Shown piece after piece: positions 1 through 64,000 of a stretch of DNA of 64,000 bases; the stretch's first letter is position 1, and each line of letters begins with the position of its first letter. The position numbers and the translations under genes were made by a program. The stretch is from Oceanicola sp. 502str15 (GTDB lineage: Bacteria > Pseudomonadota > Alphaproteobacteria > Rhodobacterales > Rhodobacteraceae): the NCBI RefSeq assembly GCF_024105635.1, contig NZ_WYDQ01000001.1, positions 310,001 through 374,000 on the forward strand, given 5' to 3'. Below the pieces are notes generated by a model, which was given only the letters and a program-made list of their open reading frames with translations, was not told the origin of the DNA and made no database searches.

Positions 1-2
1 CG

Positions 3-734
3 ATCCTGCCGCATTTCCGCACGGCGATGACGCCCGACAACAAGGCCGGGCCGGGCGGGTTCGACCCGGTGACGGTGGCCGACCGCGCCGCGGAGGAGGC
101 CATTCGGGCGGTGCTGGCCAGACGCCGCCCGCAGGATGCCATTCTGGGCGAGGAGTTCGGGCGGCAGGAGGGCACAAGCGGGCTGACATGGATCCTCGAT
201 CCGATCGACGGCACCCGCGCCTTCATTTCCGGCACGGCGAGCTGGGGCGTGCTGATTGCCCTGCAGGATGCGCGTGGCCCGTTCTACGGCATCATCGACC
301 AGCCCTACATGGCCGAGCGCTTCGAGGGCGGGCTGGGTGCGGCGCGGCTGGTGGGGCCGCGGGGCGAGACGCCGCTGAAGGTGCGCGAGGGGGTGGCGCT
401 GGATCAGGCGACGCTTTTCACCACCTTTCCCGAGGTCGGCACGGGCGCGGAGGGCGCGGCCTTCCGCCGGGTGGCGCAGCAGGCGCGGCTCACCCGCTAC
501 GGGCTGGATTGCTACGCCTATGCGCTGCTTGCCCTCGGGCAGATCGACCTTGTGATCGAGGCGGGGCTGCAAAGCTACGACATCGCCGCGCCGATTGCGG
601 TGATCGAGGCGGCGGGCGGGGTCGTGACCGATTGGCAGGGCGGCCCGGTGCATGAGGGCGGGCAGGCGCTGGCGGCGGCCACGCCCGAGCTGCACCGTGC
701 CGCGATGGCGCTGCTGGCGGAGCAGGCTGCATGA
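3..734 (+). CDS. Inositol-monophosphatase-family phosphatase (histidinol-phosphatase HisN type), 5' end outside window
   Basis: Mg2+-dependent sugar/histidinol phosphate phosphatase of the IMPase fold. The reading frame is open to the left edge, and the residues before the first ATG (27) already fit the family (PHFRT, then KAGPGGFDPVTVADRAAE), so the gene very probably begins upstream. Metal-site motifs are visible: GEEFG, DPIDGTRAF and, near the C-terminus, SYDIAAPIAVIEAAGG. The substrate could be histidinol phosphate (this subgroup is often called HisN) or another phosphomonoester; sequence alone does not settle it. It overlaps the next gene by 4 bp, implying translational coupling. Confidence 0.85.
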   Translation: MLPHFRTAMTPDNKAGPGGFDPVTVADRAAEEAIRAVLARRRPQDAILGEEFGRQEGTSGLTWILDPIDGTRAFISGTASWGVLIALQDARGPFYGIIDQPYMAERFEGGLGAARLVGPRGETPLKVREGVALDQATLFTTFPEVGTGAEGAAFRRVAQQARLTRYGLDCYAYALLALGQIDLVIEAGLQSYDIAAPIAVIEAAGGVVTDWQGGPVHEGGQALAAATPELHRAAMALLAEQAA

Positions 735-2071
735 CCCATCGGCTCATCCGCGGCGGGCACGTGCTTTGCATGGATGATGCCGGCCGGGAGGGGGTGCTGG
801 ACATTCGTCTACGCGGCGGGGTGATCGAAGAGATCGGGCCGGGGCTGGCGGCGGGAGATGCGCAAGTGCTGGGCGCCGAGGGCTGCCTTGTCACGCCGGG
901 GCTGGTGAACACCCATCACCACATGTTCCAGAGCCTCACGCGGGCCGTGCCTGCCGGGCAGGACGCGCTGCTTTTCGGCTGGCTCAAGGCGCTCTACCCG
1001 ATCTGGGGGCGGATGACGCCGCAGGACATTCGGCTCTCCGCCCGGCTGGCGAGCGCCGAGCTGGCGCTGTCGGGCTGTTCGATGAGTTCGGATCACCTCT
1101 ATCTCTTCCCCAACGGGGCGCGGCTGGAAGACAGCATTGAGGGCGCGGGCGAGGTGGGCATCCGGTTTCTGGCGACCCGGGGGGCGATGAGCATTGGCGA
1201 AAGCAGCGGCGGGTTGCCGCCCGATGCGCTGGTGGAGGATGAGGCGGCCATTTTGGAGGATTGCGCCCGGGTGGTGGATGCGTTTCACGACCCCTCGGAG
1301 GCGGCCATGGTGCAGGTGGGGATCGCGCCCTGCTCGCCGTTTTCGGTCAGCCGCGAGCTGATGCGCGACGCCGCCATTCTCGCACGAGAAAAGGGCGTGC
1401 GCCTGCACACGCATCTGGCCGAGAACGAGGAAGACATCGCCTATTCGCAGGCCAACTTCGGCTGCCGTCCCGGGCAATATGCGCAGGAGCTGGGCTGGGT
1501 GGGCGATGACGTGTGGCACGCCCATTGCGTGAAGCTCGACAGCGCCGAGATCGACCTGTTCGCCCACACCAGAACCGGCGTGGCCCATTGCCCCTGCTCC
1601 AACTGCCGCCTCGGCTCGGGGATCGCCCCGGTGAGAGCGATGCGCGATGCAGGGGTGCCGGTGGGGCTGGGGGTGGATGGTTCGGCGTCCAACGACGCCG
1701 GAAACCTTGCCGCAGAGGCGCGGATGGCCCTGCTGATGGCGCGGGTGCGCGATGGGGCCAATGCCATGCCCGCGCGGGAGGCCCTTGCGATTGCCACCCG
1801 AGGCGGGGCGGAGGTGCTGGGGCGGGGCCGGCATCTGGGCCGGCTTGCGCCGGGCTATCGGGCGGACCTTGCCCTGTGGGACATGAGCGGCGTGGAAGCC
1901 GCGGGCAATTGGGACAGGGCCGCGCTGCTGCTGGCCGGGCCGATGCGGGTGCGCGACCTCTTCGTGGAGGGGCGGGCGGTGGTGCAGGCGGGGGTGCTCC
2001 TTGGCGTGGACATGCGGGCGCTGGCGCAGGAGGCCGCAGCGGCGGTTGAGCGGCTGGCGAATGGCGGGTGA
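731..2071 (+). CDS. 8-oxoguanine deaminase-like amidohydrolase
   Basis: Metal-dependent hydrolase of the amidohydrolase superfamily (TrzN/AtzB/8-oxoguanine deaminase branch), about 446 aa. Visible metal-site elements are VNTHHHMFQ (HxH-type strand 1), LHTHLAENEED (strand-5 His), HAHCVKLD (strand-6 His) and GVDGSASND (strand-8 Asp). THHHMFQ followed by a WLKALYPIWGRM segment is typical of proteins annotated as 8-oxoguanine deaminase, which convert 8-oxoguanine to uric acid. The ATG overlaps the preceding stop (ATGA). A guanine deaminase lies 0.6 kb away on the other strand, so purine catabolism is a sensible context. Exact substrate is inferred; triazine or other N-heterocycle deamination is the alternative. 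Confidence 0.8.
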   Translation: MTHRLIRGGHVLCMDDAGREGVLDIRLRGGVIEEIGPGLAAGDAQVLGAEGCLVTPGLVNTHHHMFQSLTRAVPAGQDALLFGWLKALYPIWGRMTPQDIRLSARLASAELALSGCSMSSDHLYLFPNGARLEDSIEGAGEVGIRFLATRGAMSIGESSGGLPPDALVEDEAAILEDCARVVDAFHDPSEAAMVQVGIAPCSPFSVSRELMRDAAILAREKGVRLHTHLAENEEDIAYSQANFGCRPGQYAQELGWVGDDVWHAHCVKLDSAEIDLFAHTRTGVAHCPCSNCRLGSGIAPVRAMRDAGVPVGLGVDGSASNDAGNLAAEARMALLMARVRDGANAMPAREALAIATRGGAEVLGRGRHLGRLAPGYRADLALWDMSGVEAAGNWDRAALLLAGPMRVRDLFVEGRAVVQAGVLLGVDMRALAQEAAAAVERLANGG

Positions 2072-2094
2072 GGTTTGCTTGTGAGGAGGCGTGG

Positions 2095-2598
2095 ATGACG
2101 TTTTGCAGCGTGAGCCGGGGTGTGCGGGCCGCGATGGTGTTGGCGTTTGTTGCGGTGCTGGGGGCCTGTGCGCCGGTGTCGCCGCCGGGGCCCGGGGGCA
2201 CGAGCGGGAGCATTGAGGCCCCGGTGAGCGGCGGGACGGGCGAGGTTGGCCCGGCGGTGAACGCCTACCGCGTTTCGCGAGGTCGTGCGGCACTGGTCGC
2301 GCACCCGGCATTGGCGGCTGCGGCGCAGGATCAGGCCGACTACCTCGCCGCCACAGGCCGCACCGGACACGAGGGGCGCGGGGGCTCGAGCGTGATGCAA
2401 CGGGTGCGGGGGGCCGGAATGCAGGCCTGCCTCGTGGCCGAGAACCTGTCGTTCGGCTATCCCGGCGCGGCGCAGGCGGTGGCGGGCTGGAAGGGCTCCA
2501 GCGGGCACAATCGCAACATGCTGCTGCGGGAGGCCACGCTCTATGGCGAAGGGCAGGCGGGGCGGGTGCGGGTGCTTGTGCTGGCGCGGCCCTGCTGA
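2095..2598 (+). CDS. CAP (SCP/PR-1) domain lipoprotein
   Basis: Small secreted protein of about 167 aa. The N-terminus is a lipoprotein signal: a hydrophobic stretch ending in VLGAC, so Cys is the likely lipidated residue. The rest is a bacterial CAP domain (VNAYRVSRGRAALV, HPALAAAAQDQADYLA, then AENLSFGY and GHNRNMLL, the conserved Glu and His regions). I chose ATG 2095 because GAGGAGG sits 5-11 bases upstream; a GTG at 2068 overlapping the previous stop is open in the same frame but would add residues before the signal peptide. Biochemical role of bacterial CAP proteins is mostly unknown. Confidence 0.8.
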   Translation: MTFCSVSRGVRAAMVLAFVAVLGACAPVSPPGPGGTSGSIEAPVSGGTGEVGPAVNAYRVSRGRAALVAHPALAAAAQDQADYLAATGRTGHEGRGGSSVMQRVRGAGMQACLVAENLSFGYPGAAQAVAGWKGSSGHNRNMLLREATLYGEGQAGRVRVLVLARPC

Positions 2599-2613
2599 GC
2601 CCGGCGGCTGCCC

Positions 2614-3993
2614 CTAGCGGCGGCTGACGCCGTTGACCCAGACTGCCTTCAGGGCGCGATCATCGCCCATCATCATCGTGGGAAAGATCGCCTCCCAGAT
2701 GTCGCGCGCCCGCGCCGCCCGCTGGGCGATGGCGGGGGTGGAGGCAAGGTCGAGGGCGATGATGTCTGCCGCCGACCCGGGCGCCAGCGTGCCGACCTCA
2801 TCTTCCATCCGCAGCGCCTTTGCCGATCCGGCGGTGGCCAGCCACAGAAGCTGGGCTGGGTGCAGCACCGCGCCGTTGAGCTGGCTGATCTCATAGGCCG
2901 CGCCCATGGTGCGCAGCATCGAGAAGGAGGAGCCGCCGCCGGTGTCGGTGGCCAGCCCGACGGTGATGCCCTCTGCCGCGAGACCGGCAGCATCGAAGAC
3001 GCCGGAGCCGATGAAGGTGTTGGAGGTCGGGCAATGCACCACCGCAGAGCCGCTTTCGGCGATGCGGGCCTTTTCGCGCTCGGTGAGGTGGATGGCGTGG
3101 CCGAACAGGGCGCCGGGGCCGATCAGCCCGTGCTTTTCGTAGGTTGCAAGGTAATCCTCGGCCTCGGGACAAAGCTCCTTGACCCATGCGATCTCTTCGA
3201 CCTGCTCGGAGAGGTGGGTCTGCATGGCGCAATCGGGGTGCTCGGCCCAGAGGGTGCCCATCGCCTCGAGCTGCGCTTCGCTCGAGGTGGGGGTGAAGCG
3301 GGGCGTGATGGCATAGCGGGCGCGGCCCTGCCGGTGCCAGCGCTTCAGCAGCGCCTTGCTCTCGTCATAGGCGCGCTCCGGGGTGTCGCGCAGGGCAGGG
3401 GGCGCGTTGCGGTCCATCGCCACCTTGCCGCCGACCACGGCCATGCTGCGGGCCTGCGCGGCCTGAAAGAAGGCAGTGACGCTTTCGGGGTGCGAGGTGC
3501 AGAAGCTCGCCACTGTGGTCGTGCCATGGGCCAGTGCGAGATCGAGGTAGCGCCCGGCGATGGTGGCGGCATAGAGCGCATCGCCAAAGCGGCTCTCTTC
3601 GGGAAAGGTGTAGCCTTCGAGCCAGTCGATCAGCCGCTTGCCCCAGGAGGCGATGATGCCGGTCTGCGGGTAGTGCACATGGGCATCGACGAAGCCGGGC
3701 AGCAGGAGCGCCGCGCCGTAATCGACCCGGCGGGCGGAGGCATGGGTTTCGATCAGTCGGGCGGCGGGGCCGATCTCGGCAATCTTGCCGCCACGGATCA
3801 GGATGGCGCCCCGGCTCAGGTGCCGGGCAGAGCCGGCGGGGGGCTCGGAAAAGGGGTTGTCGGTAAAGTCGATGATCTGCCCCAACAGCAGGGTCTCGGG
3901 CGCCGAAGCATCGGCGGTGGAAGGGGCGGCAGCGGTCATGGCGCAAAGGTTAAGCGCCGCCCGCGTGAGGGTAAATGCGGGAATCGCATCCAC
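2614..3993 (-). CDS. guaD: Guanine deaminase
   Basis: Amidohydrolase converting guanine to xanthine. Seen: PGFVDAHVHYPQTG (HxH with the guanine-deaminase YPQ signature), MQTHLSEQVEEI, FGHAIHLTE, and GLATDTGGGSSFSML near the strand-8 Asp. Length (about 459 aa) is a little long. The GTG start at 3993 has AGAGGA six bases upstream; an internal ATG at 3939 gives a more usual N-terminus (MTAAAPSTADAS) but lacks a ribosome site. It faces the divergent mgtE gene. Family assignment is firm; the start is uncertain. Confidence 0.9.
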   Translation of the reverse strand: MDAIPAFTLTRAALNLCAMTAAAPSTADASAPETLLLGQIIDFTDNPFSEPPAGSARHLSRGAILIRGGKIAEIGPAARLIETHASARRVDYGAALLLPGFVDAHVHYPQTGIIASWGKRLIDWLEGYTFPEESRFGDALYAATIAGRYLDLALAHGTTTVASFCTSHPESVTAFFQAAQARSMAVVGGKVAMDRNAPPALRDTPERAYDESKALLKRWHRQGRARYAITPRFTPTSSEAQLEAMGTLWAEHPDCAMQTHLSEQVEEIAWVKELCPEAEDYLATYEKHGLIGPGALFGHAIHLTEREKARIAESGSAVVHCPTSNTFIGSGVFDAAGLAAEGITVGLATDTGGGSSFSMLRTMGAAYEISQLNGAVLHPAQLLWLATAGSAKALRMEDEVGTLAPGSAADIIALDLASTPAIAQRAARARDIWEAIFPTMMMGDDRALKAVWVNGVSRR

Positions 3994-4103
3994 ATGGCGT
4001 CCTCTGTGACGATTTCACGCTGCCCGGAGAAAGACCCATGCGCGGCTTGCGCCGGGCCATGCGTCCAATATGTTGGCGGCAACGCCAGAAGGAGGCCCTG
4101 ACG

Positions 4104-5525
4104 ATGAGCGAAGAGCCGAACACCGAGACCGCCACGCAGGACCGCCCCGAAGAACGCCCCGAGCTGCGGGACGAGCAGGATTACTCGCTTCAGGCGCCCT
4201 TTGTGCAGGCGGTCCTCGAGGCGACCTTCAACGACGACACCCATACGCTTTCCGAGCTGCTCGACCCGCTCCACCCGGCCGACATCGCCGACCTTCTCGA
4301 ACAGATCGGGGAGGGGCCGCGGCGCGAGCTGATCCTGCTCTGGGGCGAGAACATCGACGGCGAGATCCTGTCGGAACTCGACGAGAGCATCCGCGAGGAC
4401 ATCATCGCTGCCCTCTCGCCGGAGACGCTGACGGAGGCGGTGCGCGAGCTTGATTCCGATGACGTGGTCGACCTTGTGGAAGACCTCGAGGAGGAGCAGC
4501 AGGAGGCGATTCTCGAGGCGCTGCCTGCCGCCGACCGGATCGCGGTGGAGGAGGCGCTGTCCTGGCCCGAGGAATCCGCGGGTCGCCTGATGCAGCGCGA
4601 GGTGGTGCGCGCGCCCGAGCATTGGGACGTGGGCCAGATGATCGACTTCATGCGGGCCGAGGGGCAGGAGCTGCCGGAGCAGTTCTACCACGTGATCCTG
4701 ATCGACCCGAAGATGCACCCGATCGGCTATGTCGCGCTCGGGCGCATCCTGTCGAGCCCGCGCTCGACCCTGCTGATCGACATTCAGGAAGACAGTTTTC
4801 GCACCGTGCCGGTGGATCAGGACGAGGGCGAGGTGGCCTATGCGTTCAACCAGTATCACCTGATCTCGGTGCCCGTGGTCGACCATTCCGACCGGTTGGT
4901 GGGGATCATCACCATCGACGACGCGATGTCGGTGCTGGACCTGGAGGCGGAGGAAGACCTTCTGCGCCTTGCGGGTGTGGGCGACGAAAGCCGGGTGACG
5001 GACTCGGTTTGGGAAACCACCAAGCTGCGCTTTCCGTGGCTGGCGGTGAACCTCGTGACCGCGATCCTTGCCAGCCTCGTGATCGACCAGTTCGAGGCGG
5101 TGATCACCCAGCTTGTCGCGCTCGCCGTGCTGATGCCGATCGTGGCCTCGATGGGCGGCAACGCGGGCACGCAGTCGCTCACGGTGGCGGTGCGCGCGAT
5201 TGCGACCAAGGACCTTACCGGGTCGAACGTGTGGCGGGTGATCCGGCGGGAGGCCTCGGTGGGGCTGCTGAACGGGCTGGCCTTTGCCGCGCTGATGGGG
5301 CTGGTGGGCTGGTTCTGGTTCGGCACGCCGATGCTGGGCGCGGTGTTGGCGCTGGCGATGATCATCAACCTGCTTGTCGCTGGTCTGGCGGGTATTCTGG
5401 TGCCTGTTCTGCTGGATCGCTTCAACATCGACCCGGCGCTGGCCTCCGGCGCCTTCGTGACGACGGTGACGGATGTCGTGGGCTTCTTCGCCTTCCTCGG
5501 GTTGGCGACGGTGATGCTGCTGTGA
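4104..5525 (+). CDS. mgtE: Magnesium transporter MgtE
   Basis: Inner-membrane Mg2+ channel/transporter, about 473 aa. An acidic cytosolic N-domain (residues ~35-160, with LHPADIADLLEQ) is followed by a CBS pair (~165-290, VPVDQDEGEVAY and LVGIITIDDAM), a plug helix, and five membrane segments from ~315 onward containing the pore motif GGNAGTQS. Start ATG 4104 is preceded by GGAGG at 4091-4095; longer in-frame starts back to 3975 would overlap the guaD promoter side and look non-family. CBS and N domains in this family sense cytosolic Mg2+. The next gene follows within 3 bp. Confidence 0.95.
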   Translation: MSEEPNTETATQDRPEERPELRDEQDYSLQAPFVQAVLEATFNDDTHTLSELLDPLHPADIADLLEQIGEGPRRELILLWGENIDGEILSELDESIREDIIAALSPETLTEAVRELDSDDVVDLVEDLEEEQQEAILEALPAADRIAVEEALSWPEESAGRLMQREVVRAPEHWDVGQMIDFMRAEGQELPEQFYHVILIDPKMHPIGYVALGRILSSPRSTLLIDIQEDSFRTVPVDQDEGEVAYAFNQYHLISVPVVDHSDRLVGIITIDDAMSVLDLEAEEDLLRLAGVGDESRVTDSVWETTKLRFPWLAVNLVTAILASLVIDQFEAVITQLVALAVLMPIVASMGGNAGTQSLTVAVRAIATKDLTGSNVWRVIRREASVGLLNGLAFAALMGLVGWFWFGTPMLGAVLALAMIINLLVAGLAGILVPVLLDRFNIDPALASGAFVTTVTDVVGFFAFLGLATVMLL

Positions 5526-5527
5526 GC

Positions 5528-6073
5528 ATGGCAGAGGAGAAGCGGGCGGCGCGGGATGCGGCGCTGGCACGGCGGGCCGCGGCCCATGAGGCGTTGTCGG
5601 GCCATGCGGCCGGGCATCTTTCGGAGGTGCTTGCCGGCTATCGCGGTGTGCCACTGGCCGGCTACATGGCGATCCGCGACGAGATCGACCCGCTGCCCGC
5701 GCTCGAGGAGGCTTCCGCCCACGGCCCGGTGGGGCTGCCCTGCATCGTGAAGAAAGACAGCCCTCTGGTGTTCCGCCAGTGGGAGCCGGGGGCAGAGATG
5801 GTGCCGGGGCCGTTCAACACCTTCGAGCCGAGGGGGCCGGAGATGCGCCCTGAGATCGTCGTGGTGCCGCTGGTGGCCTTCACGCGGGAGGGCGCACGGC
5901 TCGGGTATGGCGGCGGGTTCTATGACCGCACGCTGGCGCTGCTTCGGGCCGGGGGCCCGGTGCTGGCGGTCGGCTTTGCCTATGGCGCGCAGGAGGCCGG
6001 GGCATTGCCGCTGGAGCCGACCGATGCGCCGCTCGACATGATCGTGACCGAGGCCGGGGTGATCTCGCTCTGA
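5528..6073 (+). CDS. 5-formyltetrahydrofolate cyclo-ligase
   Basis: ATP-dependent enzyme turning 5-formyl-THF into 5,10-methenyl-THF; 181 aa, normal for the family. Diagnostic motifs: VPLVAFTREGARLGYGGGFY, which carries the nucleotide/folate-binding GYGGGFYDR signature, and FNTFEPRGPE. Start is either the ATG at 5528 or a GTG at 5522 overlapping the mgtE stop; both make it translationally coupled to mgtE. Likely cotranscribed with mgtE. Confidence 0.9.
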   Translation: MAEEKRAARDAALARRAAAHEALSGHAAGHLSEVLAGYRGVPLAGYMAIRDEIDPLPALEEASAHGPVGLPCIVKKDSPLVFRQWEPGAEMVPGPFNTFEPRGPEMRPEIVVVPLVAFTREGARLGYGGGFYDRTLALLRAGGPVLAVGFAYGAQEAGALPLEPTDAPLDMIVTEAGVISL

Positions 6074-6247
6074 GGCCGCGCAGGCCGATCGCCCGCCCAC
6101 TCATCCCGATCGCCCGGCGCGGCCCCGCTGTGGGCTTGCGGCTGTGGCAAGGGCCGAGCAGGGGCCGCAGCCACGGAGTTACCGGCCGCGCGAAAATGAG
6201 CCGGGCGCGGGCTTGCCGTGGGCGGCGTTGCGGCTTAGGGCTTTGTC

Positions 6248-7063
6248 ATGCGGATACTCTTTCTTGGCGATGTGATGGGGCGGGCGGGCCGGACGGCGGT
6301 GGCCGAGCGGCTGCCCGGGCTGCGCAAGGATTGGCGGCTCGATTTTGTCGTGGTCAACGGCGAGAACGCCACTTCGGGCGCCGGGCTTTCGGCCGCCCAC
6401 GCGAAGGGGTTGCTGGAGGCCGGGGCGGATGTGATCACCCTTGGCGACCATGCCTTCGACCAGCGCGAGATGCTCAGCTTCATCGGCTCCGAGCCGCGGG
6501 TGCTGCGCCCGATCAACATTGCCAAGGACGCGCCGGGCAAGGGGTTTCGGGTGTTCGACGCGCCGGGCGGGCGCAAGGTGCTGGTGGCGCAAGTGCTGGG
6601 CCGGGTGTTCATGAAACAGCCCTATGACGATCCGTTCTCTGCCATCGAGCCGGTGCTGAAGAGCCATGTGCCGGGCGGGCTGGTGCAGGCTTCGCTGGTC
6701 GACATGCATTGCGAGGCGACGAGCGAGAAGATGGGCATGGGCCATTTCTGCGATGGCCGCGCGAGCGTGGTTGTCGGCACCCATACCCACGTGCCCACCG
6801 GCGATGCACAGGTGCTTCCGCGCGGCACCGGGTTTCAGGCCGATGCGGGGATGTGCGGTGACTACAATTCGGTGATCGGGATGGAGACCGAGGAGCCGAT
6901 GCGCCGTTTCGTGACCGGCATGGCCAAGGGGCGGTTTCAGCCCGCGATGGGCGAGGCGACGCTGTGCGGGCTCTACGTGGAAACCGATGATCGCACCGGT
7001 CTGGCCAAGCGCGTGGTGCAGGTGCGCCAGGGCGGGCGTCTGGAGCAGGTGGGCCCGGCCTGA
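6248..7063 (+). CDS. YmdB/TIGR00282-type metallophosphoesterase
   Basis: Predicted dinuclear-metal phosphodiesterase, 271 aa. Motifs: FLGDVMGRAGR at the N-terminus, VVNGENATSGAGLS, TLGDHAFDQRE, VGTHTHVPTGDAQVL and GMCGDYNSVIGM, all characteristic of the YmdB family. The Bacillus subtilis relative hydrolyses 2',3'-cyclic nucleotides; that activity is inferred here. In alphaproteobacteria this gene often follows the 5-formyl-THF cyclo-ligase gene, as here, with a 174-bp gap in which I see no gene. Confidence 0.88.
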   Translation: MRILFLGDVMGRAGRTAVAERLPGLRKDWRLDFVVVNGENATSGAGLSAAHAKGLLEAGADVITLGDHAFDQREMLSFIGSEPRVLRPINIAKDAPGKGFRVFDAPGGRKVLVAQVLGRVFMKQPYDDPFSAIEPVLKSHVPGGLVQASLVDMHCEATSEKMGMGHFCDGRASVVVGTHTHVPTGDAQVLPRGTGFQADAGMCGDYNSVIGMETEEPMRRFVTGMAKGRFQPAMGEATLCGLYVETDDRTGLAKRVVQVRQGGRLEQVGPA

Positions 7064-7088
7064 GACCGGACGGCGGGATGCGACGCGC

Positions 7089-7358
7089 CTAGAACAGCGC
7101 CTCGCCCTGCTCGTCGATCATCTGACGGGCCTTGCGCAGGCTGGCGGTGGCGGCCTCTTCTTGCGAACCGATCACGTCGGCGCGGATCATCTGGTGGCGT
7201 TTGGCCTCGCCATCGACCTCTTTCTCGATGACAGCCGCGATGCGGTAGCCGCCCTCGGTCTTTTGCGGTGTGGCGGTGATGGAGAAGCCCTTGTGGGTTT
7301 GCGGCTCGGGCGCGGGTGCGGCGGTAGATCTGCCGAAGAGTTTGCCGAAAAGGGACAT
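7089..7358 (-). CDS. HlyU-family small protein
   Basis: 89-aa cytosolic protein. It opens with MSLFGKLFG, then a variable Pro-rich linker, then the conserved HlyU core (GGYRIAAVIEKEVDGEAK, HQMIRADVIGS, ATASLRKARQMIDEQGE). The family is named for Vibrio HlyU, but these short alphaproteobacterial members have no experimentally established role that I can cite. I chose the MSLF start (7358) because longer versions would read through the upstream gene's stop region. It lies 4 bp after the YigZ-type gene and is probably cotranscribed with it. Confidence 0.78.
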   Translation of the reverse strand: MSLFGKLFGRSTAAPAPEPQTHKGFSITATPQKTEGGYRIAAVIEKEVDGEAKRHQMIRADVIGSQEEAATASLRKARQMIDEQGEALF

Positions 7359-7362
7359 GGGC

Positions 7363-7722
7363 TCAGGTCTCCATCTGCTCGAGATAATGGGTAACGCAAT
7401 CCTGCACCCGGCGAAAGCGGTCGCCACCGAGGTGGGTGCCGCCGAACCAGCGGGTGACGATGATGACATGGCCGGTCAGTCCGGCCCGCTCCAGCATGCG
7501 CAGAATCACCATGCCCGCACCGGCCTCGCCGTCGTCATTCTTCAGCGGGCCGTCGTCTGTGATCAGGGCCCATGTGTTATGGGTGGCCTTTGCGAATTTC
7601 TTCTGCCGTTTCAGCTCTTTGAGCAGGGCCAGCGCCTCGGCCTTGCTGCCCGCGGGGCCGCCGGAGACGGCGTATTTGGAGCCTCGGTCGGTGAGGATGT
7701 TATCGAAGGTTGTCAGGGCCAT
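7363..7722 (-). CDS. YigZ/IMPACT-family protein (N-terminal domain only)
   Basis: 119-aa protein of the UPF0029/IMPACT family. The signature TRWFGGTHLGGDRFRRV and the region ITDDGPLKNDDGEAGAGM are present. Classical YigZ proteins are near 200 aa with a second ferredoxin-like domain; this one ends just after the signature, so only the N-terminal domain is present. Such short forms occur in alphaproteobacteria, so it need not be broken. Downstream of hisB on the same strand (36-bp gap). Confidence 0.85.
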   Translation of the reverse strand: MALTTFDNILTDRGSKYAVSGGPAGSKAEALALLKELKRQKKFAKATHNTWALITDDGPLKNDDGEAGAGMVILRMLERAGLTGHVIIVTRWFGGTHLGGDRFRRVQDCVTHYLEQMET

Positions 7723-7758
7723 GGGCAGGGAGCCGGGCGCGGGGGTGCGCCCGGCTGC

Positions 7759-8346
7759 TCAGAGCGTGCCTTTGGTGGAGGGGATCGCGTCGGCCTTGCG
7801 CGGGTCGGGCTCGAGCGCGTCGCGCAGGGCGCGGGCGACGGATTTGAAGGCCGCTTCCGCGATGTGGTGGCTGTTGAGGCCGTGCAGCGCATCGACATGC
7901 AGGGTGATGCCGCCGTGGGTGGAGAAAGCCTGGAAGAATTCGCGCACCAGCTCGGTGTCGAAGGTGCCGATCTTGGCGGTGGGCAGCTCCACGTTCCAAA
8001 CCAGGTAGGGGCGACCGGAGAGATCGAGCGCACAGCGCACGAGAGCATCGTCCATGGCCAGCAGGCAAGAGCCGTAGCGGGTGATGCCGCGCTTGTCGCC
8101 CATGGCCTCGGTCAGCGCCTTGCCCAGCGTGATGCCCACGTCTTCGACGGTGTGGTGATCGTCGATGTGCAGATCGCCCTTGGCCTCGATCTTCATGTCG
8201 ATCAGGGCGTGGCGAGCGAGCTGGTCGAGCATGTGATCGAAGAAGCCGACGCCGGTTGAATTGGCGTAGCTTCCGGTGCCGTCGAGGTTGATCTCGACGG
8301 TGATCGCGGTTTCCGCGGTTTCGCGGGTAACGCTGGCTGTGCGCAT
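7759..8346 (-). CDS. hisB: Imidazoleglycerol-phosphate dehydratase
   Basis: Histidine biosynthesis, dehydration of imidazole glycerol phosphate to imidazole acetol phosphate; 195 aa, the monofunctional length. Manganese-site motifs are intact: [26 protein letters not shown] in the first half, and [15 protein letters not shown] and [12 protein letters not shown] in the second. The membrane protein upstream (8452-10533) is on the same strand with a 105-bp gap, so hisB may have its own promoter. Confidence 0.95.
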
Positions 8347-8451
8347 CGGGGCCTCCGGGTGACGTCGGCTGGGGTATAGGGCCGGTGCGCCGGGCAGGGA
8401 AGAGGCCGGGCGCAGGAGGGGCGGGGGCTGTGGCGCGGCTGCGCCAGAGGG

Positions 8452-10533
8452 TCAGCCGCCGGGCTTGTCGTCGTCGTCGAAGACGGGGAGGGGGGCGATG
8501 ACCGTTTTGGCGCTGGCGGCCGGAGGGGCAGGCGGGGGCGGCGCCGGAGGGGGTGGAGGTGTGGGCGCGGGATCGGGCGCAGCGGCGGGCTCTGCGGTGG
8601 CGGGCGGCGCTGGCTCGGGGGCCGGCTCCGGGGCCGGCACGGGCGCCGAGCTGGGTGCAGGGGCTGCGGCCCAAGGGTCGGCGATCTCGGCCGGGGTGGC
8701 GCTGGTTTCGGGATCTGCGGCGAGGGCCTGCGGGGCCTGCGTGACATCGGCGCGCGGTGGCTCTGCGGGTGTCTCGGGCGCCGGTTCAGGCGCCGGTTCG
8801 GGGGCGGGTTCTGCTGCGACAGGCGCTGGCTCGGGTTCGGGCTCAGGGGCCGGGGCTGCGGGCTCCGGCTCGGCGGGTTCGGGGGCGCTCCACGGGTCGG
8901 AGATGGCAGCCGGCGTGGCGCTGGTTTCGGGCGCATCGGCGAGCGCCTGCGGGGTGGAGGTGATGGCGTCAGCCGCCGTGAGTGGCGGCAGCTCCGCGTC
9001 GGGCACAGGCTCCGGCGTGACCTCGGGAGCCGCCTCGGGTGCTGCGGTTTCCGGTGGCAGCTCGGGCGGGCTGGAGGGGGGCAACTCCTGGGGCGGAGTC
9101 GGCTCGGGCACCTCTGGCGGCGTGGGTTGCGGGGCCTCGCGGGGCGGCTCGTCGGGGATTTCCGGCGGTGACGGGGGGGCGGGGTCCGGCGCCGGAGTGG
9201 GTTCGGGAGCCGGGGTTGGTTCGGGGGGCGCGGCCACGGGCGCGGGGGTGGCAGGGGGCGGTGGCGCGGGTTGCGGCGGAGCGGGTGCGACGGCCTCGGT
9301 CTGAGGCGCGGGCGCGGCGGCTTCGGGGGCGGGCGGCGTGGGGGCCGGTGCGGCGGCGGGTGTGGGCCGTGGCGGCACGAACCCGCTGGGCATCAGCTCC
9401 GCGGGCGGCGTGAAGGCAGAGGCTCCGGCCTGCTCCTCGGCAGTCGGCACCGGATTGGCCGCTGCGGCGGTTGCCACGGCAGGGGCCACGGCCGCGGCGG
9501 CAGGCGTGGGTGCTGGCAAGTCGCCGCCGATCACGGTCTTCTGGGCTGTGGCGCTGGTGCGGTCGGCACCGCCGGGCAGGGTGGCGGCCTCTTTGCCGAG
9601 GTCAGCGAAGGCCTCGGAATCCGCGTCGAGGCGGCTTTCCCAATCGGGATTGGGTCGCTGGCCACGGGTTGCGCCGATGTAGATTTGTAGCAGGCAGGCG
9701 TTGGCAAAGGCATCAATCAGCCCGGCCTTGGTGCCCCAGGCAAACATGCCCGAGATCACCACCATCAGAAGACCGGCACCGGGGGCCAGCAGGATGAACA
9801 GCGCAAGGACCAGCAGCCAGCCGACGAAGGCGATCATGCCATAGGCCCAGCCGAGACCCTGCAGAGTGATGGCGTTGCCCACCACGGGCTTGCCGTTCTG
9901 GGCCAGAAGCACCAGCCCTTCGCGGGCGGAGGCATAGGGGTTTACCGCGCGTTTGCGCAGCCCGTGGGCCAGCACCATCTCGTCGATCGGGCGCTCGGCG
10001 AGCCAGAGATAGGGCTGGTTGATGCCGACGCCCTTGCCCTCGGGCTTCATGCCGAAAAGTGGGCGCAGGGGCAGGAGAGGGTTGATCGACGACAGCGTCC
10101 GTTCGATCTGGCCGCGCAGGGCCCAGAGGCGGTTCATGTCGCCGAAGCGCTCGGTGACGATCTCCATCCCGGCCTTGATCTGGCTGCCCCCGGGCAAGGC
10201 GCGGCCTTCGAGGATTTCGGCCATCAGCGCCATGTGGGGCGCGCGGACATACCAGTAGAGATGCTTGCGCAGGAACCACATGCCGGCACCGAGGCTGCCG
10301 CAGAAGAGCAGGATGAAGAGCAGGGGCATGGTGCGGGCGAGGGCCACGACGGTGCCGAAGCCCGCCCCGTTGAGCATGGCGCCGCGCACGATTGCCATGC
10401 CGACCACATGCCCGATCCAGGCGAGGAGGGCATAGCAGAGCGCGATCCCGAGGAAGACCCCGAGGCGATATCCGGTGAAGGCGGCGGTTTGCTTCAGCAG
10501 TCCCCAGGCAAGGGAGGACTTGAAATTCCACAT
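8452..10533 (-). CDS. Membrane protein with long Pro/Ala/Glu-rich C-terminal tail, function unknown
   Basis: Not recognised. 693 aa in two very different halves. Residues 1 to about 340 are a membrane module: hydrophobic segments near 20-50, 60-85 and 225-275, and a central soluble part with RGQIERTLSSINPLLPLRP. Residues ~345-693 are low-complexity Pro/Ala/Glu. Within the tail a module is duplicated: TPQALADAPETSATPAAISD and APQALAADPETSATPAEIAD, both followed by a PW dipeptide (encoded at 8889-8955 and 8668-8736). The short string KTVI occurs at both ends of the tail, and the protein ends in FDDDDKPGG. The tail is probably disordered and cytoplasmic or periplasmic. The long plus-strand readings over 8465-9690 are shadows of it. 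Confidence 0.7.
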   Translation of the reverse strand: MWNFKSSLAWGLLKQTAAFTGYRLGVFLGIALCYALLAWIGHVVGMAIVRGAMLNGAGFGTVVALARTMPLLFILLFCGSLGAGMWFLRKHLYWYVRAPHMALMAEILEGRALPGGSQIKAGMEIVTERFGDMNRLWALRGQIERTLSSINPLLPLRPLFGMKPEGKGVGINQPYLWLAERPIDEMVLAHGLRKRAVNPYASAREGLVLLAQNGKPVVGNAITLQGLGWAYGMIAFVGWLLVLALFILLAPGAGLLMVVISGMFAWGTKAGLIDAFANACLLQIYIGATRGQRPNPDWESRLDADSEAFADLGKEAATLPGGADRTSATAQKTVIGGDLPAPTPAAAAVAPAVATAAAANPVPTAEEQAGASAFTPPAELMPSGFVPPRPTPAAAPAPTPPAPEAAAPAPQTEAVAPAPPQPAPPPPATPAPVAAPPEPTPAPEPTPAPDPAPPSPPEIPDEPPREAPQPTPPEVPEPTPPQELPPSSPPELPPETAAPEAAPEVTPEPVPDAELPPLTAADAITSTPQALADAPETSATPAAISDPWSAPEPAEPEPAAPAPEPEPEPAPVAAEPAPEPAPEPAPETPAEPPRADVTQAPQALAADPETSATPAEIADPWAAAPAPSSAPVPAPEPAPEPAPPATAEPAAAPDPAPTPPPPPAPPPPAPPAASAKTVIAPLPVFDDDDKPGG

Positions 10534-10710
10534 CTGTCAAATTCCCTCAGGCGTAATCAATGAAGCAAGCCTAGCGAAAATCGGCGACGCTTCAACCAAT
10601 AGTGAACCATGGGTAAACCGACCGCGTCGCGGCGGCGTCGCCCGCGGCCCTTGTGCCGGGGCAGGGGACAGGCCACCTTCTGCAAGCCCCCGAGAGCCAA
10701 GAGAGCGCCC

Positions 10711-11691
10711 ATGCCGAAGAACCGTTATTACGCCGGCCCCGTCAGTGCCAATTTCGACGGGCTGCGGTTTTTCTCGCCCGGGCAACCGCTGCCGGACCGG
10801 GGGTTGCGCGAGGTCTGGGCGTGGCAACGCAGCGGGCAGCGGGCGAAGTGGCCGCGAGAGGTGCCGGTTGCGCCGACAGTGCCGCCGGCGCGCAGCGAGG
10901 CGCCCCGGCTGACCATGGTGGGCCATGCCTCGGTGCTGATCCAGGTGGCCGGGCTGAACCTGCTGACCGATCCGGTCTGGTCGCAGCGGGCAAGCCCGCT
11001 CAGCTTTGCCGGGCCGAAACGGGTGACGGCGCCGGGCATCGCCTTTGAGGCTTTGCCCGAGATCGACGCCGTGCTGCTCAGCCACAACCACTATGACCAT
11101 CTCGACCTGGCGACCCTGCGCCGCCTCCACCGCGCCCATGCACCGCTGATGGTGATGCCGCTGGGCACCGATGCCACCGTGCGCCGCGCGATCAGGGGCG
11201 CAAGGGTGGCGGTGGGCGACTGGCACGACCGGATCGCGCTCGGCGAGCAGGTTTCGGTGGCGCTCACCCCGGCCAACCACTGGTCATCCCGTGGACTGGG
11301 CGACAGGCGGATGGCGCTGTGGTGCGGGCACTGGTTGGATACTCCGGCGGGGCAGATCTGGTTCGCCGGGGACACCGGCTATGGCGATGGTGCGATTTTC
11401 CGCGATATTCGCGCCCGCCACGGCGAACCCGATGTGGCGCTGATTCCGATCGGCGCCTATGCGCCGCGCTGGTTCATGCGCAACCAGCATGTCGGCCCGG
11501 ACGAGGCGGTGCAGATCTTTAAGGACGTGGAGGCGCGGCAGGCTCTCGGCATTCACTGGGGCACGTTCCAGCTGACCGACGAGCCGCGCGAAGAGCCTGT
11601 GCAGCTTCTGGCAGAAGCGCTGGGCGAGGCCGGAATCGCGGCAGAAAGGTTCCGGGCCTTTGCGCCGGGGGACGTGCACGCGGAGGGGTAG
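10711..11691 (+). CDS. Metallo-beta-lactamase-fold hydrolase (UlaG/NAPE-PLD-like)
   Basis: About 326 aa, predicted cytosolic metal-dependent hydrolase. Motifs: MVGHASVLIQ, the metal-binding SHNHYDHLD, TPANHWSSRG, WFAGDTGYGDG, PIGAYAPRWFM and a late His in GIHWGTFQ. This pattern is the one seen in proteins annotated as UlaG-like or N-acyl-phosphatidylethanolamine phospholipase D-like. Substrate unknown. I used ATG 10711 (MPKNRYYAGP); an ATG at 10609 is in frame but its extra 34 residues are Arg/Pro rich and unlike the family. Confidence 0.85.
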   Translation: MPKNRYYAGPVSANFDGLRFFSPGQPLPDRGLREVWAWQRSGQRAKWPREVPVAPTVPPARSEAPRLTMVGHASVLIQVAGLNLLTDPVWSQRASPLSFAGPKRVTAPGIAFEALPEIDAVLLSHNHYDHLDLATLRRLHRAHAPLMVMPLGTDATVRRAIRGARVAVGDWHDRIALGEQVSVALTPANHWSSRGLGDRRMALWCGHWLDTPAGQIWFAGDTGYGDGAIFRDIRARHGEPDVALIPIGAYAPRWFMRNQHVGPDEAVQIFKDVEARQALGIHWGTFQLTDEPREEPVQLLAEALGEAGIAAERFRAFAPGDVHAEG

Positions 11692-11766
11692 AGCCTTGTC
11701 GAGTTGGGCCTGCGCGGTGCCAACGCGCAACCCGGACCAAGGCCCACCCCATTACGAGCTGCCCGT

Positions 11767-14067
11767 TTAAGCCGTGGCGCGCACGTCCTGCCTTCTTGCG
11801 AGGACGACATGCAACGCAATGATGCCGAGCCCTGCCGCGATGCCGAACCACATGACCGGGGCGGTCTTCCACAGGATCAGGACGGCCAGCCCAAGACGGC
11901 AGGCGATTTCCCATGACCGCATCGGCCCCCGGTCGAAGCGCGCCAAGGCCGAGGCCACGAGGTAGAGCGCAAGGATGAGGCGCGCGGAGAGCCAGGCGAG
12001 GGCGGCCATGTCCACCTCGCCGGTATAGCCTTCGATCAGGACTCGCCCGCCGCTTTCGTCGGTGATCGTCACGGCCTCGGGAATCAGGAGCAGCTCGGGA
12101 TACCATGCGAAGATGAAGGGGATCGTGAACATCACGATGCCCACCCGAACGGCGGCGACACCCGTGCGCATCGGCTCGGCCCCGGTGATGGATGCGGCTG
12201 CAAAGGCGGCCACGGCCACCGGCGGCGTGATCGCGGAGGCAACGGCGAAGTAGAAGACGAACATATGCGCGGTGAAGAAGCTGACGCCGAGGTTGGCCAG
12301 CAGCGGGCCGAGAAGGAGGGCGACGTTGACGTAGGCCGGCACTGTGGGCATGCCCATGCCGAGCAGGATGGCGCAGAACATCGCGCAGGTGAGGGCCAGC
12401 ATCAGGTAGACGCCGCCGACGATGTGCACCTCGTAGCCGAAGATCCACATGACCTGCGCATGTTCCAGCCAGGAGGTGACGGCGCGGGTCAGCTCGCCGG
12501 TCAGCCCGCTTTCGTTGAGGAAGGCCGAGATGATGGAGACTGCGAAGAGCAGCAGGAAGAGCTTTGAAATCAGGAGCCCGCCATCGGCCAGCGAAACAAG
12601 GACCTTGGAAGGTTTTGCGCGGGTTTCGGGATCGAGGAAGAGCAGGGGCAGGAGGATTGCCACCGCCCACCAGCCGGCGGAAACGGCATCACCGGTGGAG
12701 TTGGTGATGGTCTGGATCACTCCGGCGGGCAGGATCATGGCAAGCAGTCCGCCGCCGATGGCATCCTTGCTGCCCAGCAGCAGGAACAGGATCGTCAGGA
12801 TCGGGACGACGATAATGATGAGGTTCAGCCAGTCCTGCCGGTGCATGATGAGGTCTTCGGGAACCTCGCGCATTGCTTCGACGCGCTCGCGCCGGGCCTG
12901 GAACATCACGGCGAGGAAGATCGAGAAGAAGAAGAACATCGCGGGCAGGAAGGCGGCGGTGATGACCTTGGTGTAGGGCACCGCCGTGAGGGCGACGAGG
13001 ACGAAGGCGGCCACACCCATCACCGGGGGCATGATCTGCCCGCCCGAGGAGGCCGCAGCCTCGACGCCGCCGGCGAACTGGGGCGAAAAGCCGTTGCGCC
13101 GCATCATCGGGATCGTCAGCCGCCCGGTGGAGAGCACGTTGGTGACCGGCCCGCCGGTGATGGTGCCGAACATGGCCGAGGAGACGATGGCTGCATGGGC
13201 CGGGCCGCCGCGCAGGTTGCGGGTGGCACGCACCGCCAGCTTGATCAGCGAGGTGCCCCCTGCAGAGGTACCGAAAAGGCCGCCGAGCACGACGTAGGGG
13301 AAGACCTGGTTCACCACGATATCCATGAACCGGCCCATGAAGCCGTCGGGCGTGACGAAGACGTTGGTGGCCTTCTGGATCGCCGCTGCCGTTGCATCGC
13401 CCCCATCGGCGCCGAGCTTGGTCAGCAGGAAATTGTTGTCGGACAGGTCGAACACCCAGATCAGCGCGGTGCCGATGGTGTAGATCACCACGACACTGGC
13501 GACCGCCACCAGCGGCAGGCCCCAGACGCGGATGTTGTAGAGAAAGAACAGCGTGATGATGGTGAACAGCAGCGGCAGGATCCAGATGCCGAAGCGGGCC
13601 TGACAGGAGGGCACCTCGGCCTCGAAGGAGATGCCCGGAATCACGCCCGCCGAGCGCTCTGATGCCTCCTGGATCAGTCGGGCACGCTCGCCGGAGATCT
13701 GGTCGAGCAGGCAGATCGAGTCGATCTCGACGAGAAAGCCGAAGGCGGCGAGGAAGGCGGCCAGCAGCAGCCCTGCATCCAGCAGCAGCCCGAGCCACGC
13801 GAGGTGCGGCTTGTCGAGCCTCCAGGCGCGGTAGACGCTGGCATCGAGCGCCACGATGACCATCATCAACAGGAAGACCGGAGGGTAGAAATACTCGGGC
13901 GGAAAGTTCGATACCCGGAAAAACGGACGCCCGGTGAGGTCGCGTGCCAAGTCCTGAAGCCCCGGAATTTCGGGCATGGTGTTGGCCATGCCGACGATGA
14001 CCAGCAGCAGGGCGAGGATCATCGCAATGCGCCGGCCGATCGGCAGGGTGATCTGATCTGTGGTCAT
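11767..14067 (-). CDS. TRAP transporter fused permease (DctQM type) for a TAXI system
   Basis: 766-aa inner-membrane permease, the fusion of the small 4-helix and large 12-helix TRAP subunits that usually pairs with TAXI binding proteins. An N-terminal hydrophobic part (residues ~10-170) is followed by the large subunit, with GGLFGTSAGGTSLIKLAVRA, IVSSAMFGTITGGPVTNV, SSGGQIMPPVMGVAAFV and LLGMGMPTVPAYV, the conserved Gly/Pro-rich loops of TRAP permeases. The TAXI subunit gene is directly upstream with a hairpin between. Uses an ion gradient to import an unidentified substrate. Confidence 0.92.
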   Translation of the reverse strand: MTTDQITLPIGRRIAMILALLLVIVGMANTMPEIPGLQDLARDLTGRPFFRVSNFPPEYFYPPVFLLMMVIVALDASVYRAWRLDKPHLAWLGLLLDAGLLLAAFLAAFGFLVEIDSICLLDQISGERARLIQEASERSAGVIPGISFEAEVPSCQARFGIWILPLLFTIITLFFLYNIRVWGLPLVAVASVVVIYTIGTALIWVFDLSDNNFLLTKLGADGGDATAAAIQKATNVFVTPDGFMGRFMDIVVNQVFPYVVLGGLFGTSAGGTSLIKLAVRATRNLRGGPAHAAIVSSAMFGTITGGPVTNVLSTGRLTIPMMRRNGFSPQFAGGVEAAASSGGQIMPPVMGVAAFVLVALTAVPYTKVITAAFLPAMFFFFSIFLAVMFQARRERVEAMREVPEDLIMHRQDWLNLIIIVVPILTILFLLLGSKDAIGGGLLAMILPAGVIQTITNSTGDAVSAGWWAVAILLPLLFLDPETRAKPSKVLVSLADGGLLISKLFLLLFAVSIISAFLNESGLTGELTRAVTSWLEHAQVMWIFGYEVHIVGGVYLMLALTCAMFCAILLGMGMPTVPAYVNVALLLGPLLANLGVSFFTAHMFVFYFAVASAITPPVAVAAFAAASITGAEPMRTGVAAVRVGIVMFTIPFIFAWYPELLLIPEAVTITDESGGRVLIEGYTGEVDMAALAWLSARLILALYLVASALARFDRGPMRSWEIACRLGLAVLILWKTAPVMWFGIAAGLGIIALHVVLARRQDVRATA

Positions 14068-14101
14068 GGCGAGAGGGCCCCCGGGGCGTGGCGTGGCGTG
14101 G

Positions 14102-14128
14102 GGAGAGGCCGAAAAGCCCGGCCTCTCC
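14102..14128 (-). promoter_or_regulatory. Intercistronic hairpin between TAXI gene and TRAP permease gene
   Basis: A perfect 10-bp inverted repeat (GGAGAGGCCG with its complement) around a 7-base loop lies in the 72-bp gap between the binding-protein stop and the permease start. No T tract follows on the minus strand, so it looks like an mRNA-stabilising or partial-termination structure of the kind that raises binding-protein expression over permease. Inference from position. Confidence 0.55.
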
Positions 14129-14139
14129 GTGGTCAGGCT

Positions 14140-15195
14140 TTACGGACGCAGGCAGTCGGCAACCGAGTGGCCGGCGTCTTCGAAGGCGCGAATGGCACCG
14201 GGGTGCATCTTGATCTGCACCGCCCCGCAGGCGCCTTGGGAAGTGCCGTCGATGTCGCCGAAGCTGAGCTTGGCGAAGGGGCCGCGCGGCGAGCCTTCGA
14301 TGAAGCGATCTTCACCTTCGAGGTAGGCCTTGGTGATCTGGAACACCAGTTCCTCATCCATCGAGGCGTGGACGATCTGGCCGAAGGCGGTGGCGAAGCT
14401 GTCGAAGCTGTCGTCATCGGTCACGATGGTGATGTCGTTGCCCTCGTAGGCCTTGCGGAAGTCTTCCACCGGCACCGAGTAGGGCGCATGGCCAGGCGCG
14501 GCGAGGATCTGCTGGCCGAGTTCGCTGGCAAGCAGGTCGGAGGGCACATCGTGGATGGTGATGCCGCCGGCCGCTGCGATGGCGATCTCGCGGCCCGAGG
14601 GAAGACCCTCGGGGATGGTCCAGGCGTCGGCGCCGCCGCCGGTGATGGTCGACACGGTGTCGGGCCAGGGCGTCTGGATGCCTTCGTAGTCTTCGCCGTC
14701 CTTGGCGCCGGACAGAAGCTGGATCATGGCGCGCCCGGAGGTCAGCGCCGCGCCGCGGGGCGGGCCGTTCCAGATGCGCTTGCCGGAGAGGTTGCGGATG
14801 TCTTCGATCGGGTTGTTGTTGTAGTAGCCCAGCATCTGCGCGGAGCCGGAATTCCAGAAGATGACCCGCAGGTTGGAGGCCAGTTCGGCGCCTTGCTCGG
14901 GGCCGACGCCGCTGTAGGGGCCGATGCCCTTCGAGAGCAGGAAGGGCAGGATCAGCGGCGCGGGGGCCATGTCGAGCCGGCCTTCGGCCACGGCCTGCAC
15001 CGAGTTGGTCAGCGTCGCGCCTTCGGTGATCTGCATGGTGGCCACGCCGGTGCTGTCGAGGATCGCGGCCAGCGTCGTGTCGATGTAATGCGGGGTCGAG
15101 CCGGGGCCCGTGGTTTCTGCGGTGAGATTCGCCTGAGCGGATGCGGCGAGCGGTGCCAGCGCAGCCAGGGCGCCGAAAATCGTTGTTCTGATCAT
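14140..15195 (-). CDS. TAXI-family TRAP transporter solute-binding protein
   Basis: 351-aa periplasmic binding protein. Signal peptide MIRTTIFGALAALAPLAASA, with cleavage expected after ASAQA. The TAXI pattern is present (HYIDTTLAAILDSTGVATMQ early; LRVIFWNSGSAQM in the middle). Start chosen at 15195 because GGGAGGA lies about five bases upstream and the signal peptide begins there; the frame is open further upstream to 15402 but that would cross the divergent promoter. Works with the fused permease downstream. Ligand not predictable; the adjacent sulfatase suggests a sulfated or related organic acid (inference). Confidence 0.9.
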   Translation of the reverse strand: MIRTTIFGALAALAPLAASAQANLTAETTGPGSTPHYIDTTLAAILDSTGVATMQITEGATLTNSVQAVAEGRLDMAPAPLILPFLLSKGIGPYSGVGPEQGAELASNLRVIFWNSGSAQMLGYYNNNPIEDIRNLSGKRIWNGPPRGAALTSGRAMIQLLSGAKDGEDYEGIQTPWPDTVSTITGGGADAWTIPEGLPSGREIAIAAAGGITIHDVPSDLLASELGQQILAAPGHAPYSVPVEDFRKAYEGNDITIVTDDDSFDSFATAFGQIVHASMDEELVFQITKAYLEGEDRFIEGSPRGPFAKLSFGDIDGTSQGACGAVQIKMHPGAIRAFEDAGHSVADCLRP

Positions 15196-15275
15196 GTTGT
15201 CCTCCCTTGATCCCGCGCGTCTTCCTCCAAAGCCGCGCTGCCCCTGCTCGGGGCCTGCTTTCAAACTGGCAAAAT

Positions 15276-15295
15276 TTATATGACTTGTCACGTAA
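15276..15295. promoter_or_regulatory. Palindromic operator candidate for the MarR regulator
   Basis: Imperfect 20-bp palindrome TTAnnTGACnnGTCAnnTAA in a conspicuously AT-rich patch of the 139-bp divergent region between the TAXI gene and the marR-like gene. MarR proteins bind palindromes of about this size, usually in their own promoter. The site is positioned to control both transcription directions. Predicted from symmetry and location only. Confidence 0.5.
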
Positions 15296-15334
15296 AAATA
15301 TTTCGGCATTATCGGGGGCATGGGAGGAAAGCCG

Positions 15335-15844
15335 ATGGCCGCAGAGGTAAAGATTGACGCCGGGCAGGTGCGCTCACGCATGGAACGTGAGGGCCTGAAC
15401 ATCTTTTCGCGTCTGCCGGCGGTCTATGCCGCGTCGCGCAGGCAGGGGCAGCGGTTCCTGCAGATCGGGGGCGGCATTTCGATCGTGGAATGGCGCACGC
15501 TCTGGGATTTGCACGAGGCCGGGCCGATGACGATTCGCGACCTGTCCTCCATCCAGCGGTCCGACCATTCGCTGCTCAGTCGCGCGCTGCCGGACATGCG
15601 TGACAAGGGCTATGTCACCATGCACCGCGACAGCCGGGACGGGCGCCAGACCATCGTCCAGATAACCGACAAGGGCTGCGCGGCCTATGAGCGGGCCGCC
15701 CCGATCATGGCGCGGCGGAGGGCGGCGCTGCGGGAGACCTTCTCGGAAGAAGAGATTCGCACCCTCGCGGGATTCCTCGACCGGCTCGAGGATTTCCTGC
15801 GCATTCCGGTGGAGCAGATTATCGACAAGGAAGTGCAGAAATGA
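15335..15844 (+). CDS. MarR-family transcriptional regulator
   Basis: 169-aa winged-helix regulator. The core runs FSRLPAVYAASRRQGQRFLQ, WRTLWDLHEAGPMTIRDL, SDHSLLSRALPDMRDKGYV and RDSRDGRQTIVQITDKG, which is the MarR helix-turn-helix and wing. ATG 15335 has GGGAGGA six bases upstream and is preferred over ATG 15320. Its stop overlaps the sulfatase start (ATGA), so the two are coupled. Divergent from the TAXI-TRAP genes: the natural guess is that it senses the transported compound or its desulfated product. Confidence 0.88.
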   Translation: MAAEVKIDAGQVRSRMEREGLNIFSRLPAVYAASRRQGQRFLQIGGGISIVEWRTLWDLHEAGPMTIRDLSSIQRSDHSLLSRALPDMRDKGYVTMHRDSRDGRQTIVQITDKGCAAYERAAPIMARRRAALRETFSEEEIRTLAGFLDRLEDFLRIPVEQIIDKEVQK

Positions 15845-17487
15845 GCAAACGCCCCAACGTCCTGTGGATCATGGCTGACCAGCTGCGGTTCGATTATCTC
15901 AGCTGCTACGGCCACCCGCATCTGCATACCCCCAATATCGACGCGCTGGCCGCCCGTGGCGTGCGCTTTACCAACGCCTATGTGCAATCGCCTGTCTGCG
16001 GGCCGTCGCGGATGAGCGCCTATACCGGGCGCTACGTGCGCAGCCATGGCTCGACGTGGAACGGGATGCCGCTGCGCGTTGGCGAGCCGACGCTGGGGGA
16101 CCACTTGCGCGAGGTCGGGGCGCGGGCTGTGCTGGTGGGCAAGACACACATGACCGCCGACGCGGAGGGCATGGCCTGGCTCGGCATCGACCCGGAGAGC
16201 GAGATCGGCGTGCGGGTGTCCGAGTGCGGTTTCGAGCCGTTCGAGCGTGACGACGGGCTGCACCCCGACAGCGCGCGGCAGAACTGGTCCGCCTATGACG
16301 ACTACCTCGTGTCGCAGGGCTATGAGTCTGAAAACCCTTGGGAAGACTTCGCCAACTCGGGCGTCGGAGAAGACGGTGACCTGCTCTCGGCCTGGCTTCT
16401 GAAGAATTCCCGCCTGGCGGCGAATGTCCCCGAGGAACATTCCGAAACCGCCTATATGACCGACCGCGCCATCGCCTTCATGCAGGAGGCCAAGGCGGAT
16501 GGGCGGCCGTGGATGTGCCACCTGAGCTACATCAAGCCGCATTGGCCCTACATCGTGCCTGCGCCCTACCACGACATGTACGACGAGTCGCATATCGTGC
16601 CGCCGATCCGCTCTGCGGAGGAGCACGACACCGACCACCCGCTGATGCAGGCCTACCTCAAGGCGCGGGTCTGCCAGAGCTTTGCCCGTGACGAGGTGCG
16701 CGAACACGTGATCCCCGCCTACATGGGCCTGATCAAGCAGCTCGACGACAATCTGGGGCGGCTGTTTGCCTGGATGGACGAGGCGGGGCTGAGCGAAAAC
16801 ACCATCATCGCCGTCACCTCGGACCACGGCGATTACATGGGCGACCACTGGATGGGCGACAAGGATTTCTACCACGAGATGGCGGTGAAGGTGCCGCTGA
16901 TCATCGCAGATCCGCGGCCCGAGGCGGAGGCCACGCGCGGGCTGGTGTCGGATGCACTTGTCGAGATGATCGACCTCGCGCCGACCTTCATGAACGCGCT
17001 GGGCTGCCCGGCCAAGCCGCATGTGATCGAGGGGCGCGACCTGACGCCGATCCTGCAGGGGGCTGACGGGTTCTCGCGCCGATATGCCATCAGCCAGCAC
17101 GATTATCACTGGTCCGACATGGCCCGTCTGCTCGACCAACCGCAGGAACACGCCCATACGACGATGATCTTCGACGGGCGCTGGAAGTATATTCGCTGTG
17201 AGGGTTTCCGGCCGGTTCTGTTCGATCTGCACACTGACCCGCATGAACTGACCGACTTGGGGGCATCCGAGGCGGCAGAGCACAAGGCCGTCCGCACCCG
17301 CATGGAAGCCGCCCTGCTGGATTGGGCCACGCGCCATCACACGCGGATCACGGCGACCCCTGCCGTTCTGGCGCGGCAGAAGAAGGCCGCCGAAGGGGGC
17401 ATTTTGATCGGCTTCTGGGACGAGAAGGAATACGAAGACGCCACCGGCATCGCATTTGACGACCTGACGCCGATAGGACGGGCCTGA
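15841..17487 (+). CDS. Sulfatase / alkaline-phosphatase-superfamily hydrolase (formylglycine type)
   Basis: 548-aa hydrolase. N-terminal metal ligands lie in VLWIMADQLRFDYLSCYG, and the nucleophile motif is PVCGPSRMSAYTGR (Cys53 in CxPxR, so converted to formylglycine in this family). Other conserved parts are VGKTHM, SYIKPHWPY and VTSDHGDYMGDH. The DQ pair at the first metal site and overall layout resemble choline sulfatases and phosphonate monoester hydrolases, so sulfate ester or phosphonate ester are both possible substrates. No signal peptide, so probably cytosolic, acting on an imported substrate. Operonic with marR. Confidence 0.87.
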   Translation: MSKRPNVLWIMADQLRFDYLSCYGHPHLHTPNIDALAARGVRFTNAYVQSPVCGPSRMSAYTGRYVRSHGSTWNGMPLRVGEPTLGDHLREVGARAVLVGKTHMTADAEGMAWLGIDPESEIGVRVSECGFEPFERDDGLHPDSARQNWSAYDDYLVSQGYESENPWEDFANSGVGEDGDLLSAWLLKNSRLAANVPEEHSETAYMTDRAIAFMQEAKADGRPWMCHLSYIKPHWPYIVPAPYHDMYDESHIVPPIRSAEEHDTDHPLMQAYLKARVCQSFARDEVREHVIPAYMGLIKQLDDNLGRLFAWMDEAGLSENTIIAVTSDHGDYMGDHWMGDKDFYHEMAVKVPLIIADPRPEAEATRGLVSDALVEMIDLAPTFMNALGCPAKPHVIEGRDLTPILQGADGFSRRYAISQHDYHWSDMARLLDQPQEHAHTTMIFDGRWKYIRCEGFRPVLFDLHTDPHELTDLGASEAAEHKAVRTRMEAALLDWATRHHTRITATPAVLARQKKAAEGGILIGFWDEKEYEDATGIAFDDLTPIGRA

Positions 17488-17551
17488 CGCCGAGACAGGA
17501 CGCACCTGAGGTGCTGTAGGGTGTGAGAGCCTGAACGTGCGCCGATGCGGT

Positions 17552-17761
17552 TCAGCGGCGGCGAGTTGCGCCGGGGCTGTCGGGCACGGCGTTTCGCCAG
17601 GCGTTCAGGCCCTTGCAGCGCCGACAGATCCGCTCCCCGAAGCCTTCGCTCGAGAACGGGGCCTCGCACCTCAGGCAGGGGCGCACCTGTGGAACGTCAC
17701 CCACGGCTCTCACGGTCGCAATCTCCGGCAGGGCACCCTTGGCAGAGGCAGATTTTCCCAT
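17552..17761 (-). CDS. Small zinc-ribbon-like protein
   Basis: 69 aa. A CLRC pair and a CRRC pair, separated by EAPFSSEGFGERI, form a likely four-Cys zinc site, followed by KGLNAWRN. Short proteins with exactly this core are common in alphaproteobacteria and have no assigned role. Start ATG 17761 overlaps the stop of the upstream gene (TGATG), so it is translated with it. Convergent to the sulfatase gene. Confidence 0.7.
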   Translation of the reverse strand: MGKSASAKGALPEIATVRAVGDVPQVRPCLRCEAPFSSEGFGERICRRCKGLNAWRNAVPDSPGATRRR

Positions 17762-18093
17762 CACATCTCTTTCACAAGCTGGCGTGGGTGCGATGGCACC
17801 GGCCTGGCCAGCCTGGCAGGCTTACCGTCCTTCGCGGCGGTCCGGATCGGCGCAGCCGAAGCGCTCTCGGCCGCGCCGCCCCCCGCGTAGAGAAGCCGCA
17901 GATGCGCCGCAGAGACGCCATCGGCCTTCATCACGAGACGCACCAGCGGATCGGCCAGCATTTCGTCAAGGAACAGGTCGTTAAACGCCCTGCCGGTCAG
18001 CGTGTCGCGGGCGCGGGCACGGTCAACCTCCGCAGGCGACACCGTGAACGGTGGCGAAATGATCGCTTCGGAATTGGTGGTCAGATCTTGCAT
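17761..18093 (-). CDS. Hypothetical protein, 110 aa
   Basis: Not recognised as a named family. Residues ~20-70 look folded (DTLTGRAFNDLFLDEMLADP, LVRLVMKADGVSAAHLRLLY); the C-terminal third is Ala/Pro/Lys rich. A strong ribosome site (GGGGAGGA, 8 bases) precedes ATG 18093. Translationally coupled to the zinc-ribbon gene downstream, which suggests a joint function. The conserved-looking middle argues that it is real. Confidence 0.65.
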   Translation of the reverse strand: MQDLTTNSEAIISPPFTVSPAEVDRARARDTLTGRAFNDLFLDEMLADPLVRLVMKADGVSAAHLRLLYAGGGAAESASAAPIRTAAKDGKPARLARPVPSHPRQLVKEM

Positions 18094-18169
18094 TGGCGTG
18101 GTCCTCCCCGGTGATGTCGCCGTTGGTCCGCGCCCCCTTCGGGAATGGGGCGCGTCCTCGGCTCGAAGC

Positions 18170-18308
18170 TCAAGATGTCTTGGATTTCGCAGGCCCTTCC
18201 TTGCCCGTGGTCTCGGTCGCCTTCTCCTTGGCAGGGGTCTTCGCGGCCTCTGCGGGCTTCGGCTTCATTGCGGCCGCAGCGCGGTCCGTCAGGTCCTTGA
18301 AAGACATG
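18170..18308 (-). pseudogene. Lys/Ala-rich 45-aa mini-gene with an apparent one-base frameshift
   Basis: Reading the minus strand from codon 4 to a TGA at 18170-18172 gives a typical small basic protein (KDLTDRAAAAMKPKPAEAAK, then TPAKEKATETTGKEGPAKSK). The frame has no start codon. Four A residues at 18300-18303 are the cause: with three, ATG at 18308 (AAGGA nine bases upstream) would read MSFKDL in frame. It may be a sequencing/assembly error in a homopolymer, a recent mutation, or a recoding site. The protein family itself I do not recognise. Confidence 0.5.
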
Positions 18309-18439
18309 TCAGTGATCCTTTGATTGGCCGGCGCCGGCTCCTCGTCCATGTCGGACCGGGATGCCTGGCAGCGGTATTGAATATATGGGGACGCAGGGCC
18401 CGCTTTACGATGGGCCGTCGAGAGGGAAGGGGCGGTCGG

Positions 18440-19246
18440 TCAGGTCATTTCATCGGTCCAGACTTCGAAACCGGTCAAGGTGCTCTCCCCGAAGGTCTGG
18501 GTCAGAGGGACATCGGCGGCATCGCGGCCCCGCGCGATCAGAAGTCTCGCGAACCGGGGCTTGTTGTTGCGTGGGTCGAACATGTGCCATTCGCCTGCGA
18601 GAAACACCTCCATCCAGGCGGCAAAGTCTCCGGGCGGATGCGGAAGCGGTTCGCCGATGTCGCTGAGGTATCCGGTGCAGTAGCGGGCCGGAATGTTCAT
18701 GCATCGACACAGCGCAATGGCGAGATGGGCGAAATCACGGCAGACACCCTTCCCCTCGGCCAAAGTCTGCGATGCGGTGCGCGTCGCATTTGCCTGCATG
18801 TAGTCGAACTGCACATGCCCGTGGACGAAGTCGCAGATCGCCTGAACGCGGGACCATCCGGGTTGGGTGCCTGCGAAGCGCTCCCAAGCTTCTTCCGACA
18901 GCAGGTCGGTATCGCAGTACCGGCTGCCCTGCAAAAACACGAGCGTTTCGAATGGCAGATCCTGAACCGCGTGCTGCTGCGCGCCCGGAAATGCCGGGTC
19001 GGGCGCGCCGGTGTCCTGAAAGATGCCATCCGTCGACAGGCAGAAGTCGCCCGCCGGCGCCACGAGGCGGGTGCACCAGTTGCCGAAGCCGTCCCGGTAG
19101 CTTTCGAGCGGCACGCTGGGCGAGGTCACGAGATGGTCGGCGCGCTCCAGAACGCTGAAACACGAGTAATGGACGTTCAGCAATGCGATCAGCGGCGTGG
19201 GTTTCGGAAAGCGGTATTGCAAACGGCACCCGATGCTGACGCGCAT
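18440..19246 (-). CDS. Transglutaminase-like family protein
   Basis: About 268 aa, cytosolic (no signal). A beta-rich N-terminal region (residues 1-150) is followed by a transglutaminase-like core with the nucleophile region GKGVCRDFAHLAIALCR and YCTGYLSDIGE. The second part, DFAAWMEVFLAGEWHMFDPR, has Ala where papain-like transglutaminases carry the catalytic His, so the dyad may be altered or the His supplied elsewhere; related bacterial proteins seem to tolerate this position, but I cannot check. Such proteins are suspected peptidases. I chose ATG 19246; an upstream TTG at 19288 is possible. Confidence 0.8.
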   Translation of the reverse strand: MRVSIGCRLQYRFPKPTPLIALLNVHYSCFSVLERADHLVTSPSVPLESYRDGFGNWCTRLVAPAGDFCLSTDGIFQDTGAPDPAFPGAQQHAVQDLPFETLVFLQGSRYCDTDLLSEEAWERFAGTQPGWSRVQAICDFVHGHVQFDYMQANATRTASQTLAEGKGVCRDFAHLAIALCRCMNIPARYCTGYLSDIGEPLPHPPGDFAAWMEVFLAGEWHMFDPRNNKPRFARLLIARGRDAADVPLTQTFGESTLTGFEVWTDEMT

Positions 19247-19277
19247 GGCCGAAATGCCCCGATGAGAAGGGCTCAGG

Positions 19278-20060
19278 TTACTGTCCAAGGGTGCATACTC
19301 CCTGCGAAATCTGGAAACTGCGGTCGCAGCGCCAACGGTTGCCGGATCGGTCGAGATGGGCGTTCAGGGGCAGGTCTATGGGGGTACATGCGCCGCTCAG
19401 CAGCTCGTATCCCCGCTCACAGCTCCAGCCCGGCCCATAGGACTCCTGATCGAGGTAGGCGTTGGCCGGCAAGACAATGGCGTTGCACTGGTCGTCGACC
19501 TCGACGAAGCCTCTCTCGCAGGCCCAAGCGGCGCCGTAGGTTGCGTTGGTCAGGTAGGCATTCGGGGGCACGACAATCGGCAGGCATCTCCCTGCAACGG
19601 CCGCATAGCCGCGATCACAGGTCCATCCTGTGCCCGATGTGCTCTCCGTCAGATAGGCGTGCTCGGGCAGGTCGATGGACACGCAAGTATCGCGCTCCTG
19701 CCGGTAACCGCGTTCGCATTGCCAATCGTAGCCGGAAGACTTGAGGAAGGCGTTTTCGGGAATCGCGATGGGGTCGCAGGTTCTTCCGCCGACCTCCTCA
19801 TATCCGCGGCCGCATTCCCAACCCGTCCCGTAGGTGCGCCCGGTCGGGTAGGCATTGGCGGGGATGACGAGGGCGAGGCATTCGGCGCCCTCCAGTCGGT
19901 AACCGGCGCTGCAATTCCAGCCGCTTCCATAGCTACGTGGCTGGGGGTTTTCCGGCATCGCGCCGATGGCCTCCTGCGCAAGGGCGGGGGAGGCGAGGGA
20001 CGCGACCACGAAGGCCATGGCGATCATGCCCGCGATCAGGCTCGCCAGAGGGCGCCTCAT
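19278..20060 (-). CDS. Secreted protein of seven ~34-aa two-cysteine repeats
   Basis: 260 aa. A signal peptide (MRRPLASLIAGMIAMAFVVA through SPALAQ) precedes seven tandem repeats. Each has the consensus YGxGWxCxRGYxxxxxxCxPIxLPxNAYL, with two Cys per repeat; the seventh is truncated after its second Cys. The pattern suggests a disulfide-stabilised rod of small modules exported to the periplasm or outside. Start ATG 20060 has AAGGAG upstream; the frame is open to 20252, but the signal peptide marks the true N-terminus. Function unknown. Lies just upstream of the transglutaminase gene on the same strand. Confidence 0.75.
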   Translation of the reverse strand: MRRPLASLIAGMIAMAFVVASLASPALAQEAIGAMPENPQPRSYGSGWNCSAGYRLEGAECLALVIPANAYPTGRTYGTGWECGRGYEEVGGRTCDPIAIPENAFLKSSGYDWQCERGYRQERDTCVSIDLPEHAYLTESTSGTGWTCDRGYAAVAGRCLPIVVPPNAYLTNATYGAAWACERGFVEVDDQCNAIVLPANAYLDQESYGPGWSCERGYELLSGACTPIDLPLNAHLDRSGNRWRCDRSFQISQGVCTLGQ

Positions 20061-20248
20061 CGCCGCTTGCTCCTTGGCAGACCAGAGTCCGCTGGTTGCC
20101 ACGCGGCCGCGCGATCGTCCGAGCGTGAGCGTGCCGGTCAGCCGGCGCGCGGGCGCGGTGCCCCCGACGGCCGGCCTGGATGGCATGCCCTCGTTCTCGG
20201 CCGCCTGAATTGCGAAATCCTGGGGAGCTGCCGAATGGGTGCTAACGG

Positions 20249-20452
20249 TCATTGCGGTGCCAACTCGTGCAAGGCGGCAGCGGCAAGGGCATGTCCCGCC
20301 TGGTGGTTGCCGCCGGGGTGTTTGCCATCGACCTGCATCTTCCAGATTCCGCCCCTGTCGCGCGGCTCGACCCCGCGGGGCTGCCTTGGCCGGATCATCG
20401 AGGTTACTTGTCCCCCACTGTTTTTCGGTTGCGTATCTTGCTTGACGGTCAT
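20249..20452 (-). CDS. Hypothetical small protein, 67 aa
   Basis: Weakly supported. The ATG at 20452 has an excellent ribosome site (AAGGAG six bases upstream), and the stop overlaps another in-frame ATG of the next reading frame (ATGA). The product is Pro/Gln/Gly rich at first, then WKMQVDGKHPGGNHQAGHAL. No family recognised and no membrane segment. The following 269 bases up to 20721 contain no convincing gene. Confidence 0.4.
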   Translation of the reverse strand: MTVKQDTQPKNSGGQVTSMIRPRQPRGVEPRDRGGIWKMQVDGKHPGGNHQAGHALAAAALHELAPQ

Positions 20453-20721
20453 TTCCGGCTCCTTCGCCTTGGGCGCGGGCGCGTCTCCGAGGAGCCTCAC
20501 GGCGCGCATGATGTGTTTCGAATGGGTATCGGTCTGGCGCTGGCCCTGTTCGCGTCGGGGCAATGCGCCCGGCACCACGAAACGGCCTTGCCGGTGAACG
20601 AGATGCGGCGCGCTACGGTCCGTTCGGGCCATAGGATCTGAAACCCCGGGCGCACGATTTTTCGCCTCTGTCCCGGCCAGCACCGCACTTCGCAGCATGA
20701 TGGTGAAGTGCCCCGGCCCGA

Positions 20722-21066
20722 TCAGAGGTCGAGTTCCGCGAGACAGGCCTGCGCGATGTCGCGGTTCGGGGCTTCGGTTCCGGGCATGGTCGACCAGCCC
20801 GCCTCCATGAGCGCGTCGCGCCGCTGGTATGTCGAGGCGGCGCGGATCGTTTCAAGCTTGTCGGCCCGTGCCGGGTCGGAGCGCGCCATGTCGAGGCAGA
20901 CGGGCACCATGGAAGCGACTACGTTGTCACGCGACATCGCCATCGCCCTGTCGTTCGAGGTGGCGCCGGTCACCCAGCCGCCCCAAGTGAAGCCAACCAC
21001 GCCGACAAGAACGGCGCCGATCACGGCGCCATAGAGGCCGGGCTTGAGCCATTCGGGAGTATTCAT
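20722..21066 (-). CDS. Hypothetical single-pass membrane protein, 114 aa
   Basis: One N-terminal transmembrane helix (residues ~10-35, LYGAVIGAVLVGVVGFTWGG) is followed by a soluble helical domain (SRDNVVASMVPVCLDMARSD, then KLETIRAASTYQRRDALMEA). This recalls an uncharacterised family I associate with Rhizobiales and Rhodobacterales; no role is known to me. Overlaps the preceding gene's stop by 4 bp (ATGA), so the pair is translationally coupled. Confidence 0.7.
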   Translation of the reverse strand: MNTPEWLKPGLYGAVIGAVLVGVVGFTWGGWVTGATSNDRAMAMSRDNVVASMVPVCLDMARSDPARADKLETIRAASTYQRRDALMEAGWSTMPGTEAPNRDIAQACLAELDL

Positions 21067-21377
21067 GTTGTGTCCTCCTGCGGAGAAGGCGCCGCATCGC
21101 CATGTTTGTTCGCTTCGGTCGCGTCCGCGTCCCGGTGCAGCGCCTTGGTGAGGTCGCCCTCGGTTGTCGCCCGCAGCTCACGCCGCCCTGCTTGGGCGCC
21201 CTTGCCCCGGACCTTCAGATAGGTCGCCGTCCGCCTGTAGGCCTCGAAGCTCAGGCCCTGCAGAAGCTCTTCTTCGACAAGAACCTCGTAGTCGCCGGCA
21301 GGCAGTTCGCCGGTGTATCCTGGCAGCGTGAACGGGTTCGAAAACGTCACCGTCGAAGTGCTCGACCGCATGTTCAT
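21063..21377 (-). CDS. Hypothetical protein, ~104 aa
   Basis: The conserved-looking core is TVTFSNPFTLPGYTGELPAG, DYEVLVEEELLQGLSFEAYR and RTATYLKVRG, with a charged C-terminal tail. Proteins with this core occur in Rhizobiales next to the small membrane protein seen here; I know of no function. Start ATG 21377 has GGAG seven bases upstream; a second ATG follows two codons later. Coupled to the membrane protein gene. Confidence 0.7.
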   Translation of the reverse strand: MNMRSSTSTVTFSNPFTLPGYTGELPAGDYEVLVEEELLQGLSFEAYRRTATYLKVRGKGAQAGRRELRATTEGDLTKALHRDADATEANKHGDAAPSPQEDTT

Positions 21378-21648
21378 CTCTGGTCTCCACGATGTTGGCA
21401 GATCCGACGCGCAGCCCTGCAGGGGCCCCCGGATCGCGGGCCTGGCAGGTTGAACGATTTCTTCTGTTCTACGCCCGGATCGTGCGGTCCGTGCTGACAC
21501 AGGTTAGTCCCGCCCGCCGCGCCGATTTCTGCCTTCACCGGAGCCATCGGCAGCACTGACCTGTGTAAGGGCGCCGGGGCGGACGGGCCTGTAGACTGCG
21601 GGAAAGCGGGACAATTGGCGTTCCCGCAACATAGGAATGGAAACCAGC

Positions 21649-22074
21649 ATGACCGACTCCCCTGTTCTCAACCCGCACCCGCGCGAATTCGAGCGGTTTC
21701 TGTATGCCTCGGTCGGCGAAGACCGGAACGGATACATCGTCACGGTCCTCTCCGCCCTCGCGCGGCTCGGCCTCGACCCTTGGAATGAAACCGCCGACCT
21801 CGTTAGCCTCGGGCGCGACGGCGCGCGGGCGCGATTGGGGGCACTGCTTGCCCGGTTTCGCGACGTCCCCGAGCTCGCCAGCGATCACGGGAGGATCGCC
21901 CGGCACCTGAGCCAGCTCCTTCCCGAAAGCCGCCCCTCGGGCAGCCTCAAGCGCGCCGTAACAACCGCCGCAGAAGGCAGCCCGGGGAAAAGCGCGGCGA
22001 TCCTGCCGGTGCTCGGGATCCTCTTCGTGCTGTTCCAGATCTTCATGGTGGGCGGGTCGGGGTCCGGCGAATGA
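21649..22074 (+). CDS. Hypothetical protein with C-terminal membrane helix, 141 aa
   Basis: The soluble part (residues 1-95) has REFERFLYASVGEDRNGYIV and TVLSALARLGLDPWNETADL; a single hydrophobic segment ILPVLGILFVLFQIFMV at the end suggests a tail anchor. Unknown function; similar proteins occur in Rhizobiales. ATG 21649 (MTDSPVLN) is favoured over ATG 21637, which would overlap its own ribosome site. The stop overlaps the next gene (ATGA). Confidence 0.68.
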   Translation: MTDSPVLNPHPREFERFLYASVGEDRNGYIVTVLSALARLGLDPWNETADLVSLGRDGARARLGALLARFRDVPELASDHGRIARHLSQLLPESRPSGSLKRAVTTAAEGSPGKSAAILPVLGILFVLFQIFMVGGSGSGE

Positions 22075-22484
22075 CAGGATCAACCGCAACCGCGAAGAGA
22101 CCGGCACATGCAGCCCACACATCCGGCACCCTGTCTACTCACGAACAGGGCGTGCTCTGGGACATGGAGCAGCACTTCTGGACCAACGGCGCCGACAATG
22201 TGCGCGACACCACAGCGGCCAACGCCGTCATGATCTTCCCCCATCCGCCCGGCATCCTGCAGGGGGACCAGATCTGGACCCACCTACGGGACCGGACGGG
22301 CTGGCGCAGCGTCGTCATGTCCGAACGGCGCGTCACCCGCTGTGGCGATATCACGTTTCTCACCTACCGGGCTTCGGCGGACAAAACCGACCTGCCTACC
22401 TACAAGGCCCTCTGCGCCTCGAGCTATCTGAAGGATGACGACAAATGGCTTCGGATGTCCCATCAGCAAACCGCTGTGACGTGA
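22071..22484 (+). CDS. NTF2-like/DUF4440-type small protein
   Basis: 137 aa. From residue ~25 the layout resembles SnoaL/DUF4440-like proteins: EQGVLWDMEQHFWTNGADNV, VMIFPHPPGILQGDQIWTHL, then alternating strands ending FLTYRASADK and WLRMSHQQTAV. A cone-shaped fold that binds small ligands is likely; substrate and activity are not predictable. Coupled to the upstream tail-anchored protein. Confidence 0.65.
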   Translation: MTGSTATAKRPAHAAHTSGTLSTHEQGVLWDMEQHFWTNGADNVRDTTAANAVMIFPHPPGILQGDQIWTHLRDRTGWRSVVMSERRVTRCGDITFLTYRASADKTDLPTYKALCASSYLKDDDKWLRMSHQQTAVT

Positions 22485-22617
22485 GGCGCAGAGGCGATCG
22501 CCCCACAGGAGCCGCCGGGACTGATCTGGGGCAGTGCGGCGACACACGCCCTCGCGCATGCTCCCTCGTCGGATGTGATACCCGGGGTCGCCTGCCGCGC
22601 AACGGAGGGCGGCCCTT

Positions 22618-23352
22618 TCACGTCAGCAGTGGCCCGGTCTGGTCCAGATATGCGGGATCGAACTCGGCAAGCTCCACCAGTCCGGCGTGGTCGTGAAAGG
22701 TCACGTGGCCGTCCCGGAAAGTCACCAGCCCCCTCTCGCGCAGCTGTCGCAGAACGCGGTTCACATGAACGGCGCTCAGCCCAAGGGTATCGGCGAGGTG
22801 GTACTGCGTCAGCGGGCAGTCGAATCCGTCCTTGCTGCCGATGCCGACCAGCGAAAGCCTCGCACCCAGCTCCAGCAGAAAATGCGCCATGCGGGCGTCC
22901 GCATCTCTCCGGCCGATCCCGACGAGATGTTCCACCACCATCGCTTCATCCCGAGAGGCCGCCCAGAGGATGGCGGTCGCGAGGCGCGGTGTCTGGGCGA
23001 AGGCGTTGAGCAGGTCGCTGGTCAGCACTTCGGCGGCTTCGATGTCCACGATGGGCTCGAAGCTGTGGTCCGAAGCGCGCAGGAGAACACTCCGCAGCCC
23101 GAGAAAATCCCCAGGCACCTGGAAATCCACGATTTGCCGCGTTCCGTCGGCCTGCAGCTTGTAGGAGCAGACCCACCCCGACGAGAGAATATAGGCCGCC
23201 CGCGCCGACTGGCCCTGATGCACCATATCGCGCCCCGCGACGAAGAAGCGGCGACGCTGGTGCAGGTGCTCAAGCACGGCCAGCTCATCATCGGACAGGG
23301 CGACGAAGGCCGAGAGCTTGCGGGTGAGGGGGCTTTGATCGACGGATGTCAT
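22618..23352 (-). CDS. Crp/Fnr-family transcriptional regulator
   Basis: 244 aa. Cyclic-nucleotide-binding-like N-domain (residues ~25-140, SARAAYILSSGWVCSYKLQA, DFQVPGDFLGL), a dimerisation helix, and a C-terminal HTH (LTQYHLADTLGLSAVHVNRV followed by LRQLRERGLVTFRDG). There is no N-terminal Cys cluster, so it is not an iron-sulfur Fnr. This FixK/Crp-like subgroup usually responds to stress or redox cues. Start ATG 23352 follows family length. It is divergent from the 78-aa gene at 23503. Confidence 0.88.
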   Translation of the reverse strand: MTSVDQSPLTRKLSAFVALSDDELAVLEHLHQRRRFFVAGRDMVHQGQSARAAYILSSGWVCSYKLQADGTRQIVDFQVPGDFLGLRSVLLRASDHSFEPIVDIEAAEVLTSDLLNAFAQTPRLATAILWAASRDEAMVVEHLVGIGRRDADARMAHFLLELGARLSLVGIGSKDGFDCPLTQYHLADTLGLSAVHVNRVLRQLRERGLVTFRDGHVTFHDHAGLVELAEFDPAYLDQTGPLLT

Positions 23353-23427
23353 GCGGCCTCGCGGTGTGTCGCGCCCCGAAAAGCGGAAAGCGGTACGGAC
23401 ACTGCTCTGGATCAGTCCAGCATAGAC

Positions 23428-23445
23428 CACTTCCTGCGAGAAGTG
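23428..23445. promoter_or_regulatory. Inverted repeat in the divergent promoter of the Crp/Fnr regulator
   Basis: CACTTC and GAAGTG, 6-bp perfect arms separated by 6 bases, in the 150-bp gap between the regulator and the divergent small gene. A second inverted repeat, CTGGA/TCCAG with a 4-base spacer, lies at 23407-23420. Neither matches the classical TTGAT-N4-ATCAA Fnr box. Candidate autoregulatory operator by position only. Confidence 0.3.
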
Positions 23446-23502
23446 CGGATCCATCTGAGCCTCACCCTACACCGGTTCATGACGCCAAGGAAGGAACCAC
23501 GG

Positions 23503-23739
23503 ATGTCCACCGCAAGCGAACATGCAGGCCAGGCGGCCCTGTCGATCTGCGAGGCGCTCCTGCTTGCCTTGCACGATCGCGGGGTGCTGCCGGAGCACGA
23601 GATCGTGGGGGTTCTGCGCGACGCCGCGGCGTCTCATCAGAATGCCGTCGGCACGGACCTCGAAATGGCCGAGCACAGATCCATCGCGGAGATGATCAAC
23701 GCGATCATCGCAGGCGGGACCTCCGTTCGGCGGTTGTGA
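23503..23739 (+). CDS. Hypothetical helical protein, 78 aa
   Basis: Likely all-helical and cytosolic: EHAGQAALSICEALLLALHD, RGVLPEHEIVGVLRDAAASH, MAEHRSIAEMINAIIAGG. No named family recognised. ATG 23503 is preceded by a purine-rich AAGGAAGGA. The next 230 bases to 23972 hold no gene that I can support. Confidence 0.6.
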   Translation: MSTASEHAGQAALSICEALLLALHDRGVLPEHEIVGVLRDAAASHQNAVGTDLEMAEHRSIAEMINAIIAGGTSVRRL

Positions 23740-23972
23740 GGCAGCGCGATTGGTTGGTGGCGGTTTTTGCTCCGTGATTGCTTGTTTCTTGTGGCGAGGG
23801 GAGGCATCCATGCCCCTTGTCGCTTCGGGTCGTCTCGCCCGCCTTCGAGCAAGCCCATCGCGGAGTAATTTCGATGCCTTCGCAAAATCGCACAGCTTCA
23901 AACTGGAAACCGGCGGCAACTTCACGGCCGCGCAGGCGCACCGGTGATTTCTCGGCGCACGTCCCGCGCCGG

Positions 23973-25184
23973 TCAATACGCCGTCAGGCCCGCGTTGGCG
24001 TTCAACAGGAATTGCGAGAAGATCGGGGCGCTGGCGGCGCCGATGCCTCGGGCGGTTTCACCGATGCTGCCGGCCTCGATCCTGGGTTCGATCAGGCCTC
24101 GCGTGTCCTGGTTGACCAAGTAGCGTCGCACCCGGTTGACGAGGTCCGTCCGGACTTCCGCCGGAAAGGCGCCGTCGATGACGATGGCTTCGAAGTCGAT
24201 GACCGAGCACACCGACAGCGCGGCCTTGGCGAGTTCCTGCGCCGTCTGGGCCATCCACGGGTCGACGTAGCGCGACAGCATGCTCCAGTCCTGCGGTTTC
24301 TGCCAAAGCAGCTTCGGGTCCACCCCGGCCTCCACCAGCCGGCCCTCCAGCAGGTGGATTGAGGCCACGTCGATCAGTTGCAGGCTCTCGCCCTGCGGGC
24401 CCGTCGTTCGCATCGAGCCCAGCGCCCCGGCATTGCCTTGGTTGCCCTCGAAGACGGTGTTGTTCAGCACCACCCCGCCCCCGATGAAGGAGCTCACGAA
24501 AACGAAGGCATAGTCGCGAAACTCCTTGCCGCGCCCGTAGAGATGTTCGGCGTGGCATGCGGCGGTGCCATCGTTCAGCATGAAGACCGGCAGATCGCTG
24601 AACCGGGCGACCTCCTTGGTGAAGTCGATGTCCTTCCAAGAACGAAACCGCTCCGCGGTGTGACCGACGAGGTCGTGCCACTTCCACAGCTCGAAGGGGG
24701 CGGCGATGCCGATGCCGCAGAGACGTCCGCGTTCTTCGGACGAGAGCTGCTCGACGAAGGTGGCCAGCCCGCGCTCGAGCAGGCTGAAGACGGCCTCGGG
24801 AAAGGGATAGTCGTAGTGCTCCTGGATCTGGTGGCGCACGACCCCGTCGAAGCCGGTGAGCACAAGGTCGGCGCTGCGCCGGCCAACCTTGAAGCCGACC
24901 GAAAGCACGCCGTCGGGGTTGAGCCGCATCGGGATCGAGGGCTTGCCCACCTTGCCGCGGCTCGGGTCGCCGCGCATCACGATGCCGTCCGCCTCGAGCC
25001 GACGCAGGATGATCGAGATGGTCTGTGGAGACAGGTTCACGAGGCGCGCAATATCGCTGCCAGCCATGGCTCCGCGCCGCTGAAGGACCGACAGTACAAG
25101 GCGTTCGTTGTAGTTGCGAACGCCCGACTGGTTGACCCCGCCGCTCAGCCCCTTGATCTCACTGCCATCCATCGGCTTGGCCAT
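23973..25184 (-). CDS. ROK-family transcriptional repressor, FrcR-like
   Basis: About 403 aa. Winged-helix N-domain (residues ~15-85: RNYNERLVLSVLQRRGAMAG, SDIARLVNLSPQTISIILRR, ADGIVMRGDPSRGKVGKPSI) fused to a ROK sugar-kinase-like domain with a divergent phosphate region (VFVSSFIGGGVVLNN, GNAGALGSM). It likely binds a sugar ligand and represses. It is divergent from an FrcBCAK-type operon, the arrangement known for frcR in Sinorhizobium. ATG 25184 (MAKPMDG) gives the usual N-terminus; an in-frame ATG at 25217 is possible. Confidence 0.88.
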   Translation of the reverse strand: MAKPMDGSEIKGLSGGVNQSGVRNYNERLVLSVLQRRGAMAGSDIARLVNLSPQTISIILRRLEADGIVMRGDPSRGKVGKPSIPMRLNPDGVLSVGFKVGRRSADLVLTGFDGVVRHQIQEHYDYPFPEAVFSLLERGLATFVEQLSSEERGRLCGIGIAAPFELWKWHDLVGHTAERFRSWKDIDFTKEVARFSDLPVFMLNDGTAACHAEHLYGRGKEFRDYAFVFVSSFIGGGVVLNNTVFEGNQGNAGALGSMRTTGPQGESLQLIDVASIHLLEGRLVEAGVDPKLLWQKPQDWSMLSRYVDPWMAQTAQELAKAALSVCSVIDFEAIVIDGAFPAEVRTDLVNRVRRYLVNQDTRGLIEPRIEAGSIGETARGIGAASAPIFSQFLLNANAGLTAY

Positions 25185-25226
25185 ACGAAAATTCCCGCCC
25201 CAAAGGAAGTAGGCCATCCGTCCGTT

Positions 25227-25243
25227 AATAAATCAAGTTTATT
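25227..25243. promoter_or_regulatory. Operator candidate for the ROK repressor
   Basis: Perfect 6-bp arms AATAAA and TTTATT around TCAAG, in a very AT-rich patch between the divergent ROK gene and the sugar-binding-protein gene. ROK repressors bind AT-rich palindromes with TTT/AAA arms. It sits immediately upstream of a TTGACA hexamer (25250-25255), so binding would block the operon promoter. Confidence 0.55.
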
Positions 25244-25249
25244 TATTTA

Positions 25250-25278
25250 TTGACAGGGTGAACGGAATCACGCTTTTT
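25250..25278 (+). promoter_or_regulatory. Probable promoter of the frcBCAK-type operon
   Basis: A consensus -35 hexamer TTGACA at 25250-25255 is followed after 17 bases by a poor -10 (CTTTTT, 25273-25278). The coding start is 80 bases further on. The -35 is convincing, the -10 is not; activation could be involved. Confidence 0.4.
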
Positions 25279-25357
25279 ACGGTGCAACCCCGGGCGTCAT
25301 CCGTCGGGGGCGGATCAATGGGAGATCCACACTGCAACGATTCCCAGGGAGGAAATC

Positions 25358-26371
25358 ATGAAGAAACTCGTCGCAACAACTGCGCTCGCACTCTGCGCCA
25401 TGTCCGGCACCGCCATGGCCCAGGACATCGGCGCCTGCCTGATCACCAAGACCGATACCAACCCGTTTTTCGTGAAGATGCGCGAAGGCGCCGAGGCGAA
25501 GGCCGCCGAGCTGGGCGTTACTCTCAACAGCTACGCCGGCAAGGTTGACGGTGACCATGAAACCCAAGTGGCCGCCATCGAGACCTGCATCGCCAACGGC
25601 GCCAAGGGCATCCTGCTCACCGCATCCGACACCAGCTCCATCGTGCCGGCCGTGCAGCAGGCCCGTGACGCCGGCCTCGTGGTGATCGCGCTCGACACCC
25701 CGCTGGAGCCGATCGACGCCGCCGACATGACCTTTGCCACCGACAACTTCCTCGCCGGTGAGCTGATCGGCCAGTGGGCCGCCGCCACGCTGGGCGACGA
25801 GGCCGCCAATGCCAAGATCGCCATGCTCGACCTCGCCGTCAGCCAGCCCACCGTGGGTGTGCTGCGCGACCAGGGCTTCCTTCAGGGCTTTGGCATCGAG
25901 CTGGGCGACCCGAACAAGTGGGGTGACGAGGAAGACCCGCGCATCATCGGCAACGACGTGACCGCCGGCAACGAGGAGGGCGGCCGCAAGGCGATGGAAA
26001 ACCTTCTGGCCACCGACCCCGAGATCAACGTGGTCTACACCATCAACGAGCCTGCCGCTGCCGGGGCCTATGAGGCGCTCAAGGCGATTGGCCGCGAGAA
26101 CGACGTGCTGATCGTGTCGGTTGACGGCGGCTGCCCCGGTGTGGCCAACGTGAAGGACGGTGTGATTGGCGCCACCTCGCAGCAATACCCGCTGCTGATG
26201 GCGTCCAAGGGCATCGAGGCGATCGTCGCCTTCGCCAAGGACGGCACCAAGCCGGCCAACACGCCCGGCAAGGACTTCTTCGACACAGGCGTTGCGCTCA
26301 TCACCGACAAGCCCGCCGAGGGCGTCGAGAGCATCGACACCGCCGAGGGCACAGAGCTCTGCTGGGGCTGA
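25358..26371 (+). CDS. frcB: Sugar ABC transporter substrate-binding protein, FrcB type
   Basis: 337-aa periplasmic protein. Signal peptide [20 protein letters not shown] with AMA/Q cleavage. Peripla_BP_4-type fold: [50 protein letters not shown] and [27 protein letters not shown] lies just upstream of the ATG. With the FrcC, FrcA and FrcK-like genes following in order and a ROK repressor divergent, this is the frc (fructose, also mannose/ribose) arrangement; the sugar itself is inferred. Confidence 0.88.
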
Positions 26372-26396
26372 CCCGGCAGGCAGCCGATTGAACCAC

Positions 26397-26424
26397 GAAC
26401 GGGGCGGAGGTTTCCGCCCTGTTC
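26397..26424 (+). promoter_or_regulatory. Intercistronic hairpin after the binding-protein gene
   Basis: GAAC-G-GGGCGGA pairs with TCCGCCC-T-GTTC, a 12-bp stem (one G-U) with a 4-base loop, located 26 bases after the frcB stop. There is no T tract, so this is likely an mRNA-stabilising structure that keeps binding-protein mRNA above permease mRNA. Confidence 0.6.
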
Positions 26425-26460
26425 AAACCGGCAGGACACGCGCCTGCCCCGGGGGGACAC

Positions 26461-27522
26461 ATGTCACAATCTGATAACTACGAGGCCTCTGCCTCCAGCG
26501 CACCCAGTGAAGTCGCGTCCTTCGACGGGCACAACAAGAACCTGATCGACCGGCTTCAGCACCTGTTGCACACCACGCCGGCGCTCGTGCCGCTCATCGT
26601 GCTGGTGCTGTCGATCGCGGTCTTCGGCCTTACGCTCGGTGCCCGGTTCTTCTCGCCCTTCGCCCTCACGCTGATCCTGCAACAGGTACAGATCGTCGGC
26701 ATCGTGGCCGCCGCGCAGAGCCTTGTTATCCTCACGGCGGGCATCGACCTGAGCGTGGGTGCCATCGCGGTGATCTCCTCGGTCATCATGGGGCAGTTCA
26801 CCTTTCGCTACGGTGTGCCCGTGGGCCTCTCCATCGTCGCCGGTCTCACCCTCGGCACCGCCATCGGTGCGCTGAACGGCTGGCTGGTGGCGCGGGTCAA
26901 GCTGCCGCCCTTCATCGTGACGCTCGGCATGTGGCAGATCGTGCTGGCGGCCAACTTCCTCTATTCGGCCAACGAAACTATCCGCAGCCAGGACATAGCC
27001 GAGGCGGCCCCCCTGCTTCAGCTCATGGGCGCCAAGTTTAGCGTGGGCGGCGCGGTCTTTACCGTTGGCGTGGTTTTCATGCTGATCCTCGTGCTGATCC
27101 TCGCCTATGTGCTGCGGCACACCGCTTGGGGCAGGCATGTTTATGCCGTGGGCGATGACCCGGATGCGGCGGAGCTTTCGGGCGTGAACGTGCGGCGCAC
27201 GCTGATCTCGGTTTATGCGCTCGCGGGCCTCATCTGCGCCTTCGCCGGATGGGCCCTGATCGGGCGGATCGGCTCTGTCTCGCCCACCTCGGGCCAGCTT
27301 CTGAACATCGAGAGCATCACCGCCGTGGTGATCGGGGGCATCTCGCTCTTCGGCGGGCGCGGCTCGATCCTCGGCACGCTCTTCGGGGCCCTGATCGTTG
27401 GTGTCTTCACCCTCGGGCTGCGGCTCGCCGGGGCGGACGCCCAGTGGACCTACCTGCTTATCGGCACTCTCATCATCGCGGCTGTGGCCGTCGACCAGTG
27501 GATCAGAAAGGTGGCAGCCTGA
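26461..27522 (+). CDS. frcC: Sugar ABC transporter permease, FrcC type
   Basis: 353-aa inner-membrane permease of the ribose/fructose branch (BPD_transp_2). After a hydrophilic N-terminus there are about ten hydrophobic segments; the family signature QSLVILTAGIDLSVGAIAVI is present, as are ALNGWLVARVKLPPFIVTLG and GRGSILGTLFGALIVGV. Its stop overlaps the ATPase start (TGATG). Pairs with frcB and frcA. Confidence 0.9.
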   Translation: MSQSDNYEASASSAPSEVASFDGHNKNLIDRLQHLLHTTPALVPLIVLVLSIAVFGLTLGARFFSPFALTLILQQVQIVGIVAAAQSLVILTAGIDLSVGAIAVISSVIMGQFTFRYGVPVGLSIVAGLTLGTAIGALNGWLVARVKLPPFIVTLGMWQIVLAANFLYSANETIRSQDIAEAAPLLQLMGAKFSVGGAVFTVGVVFMLILVLILAYVLRHTAWGRHVYAVGDDPDAAELSGVNVRRTLISVYALAGLICAFAGWALIGRIGSVSPTSGQLLNIESITAVVIGGISLFGGRGSILGTLFGALIVGVFTLGLRLAGADAQWTYLLIGTLIIAAVAVDQWIRKVAA

Positions 27523-28292
27523 TGGAACCCATTCTCAAGGGCCGCGGCCTGACCAAGCGCTATGGCCGCGTGACCGCGCTCGACAATTGCGACTTCGACC
27601 TGATGCCGGGCGAGATCCTTGCCGTGATCGGCGACAACGGCGCGGGCAAGAGCTCTCTCATCAAGGCGGTGTCGGGGGCGGTGATCCCCGATGCGGGGAC
27701 GGTGACGCTGGAGGGCAAGGAGGTCAACTTCGCCTCGCCCATCGACGCGCGGGAGGCGGGCATCGAGACGGTCTACCAGACGCTCGCCATGTCTCCTGCC
27801 CTGTCGATTGCCGACAACATGTTCATGGGCCGCGAAATCCGCCGCCCGGGCTGGCGGGGCAAGCTCCTGCGCCAACTTGACCGCCCCACGATGGAACGGA
27901 TGGCCCGTGAGAAGCTCACCGAGCTTGGCCTGATGACGATCCAGAACATCAATCAGGCGGTGGAAACCCTTTCGGGCGGTCAGCGGCAAGGTGTTGCCGT
28001 GGCCCGCGCGGCGGCCTTCGGCTCCAAGGTGATCATCCTCGACGAGCCCACGGCGGCGCTCGGCGTGAAGGAGAGCCGGCGGGTGCTGGAGTTGATCCAG
28101 GACGTGAAATCACGCGGCATCCCGATCATCCTGATCAGCCACAACATGCCCCATGTCTTCGAGGTGGCCGACCGGATCCATGTGCACCGGCTGGGCCGCC
28201 GCCTCTGCGTGATCGACCCGCGCGACTACACGATGTCGGACGCGGTGGCCTTCATGACGGGCGCAAAAGAGGCGCCGCCGGTCGCGGCATGA
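27522..28292 (+). CDS. frcA: Sugar ABC transporter ATP-binding protein, FrcA type
   Basis: 256 aa, a single ATPase domain rather than the doubled domain of RbsA-type proteins, as in frc systems. Walker A IGDNGAGKSS, signature LSGGQRQGVAVARA, Walker B VIILDEPTAALG, switch His in LISHNMPHVFEVADR. Start ATG 27522 overlaps the permease stop, and its own stop overlaps the kinase start (ATGA). Confidence 0.92.
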   Translation: MEPILKGRGLTKRYGRVTALDNCDFDLMPGEILAVIGDNGAGKSSLIKAVSGAVIPDAGTVTLEGKEVNFASPIDAREAGIETVYQTLAMSPALSIADNMFMGREIRRPGWRGKLLRQLDRPTMERMAREKLTELGLMTIQNINQAVETLSGGQRQGVAVARAAAFGSKVIILDEPTAALGVKESRRVLELIQDVKSRGIPIILISHNMPHVFEVADRIHVHRLGRRLCVIDPRDYTMSDAVAFMTGAKEAPPVAA

Positions 28293-28945
28293 CCCCCTCG
28301 GTCACGTCATTGCCCGAGTTGGGGCAGGCCGTCCTGAACGCCCCCATGAAGCGCCGCCGCAGGGTGGTTGCTCTTGCAGGGGCGCCCGCAAGCGGCAAGT
28401 CGACCCTCGCCACCGCGTTCTGCGACGCGCTCAACGAGGCCGGGCAGCGGGCGCAGGTGGTGCCGATGGACGGTTTCCACCTGCACAACCCGATCCTTGT
28501 CGAGCGCGGGCTGCTGGCGCGGAAGGGCGCGCCGGAAACCTTCGACGCGGCCGGCTTCCTGCACCTCGTCGGGCGACTGGGTGACGAGCCCGAGATCGTC
28601 TTTCCGGTCTTTGACCGTACGAGGGATATCGCCATTGCGGGTGCGGGCATTGTCGACGAGGCCTGCGAAACCGTAATCGTCGAAGGCAATTACCTGCTGC
28701 TCGACAGGCCCCTGTGGCGCGACCTGCGCCAGCACATGGATCTGTCCGTTCTGGTGGCCGTCGAGATTGAGATATTGCGCGCGCGGCTGGTGGCGCGCTG
28801 GCTCGAGCATGGCCTGTCGCCGGCGGAGGCAACCGCCCGAGCCGAGGGAAACGACCTCGCCAATGCCGCGTTGATCGCACAGACCTCGCTGCCAGCCGAT
28901 GTGATTTGGGCCGGCGGTGAGGGCACCACCGAAATGCCCGTCTGA
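28289..28945 (+). CDS. frcK: P-loop kinase, FrcK-like
   Basis: 218 aa. Walker A ALAGAPASGKSTLATAFCDA, then VVPMDGFHLHNPILVERGLL, the substrate-region motif shared by uridine kinase/pantothenate kinase-like sugar kinases, and EGNYLLLDRPLW. In frc operons this last gene is a probable sugar kinase acting on the imported sugar; activity is inferred. Overlaps frcA by 4 bp. Confidence 0.8.
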   Translation: MTPSVTSLPELGQAVLNAPMKRRRRVVALAGAPASGKSTLATAFCDALNEAGQRAQVVPMDGFHLHNPILVERGLLARKGAPETFDAAGFLHLVGRLGDEPEIVFPVFDRTRDIAIAGAGIVDEACETVIVEGNYLLLDRPLWRDLRQHMDLSVLVAVEIEILRARLVARWLEHGLSPAEATARAEGNDLANAALIAQTSLPADVIWAGGEGTTEMPV

Positions 28946-29372
28946 CCTGACACTTGGCGTGGTTCGGCGTTTCGGTTGAAGGGCAACGCGTGCGGGGTTT
29001 GAGCTGTTGTGTTCCAAATGGCTCGCTTGCGCAGCGCTTCCTTGAACCTTGATCGACTCTTGGTCCGCCACTTTGGTGATGCGGACTCTCTTGAAACTGC
29101 GAAAGAAGCCAGTGTCGCGTCAGGAGGCGACAGAGCAGGCGCGGTTTCGCCGCTTCTCAGTGTCCCTGATAAGGCATTCGCAATTTACGATTATGACTAT
29201 CGGGAGCTCGATGCGGGTGTGGCTCGGGAGGAGGGCCAATTGCCGTAGATGCCTTCGCAGCATCTGGCCAAGCCTTCACAAATAAGCGCCGAGTCCGTTC
29301 ACTATGCCGAAGCCGGGCGTTCGCAGCCGGACTTGTGAGCAAGCTTTGATTTTGGTGAAGGGGAATGCCTGC
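28946..29372. other. Gene-free stretch
   Basis: About 430 bases between frcK and tRNA-Gly with visibly lower GC than its flanks. Several short open frames exist on both strands but none has a ribosome site, family motif or plausible composition. It could be a decayed remnant. I see no recognisable insertion-sequence ends. Confidence 0.5.
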
Positions 29373-29390
29373 AATGACCTTCGGGTCATT
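29373..29390 (-). terminator. Hairpin just downstream of tRNA-Gly
   Basis: Perfect 7-bp stem AATGACC/GGTCATT with a 4-base loop, 9 bases after the tRNA 3' end. There is no good T tract on the minus strand, so it may be a processing signal or a weak terminator. On the plus strand the loop is TTCG closed by C-G, the very stable cUUCGg tetraloop. Confidence 0.4.
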
Positions 29391-29398
29391 CTACTCAT

Positions 29399-29473
29399 TG
29401 GAGCGGGCGATGAGATTCGAACTCACGACCCTAACCTTGGCAAGGTTATGCTCTACCCCTGAGCTACGCCCGC
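29399..29473 (-). tRNA. tRNA-Gly (anticodon GCC)
   Basis: Minus-strand cloverleaf: acceptor GCGGGCG paired with CGCCCGC, D-arm with AGCTCAGGGGTAGAGC, anticodon arm AACCTTGCCAAGGTT with anticodon GCC, and T-arm GTGAGTTCGAATCTCAT. Discriminator T and an encoded CCA end. All stems close; 75 nt including CCA. Confidence 0.97.
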
Positions 29474-29558
29474 ATCCGTTGAGTAGCGGTCAAATAACGG
29501 GGGGGAGGGGCGGGTTCAAGGGGAAATTTGGCCCCATTGGCGAAAAATTTCCGGGGGC

Positions 29559-29945
29559 TCAGAACAGGGCGTGAAACAGCAGCCCGAGACCCATCAGCAG
29601 CAGGGCGGAAAAGGTCAGCACCATGCCCGATACCCGGAACGGCAGGCTCATTCTGGGGCCAAGCAGGGCGCGTGCGTGCAGCAGGCGGCCTGCGAGGAGG
29701 GCGATGCCGAGGAGGTGCAGGGCAATCGCGGGGGCGCCCTGTGCCTCGGACAGGGCCAGCAGCAGGATGCCGAGCGGCGCGTATTCGGCGCAGTTTCCCT
29801 GGGCGCGGGTGAGGGCGCGCATCCGGCTGTCGTCGCCGTCGCCCAGCGAGATGCCCTTGGTCCGCCGCCGCACGGTGACGGAATAGCTGAGGCCGACGAA
29901 GAAGATCGTCAGCAGGCCTGCGTAGATGGATGTGACGGCAAACAT
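29559..29945 (-). CDS. MAPEG-family membrane protein
   Basis: 128 aa with four hydrophobic segments. The family region SRMRALTRAQGNCAEYAPLG matches the MAPEG signature (RAQxNxxEYxP), followed by IALHLLGIALLAGRLLHARA. Members include glutathione-dependent enzymes, but most short bacterial ones have unknown activity. Start ATG 29945 places the first helix directly at the N-terminus. Confidence 0.88.
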   Translation of the reverse strand: MFAVTSIYAGLLTIFFVGLSYSVTVRRRTKGISLGDGDDSRMRALTRAQGNCAEYAPLGILLLALSEAQGAPAIALHLLGIALLAGRLLHARALLGPRMSLPFRVSGMVLTFSALLLMGLGLLFHALF

Positions 29946-30047
29946 GGGGAGCCCTTCCTCGAACGGTGGCATCTGAGCGCAAATCCCCCTGCGGATCAAC
30001 GTGTTACGTTGGGCGCGCAGGGGGGCTGATTGGGGCGGCTTGCGCCT

Positions 30048-33000
30048 TTACTCCAGTTCCACCAGCAGATCCTTTGCGTCGATCTGCTCGCCGGCCCGGA
30101 TGTGGACGGCCTTTACGGTGGCGTCGCGCTCGGCGTGGAGGCCGGTTTCCATCTTCATGGCCTCGATGGTCAGCAGCAGGTCGCCCGCGCTCACCTTCTG
30201 GCCCGCGCTGACGCCGACGGAGGCGACCGAGCCGGGCATGGGCGCGCCGATGTGGTTGTCGTTGCCGAGTTCGGCCTTGGGGCGGGCCTGGACGGCGGAG
30301 GCGACGCGGCGGTCGGTGATGCGGACGGTGCGGGGCTGGCCGTTGAGCTCGAAGAAGACGCGCACGATGCCCTCTTCGTTTGTTTCGCCCACGGCGGAGA
30401 GCCGGATTTCCAGCGTTTTGCCCGGGTCGATCTCGACAGAGATCTCGTCGCCGGGTTCCATGCCGTAGAAGTAGGTTTCGGTCGGCAGGGTGCGGACCGG
30501 GCCGTATTCTTCATGGCGGGCGGCGTAATCGGTGAAGACCTTGGGATACATCAGGTATCCGTTCAGATCCTCGTCATCCAGCTCGAAGCCGAGCTTCTCG
30601 GAAACCTCCTTGCGGGTGGCCTCCAGATCGACCGGCTTCATCGACTTGCCGGCGCGCTCGGTGAGGGGCTTCTCGCCCTTCAGCACTTTTTTCTGGATGC
30701 CCTCCGGCCAGCCGCCGGGGGGCAGGCCGAGGTTGCCCTTCATCATGTCGATGACCGAGTCGGGGAAGGAGACCTCGCGCTTGGGGTCTTCGACCTCGGC
30801 GCGGGTAAGGCCTTGGGAAACCATCATCAGTGCCATGTCGCCGACCACCTTGGAGGAAGGGGTGACCTTCACGATGTCGCCGAACATCTGGTTCACGTCG
30901 GCATACATCTGCGCGACTTCGTGCCAGCGCTCTTCGAGCCCCATCGAGCGGGCCTGCGCCTTGAGGTTGGTGAACTGGCCGCCGGGCATTTCGTGCAGGT
31001 AGACCTCGGAGGCGGGGGCCTGGAGACCGCTCTCGAAGGCGGCGTAATGGGTGCGGACGCTTTCCCAGTAGTCGGAGATTTCGCGGATGGCGCCGATGTC
31101 GAGCCCGGTGTCGCGCTCGGTGTATTCCAGCGCCTCGACGATGGTGCCGAGCGTGGCCTGCGAGGTGTTGCCCGAGAGCGCATCCATGGCGCAATCGACC
31201 GCATCCACACCCGCCTCGGCGGCGGCGAGGATGGTGCCGCAGGCGATGCCGGCGGTGTCGTGGGTGTGGAAATGGATCGGCAGGTCGACCGCGTCCTTGA
31301 GCGCCGGGATCAGCACCTTGGCGGCGGAGGGCTTCAGCAGGCCAGCCATGTCTTTCAGGCCAAGGACGTGGGCACCGGCCTTCTCGAGTTCCTTTGCCAT
31401 TTCAACGTAGTACTTCACGTCATACTTGGCGCGATCGGGGTCGAGCAGGTTGCCGGTGTAGCAGACCGTGCCCTCGATGATCTTGCCGCTCTCGCCCACG
31501 GCATCCATCGCCACGCGCATGTTTTCGACCCAGTTGAGGGAGTCGAAGACGCGGAACACGTCGACCCCGGAGGCGGCGGCCTGCTTGACGAAGCTGACCA
31601 CCACATTGTCGGGGTAGTTGGTGTAGCCCACGCCGTTGGAGGCGCGCAGCAGCATCTGGGTCATGATGTTGGGCATGGCGGCGCGGATGTCGCGGAGGCG
31701 CTGCCAGGGGCATTCCTGCAGGAAGCGGTAGGCCACGTCGAAGGTGGCGCCGCCCCAGCATTCGACCGAGAAGAGCTGGGGCAGGTTGGCGGCATAGGCG
31801 GGGGCGACGCGGATCATGTCGATCGAGCGCATCCGGGTGGCGAGCAGCGACTGGTGGCCGTCGCGCATGGTGGTGTCGGTGATGAGGAGCTGCTTTTGCG
31901 CCTTCATCCAATCGGCCACCGCTTTGGGGCCCTTGTCCTGCAGCAAGTTGAGCGTGCCCGGAGCGGGCACCTCGACGCGGCGGGCGGGGGCCTTGGGCGG
32001 CTTGGCCTCGGCGGGCTTGGGGCGGCCGGCGGTCTCGGGGTGGCCGTTCACGGTGATGTCGGCCACGTAGCGCAGGATCTTGGTGGCCCGGTCGCGGCGG
32101 CGTTTGAAATCAAAGAGTTCCGGCGTCTCGTCGATGAACTTGGTGTGGTAGGTATTGCCGGTGAAGGTGGGGTGCTTCAGCAGGTTCTCGACGAAGGCGA
32201 TGTTGGTGGACACGCCCCGAATACGAAACTCGCGCAGCGCCCTGTCCATCCGCGCAATCGCGGCCTCGGGGGTGGGGGCCCAGGCGGTGACTTTCGTCAG
32301 CAGCGAGTCGTAGTAGCGGGTGATGACGCCGCCGGCATAGGCGGTGCCGCCGTCGAGCCGGATGCCCATGCCGGTGGCGGAGCGATAGGCGGTGAGGCGG
32401 CCGTAGTCGGGGATGAAGTTGTTCAGCGGATCTTCGGTGGTTACGCGGCACTGCAGCGCGTGGCCGTTCAGGCGCACGTCATACTGCGATGCGGTGCCGG
32501 TGGCCTCGACCAGCGACTTGCCCTCGGCGATCTTGATCTGGGCCTGCACGATGTCGATGCCGGTGACTTCCTCGGTCACGGTATGCTCGACCTGCACGCG
32601 GGGGTTCACCTCGATGAAGTAGAACTTGCCGGTTTCCATATCCATCAGGAACTCGACGGTGCCGGCGCATTCGTAGTTCACATGCTCGCAGATCTTCTTG
32701 CCGAGGTTGCAGATCTCCTCGCGCTGGGCCTCGGAGAGATAGGGGGCGGGCGCGCGCTCGACGACCTTCTGGTTGCGGCGCTGCACCGAGCAGTCGCGCT
32801 CCCAGAGGTGGTAGATGTTGCCCTGGCTGTCACCGAGGATCTGCACCTCGACATGGCGGGCGCGGGTGATCATCTTTTCCAGATACCCCTCGCCATTGCC
32901 GAAGGCGGCCTCGGCCTCGCGGCGGCCTTCGAGGACTTTTTCCTTCAATTCCGAGGGCTTGTTGATCGGGCGCATGCCGCGACCGCCGCCGCCCCAGCTG

Positions 33001-33485
33001 GCCTTGAGCATGAGCGGATAGCCGATCTTCTCGGCCTCGACGGCGATGGCCTCCATGTCGTCGCCCAGCACCTCGGTGGCCGGAATCACCGGCACGCCGG
33101 CCTCGATGGCGACCTTGCGGGCCGAGGCCTTGTCGCCGAGCTGGCGCATGGTCTTGGCCTTGGGGCCGATGAACTTGATGCCCTCGGCCTCGCAGGCATC
33201 GACGAATTGGGGGTTCTCGGAGAGCAGGCCATAGCCGGGGTGGATGGCATCGGCGCCGGACATCTTGGCGACGCGGATCATCTCCTCGATGGAGAGATAG
33301 GCGGCCACCGGGCCCAGCCCCTCGCCGATCCGGTAGGCCTCGTCGGCCTTGAAGCGATGCAGCCCCAGCTTGTCTTCCTCGGCATAGACGGCGACCGTCT
33401 TCTTGCCCAGCTCGTTGGCCGCCCGCATGATCCGGATGGCGATCTCGCCCCGATTTGCGATAAGGATTTTCTGAAATTCAGCCAT
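30048..33485 (-). CDS. pyc: Pyruvate carboxylase
   Basis: 1145 aa, single-chain alpha4 type, ATP-dependent carboxylation of pyruvate to oxaloacetate (anaplerosis). Domains in order: biotin carboxylase (~1-455, KILIANRGEIAIRIMRAANE, the ATP-grasp glycine loop in KASWGGGGRGM), carboxyltransferase (~530-810, TTMRDGHQSLLATRMRSIDM, HTHDTAG), a PYC/OADA domain, and a biotinyl domain at the C-terminus with the biotinylated Lys in EAMKMET. Full length, no breaks. Transcribed alone; the divergent helicase gene starts 176 bp away. Confidence 0.97.
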   Translation of the reverse strand: MAEFQKILIANRGEIAIRIMRAANELGKKTVAVYAEEDKLGLHRFKADEAYRIGEGLGPVAAYLSIEEMIRVAKMSGADAIHPGYGLLSENPQFVDACEAEGIKFIGPKAKTMRQLGDKASARKVAIEAGVPVIPATEVLGDDMEAIAVEAEKIGYPLMLKASWGGGGRGMRPINKPSELKEKVLEGRREAEAAFGNGEGYLEKMITRARHVEVQILGDSQGNIYHLWERDCSVQRRNQKVVERAPAPYLSEAQREEICNLGKKICEHVNYECAGTVEFLMDMETGKFYFIEVNPRVQVEHTVTEEVTGIDIVQAQIKIAEGKSLVEATGTASQYDVRLNGHALQCRVTTEDPLNNFIPDYGRLTAYRSATGMGIRLDGGTAYAGGVITRYYDSLLTKVTAWAPTPEAAIARMDRALREFRIRGVSTNIAFVENLLKHPTFTGNTYHTKFIDETPELFDFKRRRDRATKILRYVADITVNGHPETAGRPKPAEAKPPKAPARRVEVPAPGTLNLLQDKGPKAVADWMKAQKQLLITDTTMRDGHQSLLATRMRSIDMIRVAPAYAANLPQLFSVECWGGATFDVAYRFLQECPWQRLRDIRAAMPNIMTQMLLRASNGVGYTNYPDNVVVSFVKQAAASGVDVFRVFDSLNWVENMRVAMDAVGESGKIIEGTVCYTGNLLDPDRAKYDVKYYVEMAKELEKAGAHVLGLKDMAGLLKPSAAKVLIPALKDAVDLPIHFHTHDTAGIACGTILAAAEAGVDAVDCAMDALSGNTSQATLGTIVEALEYTERDTGLDIGAIREISDYWESVRTHYAAFESGLQAPASEVYLHEMPGGQFTNLKAQARSMGLEERWHEVAQMYADVNQMFGDIVKVTPSSKVVGDMALMMVSQGLTRAEVEDPKREVSFPDSVIDMMKGNLGLPPGGWPEGIQKKVLKGEKPLTERAGKSMKPVDLEATRKEVSEKLGFELDDEDLNGYLMYPKVFTDYAARHEEYGPVRTLPTETYFYGMEPGDEISVEIDPGKTLEIRLSAVGETNEEGIVRVFFELNGQPRTVRITDRRVASAVQARPKAELGNDNHIGAPMPGSVASVGVSAGQKVSAGDLLLTIEAMKMETGLHAERDATVKAVHIRAGEQIDAKDLLVELE

Positions 33486-33660
33486 GGCGCTCCCCGATTA
33501 TTCCGCGTTGCAGCAGACCCGATTGTTACGGAGATTTCACGGAAGGGAAAGGGGAGATGCTGCAATGCAGAAGCTGCGGGAATGCCGGTATGGCCGCGAT
33601 GTGGAACGCAAGGTGAACACGCTCTTTCCCTCAAAAGCGTAACGCGATATGGTCGCGCGC

Positions 33661-36234
33661 ATGAGCAGTATCGAGCCAGACCGCCCGCTGAGCCTGTCGC
33701 AACAGGCCGTGGCCGCCCGCCCCGCGCCCTACCTCGAAGGGCTGAACCCGGCACAACGCGAGGCCGTGGAGCAGCTTGACGGGCCGGTGCTGATGCTGGC
33801 CGGCGCGGGCACCGGCAAGACCAAGGCGCTGACCACGCGGATTGCGCACCTGCTGCTGACGCAGCGCGCGCGGCCCAATGAAATTCTCGCAGTGACCTTC
33901 ACCAACAAGGCCGCCCGCGAGATGAAAAACCGCGTGGCGGGCCTGATGGGGCAGACGGTGGAGGGAATGCCATGGCTGGGCACGTTCCACGCGATCTGCG
34001 TGAAGCTGCTGCGGAGGCATGCCGAACTGGTCGGCCTCAAGAGCAACTTCACCATCCTTGATACAGATGATCAGTTAAGGCTTCTTAAACAGCTCGTCGC
34101 CGCCGCCAATATCGACGACAAGCGCTGGCCGGCGCGGATGCTGGCCGGGATCATCGACCAGTGGAAGAACAAGGCGCTCACCCCCGACAAGGTGCCGGTC
34201 GCGGACGCCGCGGCCTACGACCACAAGGGCGTGGCGATCTACCGGGAATACCAGGCGCGGCTGAAGACGCTGAACGCGGTGGATTTCGGCGACCTGCTGC
34301 TGCACATGGTCACGATCTTCCAGACCCATGAGGACGTGCTGGAACAATATCAGCGCTGGTTCCGCTACATTCTGGTCGACGAATACCAGGATACCAACGT
34401 GGCCCAATACCTGTGGCTGCGCCTCCTCGCGCAGGGGCACAAGAACATCTGCTGCGTGGGTGACGACGATCAGTCGATCTATGGCTGGCGGGGCGCCGAG
34501 GTGGGCAACATCCTGCGGTTCGAAAAGGATTTTCCGGGCGCGCATGTGGTGCGGCTGGAGCAGAACTATCGCTCGACGCCGCATATTCTGGGCGCCGCCG
34601 GGGGCGTGATCGCCGCCAACAAGGGCCGGCTCGGCAAGGAGCTTTGGACCGAGGCGGAGGAGGGCGAGAAGGTGCGCCTCATCGGCCATTGGGACGGCGA
34701 GGAAGAGGCGCGCTGGATAGGCGACGAGCTGGAGGCGATGGGCGGCGGCACCCGGGGGATGCGGCCTATCGGGTTGAATGAATGCGCAATTCTGGTGCGC
34801 GCCTCGCACCAGATGCGGGCGTTTGAAGACCGGTTTCTGACCATCGGGCTGCCCTACCGGGTGATCGGGGGGCCGCGATTTTACGAGCGGATGGAGATCC
34901 GCGATGCGATGGCATACTTCCGCGTGGCCGTCTCGCCGGACGATGATCTGGCTTTCGAGCGGATCGTCAATGTGCCCAAGCGGGGGCTGGGCGAGAAGGC
35001 TTTGCAGAAGATGCAGCGGGCGGCGCGGGCGAACGGGGTTTCGCTGTTTGAAGGTGCGCGGATCCTGGTGGCGTCGGGCGAGCTGACGGGCAAGGCGAAG
35101 GGGCAATCCGACGGCTTGCTCAAGCTCTTCGCGCACTGGCGTTATCTAGTTCAAAATGCTGGCGACGAGGTTGAGATCGAACGCTGGAGTGACGAGCAAA
35201 CAGAGCTTGAGGTGCAGTTTAGCGAGCTAACGGCTTTGCTTGAAACGCTTCCGACGCAGATTGAAGAACTTGATAGTGCGGAAGCTTCGGAAGATACCAG
35301 TCCTAAGAGATCCGAGATCGAATATCAGATCGAGAACTGCCGACTTCGCTTAGGGTTTGTCGGTGATTGCATTGAAATTCTTCGCGGAAACCACGTTCTT
35401 TTGGCTGAGCGGATGCTGGACGACTCCGGCTATACCGACATGTGGCAGAACGACAAGACGCCCGAGGCACCGGGGCGGCTGGAGAACCTGAAGGAACTGG
35501 TGAAGGCGCTGGAAGGCTTTGAAAACCTTCAGGGATTTCTGGAGCATATCGCGCTGCTCATGGACAATGAGAGCGATGATGAGGGGCCGAAGGTTTCGAT
35601 CATGACGCTGCATGCGGCGAAGGGGCTGGAGTTTCCGGCGGTGTTCCTTCCGGGGTGGGAGGACGGGCTGTTTCCGAGCCAGCGGAGCATGGACGAAAGC
35701 GGGGTGAAGGGGCTCGAGGAGGAGCGGCGGCTGGCCTATGTGGGGATCACGCGGGCCGAGGAGCTGTGCACGATTTCATTTGCCGGAAACCGGCGGATCT
35801 ACGGCCAGTGGCAGAGCGCTCTGCCGTCGCGGTTTATCGACGAGCTGCCGGGCGAGCATGTGGATGTGCTGACCCCGCCGGGGCTGTACGGCAACACGCT
35901 CGGCGGCGGCGGGGGTGAAGTTCGCTCGACATTACAAGAGGATGCGGCGCGGGCGGATGGCTACAACTCGCCCGGCTGGAAGCGGCTTCAGGCGCGGGCA
36001 CAGGTGCGCGGGATGAGCCAGCCGAAGGAGAGCCGGAACATGGTGATCGACGCCGAGGCGGTGTCTGTGCACAGCGTCGGGGAGCGGGTTTTTCACCAGA
36101 AATTCGGCTACGGGGCGATCACCGGGATCGAAGGCGACAAGCTGGAAATCCGGTTCGAGAAGGCCGGGGTGAAGAAGGTCGTGGCGACCTTTGTGGTGCC
36201 CGCGGCGAGCGCGGCGGATGACGTGCCGTTCTAG
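33661..36234 (+). CDS. uvrD: UvrD/PcrA-type DNA helicase with an unusual internal insertion
   Basis: SF1A 3'-5' helicase for nucleotide excision and mismatch repair, about 857 aa. Motifs: LNPAQREAVEQLDGPVLMLA (Q motif), AGTGKT (I), VDEYQDTN (II), QSIYGWRGAE (III), EQNYRST (IV), MTLHAAKGLEFPAVFLPGWE (V), EEERRLAYVGITRAEE (VI), and a C-terminal tudor-like tail (VFHQKFGYGAITGIEGDKLE). Residues ~493-581 are an extra, lower-GC, helix-forming segment that I do not recall in relatives. ATG 33661 chosen; ATG 33649 is also in frame. Confidence 0.93.
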   Translation: MSSIEPDRPLSLSQQAVAARPAPYLEGLNPAQREAVEQLDGPVLMLAGAGTGKTKALTTRIAHLLLTQRARPNEILAVTFTNKAAREMKNRVAGLMGQTVEGMPWLGTFHAICVKLLRRHAELVGLKSNFTILDTDDQLRLLKQLVAAANIDDKRWPARMLAGIIDQWKNKALTPDKVPVADAAAYDHKGVAIYREYQARLKTLNAVDFGDLLLHMVTIFQTHEDVLEQYQRWFRYILVDEYQDTNVAQYLWLRLLAQGHKNICCVGDDDQSIYGWRGAEVGNILRFEKDFPGAHVVRLEQNYRSTPHILGAAGGVIAANKGRLGKELWTEAEEGEKVRLIGHWDGEEEARWIGDELEAMGGGTRGMRPIGLNECAILVRASHQMRAFEDRFLTIGLPYRVIGGPRFYERMEIRDAMAYFRVAVSPDDDLAFERIVNVPKRGLGEKALQKMQRAARANGVSLFEGARILVASGELTGKAKGQSDGLLKLFAHWRYLVQNAGDEVEIERWSDEQTELEVQFSELTALLETLPTQIEELDSAEASEDTSPKRSEIEYQIENCRLRLGFVGDCIEILRGNHVLLAERMLDDSGYTDMWQNDKTPEAPGRLENLKELVKALEGFENLQGFLEHIALLMDNESDDEGPKVSIMTLHAAKGLEFPAVFLPGWEDGLFPSQRSMDESGVKGLEEERRLAYVGITRAEELCTISFAGNRRIYGQWQSALPSRFIDELPGEHVDVLTPPGLYGNTLGGGGGEVRSTLQEDAARADGYNSPGWKRLQARAQVRGMSQPKESRNMVIDAEAVSVHSVGERVFHQKFGYGAITGIEGDKLEIRFEKAGVKKVVATFVVPAASAADDVPF
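35140..35405 (+). other. Low-GC in-frame insertion inside the helicase gene
   Basis: Base and codon use change sharply here: many A/T-ending codons (TTT, GAT, CTT, GAA), against the GC-ending codons on both sides. The product is acidic and probably coiled coil (EVEIERWSDEQTELEVQF, ALLETLPTQIEELDSAEASE). Flanking residues (KLFAHWRYL before, LAERMLDDSGYTDMWQNDK after) read as ordinary UvrD 2B-region sequence. The boundaries are approximate. Confidence 0.65.
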
Positions 36235-36290
36235 GGCGAACGGTGGGGTCACGAAGCCGGTTTAACCACGAAAAACGCATGTCACATCCC

Positions 36291-36318
36291 GTGCACAACC
36301 CGTGCACAGGCTGTGCAT
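36291..36318. repeat. Three GTGCA direct repeats at 11-bp spacing
   Basis: GTGCA occurs at 36291, 36302 and 36313 (the first two as palindromic GTGCAC), exactly one helical turn apart, in the gap after the helicase stop. No gene start lies close, so an operator role is uncertain; it may be a protein-binding or termination-associated site. Confidence 0.35.
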
Positions 36319-36380
36319 ACATCAAATGACATAGCGCGCGTTAATCTACGGACCGTGCGCAGGGATGGTGGCGGCGGCGG

Positions 36381-36614
36381 GGGATCCTCGGGTCGGCCCG
36401 AGGGTGATGGATGTGGTGGGGGATCCTCGGGTCGAGCCCGAGGATGACAGTTGTGGCGAGGGGGCCTCGGGACGCGCCCGGGGATGACGGTTGTGGTGGC
36501 GGGGGATCCTCGGGTCGGGCCCGGGGATGACGGATGTGGCGGGGGATCCTTGGGTCGAGCCCGAGGATGACGGTTGTGGCGAGGGGGGCCTCGCGACGAG
36601 CCCGGGGATGACGG
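36381..36614. repeat. REP-like palindromic repeat cluster (about six copies)
   Basis: Six tandem copies, at roughly 40-bp intervals, of a palindromic element with core ATCCTCGGGTC-n-GCCCGAGGATGAC. Copies begin near 36382, 36420, 36462, 36502, 36541 and 36585; the third and last carry variant arms. Elements with this core are widespread REPs in alphaproteobacteria. They fill most of the 409-bp gap between the convergent helicase and epimerase genes, in which I see no gene. Confidence 0.8.
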
Positions 36615-36643
36615 TATTGGTGGGGGGGCCGGGAGGGCCGGGG

Positions 36644-37528
36644 TCAGATCTCGTTTCGCCAGTCGTGCCGGGGGGAGAATCCGAGGAGGCGTTTGGCCTT
36701 TTCGGTGGTGTAGAAGGTCTCGTCCTCGCCCATCTCGCGCTTCTGCGGGACGCCCTTGTAGAATCGATCGATCAGCTCGGAGGTGGGGGCGGCGACGGAG
36801 TGGGTGTCGTTGGCGACGTTGAAGACCTCGTAGCCGAGCCCGTCGGTGCGGAGGCAGCACTCGACCATATGGCCCAGATCGCGGGCGTCGATATAGGCGA
36901 AGATGTTGCGGCGGCGCTTTTCGGGGGCGTGGATGAAGCCGGGGAAGTTCTCGGCGTATTCGTGCGGCTCGATCACGTTGTTGATGCGCAGACCGTAGAT
37001 GTCGGCGCCGCTGCGGCACTGGAAGCTGCGGGCGGTGGCCTCGTTGACCACCTTGGACATGGCGTAGCTGTCTTCGGGCAGGGTGGGGTGGGCCTCATCC
37101 ACCGGGATATACTCGGGCTTGCGCTCGCCGTTGGCGAAGCAGACGCCGTAGGTGGTTTCGGAGCTGGCGAAGATGACCTTGCGGATGCCGGCTTTGAGCG
37201 CGGCGTCGATGACGTTGTAGGTGCCCAGCGTGTTGACGCGGAAGCATTCGGCATCGCCGGTGACCATGATCCGGGGGACGGCGGCAAAATGCACGACGGC
37301 ATCGAAGGAGGGCACGCCGGTGCCGGGCTCGAGCTCGTCGAAATCGGCCCAGGCCTGCATCGCGTCATGCATGGCGCCGAGATCGGTGATGTCGGCGATG
37401 CGGTTGAAGACGCCTTCGACGTCGGAGGGGGTCTTGTCGACGTTCAGCACCCGGTGGCCCTGTTCGACGAGATAGCGGGTGGCGTGACGGCCGGCCTTGC
37501 CGGAGCCGCCGGTGAAGAGAATGCGCAT
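36644..37528 (-). CDS. NAD-dependent epimerase/dehydratase (extended SDR)
   Basis: 294 aa. NAD-binding GGSGKAG at the N-terminus, VVHFAAVPRI, the catalytic YAMSK (YxxxK) preceded by FASSETTYG, and INNVIEPHEYAENFPGFIHA. This is the pattern of sugar-nucleotide epimerases/reductases; the substrate is unknown. It stands alone, flanked on both sides by REP-like repeats. Confidence 0.88.
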   Translation of the reverse strand: MRILFTGGSGKAGRHATRYLVEQGHRVLNVDKTPSDVEGVFNRIADITDLGAMHDAMQAWADFDELEPGTGVPSFDAVVHFAAVPRIMVTGDAECFRVNTLGTYNVIDAALKAGIRKVIFASSETTYGVCFANGERKPEYIPVDEAHPTLPEDSYAMSKVVNEATARSFQCRSGADIYGLRINNVIEPHEYAENFPGFIHAPEKRRRNIFAYIDARDLGHMVECCLRTDGLGYEVFNVANDTHSVAAPTSELIDRFYKGVPQKREMGEDETFYTTEKAKRLLGFSPRHDWRNEI

Positions 37529-37607
37529 GGGGGCCTCCTTGGTTTGAGGCGCAGATTACCCGGGGGCGACGGGGTGCGAAAGCGGAAGGCGGACTGGTTG
37601 GGAGAGT

Positions 37608-37683
37608 TCCTCGGGTCAGGCCCGAGGATGACAGTAGAGGAGGGGCTAGGGAGAGATCCTCGGGTCAGGCCCGAGGATGACGG
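37608..37683. repeat. REP-like palindromic repeats, two copies
   Basis: Two copies (37608-37633 and 37655-37683) of the same TCCTCGGGTCAGGCCCGAGGA palindrome family seen beyond the epimerase gene. They separate the epimerase promoter from the end of the hairpin array. Confidence 0.8.
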
Positions 37684-37693
37684 CCCGGGCCCG

Positions 37694-37737
37694 AAAATGA
37701 AAAGCGGCGATGCTCGGGAGGAGGTGAGCATCGCCGC
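37694..37737 (-). terminator. Terminal hairpin of the small-RNA array with T-rich tail
   Basis: Last hairpin of the array on the minus strand: 12-bp perfect stem GCGGCGATGCTC/GAGCATCGCCGC (37704-37737), loop ACCTCCTCCC, followed directly by TTTTCATTTT (37694-37703). It is the only one of the 24 hairpins with a following T tract, so it probably ends the whole transcript while also being the 3' half of unit 12. Confidence 0.75.
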
Positions 37738-37770
37738 CAATATCAGATCGCCCAGGGAGGAGGTCGGGCG
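37704..37770 (-). ncRNA. CcsR-like small RNA, unit 12 (promoter-distal)
   Basis: Hairpin B at 37749-37770 (5-bp stem CGCCC/GGGCG) and hairpin A at 37704-37737 (12-bp perfect stem), both with CCTCCTCCC in the loop on the minus strand. Hairpin A doubles as the terminator. Confidence 0.72.
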
Positions 37771-37800
37771 CCTGAATTCCGGTCCCTTCCGGGGAAGGGT

Positions 37801-37870
37801 GGGGCGGCTGCCTCGGGAGGAGGTGAGGCGCCGCCCCTATGCTTCCGGCTGCCCAGGGAGGAGGACGGGC
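37801..37870 (-). ncRNA. CcsR-like small RNA, unit 11
   Basis: Hairpin B at 37851-37870 (GCCC/GGGC) and hairpin A at 37801-37837 (13 pairs with one bulged T: GGGGCGGC plus GCCTC). Both loops carry CCTCCTCCC. The stems differ from all other units. An extra hairpin without the motif (CCCTTC/GAAGGG, 37784-37799) lies between this unit and unit 12. Confidence 0.72.
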
Positions 37871-37891
37871 GCACCGAAATCGAATTGGGTC

Positions 37892-37958
37892 GGCGGGCAC
37901 CCCGGGAGGAGGATGGGGGCCCGCCTGATATCGGGTGGCCCAGGGAGGAGGACGGGCC
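37892..37958 (-). ncRNA. CcsR-like small RNA, unit 10
   Basis: Hairpin B at 37937-37958 (GGCCC/GGGCC) and hairpin A at 37892-37925 (GGCGGGC plus CCCC, 11 pairs with a bulged A). Loops carry CCTCCTCCC. Stem sequences are specific to this unit. Confidence 0.72.
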
Positions 37959-37974
37959 GTCCGAAACCGAATTG

Positions 37975-38042
37975 GGTGGCGACATGCCCGGGAGGAGGTG
38001 GGCTGCCGCCGGATCTCGAAGGCCCAGGGAGGAGGAGAGGGC
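37975..38042 (-). ncRNA. CcsR-like small RNA, unit 9 (type Y)
   Basis: Hairpin B at 38022-38042 (GCCC/GGGC) and hairpin A at 37975-38010 (GCCC inner and GGTGGC/GCCGCC outer stem). Both loops carry CCTCCTCCC. Type Y unit of the 177-bp block. Confidence 0.72.
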
Positions 38043-38062
38043 GCTCCGAAACCGAAACTTTG

Positions 38063-38135
38063 GGCGGCGACGATGCTCGGGAGGAGGTGAGCATCGCCGC
38101 CTGATTTTCGGGGCGCCCAGGGAGGAGGTCGGGCG
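38063..38135 (-). ncRNA. CcsR-like small RNA, unit 8 (type X)
   Basis: Hairpin B at 38114-38135 (CGCCC/GGGCG) and hairpin A at 38063-38101 (8-bp CGATGCTC stem, 3-base bulge, GGCGG/CCGCC). Loops carry CCTCCTCCC. Confidence 0.72.
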
Positions 38136-38151
38136 GACCGAAACCGAATTG

Positions 38152-38219
38152 GGTGGCGACATGCCCGGGAGGAGGTGGGCTGCCGCCGGATCTCGAAGGC
38201 CCAGGGAGGAGGAGAGGGC
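38152..38219 (-). ncRNA. CcsR-like small RNA, unit 7 (type Y)
   Basis: Hairpin B at 38199-38219 and hairpin A at 38152-38187, nearly identical to unit 9. Both loops carry CCTCCTCCC. Confidence 0.72.
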
Positions 38220-38242
38220 GCTCCGAAACCGAAACTTTGGGC

Positions 38243-38312
38243 GGCGGCGATGCTCGGGAGGAGGTGAGCATCGCCGCCTGATTTTCGGGGCGCCCAGGGA
38301 GGAGGTCGGGCG
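38243..38312 (-). ncRNA. CcsR-like small RNA, unit 6 (type X)
   Basis: Hairpin B at 38291-38312 and hairpin A at 38243-38278. Here the A stem is 13 bp and perfect (GGCGGCGATGCTC with its complement), without the bulge of the sister units. Loops carry CCTCCTCCC. Confidence 0.72.
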
Positions 38313-38328
38313 GACCGAAACTGAATTG

Positions 38329-38397
38329 GGTGGCGACAGGCCCGGGAGGAGGTGGGCTGCCGCCGGATCTCGAAGAGCCCAGCGAGGAGGAGAGGGC
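38329..38397 (-). ncRNA. CcsR-like small RNA, unit 5 (type Y, variant loop)
   Basis: Hairpin A at 38329-38364 has the normal loop. Hairpin B at 38377-38397 has one loop substitution, so the minus strand reads CCTCCTCGC instead of CCTCCTCCC: the only imperfect motif in the array. Confidence 0.7.
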
Positions 38398-38417
38398 GCT
38401 CCGAAACCGAAACTTTG

Positions 38418-38490
38418 GGCGGCGACGATGCTCGGGAGGAGGTGAGCATCGCCGCCTGATTTTCGGGGCGCCCAGGGAGGAGGTCGGGCG
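38418..38490 (-). ncRNA. CcsR-like small RNA, unit 4 (type X)
   Basis: Hairpin B at 38469-38490 and hairpin A at 38418-38456 (8-bp stem plus outer GGCGG/CCGCC). Loops carry CCTCCTCCC. Nearly identical to units 2 and 8 in its A hairpin. Confidence 0.72.
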
Positions 38491-38506
38491 GACCGAAACT
38501 GAATTG

Positions 38507-38574
38507 GGTGGCGACAGGCCCGGGAGGAGGTGGGCTGCCGCCGGATCTCGAAGGCCCAGGGAGGAGGAGAGGGC
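38507..38574 (-). ncRNA. CcsR-like small RNA, unit 3 (type Y)
   Basis: Hairpin B at 38554-38574 and hairpin A at 38507-38542, type Y stems. Loops carry CCTCCTCCC. Confidence 0.72.
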
Positions 38575-38594
38575 GCTCCGAAACCGAAACTTTG

Positions 38595-38670
38595 GGCGGC
38601 GACGATGCTCGGGAGGAGGTGAGCATCGCCGCCTAATCTCAGAACGCCCAGGGAGGAGGTCGGACGTTCT
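38595..38670 (-). ncRNA. CcsR-like small RNA, unit 2 (type X, divergent B stem)
   Basis: Hairpin B at 38641-38670 has a stem of its own (AGAACG/CGTTCT outer arms), while hairpin A at 38595-38633 is the standard type X stem. Both loops carry CCTCCTCCC. Confidence 0.72.
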
Positions 38671-38716
38671 GATCTCGTTGTCTCGTCCCCGCCGTTCTGG
38701 CGGGGTAAGCGGCGAG

Positions 38717-38780
38717 GGCACCGGGAGGAGGATGGTGCCGTTGCCGTAACGAAGAGCCCAGGGAGGAGGACGGGCCCTTC
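38717..38780 (-). ncRNA. CcsR-like small RNA, unit 1 (promoter-proximal)
   Basis: Begins 12 bases after the DUF1127 stop. Hairpin B at 38751-38780 (GAAG/CTTC outer, GCCC/GGGC inner) and hairpin A at 38717-38739 (perfect 6-bp GGCACC/GGTGCC). Loops carry CCTCCTCCC. Stems differ from all other units. CcsR RNAs of Rhodobacter sphaeroides are likewise two-hairpin RNAs downstream of a DUF1127 gene. Confidence 0.75.
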
Positions 38781-38792
38781 AGTGTTCCTGTG

Positions 38793-39008
38793 TCAGGCGC
38801 CGTATGCGGCCTGGAAGGCGACCGAGCGGATCATGGAGGGCGCGATGCCGAGGTCGGCGAGGTCGCGGTTGCTCAGGGCCTGAAGTTCGCGGAGCGTCTG
38901 ACGGTAGACGCGGCGTTTTGCTGCGTTCTCGCGGCGGGCCTCGAAGAAGGCTTCGATGCGGCCCATGATGCCGGTGGTCGCGGTGTTCTGTGCGGTTGCG
39001 TAAGCCAT
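38793..39008 (-). CDS. DUF1127 small protein (CcaF1-like)
   Basis: 71 aa. The C-terminal half is a DUF1127 motif (LRELQALSNRDLADLGIAPS, then MIRSVA), preceded by an Arg-rich helix (FEARRENAAKRRVYRQT). In Rhodobacter sphaeroides the DUF1127 protein encoded before the CcsR RNAs (CcaF1) is an RNA-binding protein that affects their maturation, under heat-shock sigma control; this is from memory of that system. AAGGA precedes the ATG by 10 bases. The hairpin array starts 12 bases after its stop, so it is most likely the leader cistron of the precursor. Confidence 0.88.
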   Translation of the reverse strand: MAYATAQNTATTGIMGRIEAFFEARRENAAKRRVYRQTLRELQALSNRDLADLGIAPSMIRSVAFQAAYGA

Positions 39009-39091
39009 GGTGGCTGTGTCCTTAGTGGTGTCGTACCTGTGTGGGCCGTTCTGTGCCCGTTGCTTGAGATGAACTTAGGGAATTGCTGCAC

Positions 39092-39128
39092 CTGCATAAA
39101 GCCCTTTCGCCGCAACGCGGCTATGCAG
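39092..39128. promoter_or_regulatory. Long imperfect inverted repeat upstream of the DUF1127 gene
   Basis: CTGCATA (39092-39098) pairs with TATGCAG (39122-39128) and GCC/GGC continue the stem. A second inverted repeat, CTACGTT/AACGTAG with an 18-base spacer, lies at 39171-39202. Both are in the 235-bp divergent region between the DUF1127 gene and mrp, so either could be a regulator site. I could not assign a sigma-factor promoter confidently. Confidence 0.35.
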
Positions 39129-39243
39129 TGAGGGAATAGGTAAAAGGGGTGGAGATTCAGCGCGTTAAGCCTACGTTTTAGGCAATAAAAGAAATAACGT
39201 AGCGTCACTTGTGGCGCCTTCCAATCAAGGAGAAGAGCGAAAA

Positions 39244-40350
39244 ATGCCTGTAGATAAAGGTGCAATTCAAACCGCTTTGGCCAAGGTCGGGCTTGCGGAC
39301 GGCGGCGACCTTGTATCTCGGGACATGATTCGAGCGTTGCAGATCGGCGACAGTGGGGATGTGAAGTTTGTCATCGAAGCCGATGATGCAGCTGCAGCAT
39401 CGCGGATGGAGCCGATTCTGGAGGCCGCAAAGGCCGCGGTTCTGGCGGTGGAGGGGGTCAGCTCGGTCTCTGCCCTTCTCACGGCGCATAGCGGCGGCCC
39501 GGCAAAGCCCGCCGCGCCCGCGCCCCAGGGCGGCACGCAGGCGCCGCCGAGCCTGAAGATCGGCCGTCACCCGACGCCGCAGGCCGGGCCGACGAAGATT
39601 GCGGGCGTGGAGCGCATCATTGCGGTGGGCTCGGGCAAGGGCGGCGTGGGCAAGAGCACGGTCTCGGCCAACCTCGCGGTGGCGCTGGCGCGGCAGGGCC
39701 GGAAGGTGGGGCTGCTGGACGCCGATATATACGGACCCAGCCAGCCGCGGATGATGGGCCTCAACAAGCGGCCCGGAAGCCCGGACGGCGAGCGGATCGT
39801 GCCGCTGCACGCCCATGGCGTCACTTTCATGTCTATCGGGCTGATGCTGGAAGAGGGGCAGGCGGTGATCTGGCGCGGGCCGATGCTGATGGGCGCGTTG
39901 CAGCAGATGATGACGCAGGTGGAGTGGGGCGAGCTGGATGTGCTGATCGTCGACTTGCCGCCGGGCACGGGGGATGTGCAGCTCACGCTGTGCCAGCGCT
40001 ACCCGATCACCGGCGCCGTGGTGGTGAGCACCCCGCAGGACGTGGCGCTGATAGATGCCCGCAAGGCGATCGACATGTTCGGCAAGCTCAAGACCCCGGT
40101 GCTGGGGCTGATCGAGAACATGTCTACTTATATATGTCCGAACTGCGGGCATGAGGCGCATCTGTTCGGCCACGGCGGCGTGGCGGCGGAGGCGAAGCTG
40201 ATGAACGTGCCGCTGCTGGCGCAATTGCCGCTGGAGCTGGACACCCGGCTGGGCGGCGACAAGGGCGTGCCGGTGGCCGCGGGCGAGGGCAGCGCGGCGG
40301 AGGCCTATGCCGCCCTGGCCAAGGGTCTCGTGGAAGGCGGGATGGGCTGA
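39244..40350 (+). CDS. Mrp/NBP35-family iron-sulfur cluster carrier ATPase
   Basis: 368 aa. An N-terminal DUF59-like part (residues ~1-85) precedes the ATPase: IIAVGSGKGGVGKSTVSANL (deviant Walker A), LLDADIYGPSQPRMMG, LIVDLPPGTGDVQLTL, ENMSTYICPNCGHEAHLFG with the CxxC that holds the bridging cluster. Cytosolic scaffold/carrier for [4Fe-4S] assembly. AAGGAG lies 11 bases before ATG 39244. Confidence 0.92.
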   Translation: MPVDKGAIQTALAKVGLADGGDLVSRDMIRALQIGDSGDVKFVIEADDAAAASRMEPILEAAKAAVLAVEGVSSVSALLTAHSGGPAKPAAPAPQGGTQAPPSLKIGRHPTPQAGPTKIAGVERIIAVGSGKGGVGKSTVSANLAVALARQGRKVGLLDADIYGPSQPRMMGLNKRPGSPDGERIVPLHAHGVTFMSIGLMLEEGQAVIWRGPMLMGALQQMMTQVEWGELDVLIVDLPPGTGDVQLTLCQRYPITGAVVVSTPQDVALIDARKAIDMFGKLKTPVLGLIENMSTYICPNCGHEAHLFGHGGVAAEAKLMNVPLLAQLPLELDTRLGGDKGVPVAAGEGSAAEAYAALAKGLVEGGMG

Positions 40351-40385
40351 GGCCCACCCCCGCCGACGGGATCGCGCCCCACCCG

Positions 40386-40422
40386 TGGGAGATCATGGGA
40401 CGCGCTATGGGACTTTATGGGA
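40386..40422. promoter_or_regulatory. MraZ-type operator: four TGGGA boxes
   Basis: TGGGA at 40386, 40396, 40408 and 40418: two pairs with 5-base gaps (10-bp period), separated by 7 bases. MraZ is known to bind TGGGN repeats separated by five bases in front of its own operon. Located about 610 bp before the mraZ start and 36 bp after the mrp stop. Confidence 0.6.
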
Positions 40423-40430
40423 TCACGGCT

Positions 40431-40455
40431 GAATCGCGGCGAATCGCGCTGAATC
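40431..40455. promoter_or_regulatory. Three GANTC methylation sites in 10-bp phase
   Basis: GAATCGCG occurs at 40431, 40441 and 40451, so GAATC (a CcrM GANTC site) repeats three times exactly one helical turn apart. In Caulobacter, GANTC methylation and GcrA control cell-division promoters. Immediately beside the TGGGA boxes, which marks this as the likely control region of the division cluster. Confidence 0.55.
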
Positions 40456-41034
40456 GCGGCGCCGTTACCGGGTGGATTAGGGGTTTTGACCTCGATTTTG
40501 GCCCCGGACGACCCGCTCTGGCAGGCGAATTGGGCCTGTGGGCCATGCTTTTTGGGAAAATAGGGGACTTTTTTGCGTGCTCGATGCGCCACTATATCTA
40601 GTGGCTTTGGGCCGAAGTCTCACCAGAAATTCCGTGAAAGTGCTGAAAACCCCGTGATCGGCGGGAACTGGCTGCGGCTGGTTGGTGGGATTCTGGGGCT
40701 CTGGGGGCAATGTGGTGTTGCCTCCCATGATTTCCCATGGCATACCTGATCCCAAGATGAAGACGGGAACACAAAGCGACACAAGATCGCAAACTCCCAA
40801 AGTCAGGCAGGCTTTCATACAGGCACCCGCTTTCATCTGAACGAAGAGATCCGGCGCGCGAGCGAGCAGACATCCCCCCAGGTGGCGCGCGCACCGGACA
40901 TTCCCAGAAATGGGACGAGGGCGGCGGATTGGGCACATGGCAGCAGCTCAATCCGCCGTTTTCATTTTCGGGGACACGCAAGGGCCCGGGCCCGTTTGGG
41001 GCGGGCGCTTGAGGGACAGTGAAGGAGCGGCGAT

Positions 41035-41541
41035 TTGGGTCGCAGGTTCAGAGGCGAAGGCCACCACAAGGTGGACACGAAGGGCAGGGTGAGCATCCCC
41101 GCCCTGTTTCGCCATGTTCTGGCCGCCGAAGACCCCGATTGCGCCACGGGCGACAACGCCAACCTGGTGATCGTTTACGGCGACCACCGCCAGAACCACC
41201 TCAAATGCTATACGGTCAACGCGATCAACGAGATCGACGACAAGATCGCCGCCATGCCGCGCGGCACCAAGCAGCGGCGTTACCTCGAGCGGCTCTATTC
41301 CGGTATGTCCCTGCCGACGCAGGTGGACGAGACCGGGCGCCTGGTGCTTCCGGCCAAGCTGCGCGAGAAGGTGGGGCTCGACAAGGAGGCCTTCTTCATC
41401 GCCACCGGCGACAGCTTTCAGATCTGGAATCCCGAGACCTACAACGAGGTCCATGGGGTCGACGACGAAGAGTGGCTCGACGACATGGGTGAGGATTTCG
41501 ACCCGCTGGAGCTGCTCGATCTCGCCCAGGGCGAGGGTTGA
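41035..41541 (+). CDS. mraZ: Division/cell-wall cluster regulator MraZ
   Basis: 168 aa, two AbrB-like SpoVT halves: FRGEGHHKVDTKGRVSIPAL near the N-terminus and ETGRLVLPAKLREKVGLDKE later, then a longer acidic C-terminus. DNA-binding repressor of its own operon in other bacteria. The start is TTG at 41035, set by AAGGAG at 41022-41027; there is no ATG or GTG in a suitable position. First gene of the dcw cluster, 3 bp before rsmH. Confidence 0.93.
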   Translation: MGRRFRGEGHHKVDTKGRVSIPALFRHVLAAEDPDCATGDNANLVIVYGDHRQNHLKCYTVNAINEIDDKIAAMPRGTKQRRYLERLYSGMSLPTQVDETGRLVLPAKLREKVGLDKEAFFIATGDSFQIWNPETYNEVHGVDDEEWLDDMGEDFDPLELLDLAQGEG

Positions 41542-41544
41542 GCG

Positions 41545-42552
41545 ATGGCGGCGGCCGAAAGCCTTTCGCCAGACACGTCCCAAGGGGCCGCGCCCCATGT
41601 TCCTGTCCTCATTGATCCGCTGATCGAACACGCGGCGCCGGTATCGGGCCATTGGGTCGACGGCACCTTTGGCGCGGGCGGCTATGCGCGCCGTCTGCTG
41701 GCGGCGGGGGCCGAGCGGCTGACCGGGATCGACCGCGACCCGAGCGCGATCACCGGGGCGGCGGCGATGGTCGAGGCCTTCGCGCCGCGGCTCGAGGTGG
41801 TGCCGGGGCGGTTCTCGCAGATGGGCGAGCTGGTGGAGGGGCCGGTAGCGGGCGTTGTGCTCGACCTCGGGGTCTCGTCGATGCAGCTCGACCAGGCGGA
41901 GCGGGGCTTTTCGTTCATGCGCGACGGGCCGCTGGACATGCGGATGGCCAGCGAGGGGCCGAGTGCCGCCGATCTGGTGAACGAGGCCGACGAGGCGCAT
42001 CTGGCGGATATCATTCATTTTTACGGCGAGGAGCGGGCGGCGCGGCGGATTGCCAAGGCGATCGTGAAGGCGCGGCCCTTAAGCCGGACGCTGGAGCTGG
42101 CCGAGGTGGTTTCGTCCTGCCTGCCCAAGCCGCGCCCGGGGCAGGTGCACCCGGCGACGCGCAGCTTTCAGGGCATCCGCATCGCGGTGAACGACGAGTT
42201 CGGCGAGCTGATTGCCGGGCTGGAGGCGGCCGAGGGGCTGCTTGCCGAGGGCGGCGTGCTGGCGGTGGTCACCTTTCATTCGCTGGAGGACCGGGTGGTG
42301 AAGCGCTACCTCGCGGCCCGCTCTGGCGCCGCGCCGCGCGCCAACAGGTTTGCGCCCGAACAGGCCGCCCCGCCGGCGCCGTTCGAGCCGATCACCAAGA
42401 AGGCGGTGGCCCCCACAGAGGAGGAAACCGCCGCCAACCCCCGCGCCCGCTCGGCCAAGCTGCGCATGGCGCGGCGCACTGGCGAAGCGGGGGGCGAGGT
42501 TGACAGGGCACAGATGGGCCTGCCGGGCCCGAAACACTGGTGGAAAGGGTAA
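41545..42552 (+). CDS. rsmH: 16S rRNA (cytosine-1402 N4) methyltransferase
   Basis: 335 aa. SAM-binding [17 protein letters not shown] and GIDRDPSAI, then [35 protein letters not shown] and [15 protein letters not shown], all classical RsmH (MraW). Methylates C1402 in the ribosomal P site. Begins 3 bp after mraZ and precedes ftsL by 6 bp. Confidence 0.96.
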
Positions 42553-42558
42553 GAGAGA

Positions 42559-42927
42559 ATGCGCGGCTTCTTCTATGTCATCTCGGCGCTTGCCGTCATG
42601 GGACTGGCCTTCTGGGCCTATCACGAGAACTACCAGACCCAGAAATCGCAGAAGGACATGGCCAAGCTGAGGGCCGAGATCCGCAATCTCTATGACACCC
42701 GCGCCATGCTGCGGGCGGAATGGGCCTATCTGAACCGGCCCGAGCGGCTGACCGAGCTGGCGGAGCTGAACTTTACCCGCCTTGGCCTGCTGCCCTTCGG
42801 GGCAGAGCAGTTCGGCCGGGTCGACCAGGTGGGCTTTCCGGCCGAGGAGCTGGCCCCGATCACCGACCCCGTGGAAATCAGCGGCACGCTTCAGGATGAT
42901 GCCGAGGATGGAGAGCAGTACCCATGA
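42559..42927 (+). CDS. ftsL: Cell division protein FtsL
   Basis: 122 aa. Short bitopic protein: one transmembrane helix at residues ~4-20 (FFYVISALAVMGLAFWAY), then a coiled-coil segment (SQKDMAKLRAEIRNLYDTRA) and LNRPERLTELAELNFTRLGL. Sequence is poorly conserved, so position between rsmH and ftsI supports the call. Partner of FtsB/FtsQ in the divisome. Overlaps ftsI by 4 bp. Confidence 0.88.
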   Translation: MRGFFYVISALAVMGLAFWAYHENYQTQKSQKDMAKLRAEIRNLYDTRAMLRAEWAYLNRPERLTELAELNFTRLGLLPFGAEQFGRVDQVGFPAEELAPITDPVEISGTLQDDAEDGEQYP

Positions 42928-44705
42928 CCCGCACCCCGCTGCGCCCGCTGGCCCGTGTGATTGCCGCCCGTCAGAGCGGGCAGAACCCCGATGCGATCGA
43001 GCGCGAGAACCTGCGCCTGCGCCATGAGGCGCAGCGCGACAGGCTGCGTTTCCGCGCCGAGGGGCGGTTGTTTGTGCTTGGTGTCTGCTTCTTCTGCGCC
43101 TTCGTGGTGATCGGCGCGCGGATGGGGCACCTGGCGGCCTCGGTTCCGGCGGAGCCGACGAGCGGCGATGTGGCCGAGCTCATCAGCGCCAGCCGCGCCG
43201 ACATTGTCGACCGGCAGGGGCGGGTGCTGGCCACCAACCTGTCGACCCATTCGCTCTATGCCCAGCCGCCGCTCATGGTGGAGAAGGAGCGCGCCGCCGA
43301 GGAGCTGGCGAAGATCTTTCCCGACCTCGATGCCGAGAAGCTGAAGCGCCAGTTCACCGGGGCGCGCAAGTTCGTCTGGGTGAAGAAGAAGATCAGCCCC
43401 GAGCAGATGCAGGCGGTGCATGACATCGGCGAGCCGGGGCTGCTGTTTGGCCCGCGCGAGATGCGGCTTTATCCGAACGGGGCGCTGGCCTCGCATATCC
43501 TCGGCGGCGCGAGCTTTGGCCGCGAGGGGGTGCATAGTGCCGAGGTGGTGGGCGTTGCGGGCGTTGAAAAGCAGTTCGACGCGCTGCTGCGCGATCCGGC
43601 CCGTGCCGGCAGGCCGCTGGAGCTGACCATCGACCTCACCGTGCAGGCGGTGACGGAAGAGGTGCTTTATGGCGGCATGAAGCTGATGAATGCCAAGGGC
43701 GCGTCGGCGGTGCTGATGGATGTGCACAGCGGCGAGATCCTCGCCATGGCGAGCCTGCCCGACTTCGACCCCAACAACCGTCCGCGCCCGCTGACCAGCG
43801 GCGACCAGTCCGACAGCCCGTTGTTCAACCGGTCGGTGCAGGGGGTCTACGAGCTGGGCTCGACCTTCAAGATCTTTGCCGCCGCGCAGGCGATGGAGCT
43901 GGGGCTGGTGAACCCGGATACGGTGATCAACACCAAGGGCCCGCTGACCTGGGGCAAGCACCGGATTCGGGACTTTCACAACTACGGCAACGAGCTGAGT
44001 GTGACCAAGATCATCGTGAAGTCTTCCAACATCGGCACCGCACGGCTGGCGATGGACATCGGCGCGCAGCGCCAGCAGGAGTTTCTCGGGCAGCTCGGCT
44101 TTCTGGAGCCGACCCCTGTGGAGATGGTGGAGGCCCCGACCGGCAAGCCGCTGCTGCCGCCCAACTGGTCGGAGATCTCCACGATGACGATCAGCTATGG
44201 CCATGGCCTGTCGGCCAGCCCGCTGCATCTGGCGACCGGCTACGCCTCGCTTTTGAACGGGGGCACAAGGGTTTATCCGACGCTCCTCAAGCAGGACGTG
44301 AAGAAGGAAGGCCCCCGGGTGGTGAGCGCGCGGACCTCGGAGCGGTCGCGGATCATGTTGCGCAAGGTGGTGACCGAGGGCACCGCCAGCTTTGGCGAGG
44401 TCGAGGGCTACGCGGTGGGCGGCAAGACCGGCACCGCCGACAAGCCCAAGCCGCGGGGCGGCTATTACAAGGACAAGGTGATTGCCACCTTCGCCACCAT
44501 CTTTCCGGCCCATGACCCGAAGTACGTGCTGGTGGTGAGCCTCGACGAGCCGGTCGAGCTGACCGGCCCGCAGCCGCGCCGCACCGCCGGCTGGACCGCG
44601 GTGCCGGTGACCGCCGAGATGATCCGCCGGGTGGCCCCTTTGCTGGGGCTGCGGCCAAGCGTTGAACCCGGCACCGAAGCTGCTTTAATACGGACATCGA
44701 ACTAA
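42924..44705 (+). CDS. ftsI: Peptidoglycan transpeptidase FtsI (PBP3)
   Basis: 593 aa, class B PBP. Membrane helix at residues ~46-65, dimerisation domain (RADIVDRQGRVLATNLSTHS), transpeptidase domain with the three active-site motifs: GSTFK (SxxK), SSN, and KTGTA. Makes septal cross-links. Overlaps ftsL and lies 22 bp before murE. Confidence 0.95.
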   Translation: MTRTPLRPLARVIAARQSGQNPDAIERENLRLRHEAQRDRLRFRAEGRLFVLGVCFFCAFVVIGARMGHLAASVPAEPTSGDVAELISASRADIVDRQGRVLATNLSTHSLYAQPPLMVEKERAAEELAKIFPDLDAEKLKRQFTGARKFVWVKKKISPEQMQAVHDIGEPGLLFGPREMRLYPNGALASHILGGASFGREGVHSAEVVGVAGVEKQFDALLRDPARAGRPLELTIDLTVQAVTEEVLYGGMKLMNAKGASAVLMDVHSGEILAMASLPDFDPNNRPRPLTSGDQSDSPLFNRSVQGVYELGSTFKIFAAAQAMELGLVNPDTVINTKGPLTWGKHRIRDFHNYGNELSVTKIIVKSSNIGTARLAMDIGAQRQQEFLGQLGFLEPTPVEMVEAPTGKPLLPPNWSEISTMTISYGHGLSASPLHLATGYASLLNGGTRVYPTLLKQDVKKEGPRVVSARTSERSRIMLRKVVTEGTASFGEVEGYAVGGKTGTADKPKPRGGYYKDKVIATFATIFPAHDPKYVLVVSLDEPVELTGPQPRRTAGWTAVPVTAEMIRRVAPLLGLRPSVEPGTEAALIRTSN

Positions 44706-44727
44706 GCAGCACACGGAGCGACCGGCG

Positions 44728-46218
44728 ATGAGCGATAGAGCAAGGGTAAGGTCGCTGGCAGAGCTGGGATTGACCGCCCAGCATGGCGCCGAGGCGCGGC
44801 TGACCGGCCTTTCGGTGGACAGCCGCGATGTGCAGGAGGGCCATCTGTTTGCCGCCCTTCCCGGCAGCCGGATGCATGGGGCCGAGTTTGTCGGCTATGC
44901 GCTGCGGATGGGCGCGAAGGCGGTGCTGACCGATGCCGAGGGCGCACGGGTCGCGGCGGCGGAACTCTCGAAATTCGACGTGGCGCTGGTGGTGACCGAA
45001 GATCCGCGCGGGGCACTGGCGATGGCCGCCGCGCTCTGGTTCGGCGCCCAGCCCGACGTGATGGTGGCGGTGACCGGCACCAACGGCAAGACCAGCGTGG
45101 CCAGCTTTACCCGCCAGATCTGGGTGGCGATGGGCCTGAGCGCCGTCAACCTCGGCACGACCGGGGTGGAGGGCGCATGGGAATATCCGCTCAAGCACAC
45201 GACGCCCGAGCCGATCACGCTGCACCGCGCATTGTCGCTGTCGGTGGAGGAGGGCGTGACCCATGCCGCGATGGAGGCCAGCTCGCACGGGCTGGCGCAG
45301 CGGCGGCTGGACGGGGTGCGGCTTTCGGCGGCGGGGTTCACCAACTTCAGCCAGGATCACCTGGATTATCATGCCACCTTCGAGGAGTACTTCGCCGCCA
45401 AGGCCCGGCTCTTCGACCAGGTGCTGGCCGAGGATGCGCCGGCCGTCATCAACATGGAAGACCCGCGCGGGCCGGAAATGGCCGAGGTCGCGCTGGCCGC
45501 GGGCCATGCGGTGCTGCGGGTGGGCCATGACGAGGGTTTCGAGCTGGCCATCGTGGGCCAGCGGTTTGACGCCACCGGGCAGGATCTGCGGTTTCTGCAC
45601 GAGGGGATGCCGCGGCAGGTGCGGCTGGGGCTGATCGGGGGCTTTCAGGCCGAGAACGTGATGGTGGCCGCCGGGCTCTGCATTGCTTCGGGCTCGGACC
45701 CGGTGGAGGTGTTCAACGCGCTGCCGCAACTGGTGACGGTGCGGGGCCGGATGCAGCTTGCCGCCACCCGCGAGAGCGGCGCGGCGGTGTTTGTCGACTA
45801 CGCCCACACGCCCGATGCGCTGGCGACCGCGCTTCAGGCGCTGCGGCCCCATGTGATGGGCAAGCTGGTGGTGGTTTACGGCGCGGGCGGCGACCGCGAC
45901 ACGGGCAAGCGCCCGCTGATGGGCGAAGCGGCCCGCGACCATGCCGATGTTCGAATAGTGACAGATGACAACCCTAGATCGGAGGATCCGGCGCGGATCC
46001 GTGCAGCAATTCTGCAAGCCGACCCGGAGGCCACCGAGGTGGGCGACCGGGCCGAGGCGATCCTGCGCGGGGTTGATGCGCTGGGGCCGGGCGATGCCTT
46101 GCTGATCGCGGGCAAGGGCCATGAGACCGGGCAGATCGTGGGGGATGATGTGTTTCCCTTCGACGATGCCGAGCAGGCCAGCGTGGCCGTGGCCGCACTA
46201 GACGGGCAGATGACATGA
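44728..46218 (+). CDS. murE: UDP-MurNAc-L-Ala-D-Glu : meso-diaminopimelate ligase
   Basis: 496 aa. ATP loop VTGTNGKTSVASFTRQ, the substrate region LKHTTPEPITLHRALSLSVE, and the DNPR motif (VTDDNPRSEDPARIR) that marks meso-diaminopimelate specificity. Cytosolic peptidoglycan-precursor synthesis. Overlaps murF (ATGA). Confidence 0.96.
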   Translation: MSDRARVRSLAELGLTAQHGAEARLTGLSVDSRDVQEGHLFAALPGSRMHGAEFVGYALRMGAKAVLTDAEGARVAAAELSKFDVALVVTEDPRGALAMAAALWFGAQPDVMVAVTGTNGKTSVASFTRQIWVAMGLSAVNLGTTGVEGAWEYPLKHTTPEPITLHRALSLSVEEGVTHAAMEASSHGLAQRRLDGVRLSAAGFTNFSQDHLDYHATFEEYFAAKARLFDQVLAEDAPAVINMEDPRGPEMAEVALAAGHAVLRVGHDEGFELAIVGQRFDATGQDLRFLHEGMPRQVRLGLIGGFQAENVMVAAGLCIASGSDPVEVFNALPQLVTVRGRMQLAATRESGAAVFVDYAHTPDALATALQALRPHVMGKLVVVYGAGGDRDTGKRPLMGEAARDHADVRIVTDDNPRSEDPARIRAAILQADPEATEVGDRAEAILRGVDALGPGDALLIAGKGHETGQIVGDDVFPFDDAEQASVAVAALDGQMT

Positions 46219-47636
46219 GCGCTCTGTGGACGGCCGCCGAGGCGGCAGCGGCCACGGGCGGGCAGGCGCGGGGTGATTGGGCGGCCACGGGGCTTTCGAT
46301 CGACAGCCGCAGCATTGCGCCGGGCGAGCTGTTCGTGGCGCTGACCGATGTGCGCGACGGGCATGACTTTGTGGCCGATGCGCTGGCCAAGGGCGCGGCG
46401 GCGGCGCTGGTCAGCCGTGTGCCCGAGGGCTGCGAGGAGGCGCCGCTGCTGGTGGTGGGCGATGTGCTCGAAGGGCTGGAGGCGCTGGGCCGGGCGGGCC
46501 GGGCGCGCACCCGCGCCAAGGTGGCGGGGGTCACAGGCTCGGTCGGCAAGACCTCGACCAAGGAGATGCTGCGGGCCATCCTTGCGCGGCAGGGCGTGGT
46601 TCATGCCGCCGAAAAGAGCTTCAACAACCATTGGGGCGTGCCGCTGACGCTGGCGCGGATGCCGGTGGAGGCCGATTTTGCCGTGATCGAGATCGGCATG
46701 AGCAACCCCGGCGAGATCGCCCCGCTGGCGCGAATGGCGCGGCCCGATGTGGCGATGATCACCACGGTGGCCCCGGCCCATATGGCGGCCTTCGGCAGCC
46801 TTGAGGGGATTGCGCGGGAGAAGGCGAGCATCTTCGAGGGGCTGGAGCCGGGGGGCGTGGCGGTGATCAACGCCGATCTCGAGACCACGCCGATCCTGCG
46901 CGAAGCCGCCGAGGCAGCGGGCGGGCGGATTGCAACCTTCGGGAAAGACGGAGATTTTGCGCTCGGCACGGTGATGCTCTCGGAAGGGCAGACGGTGGCG
47001 GAGGCGCGGTTGCACGACCAGCCCGCCATGTTCAAGCTGACCACGCCGGGCACACATTTTGCGATGAACGCGCTGGGCGCCCTTGCGGTGGCCGAGGCGC
47101 TGGGGGCCGATCTGGGCCTTGCCACGGCGGACCTTTCCAAATGGACCCCCTACGAGGGGCGCGGCGCGCGCGAGGAGATCACCACCGATCCGGCCCGTGC
47201 GGGCGGCTTCCTGACCCTCTTTGACGACAGCTACAACGCCAACCCGGCCTCGATGGCCGCCTCGCTGGAAATGCTCGCCGCCACCGCCCCACGTGACGGG
47301 ATCGGGCGGGTGCGCAAGGGGCGGCGGATCGCGGTGATCGGGGACATGCTGGAGCTTGGCCCCGACGAGCAGGCCCTGCACGCGGCGCTGGCCGGGCTGG
47401 AGGCGATGGAGCAGGTGCATACGGTGCATACCGTCGGCCCGCTGGCCCATGCGCTGCACGCGGCGCTGCCGGAGGACCAGCGCGGATTTCATGCGCCCGA
47501 CGGCGCGGCGATGGCGCGCGAGGTCTCGAAACTGGTGGATGCCGGCGATGTGGTGCTGGTAAAGGCCTCGCTGGGCACCGGGCTGGCGCGGGTTGTTGAC
47601 GCGATACGGAAAATGGGCCAAGCCGGTCCGAAATAA
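46215..47636 (+). CDS. murF: UDP-MurNAc-tripeptide : D-Ala-D-Ala ligase
   Basis: 473 aa. ATP loop VTGSVGKTSTKEMLRAILAR, FNNHWGVPLTLARMPVEADF, IGMSNPGEIAPLARMARPDV and DSYNANPASMAASLEMLA match MurF. Completes the UDP-MurNAc-pentapeptide. Spacing to mraY is 33 bp. Confidence 0.96.
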   Translation: MSALWTAAEAAAATGGQARGDWAATGLSIDSRSIAPGELFVALTDVRDGHDFVADALAKGAAAALVSRVPEGCEEAPLLVVGDVLEGLEALGRAGRARTRAKVAGVTGSVGKTSTKEMLRAILARQGVVHAAEKSFNNHWGVPLTLARMPVEADFAVIEIGMSNPGEIAPLARMARPDVAMITTVAPAHMAAFGSLEGIAREKASIFEGLEPGGVAVINADLETTPILREAAEAAGGRIATFGKDGDFALGTVMLSEGQTVAEARLHDQPAMFKLTTPGTHFAMNALGALAVAEALGADLGLATADLSKWTPYEGRGAREEITTDPARAGGFLTLFDDSYNANPASMAASLEMLAATAPRDGIGRVRKGRRIAVIGDMLELGPDEQALHAALAGLEAMEQVHTVHTVGPLAHALHAALPEDQRGFHAPDGAAMAREVSKLVDAGDVVLVKASLGTGLARVVDAIRKMGQAGPK

Positions 47637-47669
47637 CGACAAGAAATAACGAGAAAGAGGGGCAGGGGC

Positions 47670-48755
47670 ATGCTCTACTGGCTGGCAGAAATTGGCGACG
47701 GGGGCGGGGCGTTCAACCTGTTTCGCTACATCACCTTCCGGGCGGGGGCGGCGTTTTTCACCGCGCTGGTCTTCGGCTTCATCTTTGGCCGTCCGCTCAT
47801 CAACATGCTGCGCAAGCGCCAGAAGGGCGGACAGCCGATCCGCGATGACGGCCCCGAAAGCCACATGTTGACCAAGGCGGGCACGCCGACGATGGGGGGG
47901 CTGCTGATCCTCTCGGCGCTGGCGCTCTCCACCCTGCTCTGGGCGCGGCTCGACAACCCCTATGTCTGGATCGTGTTGCTGGTGACGGTGGGCTTTGGCC
48001 TGATCGGCTTTGCCGACGACTATGCCAAGGTGAGCAAGCAGAACACCAAGGGCGTGTCGGGCAAGGTGCGATTTGGCCTTGGCCTGCTGATCGCCGCCTG
48101 CGCGGGCACGGCGGCGGCGTGGTTTCACCCGGAAGAGCTGACCGGGCAGCTGGCGCTGCCGGTGTTCAAGGATGTGCTGTTGAACCTCGGCATCTTCTTC
48201 GTGCCCTTCTCGATGGTGGTGATCGTGGGGGCGGCCAATGCGGTGAACCTGACCGACGGGCTCGACGGCCTTGCGATCATGCCGGTGATGATTGCCGCAG
48301 GCACACTGGGGGTGATTGCCTATGCGGTGGGCCGGGTCGACTTTACCGAATATCTCGACGTGCATTACGTGCCCGGATCGGGCGAGCTGCTGATCTTCTG
48401 CGCCGGGCTGATCGGCGGGGGCCTTGGCTTTTTGTGGTACAACGCGCCGCCTGCGGCGGTGTTCATGGGGGACACCGGCTCGCTCGCCTTGGGCGGGGCG
48501 CTGGGCGCGATTGCGGTTGTCACCAAGCACGAGCTGGTGCTGGCGATCGTGGGCGGCATCTTCGTGGCCGAGGCGCTCTCGGTGATCATTCAGGTGCTCT
48601 ACTTCAAGCGCACCGGCAAGCGGGTGTTCCTGATGGCGCCGGTGCACCACCACTTTGAAAAGCGGGGCTGGGCCGAGCCGCAGATCGTGATCCGGTTCTG
48701 GATCATTTCGCTGATCCTTGCGCTGATCGGTCTGGCGACGCTGAAGATCCGGTGA
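47670..48755 (+). CDS. mraY: Phospho-MurNAc-pentapeptide transferase
   Basis: 361 aa, ten membrane segments. [57 protein letters not shown] and the [20 protein letters not shown] loop are the MraY signatures. Forms lipid I at the inner membrane. Its stop overlaps the SDR start (TGATG). Confidence 0.97.
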
Positions 48756-49423
48756 TGGATGACGGGATCATCCGGCGGGCGCTCGTGACGGGCGGCAACC
48801 GGGGGATCGGCTATGCCATTGCCGAGGGGCTGATTGCGCGGGGCCATGAGGTGGTGATCGGCTGCCGTGACGAGGCGGCGGGAGAGCGGGCGGCGGATGC
48901 GCTTGGGGCGGATCTGTTCGTGATGGACCTGACGCAGCCCGACGACATGCTCTCGCTGCTGGATGGCGAGCCTTTCGACATTCTGGTGAACAATGCCGGC
49001 GTGCTGCCGCAGGGGTCGCTGTTTGAAAACCCCGAGGGGCTGTTCGAGTCGCTTGCCGTGATGGTGGAGGCGCCGTTTCTGTTGATGCGGGCGTTGGTGC
49101 CGGGGATGGCGCTGCGGGGCTGGGGGCGGATCGTGAATGTTTCGTCGGGCTGGGGCAGCTTTGCGCAGGGGATGGAGGGGCCGAACGGCTACGGCGTGGC
49201 CAAGGCGGCGCTGAATGCGCTGACCTGTGTGCTGCCCCGCGATTTGCCCGACTGCGTGAAGGTGAACGCCATGTGCCCCGGCTGGGTGAGCACGCGGATG
49301 GGCGGGCCGGAGGCGCCGACCACGCCCGAGCAGGCGGCGGAAACGGCGATCTGGCTGGCGACGCTGAGCGAGGATGGGCCGACGGGCGGGTTCTTTCGCC
49401 GCAAGCTGCCGATTGATTGGTGA
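48755..49423 (+). CDS. SDR-family oxidoreductase inserted in the dcw cluster
   Basis: 222 aa, classical short-chain dehydrogenase: cofactor loop LVTGGNRGIGYAIAEGLIAR, NNAG, serine in VNVSSGWGS, catalytic YGVAK (YxxxK). NAD(P)(H) dependent; substrate unknown. Translationally coupled to mraY (TGATG), so it is expressed with the cell-wall genes, yet SDRs are not part of the usual cluster. A 203-bp gap without a gene follows before murD. Confidence 0.88.
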   Translation: MDDGIIRRALVTGGNRGIGYAIAEGLIARGHEVVIGCRDEAAGERAADALGADLFVMDLTQPDDMLSLLDGEPFDILVNNAGVLPQGSLFENPEGLFESLAVMVEAPFLLMRALVPGMALRGWGRIVNVSSGWGSFAQGMEGPNGYGVAKAALNALTCVLPRDLPDCVKVNAMCPGWVSTRMGGPEAPTTPEQAAETAIWLATLSEDGPTGGFFRRKLPIDW

Positions 49424-49626
49424 GGGGCGGGGTGGCGGCGCGCCCACCCGCCCACCCCGCGCCGCCACCCCGCCCGACCTGCGCCGCTGCGTGCCTGCTC
49501 GGATGGTGTGCCTGCGGTGGCCTCGGGTTGGGATATTTCCAGCAAGAAAATGCAGCGGGTTCGGGCGCGATTGCGAGCGGATGCGCTTGGTTGTAGGCAG
49601 GGGCGAAGGCTTTTGGAGGCGGTGCG

Positions 49627-51039
49627 ATGATCCCTGTGCGCGGGTTTGACGGAGCGGTTGTGGCGGTGCTCGGGCTCGGGCGCTCGGGGCTGACGGCGGC
49701 GCGGGCGCTGGCGGCGGGCGGGGCCGAGGTGGTTGGCTGGGACGACGGCGAGAGCGGGCGGGCCAAGGCGGAGGCCGAGGGGATCGTGCTGCGGGATCTG
49801 ACCAGGGCGGGGGCCTTCGAGGGGGTGGCCTGCCTTGTGACCTCGCCCGGGATTGCGCATCTCTACCCCGCCCCGCATCCGGCGATTGCCGCCGCGCTGG
49901 AGGCCGGGGTGCCGGTGGACAATGACATCGGGCTGTTCTTCCGCAGCTTTGCGACCGAGGACTGGGACCGGTTCGACGTGGCGCCGAAGGTTGTTGCGGT
50001 GACCGGCTCGAACGGGAAGAGCACGACCTCGGCGCTGATCGACCACATCCTGAGCGAGGCGGGGCGGGCGAGCCAGCTGGCGGGCAATATCGGGCGGGGC
50101 GTGCTGGACATCGAGCCGGCGGAAGATGGCGGCGTGGTGGTGCTGGAGCTGTCGAGCTACCAGACCGATCTGGCGCGGGCGCTGACGCCGGATGTGGCGG
50201 TGTTTACCAACCTCAGCCCAGATCACCTTGACCGGCACGGTGGCTATGGCGGCTATTTCGCGGCCAAGCGGCGGTTGTTCGCGGAGGGCGGGCCGGACCG
50301 GGCGGTGATTGGCGTGGATGAGCCGGAGGGGCGCTATCTGGCCGGGCAGATGAGCGAGGGGCCCGGCGATGACCGGGTGATCCGGGTGAGCGCGGGGCAG
50401 AAGCTGGCGGGTGCGGGGTGGAACGTGTTCGTGCGCAAGGGCTTTCTCGCCGAATGGCGCAAGGGGCGGCAGGTGGCCTCGATCGACCTGCGCGATGTGC
50501 CGGGTCTGCCGGGGGCGCACAACCATCAGAACGCCTGCGCCGCCTATGCCGCCTGCCGGACGCTGGGGCTGGGGCCGAAGGACATTGAACGCGCGTTCAG
50601 GAGCTTTGAGGGGCTGCCCCATCGCTCGCAGCGGATTGCCGAGGCAGGGGGCGTCTTTTACGTCAACGACAGCAAGGCGACCAACGTGGACAGCGCCGCC
50701 AAGGCGCTTGCGGCCTTTGACTCGATCCGCTGGATCTGCGGCGGGCTGGAGAAGGAGGGCGGGCTGGACGGGCTGAAGGGCGCGCTTGGCAAGGTGGTGA
50801 AGGCCTATGTGATCGGGCGCGAGGCGGAGGGCTTTGCGATGCGGCTGGGGCCGGAGGTGGAGGCCGAGGTTTGCACCACGATGGCGCAGGCGGTGGCGCG
50901 GGCGGTGGCGGAGGCGCAGCCGGGCGATACGGTGCTGCTGGCGCCTGCGGCGGCGAGCTTCGACCAGTACGACAGCTTCGAGAAGCGCGGCGAGGATTTC
51001 GCCGCGAAGGTGCGTGCGGCGCTGGGCGAGGGCGGCTGA
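49627..51039 (+). CDS. murD: UDP-MurNAc-L-alanine : D-glutamate ligase
   Basis: 470 aa. N-terminal Rossmann part ([17 protein letters not shown]), ATP loop [58 protein letters not shown], and [18 protein letters not shown]. Last dcw gene seen here: ftsW, expected next in relatives, does not follow. Confidence 0.95.
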
Positions 51040-51365
51040 CGCTACGGACCCGGTTGACCCCGGTGGCGTGATCTCGGGTGAAGACCCGCAATTCGGCGCC
51101 AATTCGGTGGGGGAATTCCGCCAGATCCGCTGCGGTGCGGCATAAGAATTCCGCCGAAACTGCCTGAAAACCCGGCGCAACATCTTGTGGTTGAAGGATT
51201 TTTCAACCCAAGCGGGTGCCCGGCGCGCCTTCGGCGAAATTCCGCTTTGAATATTCGAATCATCCTGTATATCTGGCAGTCACAGTAGTTAGTGACGCTC
51301 TGCCAACAAGATGTGGGGCGCGGTTCAATAAAAACGCACTGGTGCATAAGACGCCGGGCACAACA
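51040..51365. other. Gene-free junction between murD and the adhesin operon
   Basis: 326 bp with lower GC. It contains several GAATTCCGCC-like repeats (around 51113, 51148 and 51236), a hairpin GGTTGAA/TTCAACC at 51189-51208, and an AT-rich part (51246-51274) with TTGAAT and TATATC at 15-base spacing plus a GAATATTC palindrome, the probable adhesin promoter. No gene seen. Confidence 0.5.
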
Positions 51366-51962
51366 ATGGCGGTTACGATGCAGGCAATTGAGTTTGTCGT
51401 CCGTGATGGTGCGGGCAATGTTTCCAATGGAATTTTCGGAAGTGACGGCGTTGGCTCCCGTCTGGCGGTGGGCGACGGGCAGCAGATTTCGCTGCTTCTG
51501 TCCGGCGAGGACGTGCGGGGCTACACGCGGGATGGCGACGATCTGGTGATCGAGCTGGCCGACGGGTCGCAGCTGCGGCTGGCGGGATACTTCGAGGGCG
51601 AGAACCTGCTCTACCTTTCCAAGGGCGGCGAGCTGACGGCGGTGGAACTGAGCCAGGGCGCGGACGACCAGCTCTATGCGCTCTACCAGCACGAGGCGGC
51701 TTGGGGGAAGTGGAGCCCGAGCGACGACCTGATCCATTATGACGAGCCCGAGGTGATGGCGGCGCAGTTCGACACCGGCCTTCTGGGGCTGGGTGGCGTG
51801 GGCGGCGGCAACGGGCTTGCGGCGCTGGCCGGTGGCGGGGCGCTGCTGGGGGCTGGCGGCGGGGGCGGTGGCGGCGGGGCGGCCCGGTCCATACCGTGGC
51901 GGTCGATCCCGGCGATTGGGTGCTGGGCGGCGATGATGACCCCGAGCCCTCCTTTCCGGTGA
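51366..51962 (+). CDS. BapA-like type I secreted adhesin, N-terminal part (frame ends after poly-Gly linker)
   Basis: Starts MAVTMQAIEFVVRDGAGNVS, then DLVIELADGSQLRLAGYFEG and ENLLYLSKGGELTAVELSQG: the N-terminal prefix domain of BapA/LapA-like giant adhesins, normally followed by a Gly-rich linker. Here the linker (GLAALAGGGALLGAGGGGGG) is followed by about 25 unrelated residues and a stop at 51962. The proper continuation is in another frame (next entry). One missing base in the G-rich tract between about 51855 and 51885 explains this. No classical ribosome site. Confidence 0.75.
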   Translation: MAVTMQAIEFVVRDGAGNVSNGIFGSDGVGSRLAVGDGQQISLLLSGEDVRGYTRDGDDLVIELADGSQLRLAGYFEGENLLYLSKGGELTAVELSQGADDQLYALYQHEAAWGKWSPSDDLIHYDEPEVMAAQFDTGLLGLGGVGGGNGLAALAGGGALLGAGGGGGGGGAARSIPWRSIPAIGCWAAMMTPSPPFR

Positions 51963-54900
51963 CCGGCACCGGCGTGCCGGGCGAAGAGGTGACGGTGAGC
52001 GCGGGCGATGTGACCCAGGTTGTGACCGTCGGCGAGGATGGCACCTGGGAAGCGGAGTTTGGCGGCGAGACCCTGCCCGATGACGGCGCTTACGTGGTGA
52101 GCGTGACGACCAATGACCAGGGCGGCGCGGAGGTTGTGCTGACCGGTCCGAGCGTGCTGATCGACACGGTGGCCCCGGATGTGACCTTTACCTCGGGCGT
52201 GGTCTCGACCGGCGATGCCTTCAACGCCGAGGGCCATGCAGCGGGCGTTGTGGTGTCGGGCACCTCCGAGCCGGGCGCGACGCTGATCGTGACGGTGGGC
52301 GGTGTGGGGCATGAAATTCTGGTGGGCGAGAGCGGCACCTGGGAGATTGCCCTTGGTGCCGATGCCGCGCCGGAGGGCGAGTATGAGGCCGACATCAGCG
52401 TTTACGCGGTGGATGCGATCGGCAACTCGGCCACCTATGGCGATGTGCTGGTGGTGGATACGGTGGGGGCTGTCAGCTTTGACGATCTGGCCTTTGGCGG
52501 CGATTACACGATCAACGGGGCGGAGGCCGAGGGGGGCATCAGCTTTACCGGTACGACGCAGCCCGGCTCGAGCGTGGTCATCAGCTTTGGCGGCAACGAC
52601 TATCCGGCCACGGTGGCCGAGGACGGAAGCTGGACGCTGGGCTTTGCGCCCGGGGCCTTTCCGGGGGGCGAATACGAGGCGGTGCTGACCGCCACGGCAA
52701 CCGACACCCATGGCAATGTGAGCACGGCGACCGGCACATGGGCGGTGGACACCCAGACCAGCGTGACCCTGACGCCGGGCTTTGCCGGGGCGGATGGGGT
52801 CATCAACGCGGCGGACCGCGAGGGCGGGCTGGTGCTGGGGGGCACGACCCAGCCGGGCAACACGGTGACTGTGCAGATCGGCGATGCGAGCCATGCCGCC
52901 ACGGTGACGGCGGCGGGCGCGTGGAGCCTGGCGCTCTCGCCGGGCCAGATTGCGACCGGGGCCTATTCGCGCGCGATCACGGTGCTGGCGAGCGACGGCG
53001 CGGGCAATACGGCCAGCGTGAGCGAGACGCTGGTGGTGGACACGCTCGGGTTTGTCGAGTTCTCGGGCCAGCCGGTGACGGCGGATGACATTTTGAACGC
53101 GGTGGAAACCGGGCAGCCGGTGTCGCTCACCGGCACCACGATGCCGGGTTCTGCGGTGACGGTTTCGATGAACGGGCAGAGCCACTCTGCGGTGGTGGAT
53201 GCGGGCGGCAATTGGATCGTGACCTTCCCGCCCTCGAGCTTTCCGGCCGGGGAATACGAGATGACGGTGGAGGCCTCGGCGGTTTCGCCGGCGGGCAACG
53301 GCTCGACCGCGGCGACGACGGTGGAGGTGGACACGCAGGGGTGGGTTGCGATCTCGGGCGCGCCTGTCACCGCCGATGACGTGGTGAATGCGGCGGAGGC
53401 CGGGCAGGGGGTGACGCTGACCGGCACCACCGAGCCGGGATCGAGCGTGATGGTGCAGATGGGCAGCTACAGCGTGGCCGCCGTGGTGGCGGGCGATGGC
53501 AGCTGGGCCGCGACATTTGCGGGCAGCCAGATTGCGCCGGGCACCTACGAGGCGCCGGTGACGGTGGTGGCGACCGACCGGGCGGGCAACATCTCGAGCG
53601 CGAGCGATGTGGTGCGGATCGACACCGAGACCACGGTGAGCGTGAACACGCAGGTCGAGGGCGACGGGATCATCAACGCCGAGGAGGCGCTGGATGGGTT
53701 CGTGCTGACCGGCACCGGCGAGCCGGGGGCCGTGGTGCAGGTGACCTTCGCGGGCGTGACGCGCCCGGCGGCGGTGGCCGGCAACGGGAGCTGGCAGGTG
53801 GCGTTCCAGGCCGGCGACATCCCGCAGGGCGAGACGGTGGCCAGCGTTTCGGTGACGGCGACGGACCAGGCGGGCAACCAGGCGGTGGCCACGGGCAGCA
53901 TCGAGGTGGACCGGGTGATGAGCCTCACCCTCGACGGGCCGATCGCGGTGGATGACATCGTGAACCAGGCCGAATACGGGGCCGGCATCCAGATTTCGGG
54001 CACGGTGGAGCCGGGCAGCACGGTGAGCGTCTCGCTTGCGGGCGCGACCCATCAGGCGGTGGTGCTGAGCGATGGCACATGGTTCACCAGCTTTGCGCCG
54101 GGCGAGGTGCCGGACGGCGATTACACTGCGCAGATCAACGCGGTGGCCACGGATGCGGCGGGCAACCGCGCCTCGATCACCGACTCGGTGCGGATTGATA
54201 CCTATGTCGAGCCGCTGACCATCGACACGGTGGCGGAGGACGACATCGTCAACGCCAAGGAGCAGGACCAGGGCGTGACCTTCACCGGCACGGTCGAGGC
54301 CGGGTCGAGCGTGATCGTCAGCTTCGAGGGCACCACCCATGCGGCCACGGTCGATGCGGCGGGCAACTGGACGGTGGCCTTTGCCTCGGGCGAGATCCCG
54401 ACCGGCGAATACGAGGGCGTCGCGACGGTGATGGCGACCGACGCGGCGGGCAACACCCGCACCGAGACCAGCACGATCAACGTGGACACCCAGAACCCCG
54501 AGGCGCCGGTGATCCTGAGCTTCCGGCAGGGCGGCACGGGGGTGCGCGAGATCGGCACCGACCACAATGACGACATCACCGAGGTGCAGCGGATCGACGC
54601 CTCGGGCACTGTCAGCCCCGTGGCCTACGATCTGGAGATCGACGAGGAGTGGGGCGAGCTGGTGTTCGACTTCAACGAGGCGATCCCGACCGGCTCGAAC
54701 CTTGTCGTCACCTCGACCGATCAGGCGGGCAACCATGCGGGCACGCTCTTCGTGATGGAAGATCCGGGCAATTCGGTGGTGAACCTCGCCAACCCCGGGC
54801 TCGGGCAGTTCGACATTCAGGCGGTCGATCTGCAGTTTGCCTCGGAGGCGGAGATCACCATCACCCCGGCGCAGCTCAAGGCGCTTTCGAGCTTTACCAA

Positions 54901-55066
54901 CGAGCTGACGATCCATGGCGGGCAGGATGACATCATCCGGGCCGATGGCGCGCTGGCCACGGGCGAGACCCGGGTGATCGAGGGCGAGAGCTACGACGTG
55001 TACACGCTGGGCGAGGGCACGCTTGTCATCGACCACGACATTCAGGTGAACCCGTCGCTGGTGTGA
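51896..55066 (+). CDS. BapA-like adhesin, nine Ig-like repeats and C-terminal secretion region
   Basis: 1056 aa in the frame that continues the previous entry; upstream of its first GTG the frame stays open into the Gly linker and reads GGPVHTVAVDPGDWVLGGDD. Nine Ig-like domains of ~95 aa repeat the pattern GVTLTGTTEPGSSV ... GEY ... ATDAAGN ... VDT. The final ~180 residues lack the repeat and end ELTIHGGQDDIIRADGALAT, ESYDVYTLGEGTLVIDHDIQ, as C-terminal type I secretion regions do. No Cys. Surface adhesion or biofilm role is inferred. The TolC, ABC and HlyD genes follow. Confidence 0.82.
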   Translation: MAVDPGDWVLGGDDDPEPSFPVTGTGVPGEEVTVSAGDVTQVVTVGEDGTWEAEFGGETLPDDGAYVVSVTTNDQGGAEVVLTGPSVLIDTVAPDVTFTSGVVSTGDAFNAEGHAAGVVVSGTSEPGATLIVTVGGVGHEILVGESGTWEIALGADAAPEGEYEADISVYAVDAIGNSATYGDVLVVDTVGAVSFDDLAFGGDYTINGAEAEGGISFTGTTQPGSSVVISFGGNDYPATVAEDGSWTLGFAPGAFPGGEYEAVLTATATDTHGNVSTATGTWAVDTQTSVTLTPGFAGADGVINAADREGGLVLGGTTQPGNTVTVQIGDASHAATVTAAGAWSLALSPGQIATGAYSRAITVLASDGAGNTASVSETLVVDTLGFVEFSGQPVTADDILNAVETGQPVSLTGTTMPGSAVTVSMNGQSHSAVVDAGGNWIVTFPPSSFPAGEYEMTVEASAVSPAGNGSTAATTVEVDTQGWVAISGAPVTADDVVNAAEAGQGVTLTGTTEPGSSVMVQMGSYSVAAVVAGDGSWAATFAGSQIAPGTYEAPVTVVATDRAGNISSASDVVRIDTETTVSVNTQVEGDGIINAEEALDGFVLTGTGEPGAVVQVTFAGVTRPAAVAGNGSWQVAFQAGDIPQGETVASVSVTATDQAGNQAVATGSIEVDRVMSLTLDGPIAVDDIVNQAEYGAGIQISGTVEPGSTVSVSLAGATHQAVVLSDGTWFTSFAPGEVPDGDYTAQINAVATDAAGNRASITDSVRIDTYVEPLTIDTVAEDDIVNAKEQDQGVTFTGTVEAGSSVIVSFEGTTHAATVDAAGNWTVAFASGEIPTGEYEGVATVMATDAAGNTRTETSTINVDTQNPEAPVILSFRQGGTGVREIGTDHNDDITEVQRIDASGTVSPVAYDLEIDEEWGELVFDFNEAIPTGSNLVVTSTDQAGNHAGTLFVMEDPGNSVVNLANPGLGQFDIQAVDLQFASEAEITITPAQLKALSSFTNELTIHGGQDDIIRADGALATGETRVIEGESYDVYTLGEGTLVIDHDIQVNPSLV

Positions 55067-55148
55067 TCCCGCCAGCGGGAGAGATGGGTAGATCGGGACG
55101 GCGCACGGCAGAGGCGCCGCCCGGGCAGAGGCAGGGACAGGAGGCGTG

Positions 55149-56444
55149 ATGCGCCCCGTGAGAGGAACTTTCTGGATGGGCTGTGCCGTGACGGCGGTGC
55201 TTTCGGGCTGCATGGGCGGCGGCGAGGGCGCGGCCTCGCGTGGCGCGAGCGATCCGGCGGCCCCGGTGCTGGGGCAGGCGGAGGCGTCGCGGAGCGTGGT
55301 GATTGCCGACCTGTTGCGCCGCCGCTCGGTGATTGCCCCCGAGAGCGCCTTTGGCCGGGTGGCCGATGCGGTGCTGGCGGCCAACACCCGCGCCGCCGAG
55401 GCCGAGCTGCGCGCCGCGCGGCTGCGCTCGGTTGCCGCCGAGAAGAACTGGCTGCCCACCATCGGGCCGAGCGTGTCGCTCTCGTCGCTGGGCGATCTGG
55501 TGACCTCGATCATCGTGGATCAGGTGATCTGGCAGGGCGGCCGCAAGAAGGCCGAGCGCGCCTATGCCGCCGCCGATGTGGAACACGCCGCCGTGGTGCT
55601 GGCCGAAGATACCAACGCAAGGGTGCTCACCGCGCTGTCGCTCTACCTTGCCGCCGAACAGGGCCGTGCCGAGGCGGGGGTGGCGGCGAAGGGGCTGGAG
55701 CGGATGAAGCATTTTGAATGGGTGATGGAAAAGCGCGTGGCGGGTGGGGTCTCGGACCTGTCGGAACTCAGCGTGATGCGTCAGAAGCGTGCCGAGGTGG
55801 AGGCCGCGATGCGGGCGGGCACCGAGGCGGCCGCGACCGCGCTGGCGGAGCTGAACGCGATGTCGGTGCGCCCGTTGCAGGAAGTGCGCGGGCTCGGAGA
55901 GGCGCGCGTGCCGGGAGGTGCGCAGAAGGCGCTGGGCGTGCTGCGGGCCGAGGCCGACAAGGCGCGCAGGGTCGCGGAGGCGCGGGTCGAGCGGGCCGGA
56001 TACCTGCCCGGCGTCTCGGCACAGGCGAACCTCGGCGATGGCGGGGGTGATCCGGGCCTGCGGGTGGGCGCGGAGAACGGCCTCGGTTTTGGCACCGGGG
56101 CGCGGTTGCAGGCGATCAAGGCTGCCGAGGCGGGCGCAGAGGCGCGCCTCGGGCAGGCGAAGGAAGAGAGCGCCCGGCGGCTGGCCGGGCTGCGCCAGGA
56201 GCTGGCCGCCGGAGAACGGCAGGCCGCCGAACAGGGGCAGCTTGCGGGGCAGGCGCGGCGCAACTACGAGATTTTCCAGCAGCAGTACGATGGCGGCCAG
56301 CGCAAGGTGCTCGAGGTGGTGAACACCTTTGAGACATGGCTGGATGCCGAGACCAAGCGCGTGGCCCTGACCCATCGGGCCGCCTTGACCAGATTGAAGA
56401 TCGCCGCGGAGCTTGGGCTCCTGGTGGACGGGAGCCGCATATGA
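55149..56444 (+). CDS. TolC-family outer-membrane channel lipoprotein of the type I system
   Basis: About 431 aa. Lipoprotein signal ending VLSGC, then long helical repeats (ANTRAAEAELRAARLRSVAA, EKNWLPTIGPSVSLSSLGDL, and near the end YEIFQQQYDGGQRKVLEVVN) of the outer-membrane efflux fold. AGGAGG at 55139-55144 lies just before; ATG 55149 or GTG 55146 could be the start. Its stop overlaps the ABC gene (ATGA). Confidence 0.88.
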   Translation: MRPVRGTFWMGCAVTAVLSGCMGGGEGAASRGASDPAAPVLGQAEASRSVVIADLLRRRSVIAPESAFGRVADAVLAANTRAAEAELRAARLRSVAAEKNWLPTIGPSVSLSSLGDLVTSIIVDQVIWQGGRKKAERAYAAADVEHAAVVLAEDTNARVLTALSLYLAAEQGRAEAGVAAKGLERMKHFEWVMEKRVAGGVSDLSELSVMRQKRAEVEAAMRAGTEAAATALAELNAMSVRPLQEVRGLGEARVPGGAQKALGVLRAEADKARRVAEARVERAGYLPGVSAQANLGDGGGDPGLRVGAENGLGFGTGARLQAIKAAEAGAEARLGQAKEESARRLAGLRQELAAGERQAAEQGQLAGQARRNYEIFQQQYDGGQRKVLEVVNTFETWLDAETKRVALTHRAALTRLKIAAELGLLVDGSRI

Positions 56445-58789
56445 CATCCGCGCCGCGCACCTCGCTGAAGTTGAAGATGACCCAGGCCGGGATCGTCGGC
56501 GTTGTGGCGGGGCGGCACGGGGCGGCCCCCGAGGCGGCGGATGCGCAGCAGGATGCGGCGCCCGGGCAGGGCATGGCCGCGCCGGAAGTTGCCGCGCCGG
56601 AGGTTGCCGGGCAGGTGGCGGCGCAGGCGGAGGGAGACACCGCCGCCCGCAGCGAGGCGGAAAGATTGCAGGCCCGCGCCGCACTGGCGGCGACCTATGC
56701 GGGCATTCTGGGCAAGCGCCTTCTGGGGCGCGACCTTGCCGAGGACATTGCCCGCAGCGGCGGCGCCGGGCGGCCGGTGACGGTGGAGGCGCTGGCGGGC
56801 GTGCTCTCGGAGGCCGGAATGCTGGTGACGATCCGCCGCGAGGGCGAGCCGAGCGCGGCGACATGGCCCGCCATCGCCCAGATGAAGCGCGGCCAGCTTG
56901 TGCTGGTGCTCTCGCAGCAGGGCGGCGAGCTGACGATCTATGACGAGACCGGGGCCGACAACCGCGCCGTGGTGCCGCTGGAAGAATTTGCCCCGCATTA
57001 CGCGGGTCGGGTGCTGAAGGCCGAGGTCACGCTGGCCGAGGTGGCGGCTTCCCATGACACCGGCGCCAAGACGCCTCATTGGTTCTGGGGCGAGTTCCCC
57101 AAGTTCCGCCGCTACATTGCCGAGATCGCCATCGGCTCGCTCGTGGCCAACCTGCTGGCGGTTTCGGTCGCGCTGTTTTCGCTTCAGGTCTACGACCGGG
57201 TGATCCCGCATCAGAGCATGGCGACACTCTGGGTGCTGGCGCTGGGGGCCGGGCTGGCGATCTTGCTGGAGGGCCTGTTGAAGGCGGCGCGGTCGCGGTT
57301 GATGGATGGGGGCGGGCGCACGATCGAGTTGAGCGTGCAGCGGCTGCTGATGAGCCGGGTGATCGGGATGCGCTCGGACAAGCGGAGCCAGAGCCCTTCG
57401 GAGCTGTTTGCCACAATGCGCGAGTTCGGCTCGGTGCGCGAGTTCTTTACCGCCGGGACCATCGGCACGCTGACCGACTTGCCCTTCATCGGGCTGTTTC
57501 TGCTGCTGGTGGCGGCGATTGCGGGGCCTGTCGTTTGGGTGCTGATCCTGGGCGGGGTGCTGATGGTGCTGCCCGGCTGGTTCATGCAGCGGCGGATGAT
57601 GCAGCTCACCCGCGAGACGCAGGGCGCCAACGTGAAGGCGGGGCGGGTGCTGCACGAGGCGATCTACGAGCTCGACACGATCAAGACCCAACGCGGCGAA
57701 GAGCGGCTGATGCGGACATGGGAGGAGCTGAACGCGCTGTCTTCGCTGAAGTCCTCCGAGCAGCGCCGCCTTGCCGCCGCGCTCACCTTCTGGAGCCAGG
57801 GCATTCAGCAGGCGACCTATGTGGCGGCGGTGGTGCTGGGCACCTTCCTTGTGTTTGCGGGCGAGTTCACGGTGGGCACGATCATTGCCGTGGGCATCCT
57901 GACGAGCCGCACGCTGGCGCCGCTGTCGCAGCTGGCCGCCACCATGTCGCGCTGGTCGAACGTGCGCCATGCGCTGAGCGGGCTCGATGCGGTGGCCGAG
58001 GCGCCGCAGGATGTGGCCGAGGGGCGGAAGTATCTGCGCCGCGCGTATCTGAAGGGCAGTTACACGCTGCTCGGCACCCGCTTTGCCTATGACGAGGAGA
58101 GCGCCCCGGTGCTCGACATCTCGGCGCTTCAGGTGCGCGCGGGGGAGACGCTGGCGGTGCTGGGCTCGAACGGATCGGGCAAATCGACCCTGATGAAGCT
58201 GCTGACCGGCCTCTATGCCCCGACCGAGGGGCGGGTGATGCTGGATGGCACCGACATCGGCCAGATCGCGCCCGCCGACCTGCGGCGCGGCATCGGCTAT
58301 CTCGCGCAGGATGTGCGGCTGGTGGCGGGCACGCTGCGCGACAATCTGAACATGCATTTGCTGGAGCGCGACGACGACCGGCTGCTGGCGGCTCTGGACT
58401 TTGCCGGGCTGGGCCAGTTCGTGCGCGCCCACCCCAAGGGGCTGGATCTCGATATCCGCGATGGCGGCGAGGGGCTGAGCGTGGGGCAGCGGCAGGGTGT
58501 GGGCTGGGCGCGGCTCTGGCTCCAGAACCCCGGCGTGCTGCTGCTCGACGAGCCGACGGCGGCCTTCGACCAGGCGCTGGAGGGCCAGATCGTGGCGCGG
58601 CTCAGTGAGTGGCTGAAGGGGCGGACGGCGGTGATTGCAACCCATCGGCTGCCGATCCTGAGCCTGTCGAGCCGGATCGTGGTGCTGGGGCAGGGGCGGA
58701 TTGCGGTGGACGGGCCGAAGGACGAGGTGCTGGCCCATCTGAAGAAGAGCGGCGCGGCCAAGCGGTTGCCGCTGGGCGGTGTGGCATGA
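56441..58789 (+). CDS. Type I secretion ABC transporter (LapB/RTX-B-like)
   Basis: 782 aa. An Ala-rich N-terminus and a C39-like domain without the catalytic Cys (residues ~65-195), then six membrane helices (~210-480) and the ATPase: LGSNGSGKST (Walker A), LSVGQRQGV (signature, with Val where Gly is usual), VLLLDEPTAAFD, ATHR. Such degenerate peptidase domains hold the RTX/BapA-type substrate instead of cutting it. Exports the adhesin in one step. Overlaps tolC and hlyD genes by 4 bp. Confidence 0.92.
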   Translation: MTSAPRTSLKLKMTQAGIVGVVAGRHGAAPEAADAQQDAAPGQGMAAPEVAAPEVAGQVAAQAEGDTAARSEAERLQARAALAATYAGILGKRLLGRDLAEDIARSGGAGRPVTVEALAGVLSEAGMLVTIRREGEPSAATWPAIAQMKRGQLVLVLSQQGGELTIYDETGADNRAVVPLEEFAPHYAGRVLKAEVTLAEVAASHDTGAKTPHWFWGEFPKFRRYIAEIAIGSLVANLLAVSVALFSLQVYDRVIPHQSMATLWVLALGAGLAILLEGLLKAARSRLMDGGGRTIELSVQRLLMSRVIGMRSDKRSQSPSELFATMREFGSVREFFTAGTIGTLTDLPFIGLFLLLVAAIAGPVVWVLILGGVLMVLPGWFMQRRMMQLTRETQGANVKAGRVLHEAIYELDTIKTQRGEERLMRTWEELNALSSLKSSEQRRLAAALTFWSQGIQQATYVAAVVLGTFLVFAGEFTVGTIIAVGILTSRTLAPLSQLAATMSRWSNVRHALSGLDAVAEAPQDVAEGRKYLRRAYLKGSYTLLGTRFAYDEESAPVLDISALQVRAGETLAVLGSNGSGKSTLMKLLTGLYAPTEGRVMLDGTDIGQIAPADLRRGIGYLAQDVRLVAGTLRDNLNMHLLERDDDRLLAALDFAGLGQFVRAHPKGLDLDIRDGGEGLSVGQRQGVGWARLWLQNPGVLLLDEPTAAFDQALEGQIVARLSEWLKGRTAVIATHRLPILSLSSRIVVLGQGRIAVDGPKDEVLAHLKKSGAAKRLPLGGVA

Positions 58790-59979
58790 GCGTCTGGAGC
58801 AGCCCGGGCGAGCCGGGCTTTGATGCGCAGATGGAGACCCGCATGGAGCGGCCCTCGCGGCTGATCTGGACGGTGGGCGCGGCGCTGGTGGTGTTTCTGC
58901 TCTGGGCCGGGTTTGCCCGGGTCGACGAGATCGTGCGCGCCCCGGCGGAGCTGGTGTCGGCCTCGCGGCCGCAGATCATCCAGAACCTCGAGGGCGGCAT
59001 TCTGGCCGAGCTGACGGTGCGCGAGGGCGACACGGTGGCGCCGGGGGATGTGCTGGCGCGGTTGCAGGGCACCGGGTTTCAGACCAATGTGGATGACATC
59101 CGCGACAAGATCACCGCGCTCGACATCCGCCGCCTGCGGCTTGAAGCCGAGATGGAGGGGCTGAGCGATTTTGCGGTGCCCGAGGCGCTGGCGCAGCGCA
59201 GCCCCGAGATCGTTTCGTCCGAGCGCGCCCTGCTGGCGGCGCGGCAGGGTGACACCGGCGCGCGCACCGAGGGCGCGCGGGCGGTGATGGAGCAGGCCGA
59301 GCGCGAGAACGCGCTGATGGAAGACATGCTGGTGCAGAAGGTTGTGGCGCTGATCGAAGTGACCCGCACCCGCAAGGCGGCCTCGGACGCGCGCGCCCGC
59401 TACGAGGAGGTGGTGAGCACCGCCAAGCTGCGCCGGGCCGATGAATATGCCGATACCCTCAAGGAGCTCGCCAGCCTGCGCCAGCAGATGAAGGTGAGCG
59501 CCGACCAGCTGGCGCGCACCGAGATCCGCTCGCCGATGCGGGGGATCGTCAACAAGATCTCGGTCAGCACCATCGGCGGGGTGGTGCGCCCCGGCGAGGA
59601 GATCCTTCAGATCGTGCCGCTGGGCGATGCGCTTTTCGTCGAGGCGCAGGTGAAGCCGCGCGACATTGCGACGGTGCGCCCCGGCCAGCCCGCGACGATC
59701 AAGCTCTCGGCCTATGATTACACCATCTACGGCTCGCTGAAGGGCAAGGTGCATTTCGTCAGCGCCGACACCTTCAAGGACGAGCGCCGCCCGGAGCGGG
59801 AGGCGCATTACAAGGTGGTGCTGAAGATCGACGAAAGCGCGATGACGGCGCGGCAGGCGGGGGTCGAGATGCGCCCCGGCCTCGTGGCCGATGTCGAGCT
59901 GCATGTGGGCGAGAAGACGGTGCTGAGCTACCTCACCAAGCCGCTGACCAAGGCGGGCGACGCCTTTCACGAGCCCTAG
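58786..59979 (+). CDS. HlyD-family membrane-fusion protein of the type I system
   Basis: 397 aa. One N-terminal membrane helix (~27-43), a lipoyl-like half (PQIIQNLEGGILAELTVREG), long coiled coils (~100-240), the second lipoyl half (RSPMRGIVNKISVSTIGGVV) and a C-terminal beta domain (RPGQPATIKLSAYDYTIYGS). Periplasmic bridge between the ABC pump and TolC. Last gene of the operon; convergent with the next gene, 19 bp apart. Confidence 0.93.
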   Translation: MSVWSSPGEPGFDAQMETRMERPSRLIWTVGAALVVFLLWAGFARVDEIVRAPAELVSASRPQIIQNLEGGILAELTVREGDTVAPGDVLARLQGTGFQTNVDDIRDKITALDIRRLRLEAEMEGLSDFAVPEALAQRSPEIVSSERALLAARQGDTGARTEGARAVMEQAERENALMEDMLVQKVVALIEVTRTRKAASDARARYEEVVSTAKLRRADEYADTLKELASLRQQMKVSADQLARTEIRSPMRGIVNKISVSTIGGVVRPGEEILQIVPLGDALFVEAQVKPRDIATVRPGQPATIKLSAYDYTIYGSLKGKVHFVSADTFKDERRPEREAHYKVVLKIDESAMTARQAGVEMRPGLVADVELHVGEKTVLSYLTKPLTKAGDAFHEP

Positions 59980-59998
59980 GGCGCGGGGAGGGCGGGCC

Positions 59999-60988
59999 TC
60001 AGCCGAGCGCGGCTTGCCAGGCTTCGAGCGTGCCGGGGGGCGGGGGTGTGTCTTCGGAATGGGCGAGGGCGGTGTTGCCGGTTTCGGCGACCAGGCCGAT
60101 CATGCCTTCGGCCAGCAGGCGGGCGCCGAGGGGGCCGAGGCGGCCCTCGGTGCCCAGCAGGGCCTTTTCGCGCCAGAGATAGAACCAGAGCGGGGTGCGC
60201 TTGTGCAGGTCGTGCTCGACCAGCACGGCGCCGGAGTCGCCGCGGTTGAGGTCGGCGCGCTCCAGCCGGGGCAGCAGCGGGACGGTGCCGGCGCGGGGGG
60301 CATCGGCCTGGCGCAGGGCGGTGAAGACGCCCTGGGCGGTGGGGATGTTGAACCAGTAAGATAGGGCGAGGTGGCGCGAGGAGGGCTGGCGGAAGGGCGC
60401 GGCGGAGAGCAGGGCGACGCCGAACTCGAGCGGGAGCAGCGGGCCTTCGGGGATGGCGGCAAAGAGCGGCGCGCGGGTGGCGCGGACGGCGGCGAGCGTG
60501 GCGCTGTCGCAGAGCCGGGGCAGCAGGCGGTGGAGCAGCAGCCAGTGCAGCGCGGCGCCGGGCGAGGGCAGGGGCGCCAGGGCCTCGGCCAGCCTGGTGG
60601 CCTGGGGCGGCAGCACCGGGTCGGGGCGGGGCGCGAAGCTGTGGGCCTGGGCGAGGTAGTGGCCCATGGTCTCGCGGTCGAGCGGCAGCAGGGCCTCGGA
60701 GGCAAAGTCGGGCGGGGTGATCTTGCTGGTGACGGTGGTGACGAAGCAGAGCAGCACCTGGGCGGCGAGGGGGACGAGGGCGAGGGTTTCATCGTCTGGC
60801 GCGGCGGCGTCCTTGCCTTCGCTGTCCATCGCCGCGCCGAGCCGGGCGAGCGCGGCATTGAGCCCGAGGCGCTCTTCGAAGCCGGCATCGGGGAAGAAAT
60901 ACCCGGGGTGCAGCGCGCCCTGGGGGAGGGTGTCGACGACAGGTTCGGGGCGCGGCCCGAACTCTCCGTTGGCGAGGCAAATTCTCAA
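59999..60988 (-). CDS. Divergent haem-peroxidase-like protein (tentative)
   Basis: About 329 aa, no signal peptide. Similarity by eye to the catalytic part of animal-type haem peroxidases: LPLEFGVALLSAAPF followed by a hydrophobic strand, DLNRGDSGAVLVEHDLHKR, TPLWFYLWREKALLGTEGRL and GPLGARLLAEGMIGLV, which correspond to segments flanking the proximal haem region. The proximal His (normally in a FGHS-like string) seems replaced (LLSAAPF), so catalysis is doubtful. The TTG at 60988 has AAGGA eight bases upstream; TTG 60994 is too close. Third gene of a minus-strand trio. Confidence 0.5.
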   Translation of the reverse strand: MRICLANGEFGPRPEPVVDTLPQGALHPGYFFPDAGFEERLGLNAALARLGAAMDSEGKDAAAPDDETLALVPLAAQVLLCFVTTVTSKITPPDFASEALLPLDRETMGHYLAQAHSFAPRPDPVLPPQATRLAEALAPLPSPGAALHWLLLHRLLPRLCDSATLAAVRATRAPLFAAIPEGPLLPLEFGVALLSAAPFRQPSSRHLALSYWFNIPTAQGVFTALRQADAPRAGTVPLLPRLERADLNRGDSGAVLVEHDLHKRTPLWFYLWREKALLGTEGRLGPLGARLLAEGMIGLVAETGNTALAHSEDTPPPPGTLEAWQAALG

Positions 60989-61044
60989 ACTCAATGTCCT
61001 TCACATGGCGCCCCATGCCGGGGGGCGCTCGATCAAACGTAGGC

Positions 61045-63282
61045 CTACCGGAGATCCGCCGGTCCGCCGGTGCCGCTGCCCTGCGGGGCGAGGGCGCGGG
61101 GGCCGAGGCGGGAGAGATGCGCGGCCTCGGTGGCGGCGGGCCAGAGGGTGGGGCCGGGGGAGGTGGGGAGGCCGAGAAAGCCGTTGGCGAGGTGGCGGGC
61201 GTATTGCGGCGCGGCGACAGAGCTGCCGTTCATCGCCACGGTGCTGCCCGAGGCGGCCCCGGCCCCGAGCACGCCGGTCACGACCAGCGACCGGTCGCCC
61301 TCGGCGGAGGCATCGGGCTGGCGCTGGTGGGGCGCGGCGGCAGCGCCGTAGAGCGCGGCGGTGCGGCGGGGCGCGACGGGCGCGGGGGTGTAGCCGGGTG
61401 CGCCGGGCAGGTCGCCGAGGGGCGGAAAGCCGGTGGCGAGCCGCTCGGAGCGGGTGAGCGAGGGGCCGACCACGGTGCTGCGCCGCCCGGTGGCGATGCC
61501 GTTGAGGGAGCCGGCGCGCTTCACCACCGACGGCCCGCTGTCATAGACCGCCGCGCCGCCCATGGCATCCCAGCGGTGATAGGCGGGATCGTCGAAGTAG
61601 CTCTGCCGCCCGGCGCGGCGGTAGCCCAGCGGGGCCTCGTCGCGCTGGATCCAGGCCTCGATGCGTTCGTCGGCAGAGATGCGCGCCCGCAGCTCCACCT
61701 GCCAGAGCCCGGAGGGTGCGGGCGGGCGGGAGACGGAGGCGGGCATGCAGGAGGGCGCGAGTGCGATGAGCACGCGCTTCTTGCGGGCGATGCCGTCGAG
61801 CGCCTTCTGGCCCTTCTGGCGGTCGAGCGAGATGCGCCCGATCACCGCGGCCGGGTCGCCCTGGGGATGGATGACCACGGCCTGCTGCGCGCTCAACCCG
61901 GTGACGCGGGTGGGGCTGCCGCCGGGCGGGGTGAGCCAAAGCTCCACGCCGGCGGCGGTGCGGGGCATCCAGAGTTCAAGGAAGTTGGAGCTTTCGTCGC
62001 CCGGCTGCACCCGCCAGGGCAGGGTGAGCGCGGTCTTGACGGTGCGGCCCTCGGGGGCACCCTCGATCTCACCGTGGCCGCGCGCCAGCAGGCGGTTGCC
62101 GGTGGGCAGCACCACCTCCACCTCGGCCCGGCCGGGCTTGGTGGGGAACTGCCGCGCCAGCCGCTCGAGATGCGCCTGCACCAGCGTATCTATCGCCCGC
62201 TCCAGAAAGTGCAGCCCGTTATGCGGCCCGCCGGAGAGCGAATAGGAGAAGTTGATGACCACCGGGATCGGGAAGCCCTCGGCCAGCGACATCAGCCAGG
62301 CCCGGTCAAGGATATGGGCCGCGCCGGCCAGAACGAAGGGCGACATGAAGGCCCCCGATGTGGCCATGGTGACGGCGGCGGGAAGCTGCACGGTGAGCAG
62401 GCGCAGATGGTCCGGCCCGTGGCCGCCCGCGAGCGAGGCGACATGGGTGCCGTGGCTGAGACGCTGGGCGACGGTATGCACCCCGGCGCGGGTGAAGTCG
62501 CCAAGGCCGAGGGCCACCAGCCGGTCGGCTTCGGGCTTGGGGGTTTGGGCGAGCTGGGCGTCGATCTCGGCCTTCGTCACCTCGCGCCCGAAGGGGACGG
62601 TGGTGGTGCCGGAGGGGGCGGCGGCGTCCTGCACCCATGCGAAATCGACGCGGGTGGCGCCCGCGCTGTCGCGCAGGGCATCGTGGAGCGGGTTTATGCC
62701 ATCGTCGATCACGCCGACGATGGTGGCGGTGGCCTCGGGCAGCCCTTGGGCCGTGTATTCCATGGTGCGGGCCGCGCCGGTGGGCAGCGAGACGCGGCGC
62801 AGCGGGGCGCGGAAGCGGAGCGTGTCGCGCGAGCCGCTCTGTGCCTCGTCCTCGGCCTCTTCGGCGGCGGCGGCCTCGTTTTCGGCGGTCTCGTCGGGCG
62901 GGGGCGCGGCGGCGAGGCGCTTTTCGCCGCCCTCTGCCGGGGCCAGCGCGCTGAAGCTGTTGGCCGCCGGATCGAAGGGCGCGATGGACTGGAAGGTGGC
63001 CTGCGCGCTCTCCACCCCGCCGTCAATGTTGACCGAGCGGGTGAGCAGCACCACGTCGGTTTCGCCCTCCAGCCGGAAGGGCTCGGGGAGGTCTTCGATG
63101 TCGCCGGCCTGCATGGTGTCGACGGTGAACATGTAACGGAAGTCGTGCGGATCGTCGCTGTCTTCGGTGGCCGTCAGGTCGAAGTCGAGGGCGTAGCGCA
63201 GGGACCATGCCGAGTAGGGGTCGAACATGGCGGTAACGCCTTCGGGGTCGTCCTCGGGGGTGAATGTGAGCGCGTCGGTCAT
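61045..63282 (-). CDS. Subtilisin-like (S8) serine peptidase without signal peptide
   Basis: 745 aa. Catalytic triad regions are visible: VGVIDDGINPLHD (Asp), LSHGTHVASLAGG (His), and MNGSSVAAPQYAR (Ser; GSS instead of the usual GTS). The oxyanion-hole Asn fits VVLPTGN. An acidic/Ala-rich N-terminal region (residues 1-150) is not a typical propeptide, and there is no export signal, so it is cytosolic or released otherwise. Lies between the PAP2-type gene upstream (42 bp) and the peroxidase-like gene downstream (56 bp). Confidence 0.85.
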   Translation of the reverse strand: MTDALTFTPEDDPEGVTAMFDPYSAWSLRYALDFDLTATEDSDDPHDFRYMFTVDTMQAGDIEDLPEPFRLEGETDVVLLTRSVNIDGGVESAQATFQSIAPFDPAANSFSALAPAEGGEKRLAAAPPPDETAENEAAAAEEAEDEAQSGSRDTLRFRAPLRRVSLPTGAARTMEYTAQGLPEATATIVGVIDDGINPLHDALRDSAGATRVDFAWVQDAAAPSGTTTVPFGREVTKAEIDAQLAQTPKPEADRLVALGLGDFTRAGVHTVAQRLSHGTHVASLAGGHGPDHLRLLTVQLPAAVTMATSGAFMSPFVLAGAAHILDRAWLMSLAEGFPIPVVINFSYSLSGGPHNGLHFLERAIDTLVQAHLERLARQFPTKPGRAEVEVVLPTGNRLLARGHGEIEGAPEGRTVKTALTLPWRVQPGDESSNFLELWMPRTAAGVELWLTPPGGSPTRVTGLSAQQAVVIHPQGDPAAVIGRISLDRQKGQKALDGIARKKRVLIALAPSCMPASVSRPPAPSGLWQVELRARISADERIEAWIQRDEAPLGYRRAGRQSYFDDPAYHRWDAMGGAAVYDSGPSVVKRAGSLNGIATGRRSTVVGPSLTRSERLATGFPPLGDLPGAPGYTPAPVAPRRTAALYGAAAAPHQRQPDASAEGDRSLVVTGVLGAGAASGSTVAMNGSSVAAPQYARHLANGFLGLPTSPGPTLWPAATEAAHLSRLGPRALAPQGSGTGGPADLR

Positions 63283-63324
63283 GGGCGTGGCCTTTCGGGG
63301 AGGGGAGGGGGTGGGCGGCGCGAG

Positions 63325-64000
63325 TTACGCGTCGGCCCATTCCTCCCGTGCCTTGGCCCAGAGCCAGCCGAAGAGGGGCGCGTCGGTGACGCCGCCCACG
63401 GCATCGCCGCGGGTGATGAGGCTGCCGAAGTCGGCGGGCGCATCGGCGGCGAGGTCGTAGACCTTGGAGAGGTGGAAATCCTCCACCCCGATGCCCGGCC
63501 CGTTGAAGGCGGTTTCCTTGGCTTCGGCCCCGGCGGCCCCGGCGCGCTGGGCGAGGTAATCGGCCAGGGCCAGCCCCAGCGCCGCGCCGGCGAAGCTGTC
63601 GGCCGGGAAGTGCACGCCCGCGACGGTGCGGTTGACGGCGATGCGGGCGGCCTGGGCCAGCAGCAGTTCGGACTGGCGGGGGAGCTGGGCCTTGCCGGCC
63701 ATCAGGTGCACGAGGGTGCGGGCGACGACATGGGCCTCGGTGGCATGGCCGGAGGGCAGCGCCCCGTGGCCGGGTGTGGGGATCAGCGGCATGAGCTGGG
63801 CGGTGAAGCGATCGGGCCGGATGCAGGCGAGGCGGTGCTTGCATTGCAGCACCACGTTGGAGGCGATGGCCTGCACCAGCGCGATCAGCTCGAGGGTGTA
63901 TTTGTGCAGGCCGCCGCGCAGGCCGAGGATGGGCTGGAAGAACTCGGTGGGGTAGCCGACCTGGTTGAGGATCTCGCCGGCGCGGTCGGGGCGCAGGTCG
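63325..64000 (-). CDS. PAP2 / vanadium-haloperoxidase-superfamily protein, N-terminus outside window
   Basis: The frame remains open to the right edge, so only the C-terminal ~224 residues are seen. The three active-site motifs are complete: KHRLACIRP (KxxxxxxRP), ALPSGHAT (PSGH), and NRTVAGVHFPAD (R-x5-H-x3-D). Vanadium haloperoxidases and PAP2 phosphatases share these. The long soluble-looking sequence without clear membrane helices and a haem-peroxidase-like neighbour lean toward the haloperoxidase side, but this is inference. First visible gene of the minus-strand trio. Confidence 0.82.
   Translation of the reverse strand, partial: DLRPDRAGEILNQVGYPTEFFQPILGLRGGLHKYTLELIALVQAIASNVVLQCKHRLACIRPDRFTAQLMPLIPTPGHGALPSGHATEAHVVARTLVHLMAGKAQLPRQSELLLAQAARIAVNRTVAGVHFPADSFAGAALGLALADYLAQRAGAAGAEAKETAFNGPGIGVEDFHLSKVYDLAADAPADFGSLITRGDAVGGVTDAPLFGWLWAKAREEWADA

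Follow-up and report, generated by a model that had tools for sequence, protein, structure and literature searches.

The locus lies in a window of 64,000 nucleotides from Oceanicola sp. 502str15, the whole stretch of DNA that was analysed. It begins with a gene for a DUF1127 protein of 71 amino acids (38793..39008, minus strand; PF06568, E 1.5e-12), which synteny with Cereibacter johrii marks as the counterpart of CcaF1 (RSP_6037) of Rhodobacter sphaeroides. On its 3′ side, between 38787 and 37699 of the minus strand, stand 24 hairpins arranged as 12 two-hairpin units, with 23 nt between the DUF1127 stop codon and the first motif. The 24 motif positions run from 38769 to 37716 on the same strand; 23 hold CCTCCTCCC exactly and one (38390-38382) holds CCTCCTCGC. 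Motif search and folding thereby confirm what the original prediction had claimed of coordinates, strand, hairpin count and 23 like loops with one off by a base. The motifs are spaced 37-41 nt within units and 47-72 nt between them, and this alternation makes the predicted 12 two-hairpin units the natural reading. Minimum-energy folds made unit by unit leave every one of the 24 loops fully unpaired (z between -2.9 and -7.0 across the 12 units), and a single fold of the whole array stretch does so for 22 of them; 15 of the 24 start with ACCTCCT. One extra copy of CCTCCTCCC, at 29226, is not part of the array. When the window is shuffled with its dinucleotides kept, this 9-mer turns up 1.73 times on average (maximum 5). 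Genome-wide there are 86 copies, 23 of them in the array, and 20 exact adjacent motif pairs, every one inside it.

By protein and locus identity, the window genome belongs with Vannielia. Among named proteins, its DUF1127 protein has its best relative in Vannielia litorea (89% identity), and the nearest named DUF1127 loci include some from Vannielia. A divergent mrp gene adjoins the DUF1127 gene in the window and in the Vannielia loci L098, L099 and L100, and the mrp neighbour is divergent in C. johrii too. Across 80 named DUF1127 loci, the best 80 of 496 confirmed relatives, divergent mrp occurs at most 1.5 kb upstream in 69, C. johrii included; in two it is about 1.6 kb away and in nine there is none, at least two of these nine (L139, L169) being cut short upstream. 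Downstream, 78 of the same best 80 have at least two motif positions (median 8, maximum 23), a count that takes in exact motifs with any stem and, where a stem is present, loops with one mismatch (38 of 687 positions); with exact motifs only, the figure is 76 of 80. At least four stem pairs are present at 659 of the 687 positions. Aligning 18 upstream regions, taken from Vannielia and from further members of the Rhodobacteraceae, delimits a block, TGCATAGCCGC...TGCAGGTGCAGCA (39075..39141, minus strand), that is conserved from Vannielia to Cereibacter and is presumably the promoter/operator region. A promoter scan of the array locus gave no sigma-70 site, and neither the scan nor the alignment identified an RpoH promoter, the alignment giving upstream conservation only.

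We conclude that the locus corresponds by synteny to the ccaF1-CcsR1-4 operon of Rhodobacter (Cereibacter) sphaeroides, in which two-hairpin sRNAs with CCUCCUCCC in the loop likewise stand behind a DUF1127 gene; that operon closes with a terminator, as this array probably does. The cuckoo RNA family and its CIN1 loci, reportedly described by Reinkensmeier and Giegerich in 2015, resemble the array in that neighbouring hairpins share the CCUCCUCCC loop and stems are variable. Features of a CIN1 locus found here are a short same-strand DUF1127 gene directly upstream, CCUCCUCCC loops in two-hairpin units and a Cereibacter-like place. Cuckoo/CIN1 RNAs are described in PMC10253847 as associated with short DUF1127 genes in alphaproteobacteria, and that source gives R. 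sphaeroides four CcsR RNAs, as the original prediction had stated, against the 12 units here. A single cuckoo RNA is given as two to four hairpins (PMC4504443), whereas 24 occur here in succession. The alpha-r14/NfeR1 sRNAs of Sinorhizobium (RF02344 ar14; SmelA075, SmelA099) also repeat this loop motif in every hairpin, on variable stems, but are described with three or four hairpins (PMC10746234; PMC3927594, section 2.7); NfeR1 is reported to be transcribed from a promoter of its own that bears a sigma-70 signature (PMC10746234), whereas the array follows a DUF1127 gene.

Rfam at its curated cut-offs found only a single tRNA in the whole window and no CcsR match. At a relaxed threshold over 37500-39200, RF02791 (CcsR1) gave 12 full-length matches, one per unit, of 22.5-47.5 bits (E 4.2e-10 to 0.011), so that none of the 12 reached the gathering cut-off of 65.3 bits; RF02344 gave matches across the array whose best, 46.1 bits, lies under its cut-off of 58.8. 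As a control we used C. johrii, which we take to be a close relative of R. sphaeroides and which has eight hairpins: its unit 1 passes the RF02791 cut-off at 106 bits and its units 2-4 fail at 39-47 bits. Because these also fail, the cut-off seems tuned to CcsR1 itself; none of the 12 units here passes it and only one of the four in C. johrii does, which makes under-annotation of such arrays probable. The proposed covariance check came out mixed, with no match at the curated cut-off and one sub-threshold match for each unit. Since no unit reaches the cut-off, we file the units only under the wider CcsR-type/cuckoo class, and the predicted placement of anti-Shine-Dalgarno RNAs of that class behind a ccaF1-like gene is supported by synteny, by the sub-threshold RF02791 matches and by the C. 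johrii control.

All CcsR-like units lie on the minus strand and score below the RF02791 cut-off. Unit 1 (hairpins 1 and 2; 38707..38787; 41.7 bits), with loops at 38769 and 38731, is followed by unit 2 (38594..38676; 38.4 bits). Tandem Repeats Finder delimits a 177-bp tandem module of two units, or four hairpins, in 4.2 copies with 96% matches (37921..38663, minus strand). The first module copy has as its first part unit 3 (38503..38584; 25.2 bits), which shares 98% identity with units 5 and 7, and as its second part unit 4 (38417..38499; 41.5 bits), which shares 99% with units 6 and 8. Then come unit 5, whose first loop is the CCTCCTCGC variant (38325..38407; loop 38382-38390; 22.5 bits), unit 6 (38239..38321; 44.9 bits), unit 7 (38148..38229; 23.8 bits), unit 8 (38062..38144; 41.5 bits), unit 9, with no difference from unit 7 in the compared span (37971..38052; 23.8 bits), and unit 10 (37886..37967; 37.1 bits). 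Unit 11 (37796..37881; 36.9 bits) is the positional match to the penultimate units of other Vannielia and is 97% identical to unit 9 of 10 in the genome G396. Unit 12 (37699..37779; 47.5 bits) ends the array; its second hairpin, with the TTTT at 37703-37700, is a likely Rho-independent terminator.

This last hairpin has 13 pairs before the TTTT, and in 54 of 75 named loci TTTT likewise occurs shortly after the last motif, the other 21 being without it at that place. A terminator scan of the minus strand listed none, its loop limit of 8 excluding the 10-nt loop. Stem pairing was counted in every last hairpin, out of 75, whose loop register is A before and G after, a choice that favours pairing next to the loop. 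The 23 distinct sequences, drawn from the window and from 25 named loci, have 253 of 253 cells paired, and nine of 11 stem pairs show changes on both sides, a level reached in 0 of 500 shuffles. The larger T-T register set (T on both sides), in a pairing register moved by one left base and chosen after the counts had been seen (four others gave 120 to 229 of 288, and a first, rigid register 168 of 320 cells), has 257 of 288 cells paired over 32 distinct last hairpins, with two-sided changes in eight of nine pairs; 11 of the 75 fit neither register class.

The covariation bears on whether the stretch is instead a repetitive protein-coding region, or a DNA repeat element with no role as RNA. Long open reading frames on both strands (up to 326 aa on the minus and 537 aa on the plus) and a period of 177 bp, a multiple of three, could suggest coding, but one module step measures 178 nt and breaks the frame, and stops occur in all six frames in six of the seven Vannielia arrays, the window's included, G398 having one stop-free antisense frame. 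Covarying stems, kept loops and the CcsR1 and ar14 matches below cut-off also argue against either version, which we consider extremely improbable. On the 178-nt step, the stops in every frame of those six arrays and the RNA covariation, we rejected coding through the array.

The array was predicted to be expanded, and the proposed comparison of unit number across Rhodobacteraceae shows an expansion that is real but graded: the 12 units stand against four in R. sphaeroides, but "expanded" holds only in a relative sense, unit number being continuous across relatives. Seven Vannielia genomes have 12, 12, 10, 10, 8, 7 and 4 units. In a family sample of 394 genomes from 393 genera, the window genome's genus having been entered twice, 298 have at least one exact adjacent motif pair; the window genome has 20, and only G165, with 25, has more. 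At least ten pairs, both strands summed, were read off the table for 16 of the 394, a count to be set beside a reversed-pattern control that is nonzero in some genomes (8 reversed against 10 in G311). The 26 motifs of G165 form one array behind a DUF1127 gene of its own; Loktanella atrilutea has 23 motifs, and the Vannielia genome G394 has 24, with 22 exact pairs against the window genome's 20. In a class sample any pair occurs in 15 of 289 genomes, four of them of the same family, under an exact motif and spacing limits that may miss diverged members. These graded counts place the array at the top of a distribution. That it is unique to the window genome we rejected, comparable or larger arrays being present in G165 and G394. 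What is striking here is the copy number; the system is of a known kind, not a new one. A literature search gave no description of a CcsR array in Vannielia among the matches listed, and the cuckoo survey may give numbers for other genera.

Short reads resolve near-identical 177-bp copies poorly, and unit number could in principle be an artefact of assembly. We regard this as very improbable, since the array sits inside a contig of 4,239,389 bases in a genome of 4.44 Mb and two contigs, the copies differ by point changes that include the single loop variant, and the arrays of relatives on contigs of more than 3 Mb, with 24, 20, 20 and 16 hairpins, have different internal units (two of these relatives, G396 and G300, are near-identical and not independent).

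How the array grew can be read from its units. Units 3, 5, 7 and 9 are mutually 96-100% alike, as are units 4, 6 and 8, whereas units 1, 2, 11 and 12 are closest to the same-end units of other species. These comparisons show, at the level of sequence, growth by recent tandem copying of the 177-bp two-unit module; both these duplications and the diverged stems (22-48 bits in Rfam) set the array apart from the CcsR RNAs of R. sphaeroides. In G394 different internal units were duplicated (4 = 6 and 7 = 9, identical), which indicates separate expansions of the two 12-unit arrays. The genomes G396 and G300, near-identical in seven of 10 units, represent one expansion event.

Throughout this growth the loop has stayed constant. 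In orthologous end units of five species, none of 72 loop columns varies, against 71 of 263 flank columns (Fisher p 5e-9). With the more distant G398 added, five of 72 loop and 110 of 264 flank columns vary, and because all eight G398 loops are exact, we take the five variable loop columns as alignment shifts. Over the seven Vannielia arrays one of 126 loops deviates, in a set picked by a pattern that lets only that position vary; a separate one-mismatch loop search inside the Vannielia arrays gave no further variants. Recent copying accounts for part of this constancy, which, as far as sequence comparison can tell, reads as selection holding the loop sequence fixed.

Copy number may be selectively neutral, drifting by unequal recombination between near-identical modules where a few units suffice. 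The variation in unit number among relatives (12, 12, 10, 10, 8, 7, 4), the very recent origin implied by copies that are 96-100% alike, and the keeping of end units while middle units change are all consistent with this, but six of seven Vannielia genomes have at least seven units, against four in G398 and in C. johrii, and the single deviating loop of 126 speaks for constraint to the extent that the choice of that set by pattern, and recent copying, leave room for it. We hold neutrality to be a real possibility, at somewhat below even odds; it is compatible with our main reading and concerns only the question of why 12. Rather unlikely, in our estimation, is the stronger proposal that in Vannielia recombination of the array acts as an evolvable dosage dial on a selective translational brake, amplified independently in at least two species with its loops fixed.

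Pairing calculations bear on what the loops might bind. The 16S rRNA of the window genome ends in GGATCACCTCCTTTC, also reading ACCTCCT; a first pattern for this tail had 0 matches, and a shorter one located it in one place. In calculated duplexes, given as bare energies free of loop or context terms, the array loop pairs more strongly with GGGAGGAGG than the genome's own 16S tail does (-18.6 against -12.9 kcal/mol) and more weakly with the consensus Shine-Dalgarno sequence UAGGAGGUGA (-11.5 to -14.5 against -15.6 kcal/mol), which suggests selectivity rather than a general block. By pattern search, GGGAGGAGG-N3-12-ATG occurs at 17 places in the window genome, against two for a reversed control, and at 68 against 22 in seven genomes of the genus; this excess is weak evidence, because strong Shine-Dalgarno sequences are expected before genes anyway. 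Nine of the 17 candidate target genes were compared with Pfam and all nine have a domain; most of the other eight are short. Full start-site complements are mostly not conserved among Vannielia species. Among the candidate targets, an ABM-domain gene has a full-length site that recurs: the gene is present as a translated open reading frame in G000, G394 and G396, and the same site string occurs in G395 and G300.

The scarcity of full-length complements at start sites, few of which recur between species, together with a unit number that is high and variable on a fixed loop, would also suit an array that is mainly a sink, its loops titrating CcaF1, Hfq or purine-rich RNA and its extra units soaking up more. 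The original prediction had named a strong post-transcriptional stress switch, or a sponge for ribosome-binding-site-like sequences or an RNA-binding protein, as what such dosage could provide, and we treat both as hypothetical. R. sphaeroides CcaF1 is reported to bind RNA and to affect CcsR levels in trans (PMC10253847). An exact anti-Shine-Dalgarno loop, however, is better explained by RNA pairing than by protein binding alone, and the NfeR1 loop motif is described as repressing mRNAs by pairing (PMC10746234); we find a mainly sink-like role distinctly unlikely.

We propose instead, with a probability of roughly 87%, that this is the ccaF1-CcsR operon of a Vannielia species and that it encodes stress-induced anti-Shine-Dalgarno sRNAs whose dosage was raised by duplication. 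By analogy with R. sphaeroides, where ccaF1-CcsR1-4 is reported to be co-transcribed from an RpoHI/RpoHII promoter and processed by RNase E (PMC10253847), a single stress-induced transcript would encode the small RNA-binding DUF1127 protein and hold the 12 CcsR-type sRNAs in its 3′ UTR. RNase E, aided by the DUF1127 protein, would cut these out, and the last hairpin would end the transcript as its terminator. Linker A+T is 0.34 both between and within units in the window array, so that RNase E sites do not stand out. The string TTTCGG is present in nine of 11 between-unit and none of 12 within-unit linkers here, and in none of three and one of four, respectively, in G398; as a putative processing mark it is only suggestive.

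Once released, each sRNA could use its two single-stranded CCUCCUCCC loops to pair with GGGAGGAGG-like ribosome-binding sites, which would block translation of selected mRNAs in the way indicated by experiments on Sinorhizobium NfeR1/alpha-r14. NfeR1, with the same loop motif, is described as repressing ntrB by pairing at the translation start, and with all three loops changed as giving no repression (PMC10746234). CcsR1-4 are reported to target flhR mRNA (PMC8307010), and in 2011 it was already proposed that SmelA075/SmelA099 and the R. sphaeroides RNA block ribosome-binding sites (PMC3927594, section 2.7). Twelve units rather than four would mean more loops per transcript.

If a dosage dial does operate, it would tune how far the stress transcript outcompetes ribosomes for GGGAGGAGG-type start sites, unlike an ordinary set of sRNAs. 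One genus offers a natural copy-number series (4, 7, 8, 10, 10, 12 and 12 units), extended elsewhere in the family to 26 motifs, and this series allows a direct test of whether the dosage of anti-Shine-Dalgarno sRNAs matters.

Upstream of the DUF1127 gene, a conserved block (39075-39141, minus strand) contains repeated TGC...GCA half-sites in the upstream alignment, which may resemble PhaR operators. On the downstream side, three of the seven Vannielia arrays run directly into a short REP-like palindrome, TCATCCTCGGGC-N-TGACCCGAGGAT. Five near-copies of this palindrome occur in the window, at 37607-37680 and 36423-36570 on the minus strand, where chance predicts 0, and near-copies flank an epimerase gene on either side. 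A pattern search of the whole source genome with the 15-base 16S 3' end matched one place only (G000:C1:2721305), which suggests that the rRNA operon is single in this assembly.

The window's array is exceeded in size by that of another family genome, G165, where 26 exact motifs lie behind a DUF1127 gene (locus L092). Most of this array is made up of a three-hairpin module of ~140 bp, unlike the Vannielia module in size. Behind the DUF1127 gene of Loktanella atrilutea (L161), 23 hairpins follow a four-hairpin periodicity. This locus matches ar14 at 68.1 bits, above the Rfam cut-off, so ar14 instead of CcsR1 may be the family to which certain arrays in the Rhodobacteraceae are assigned.
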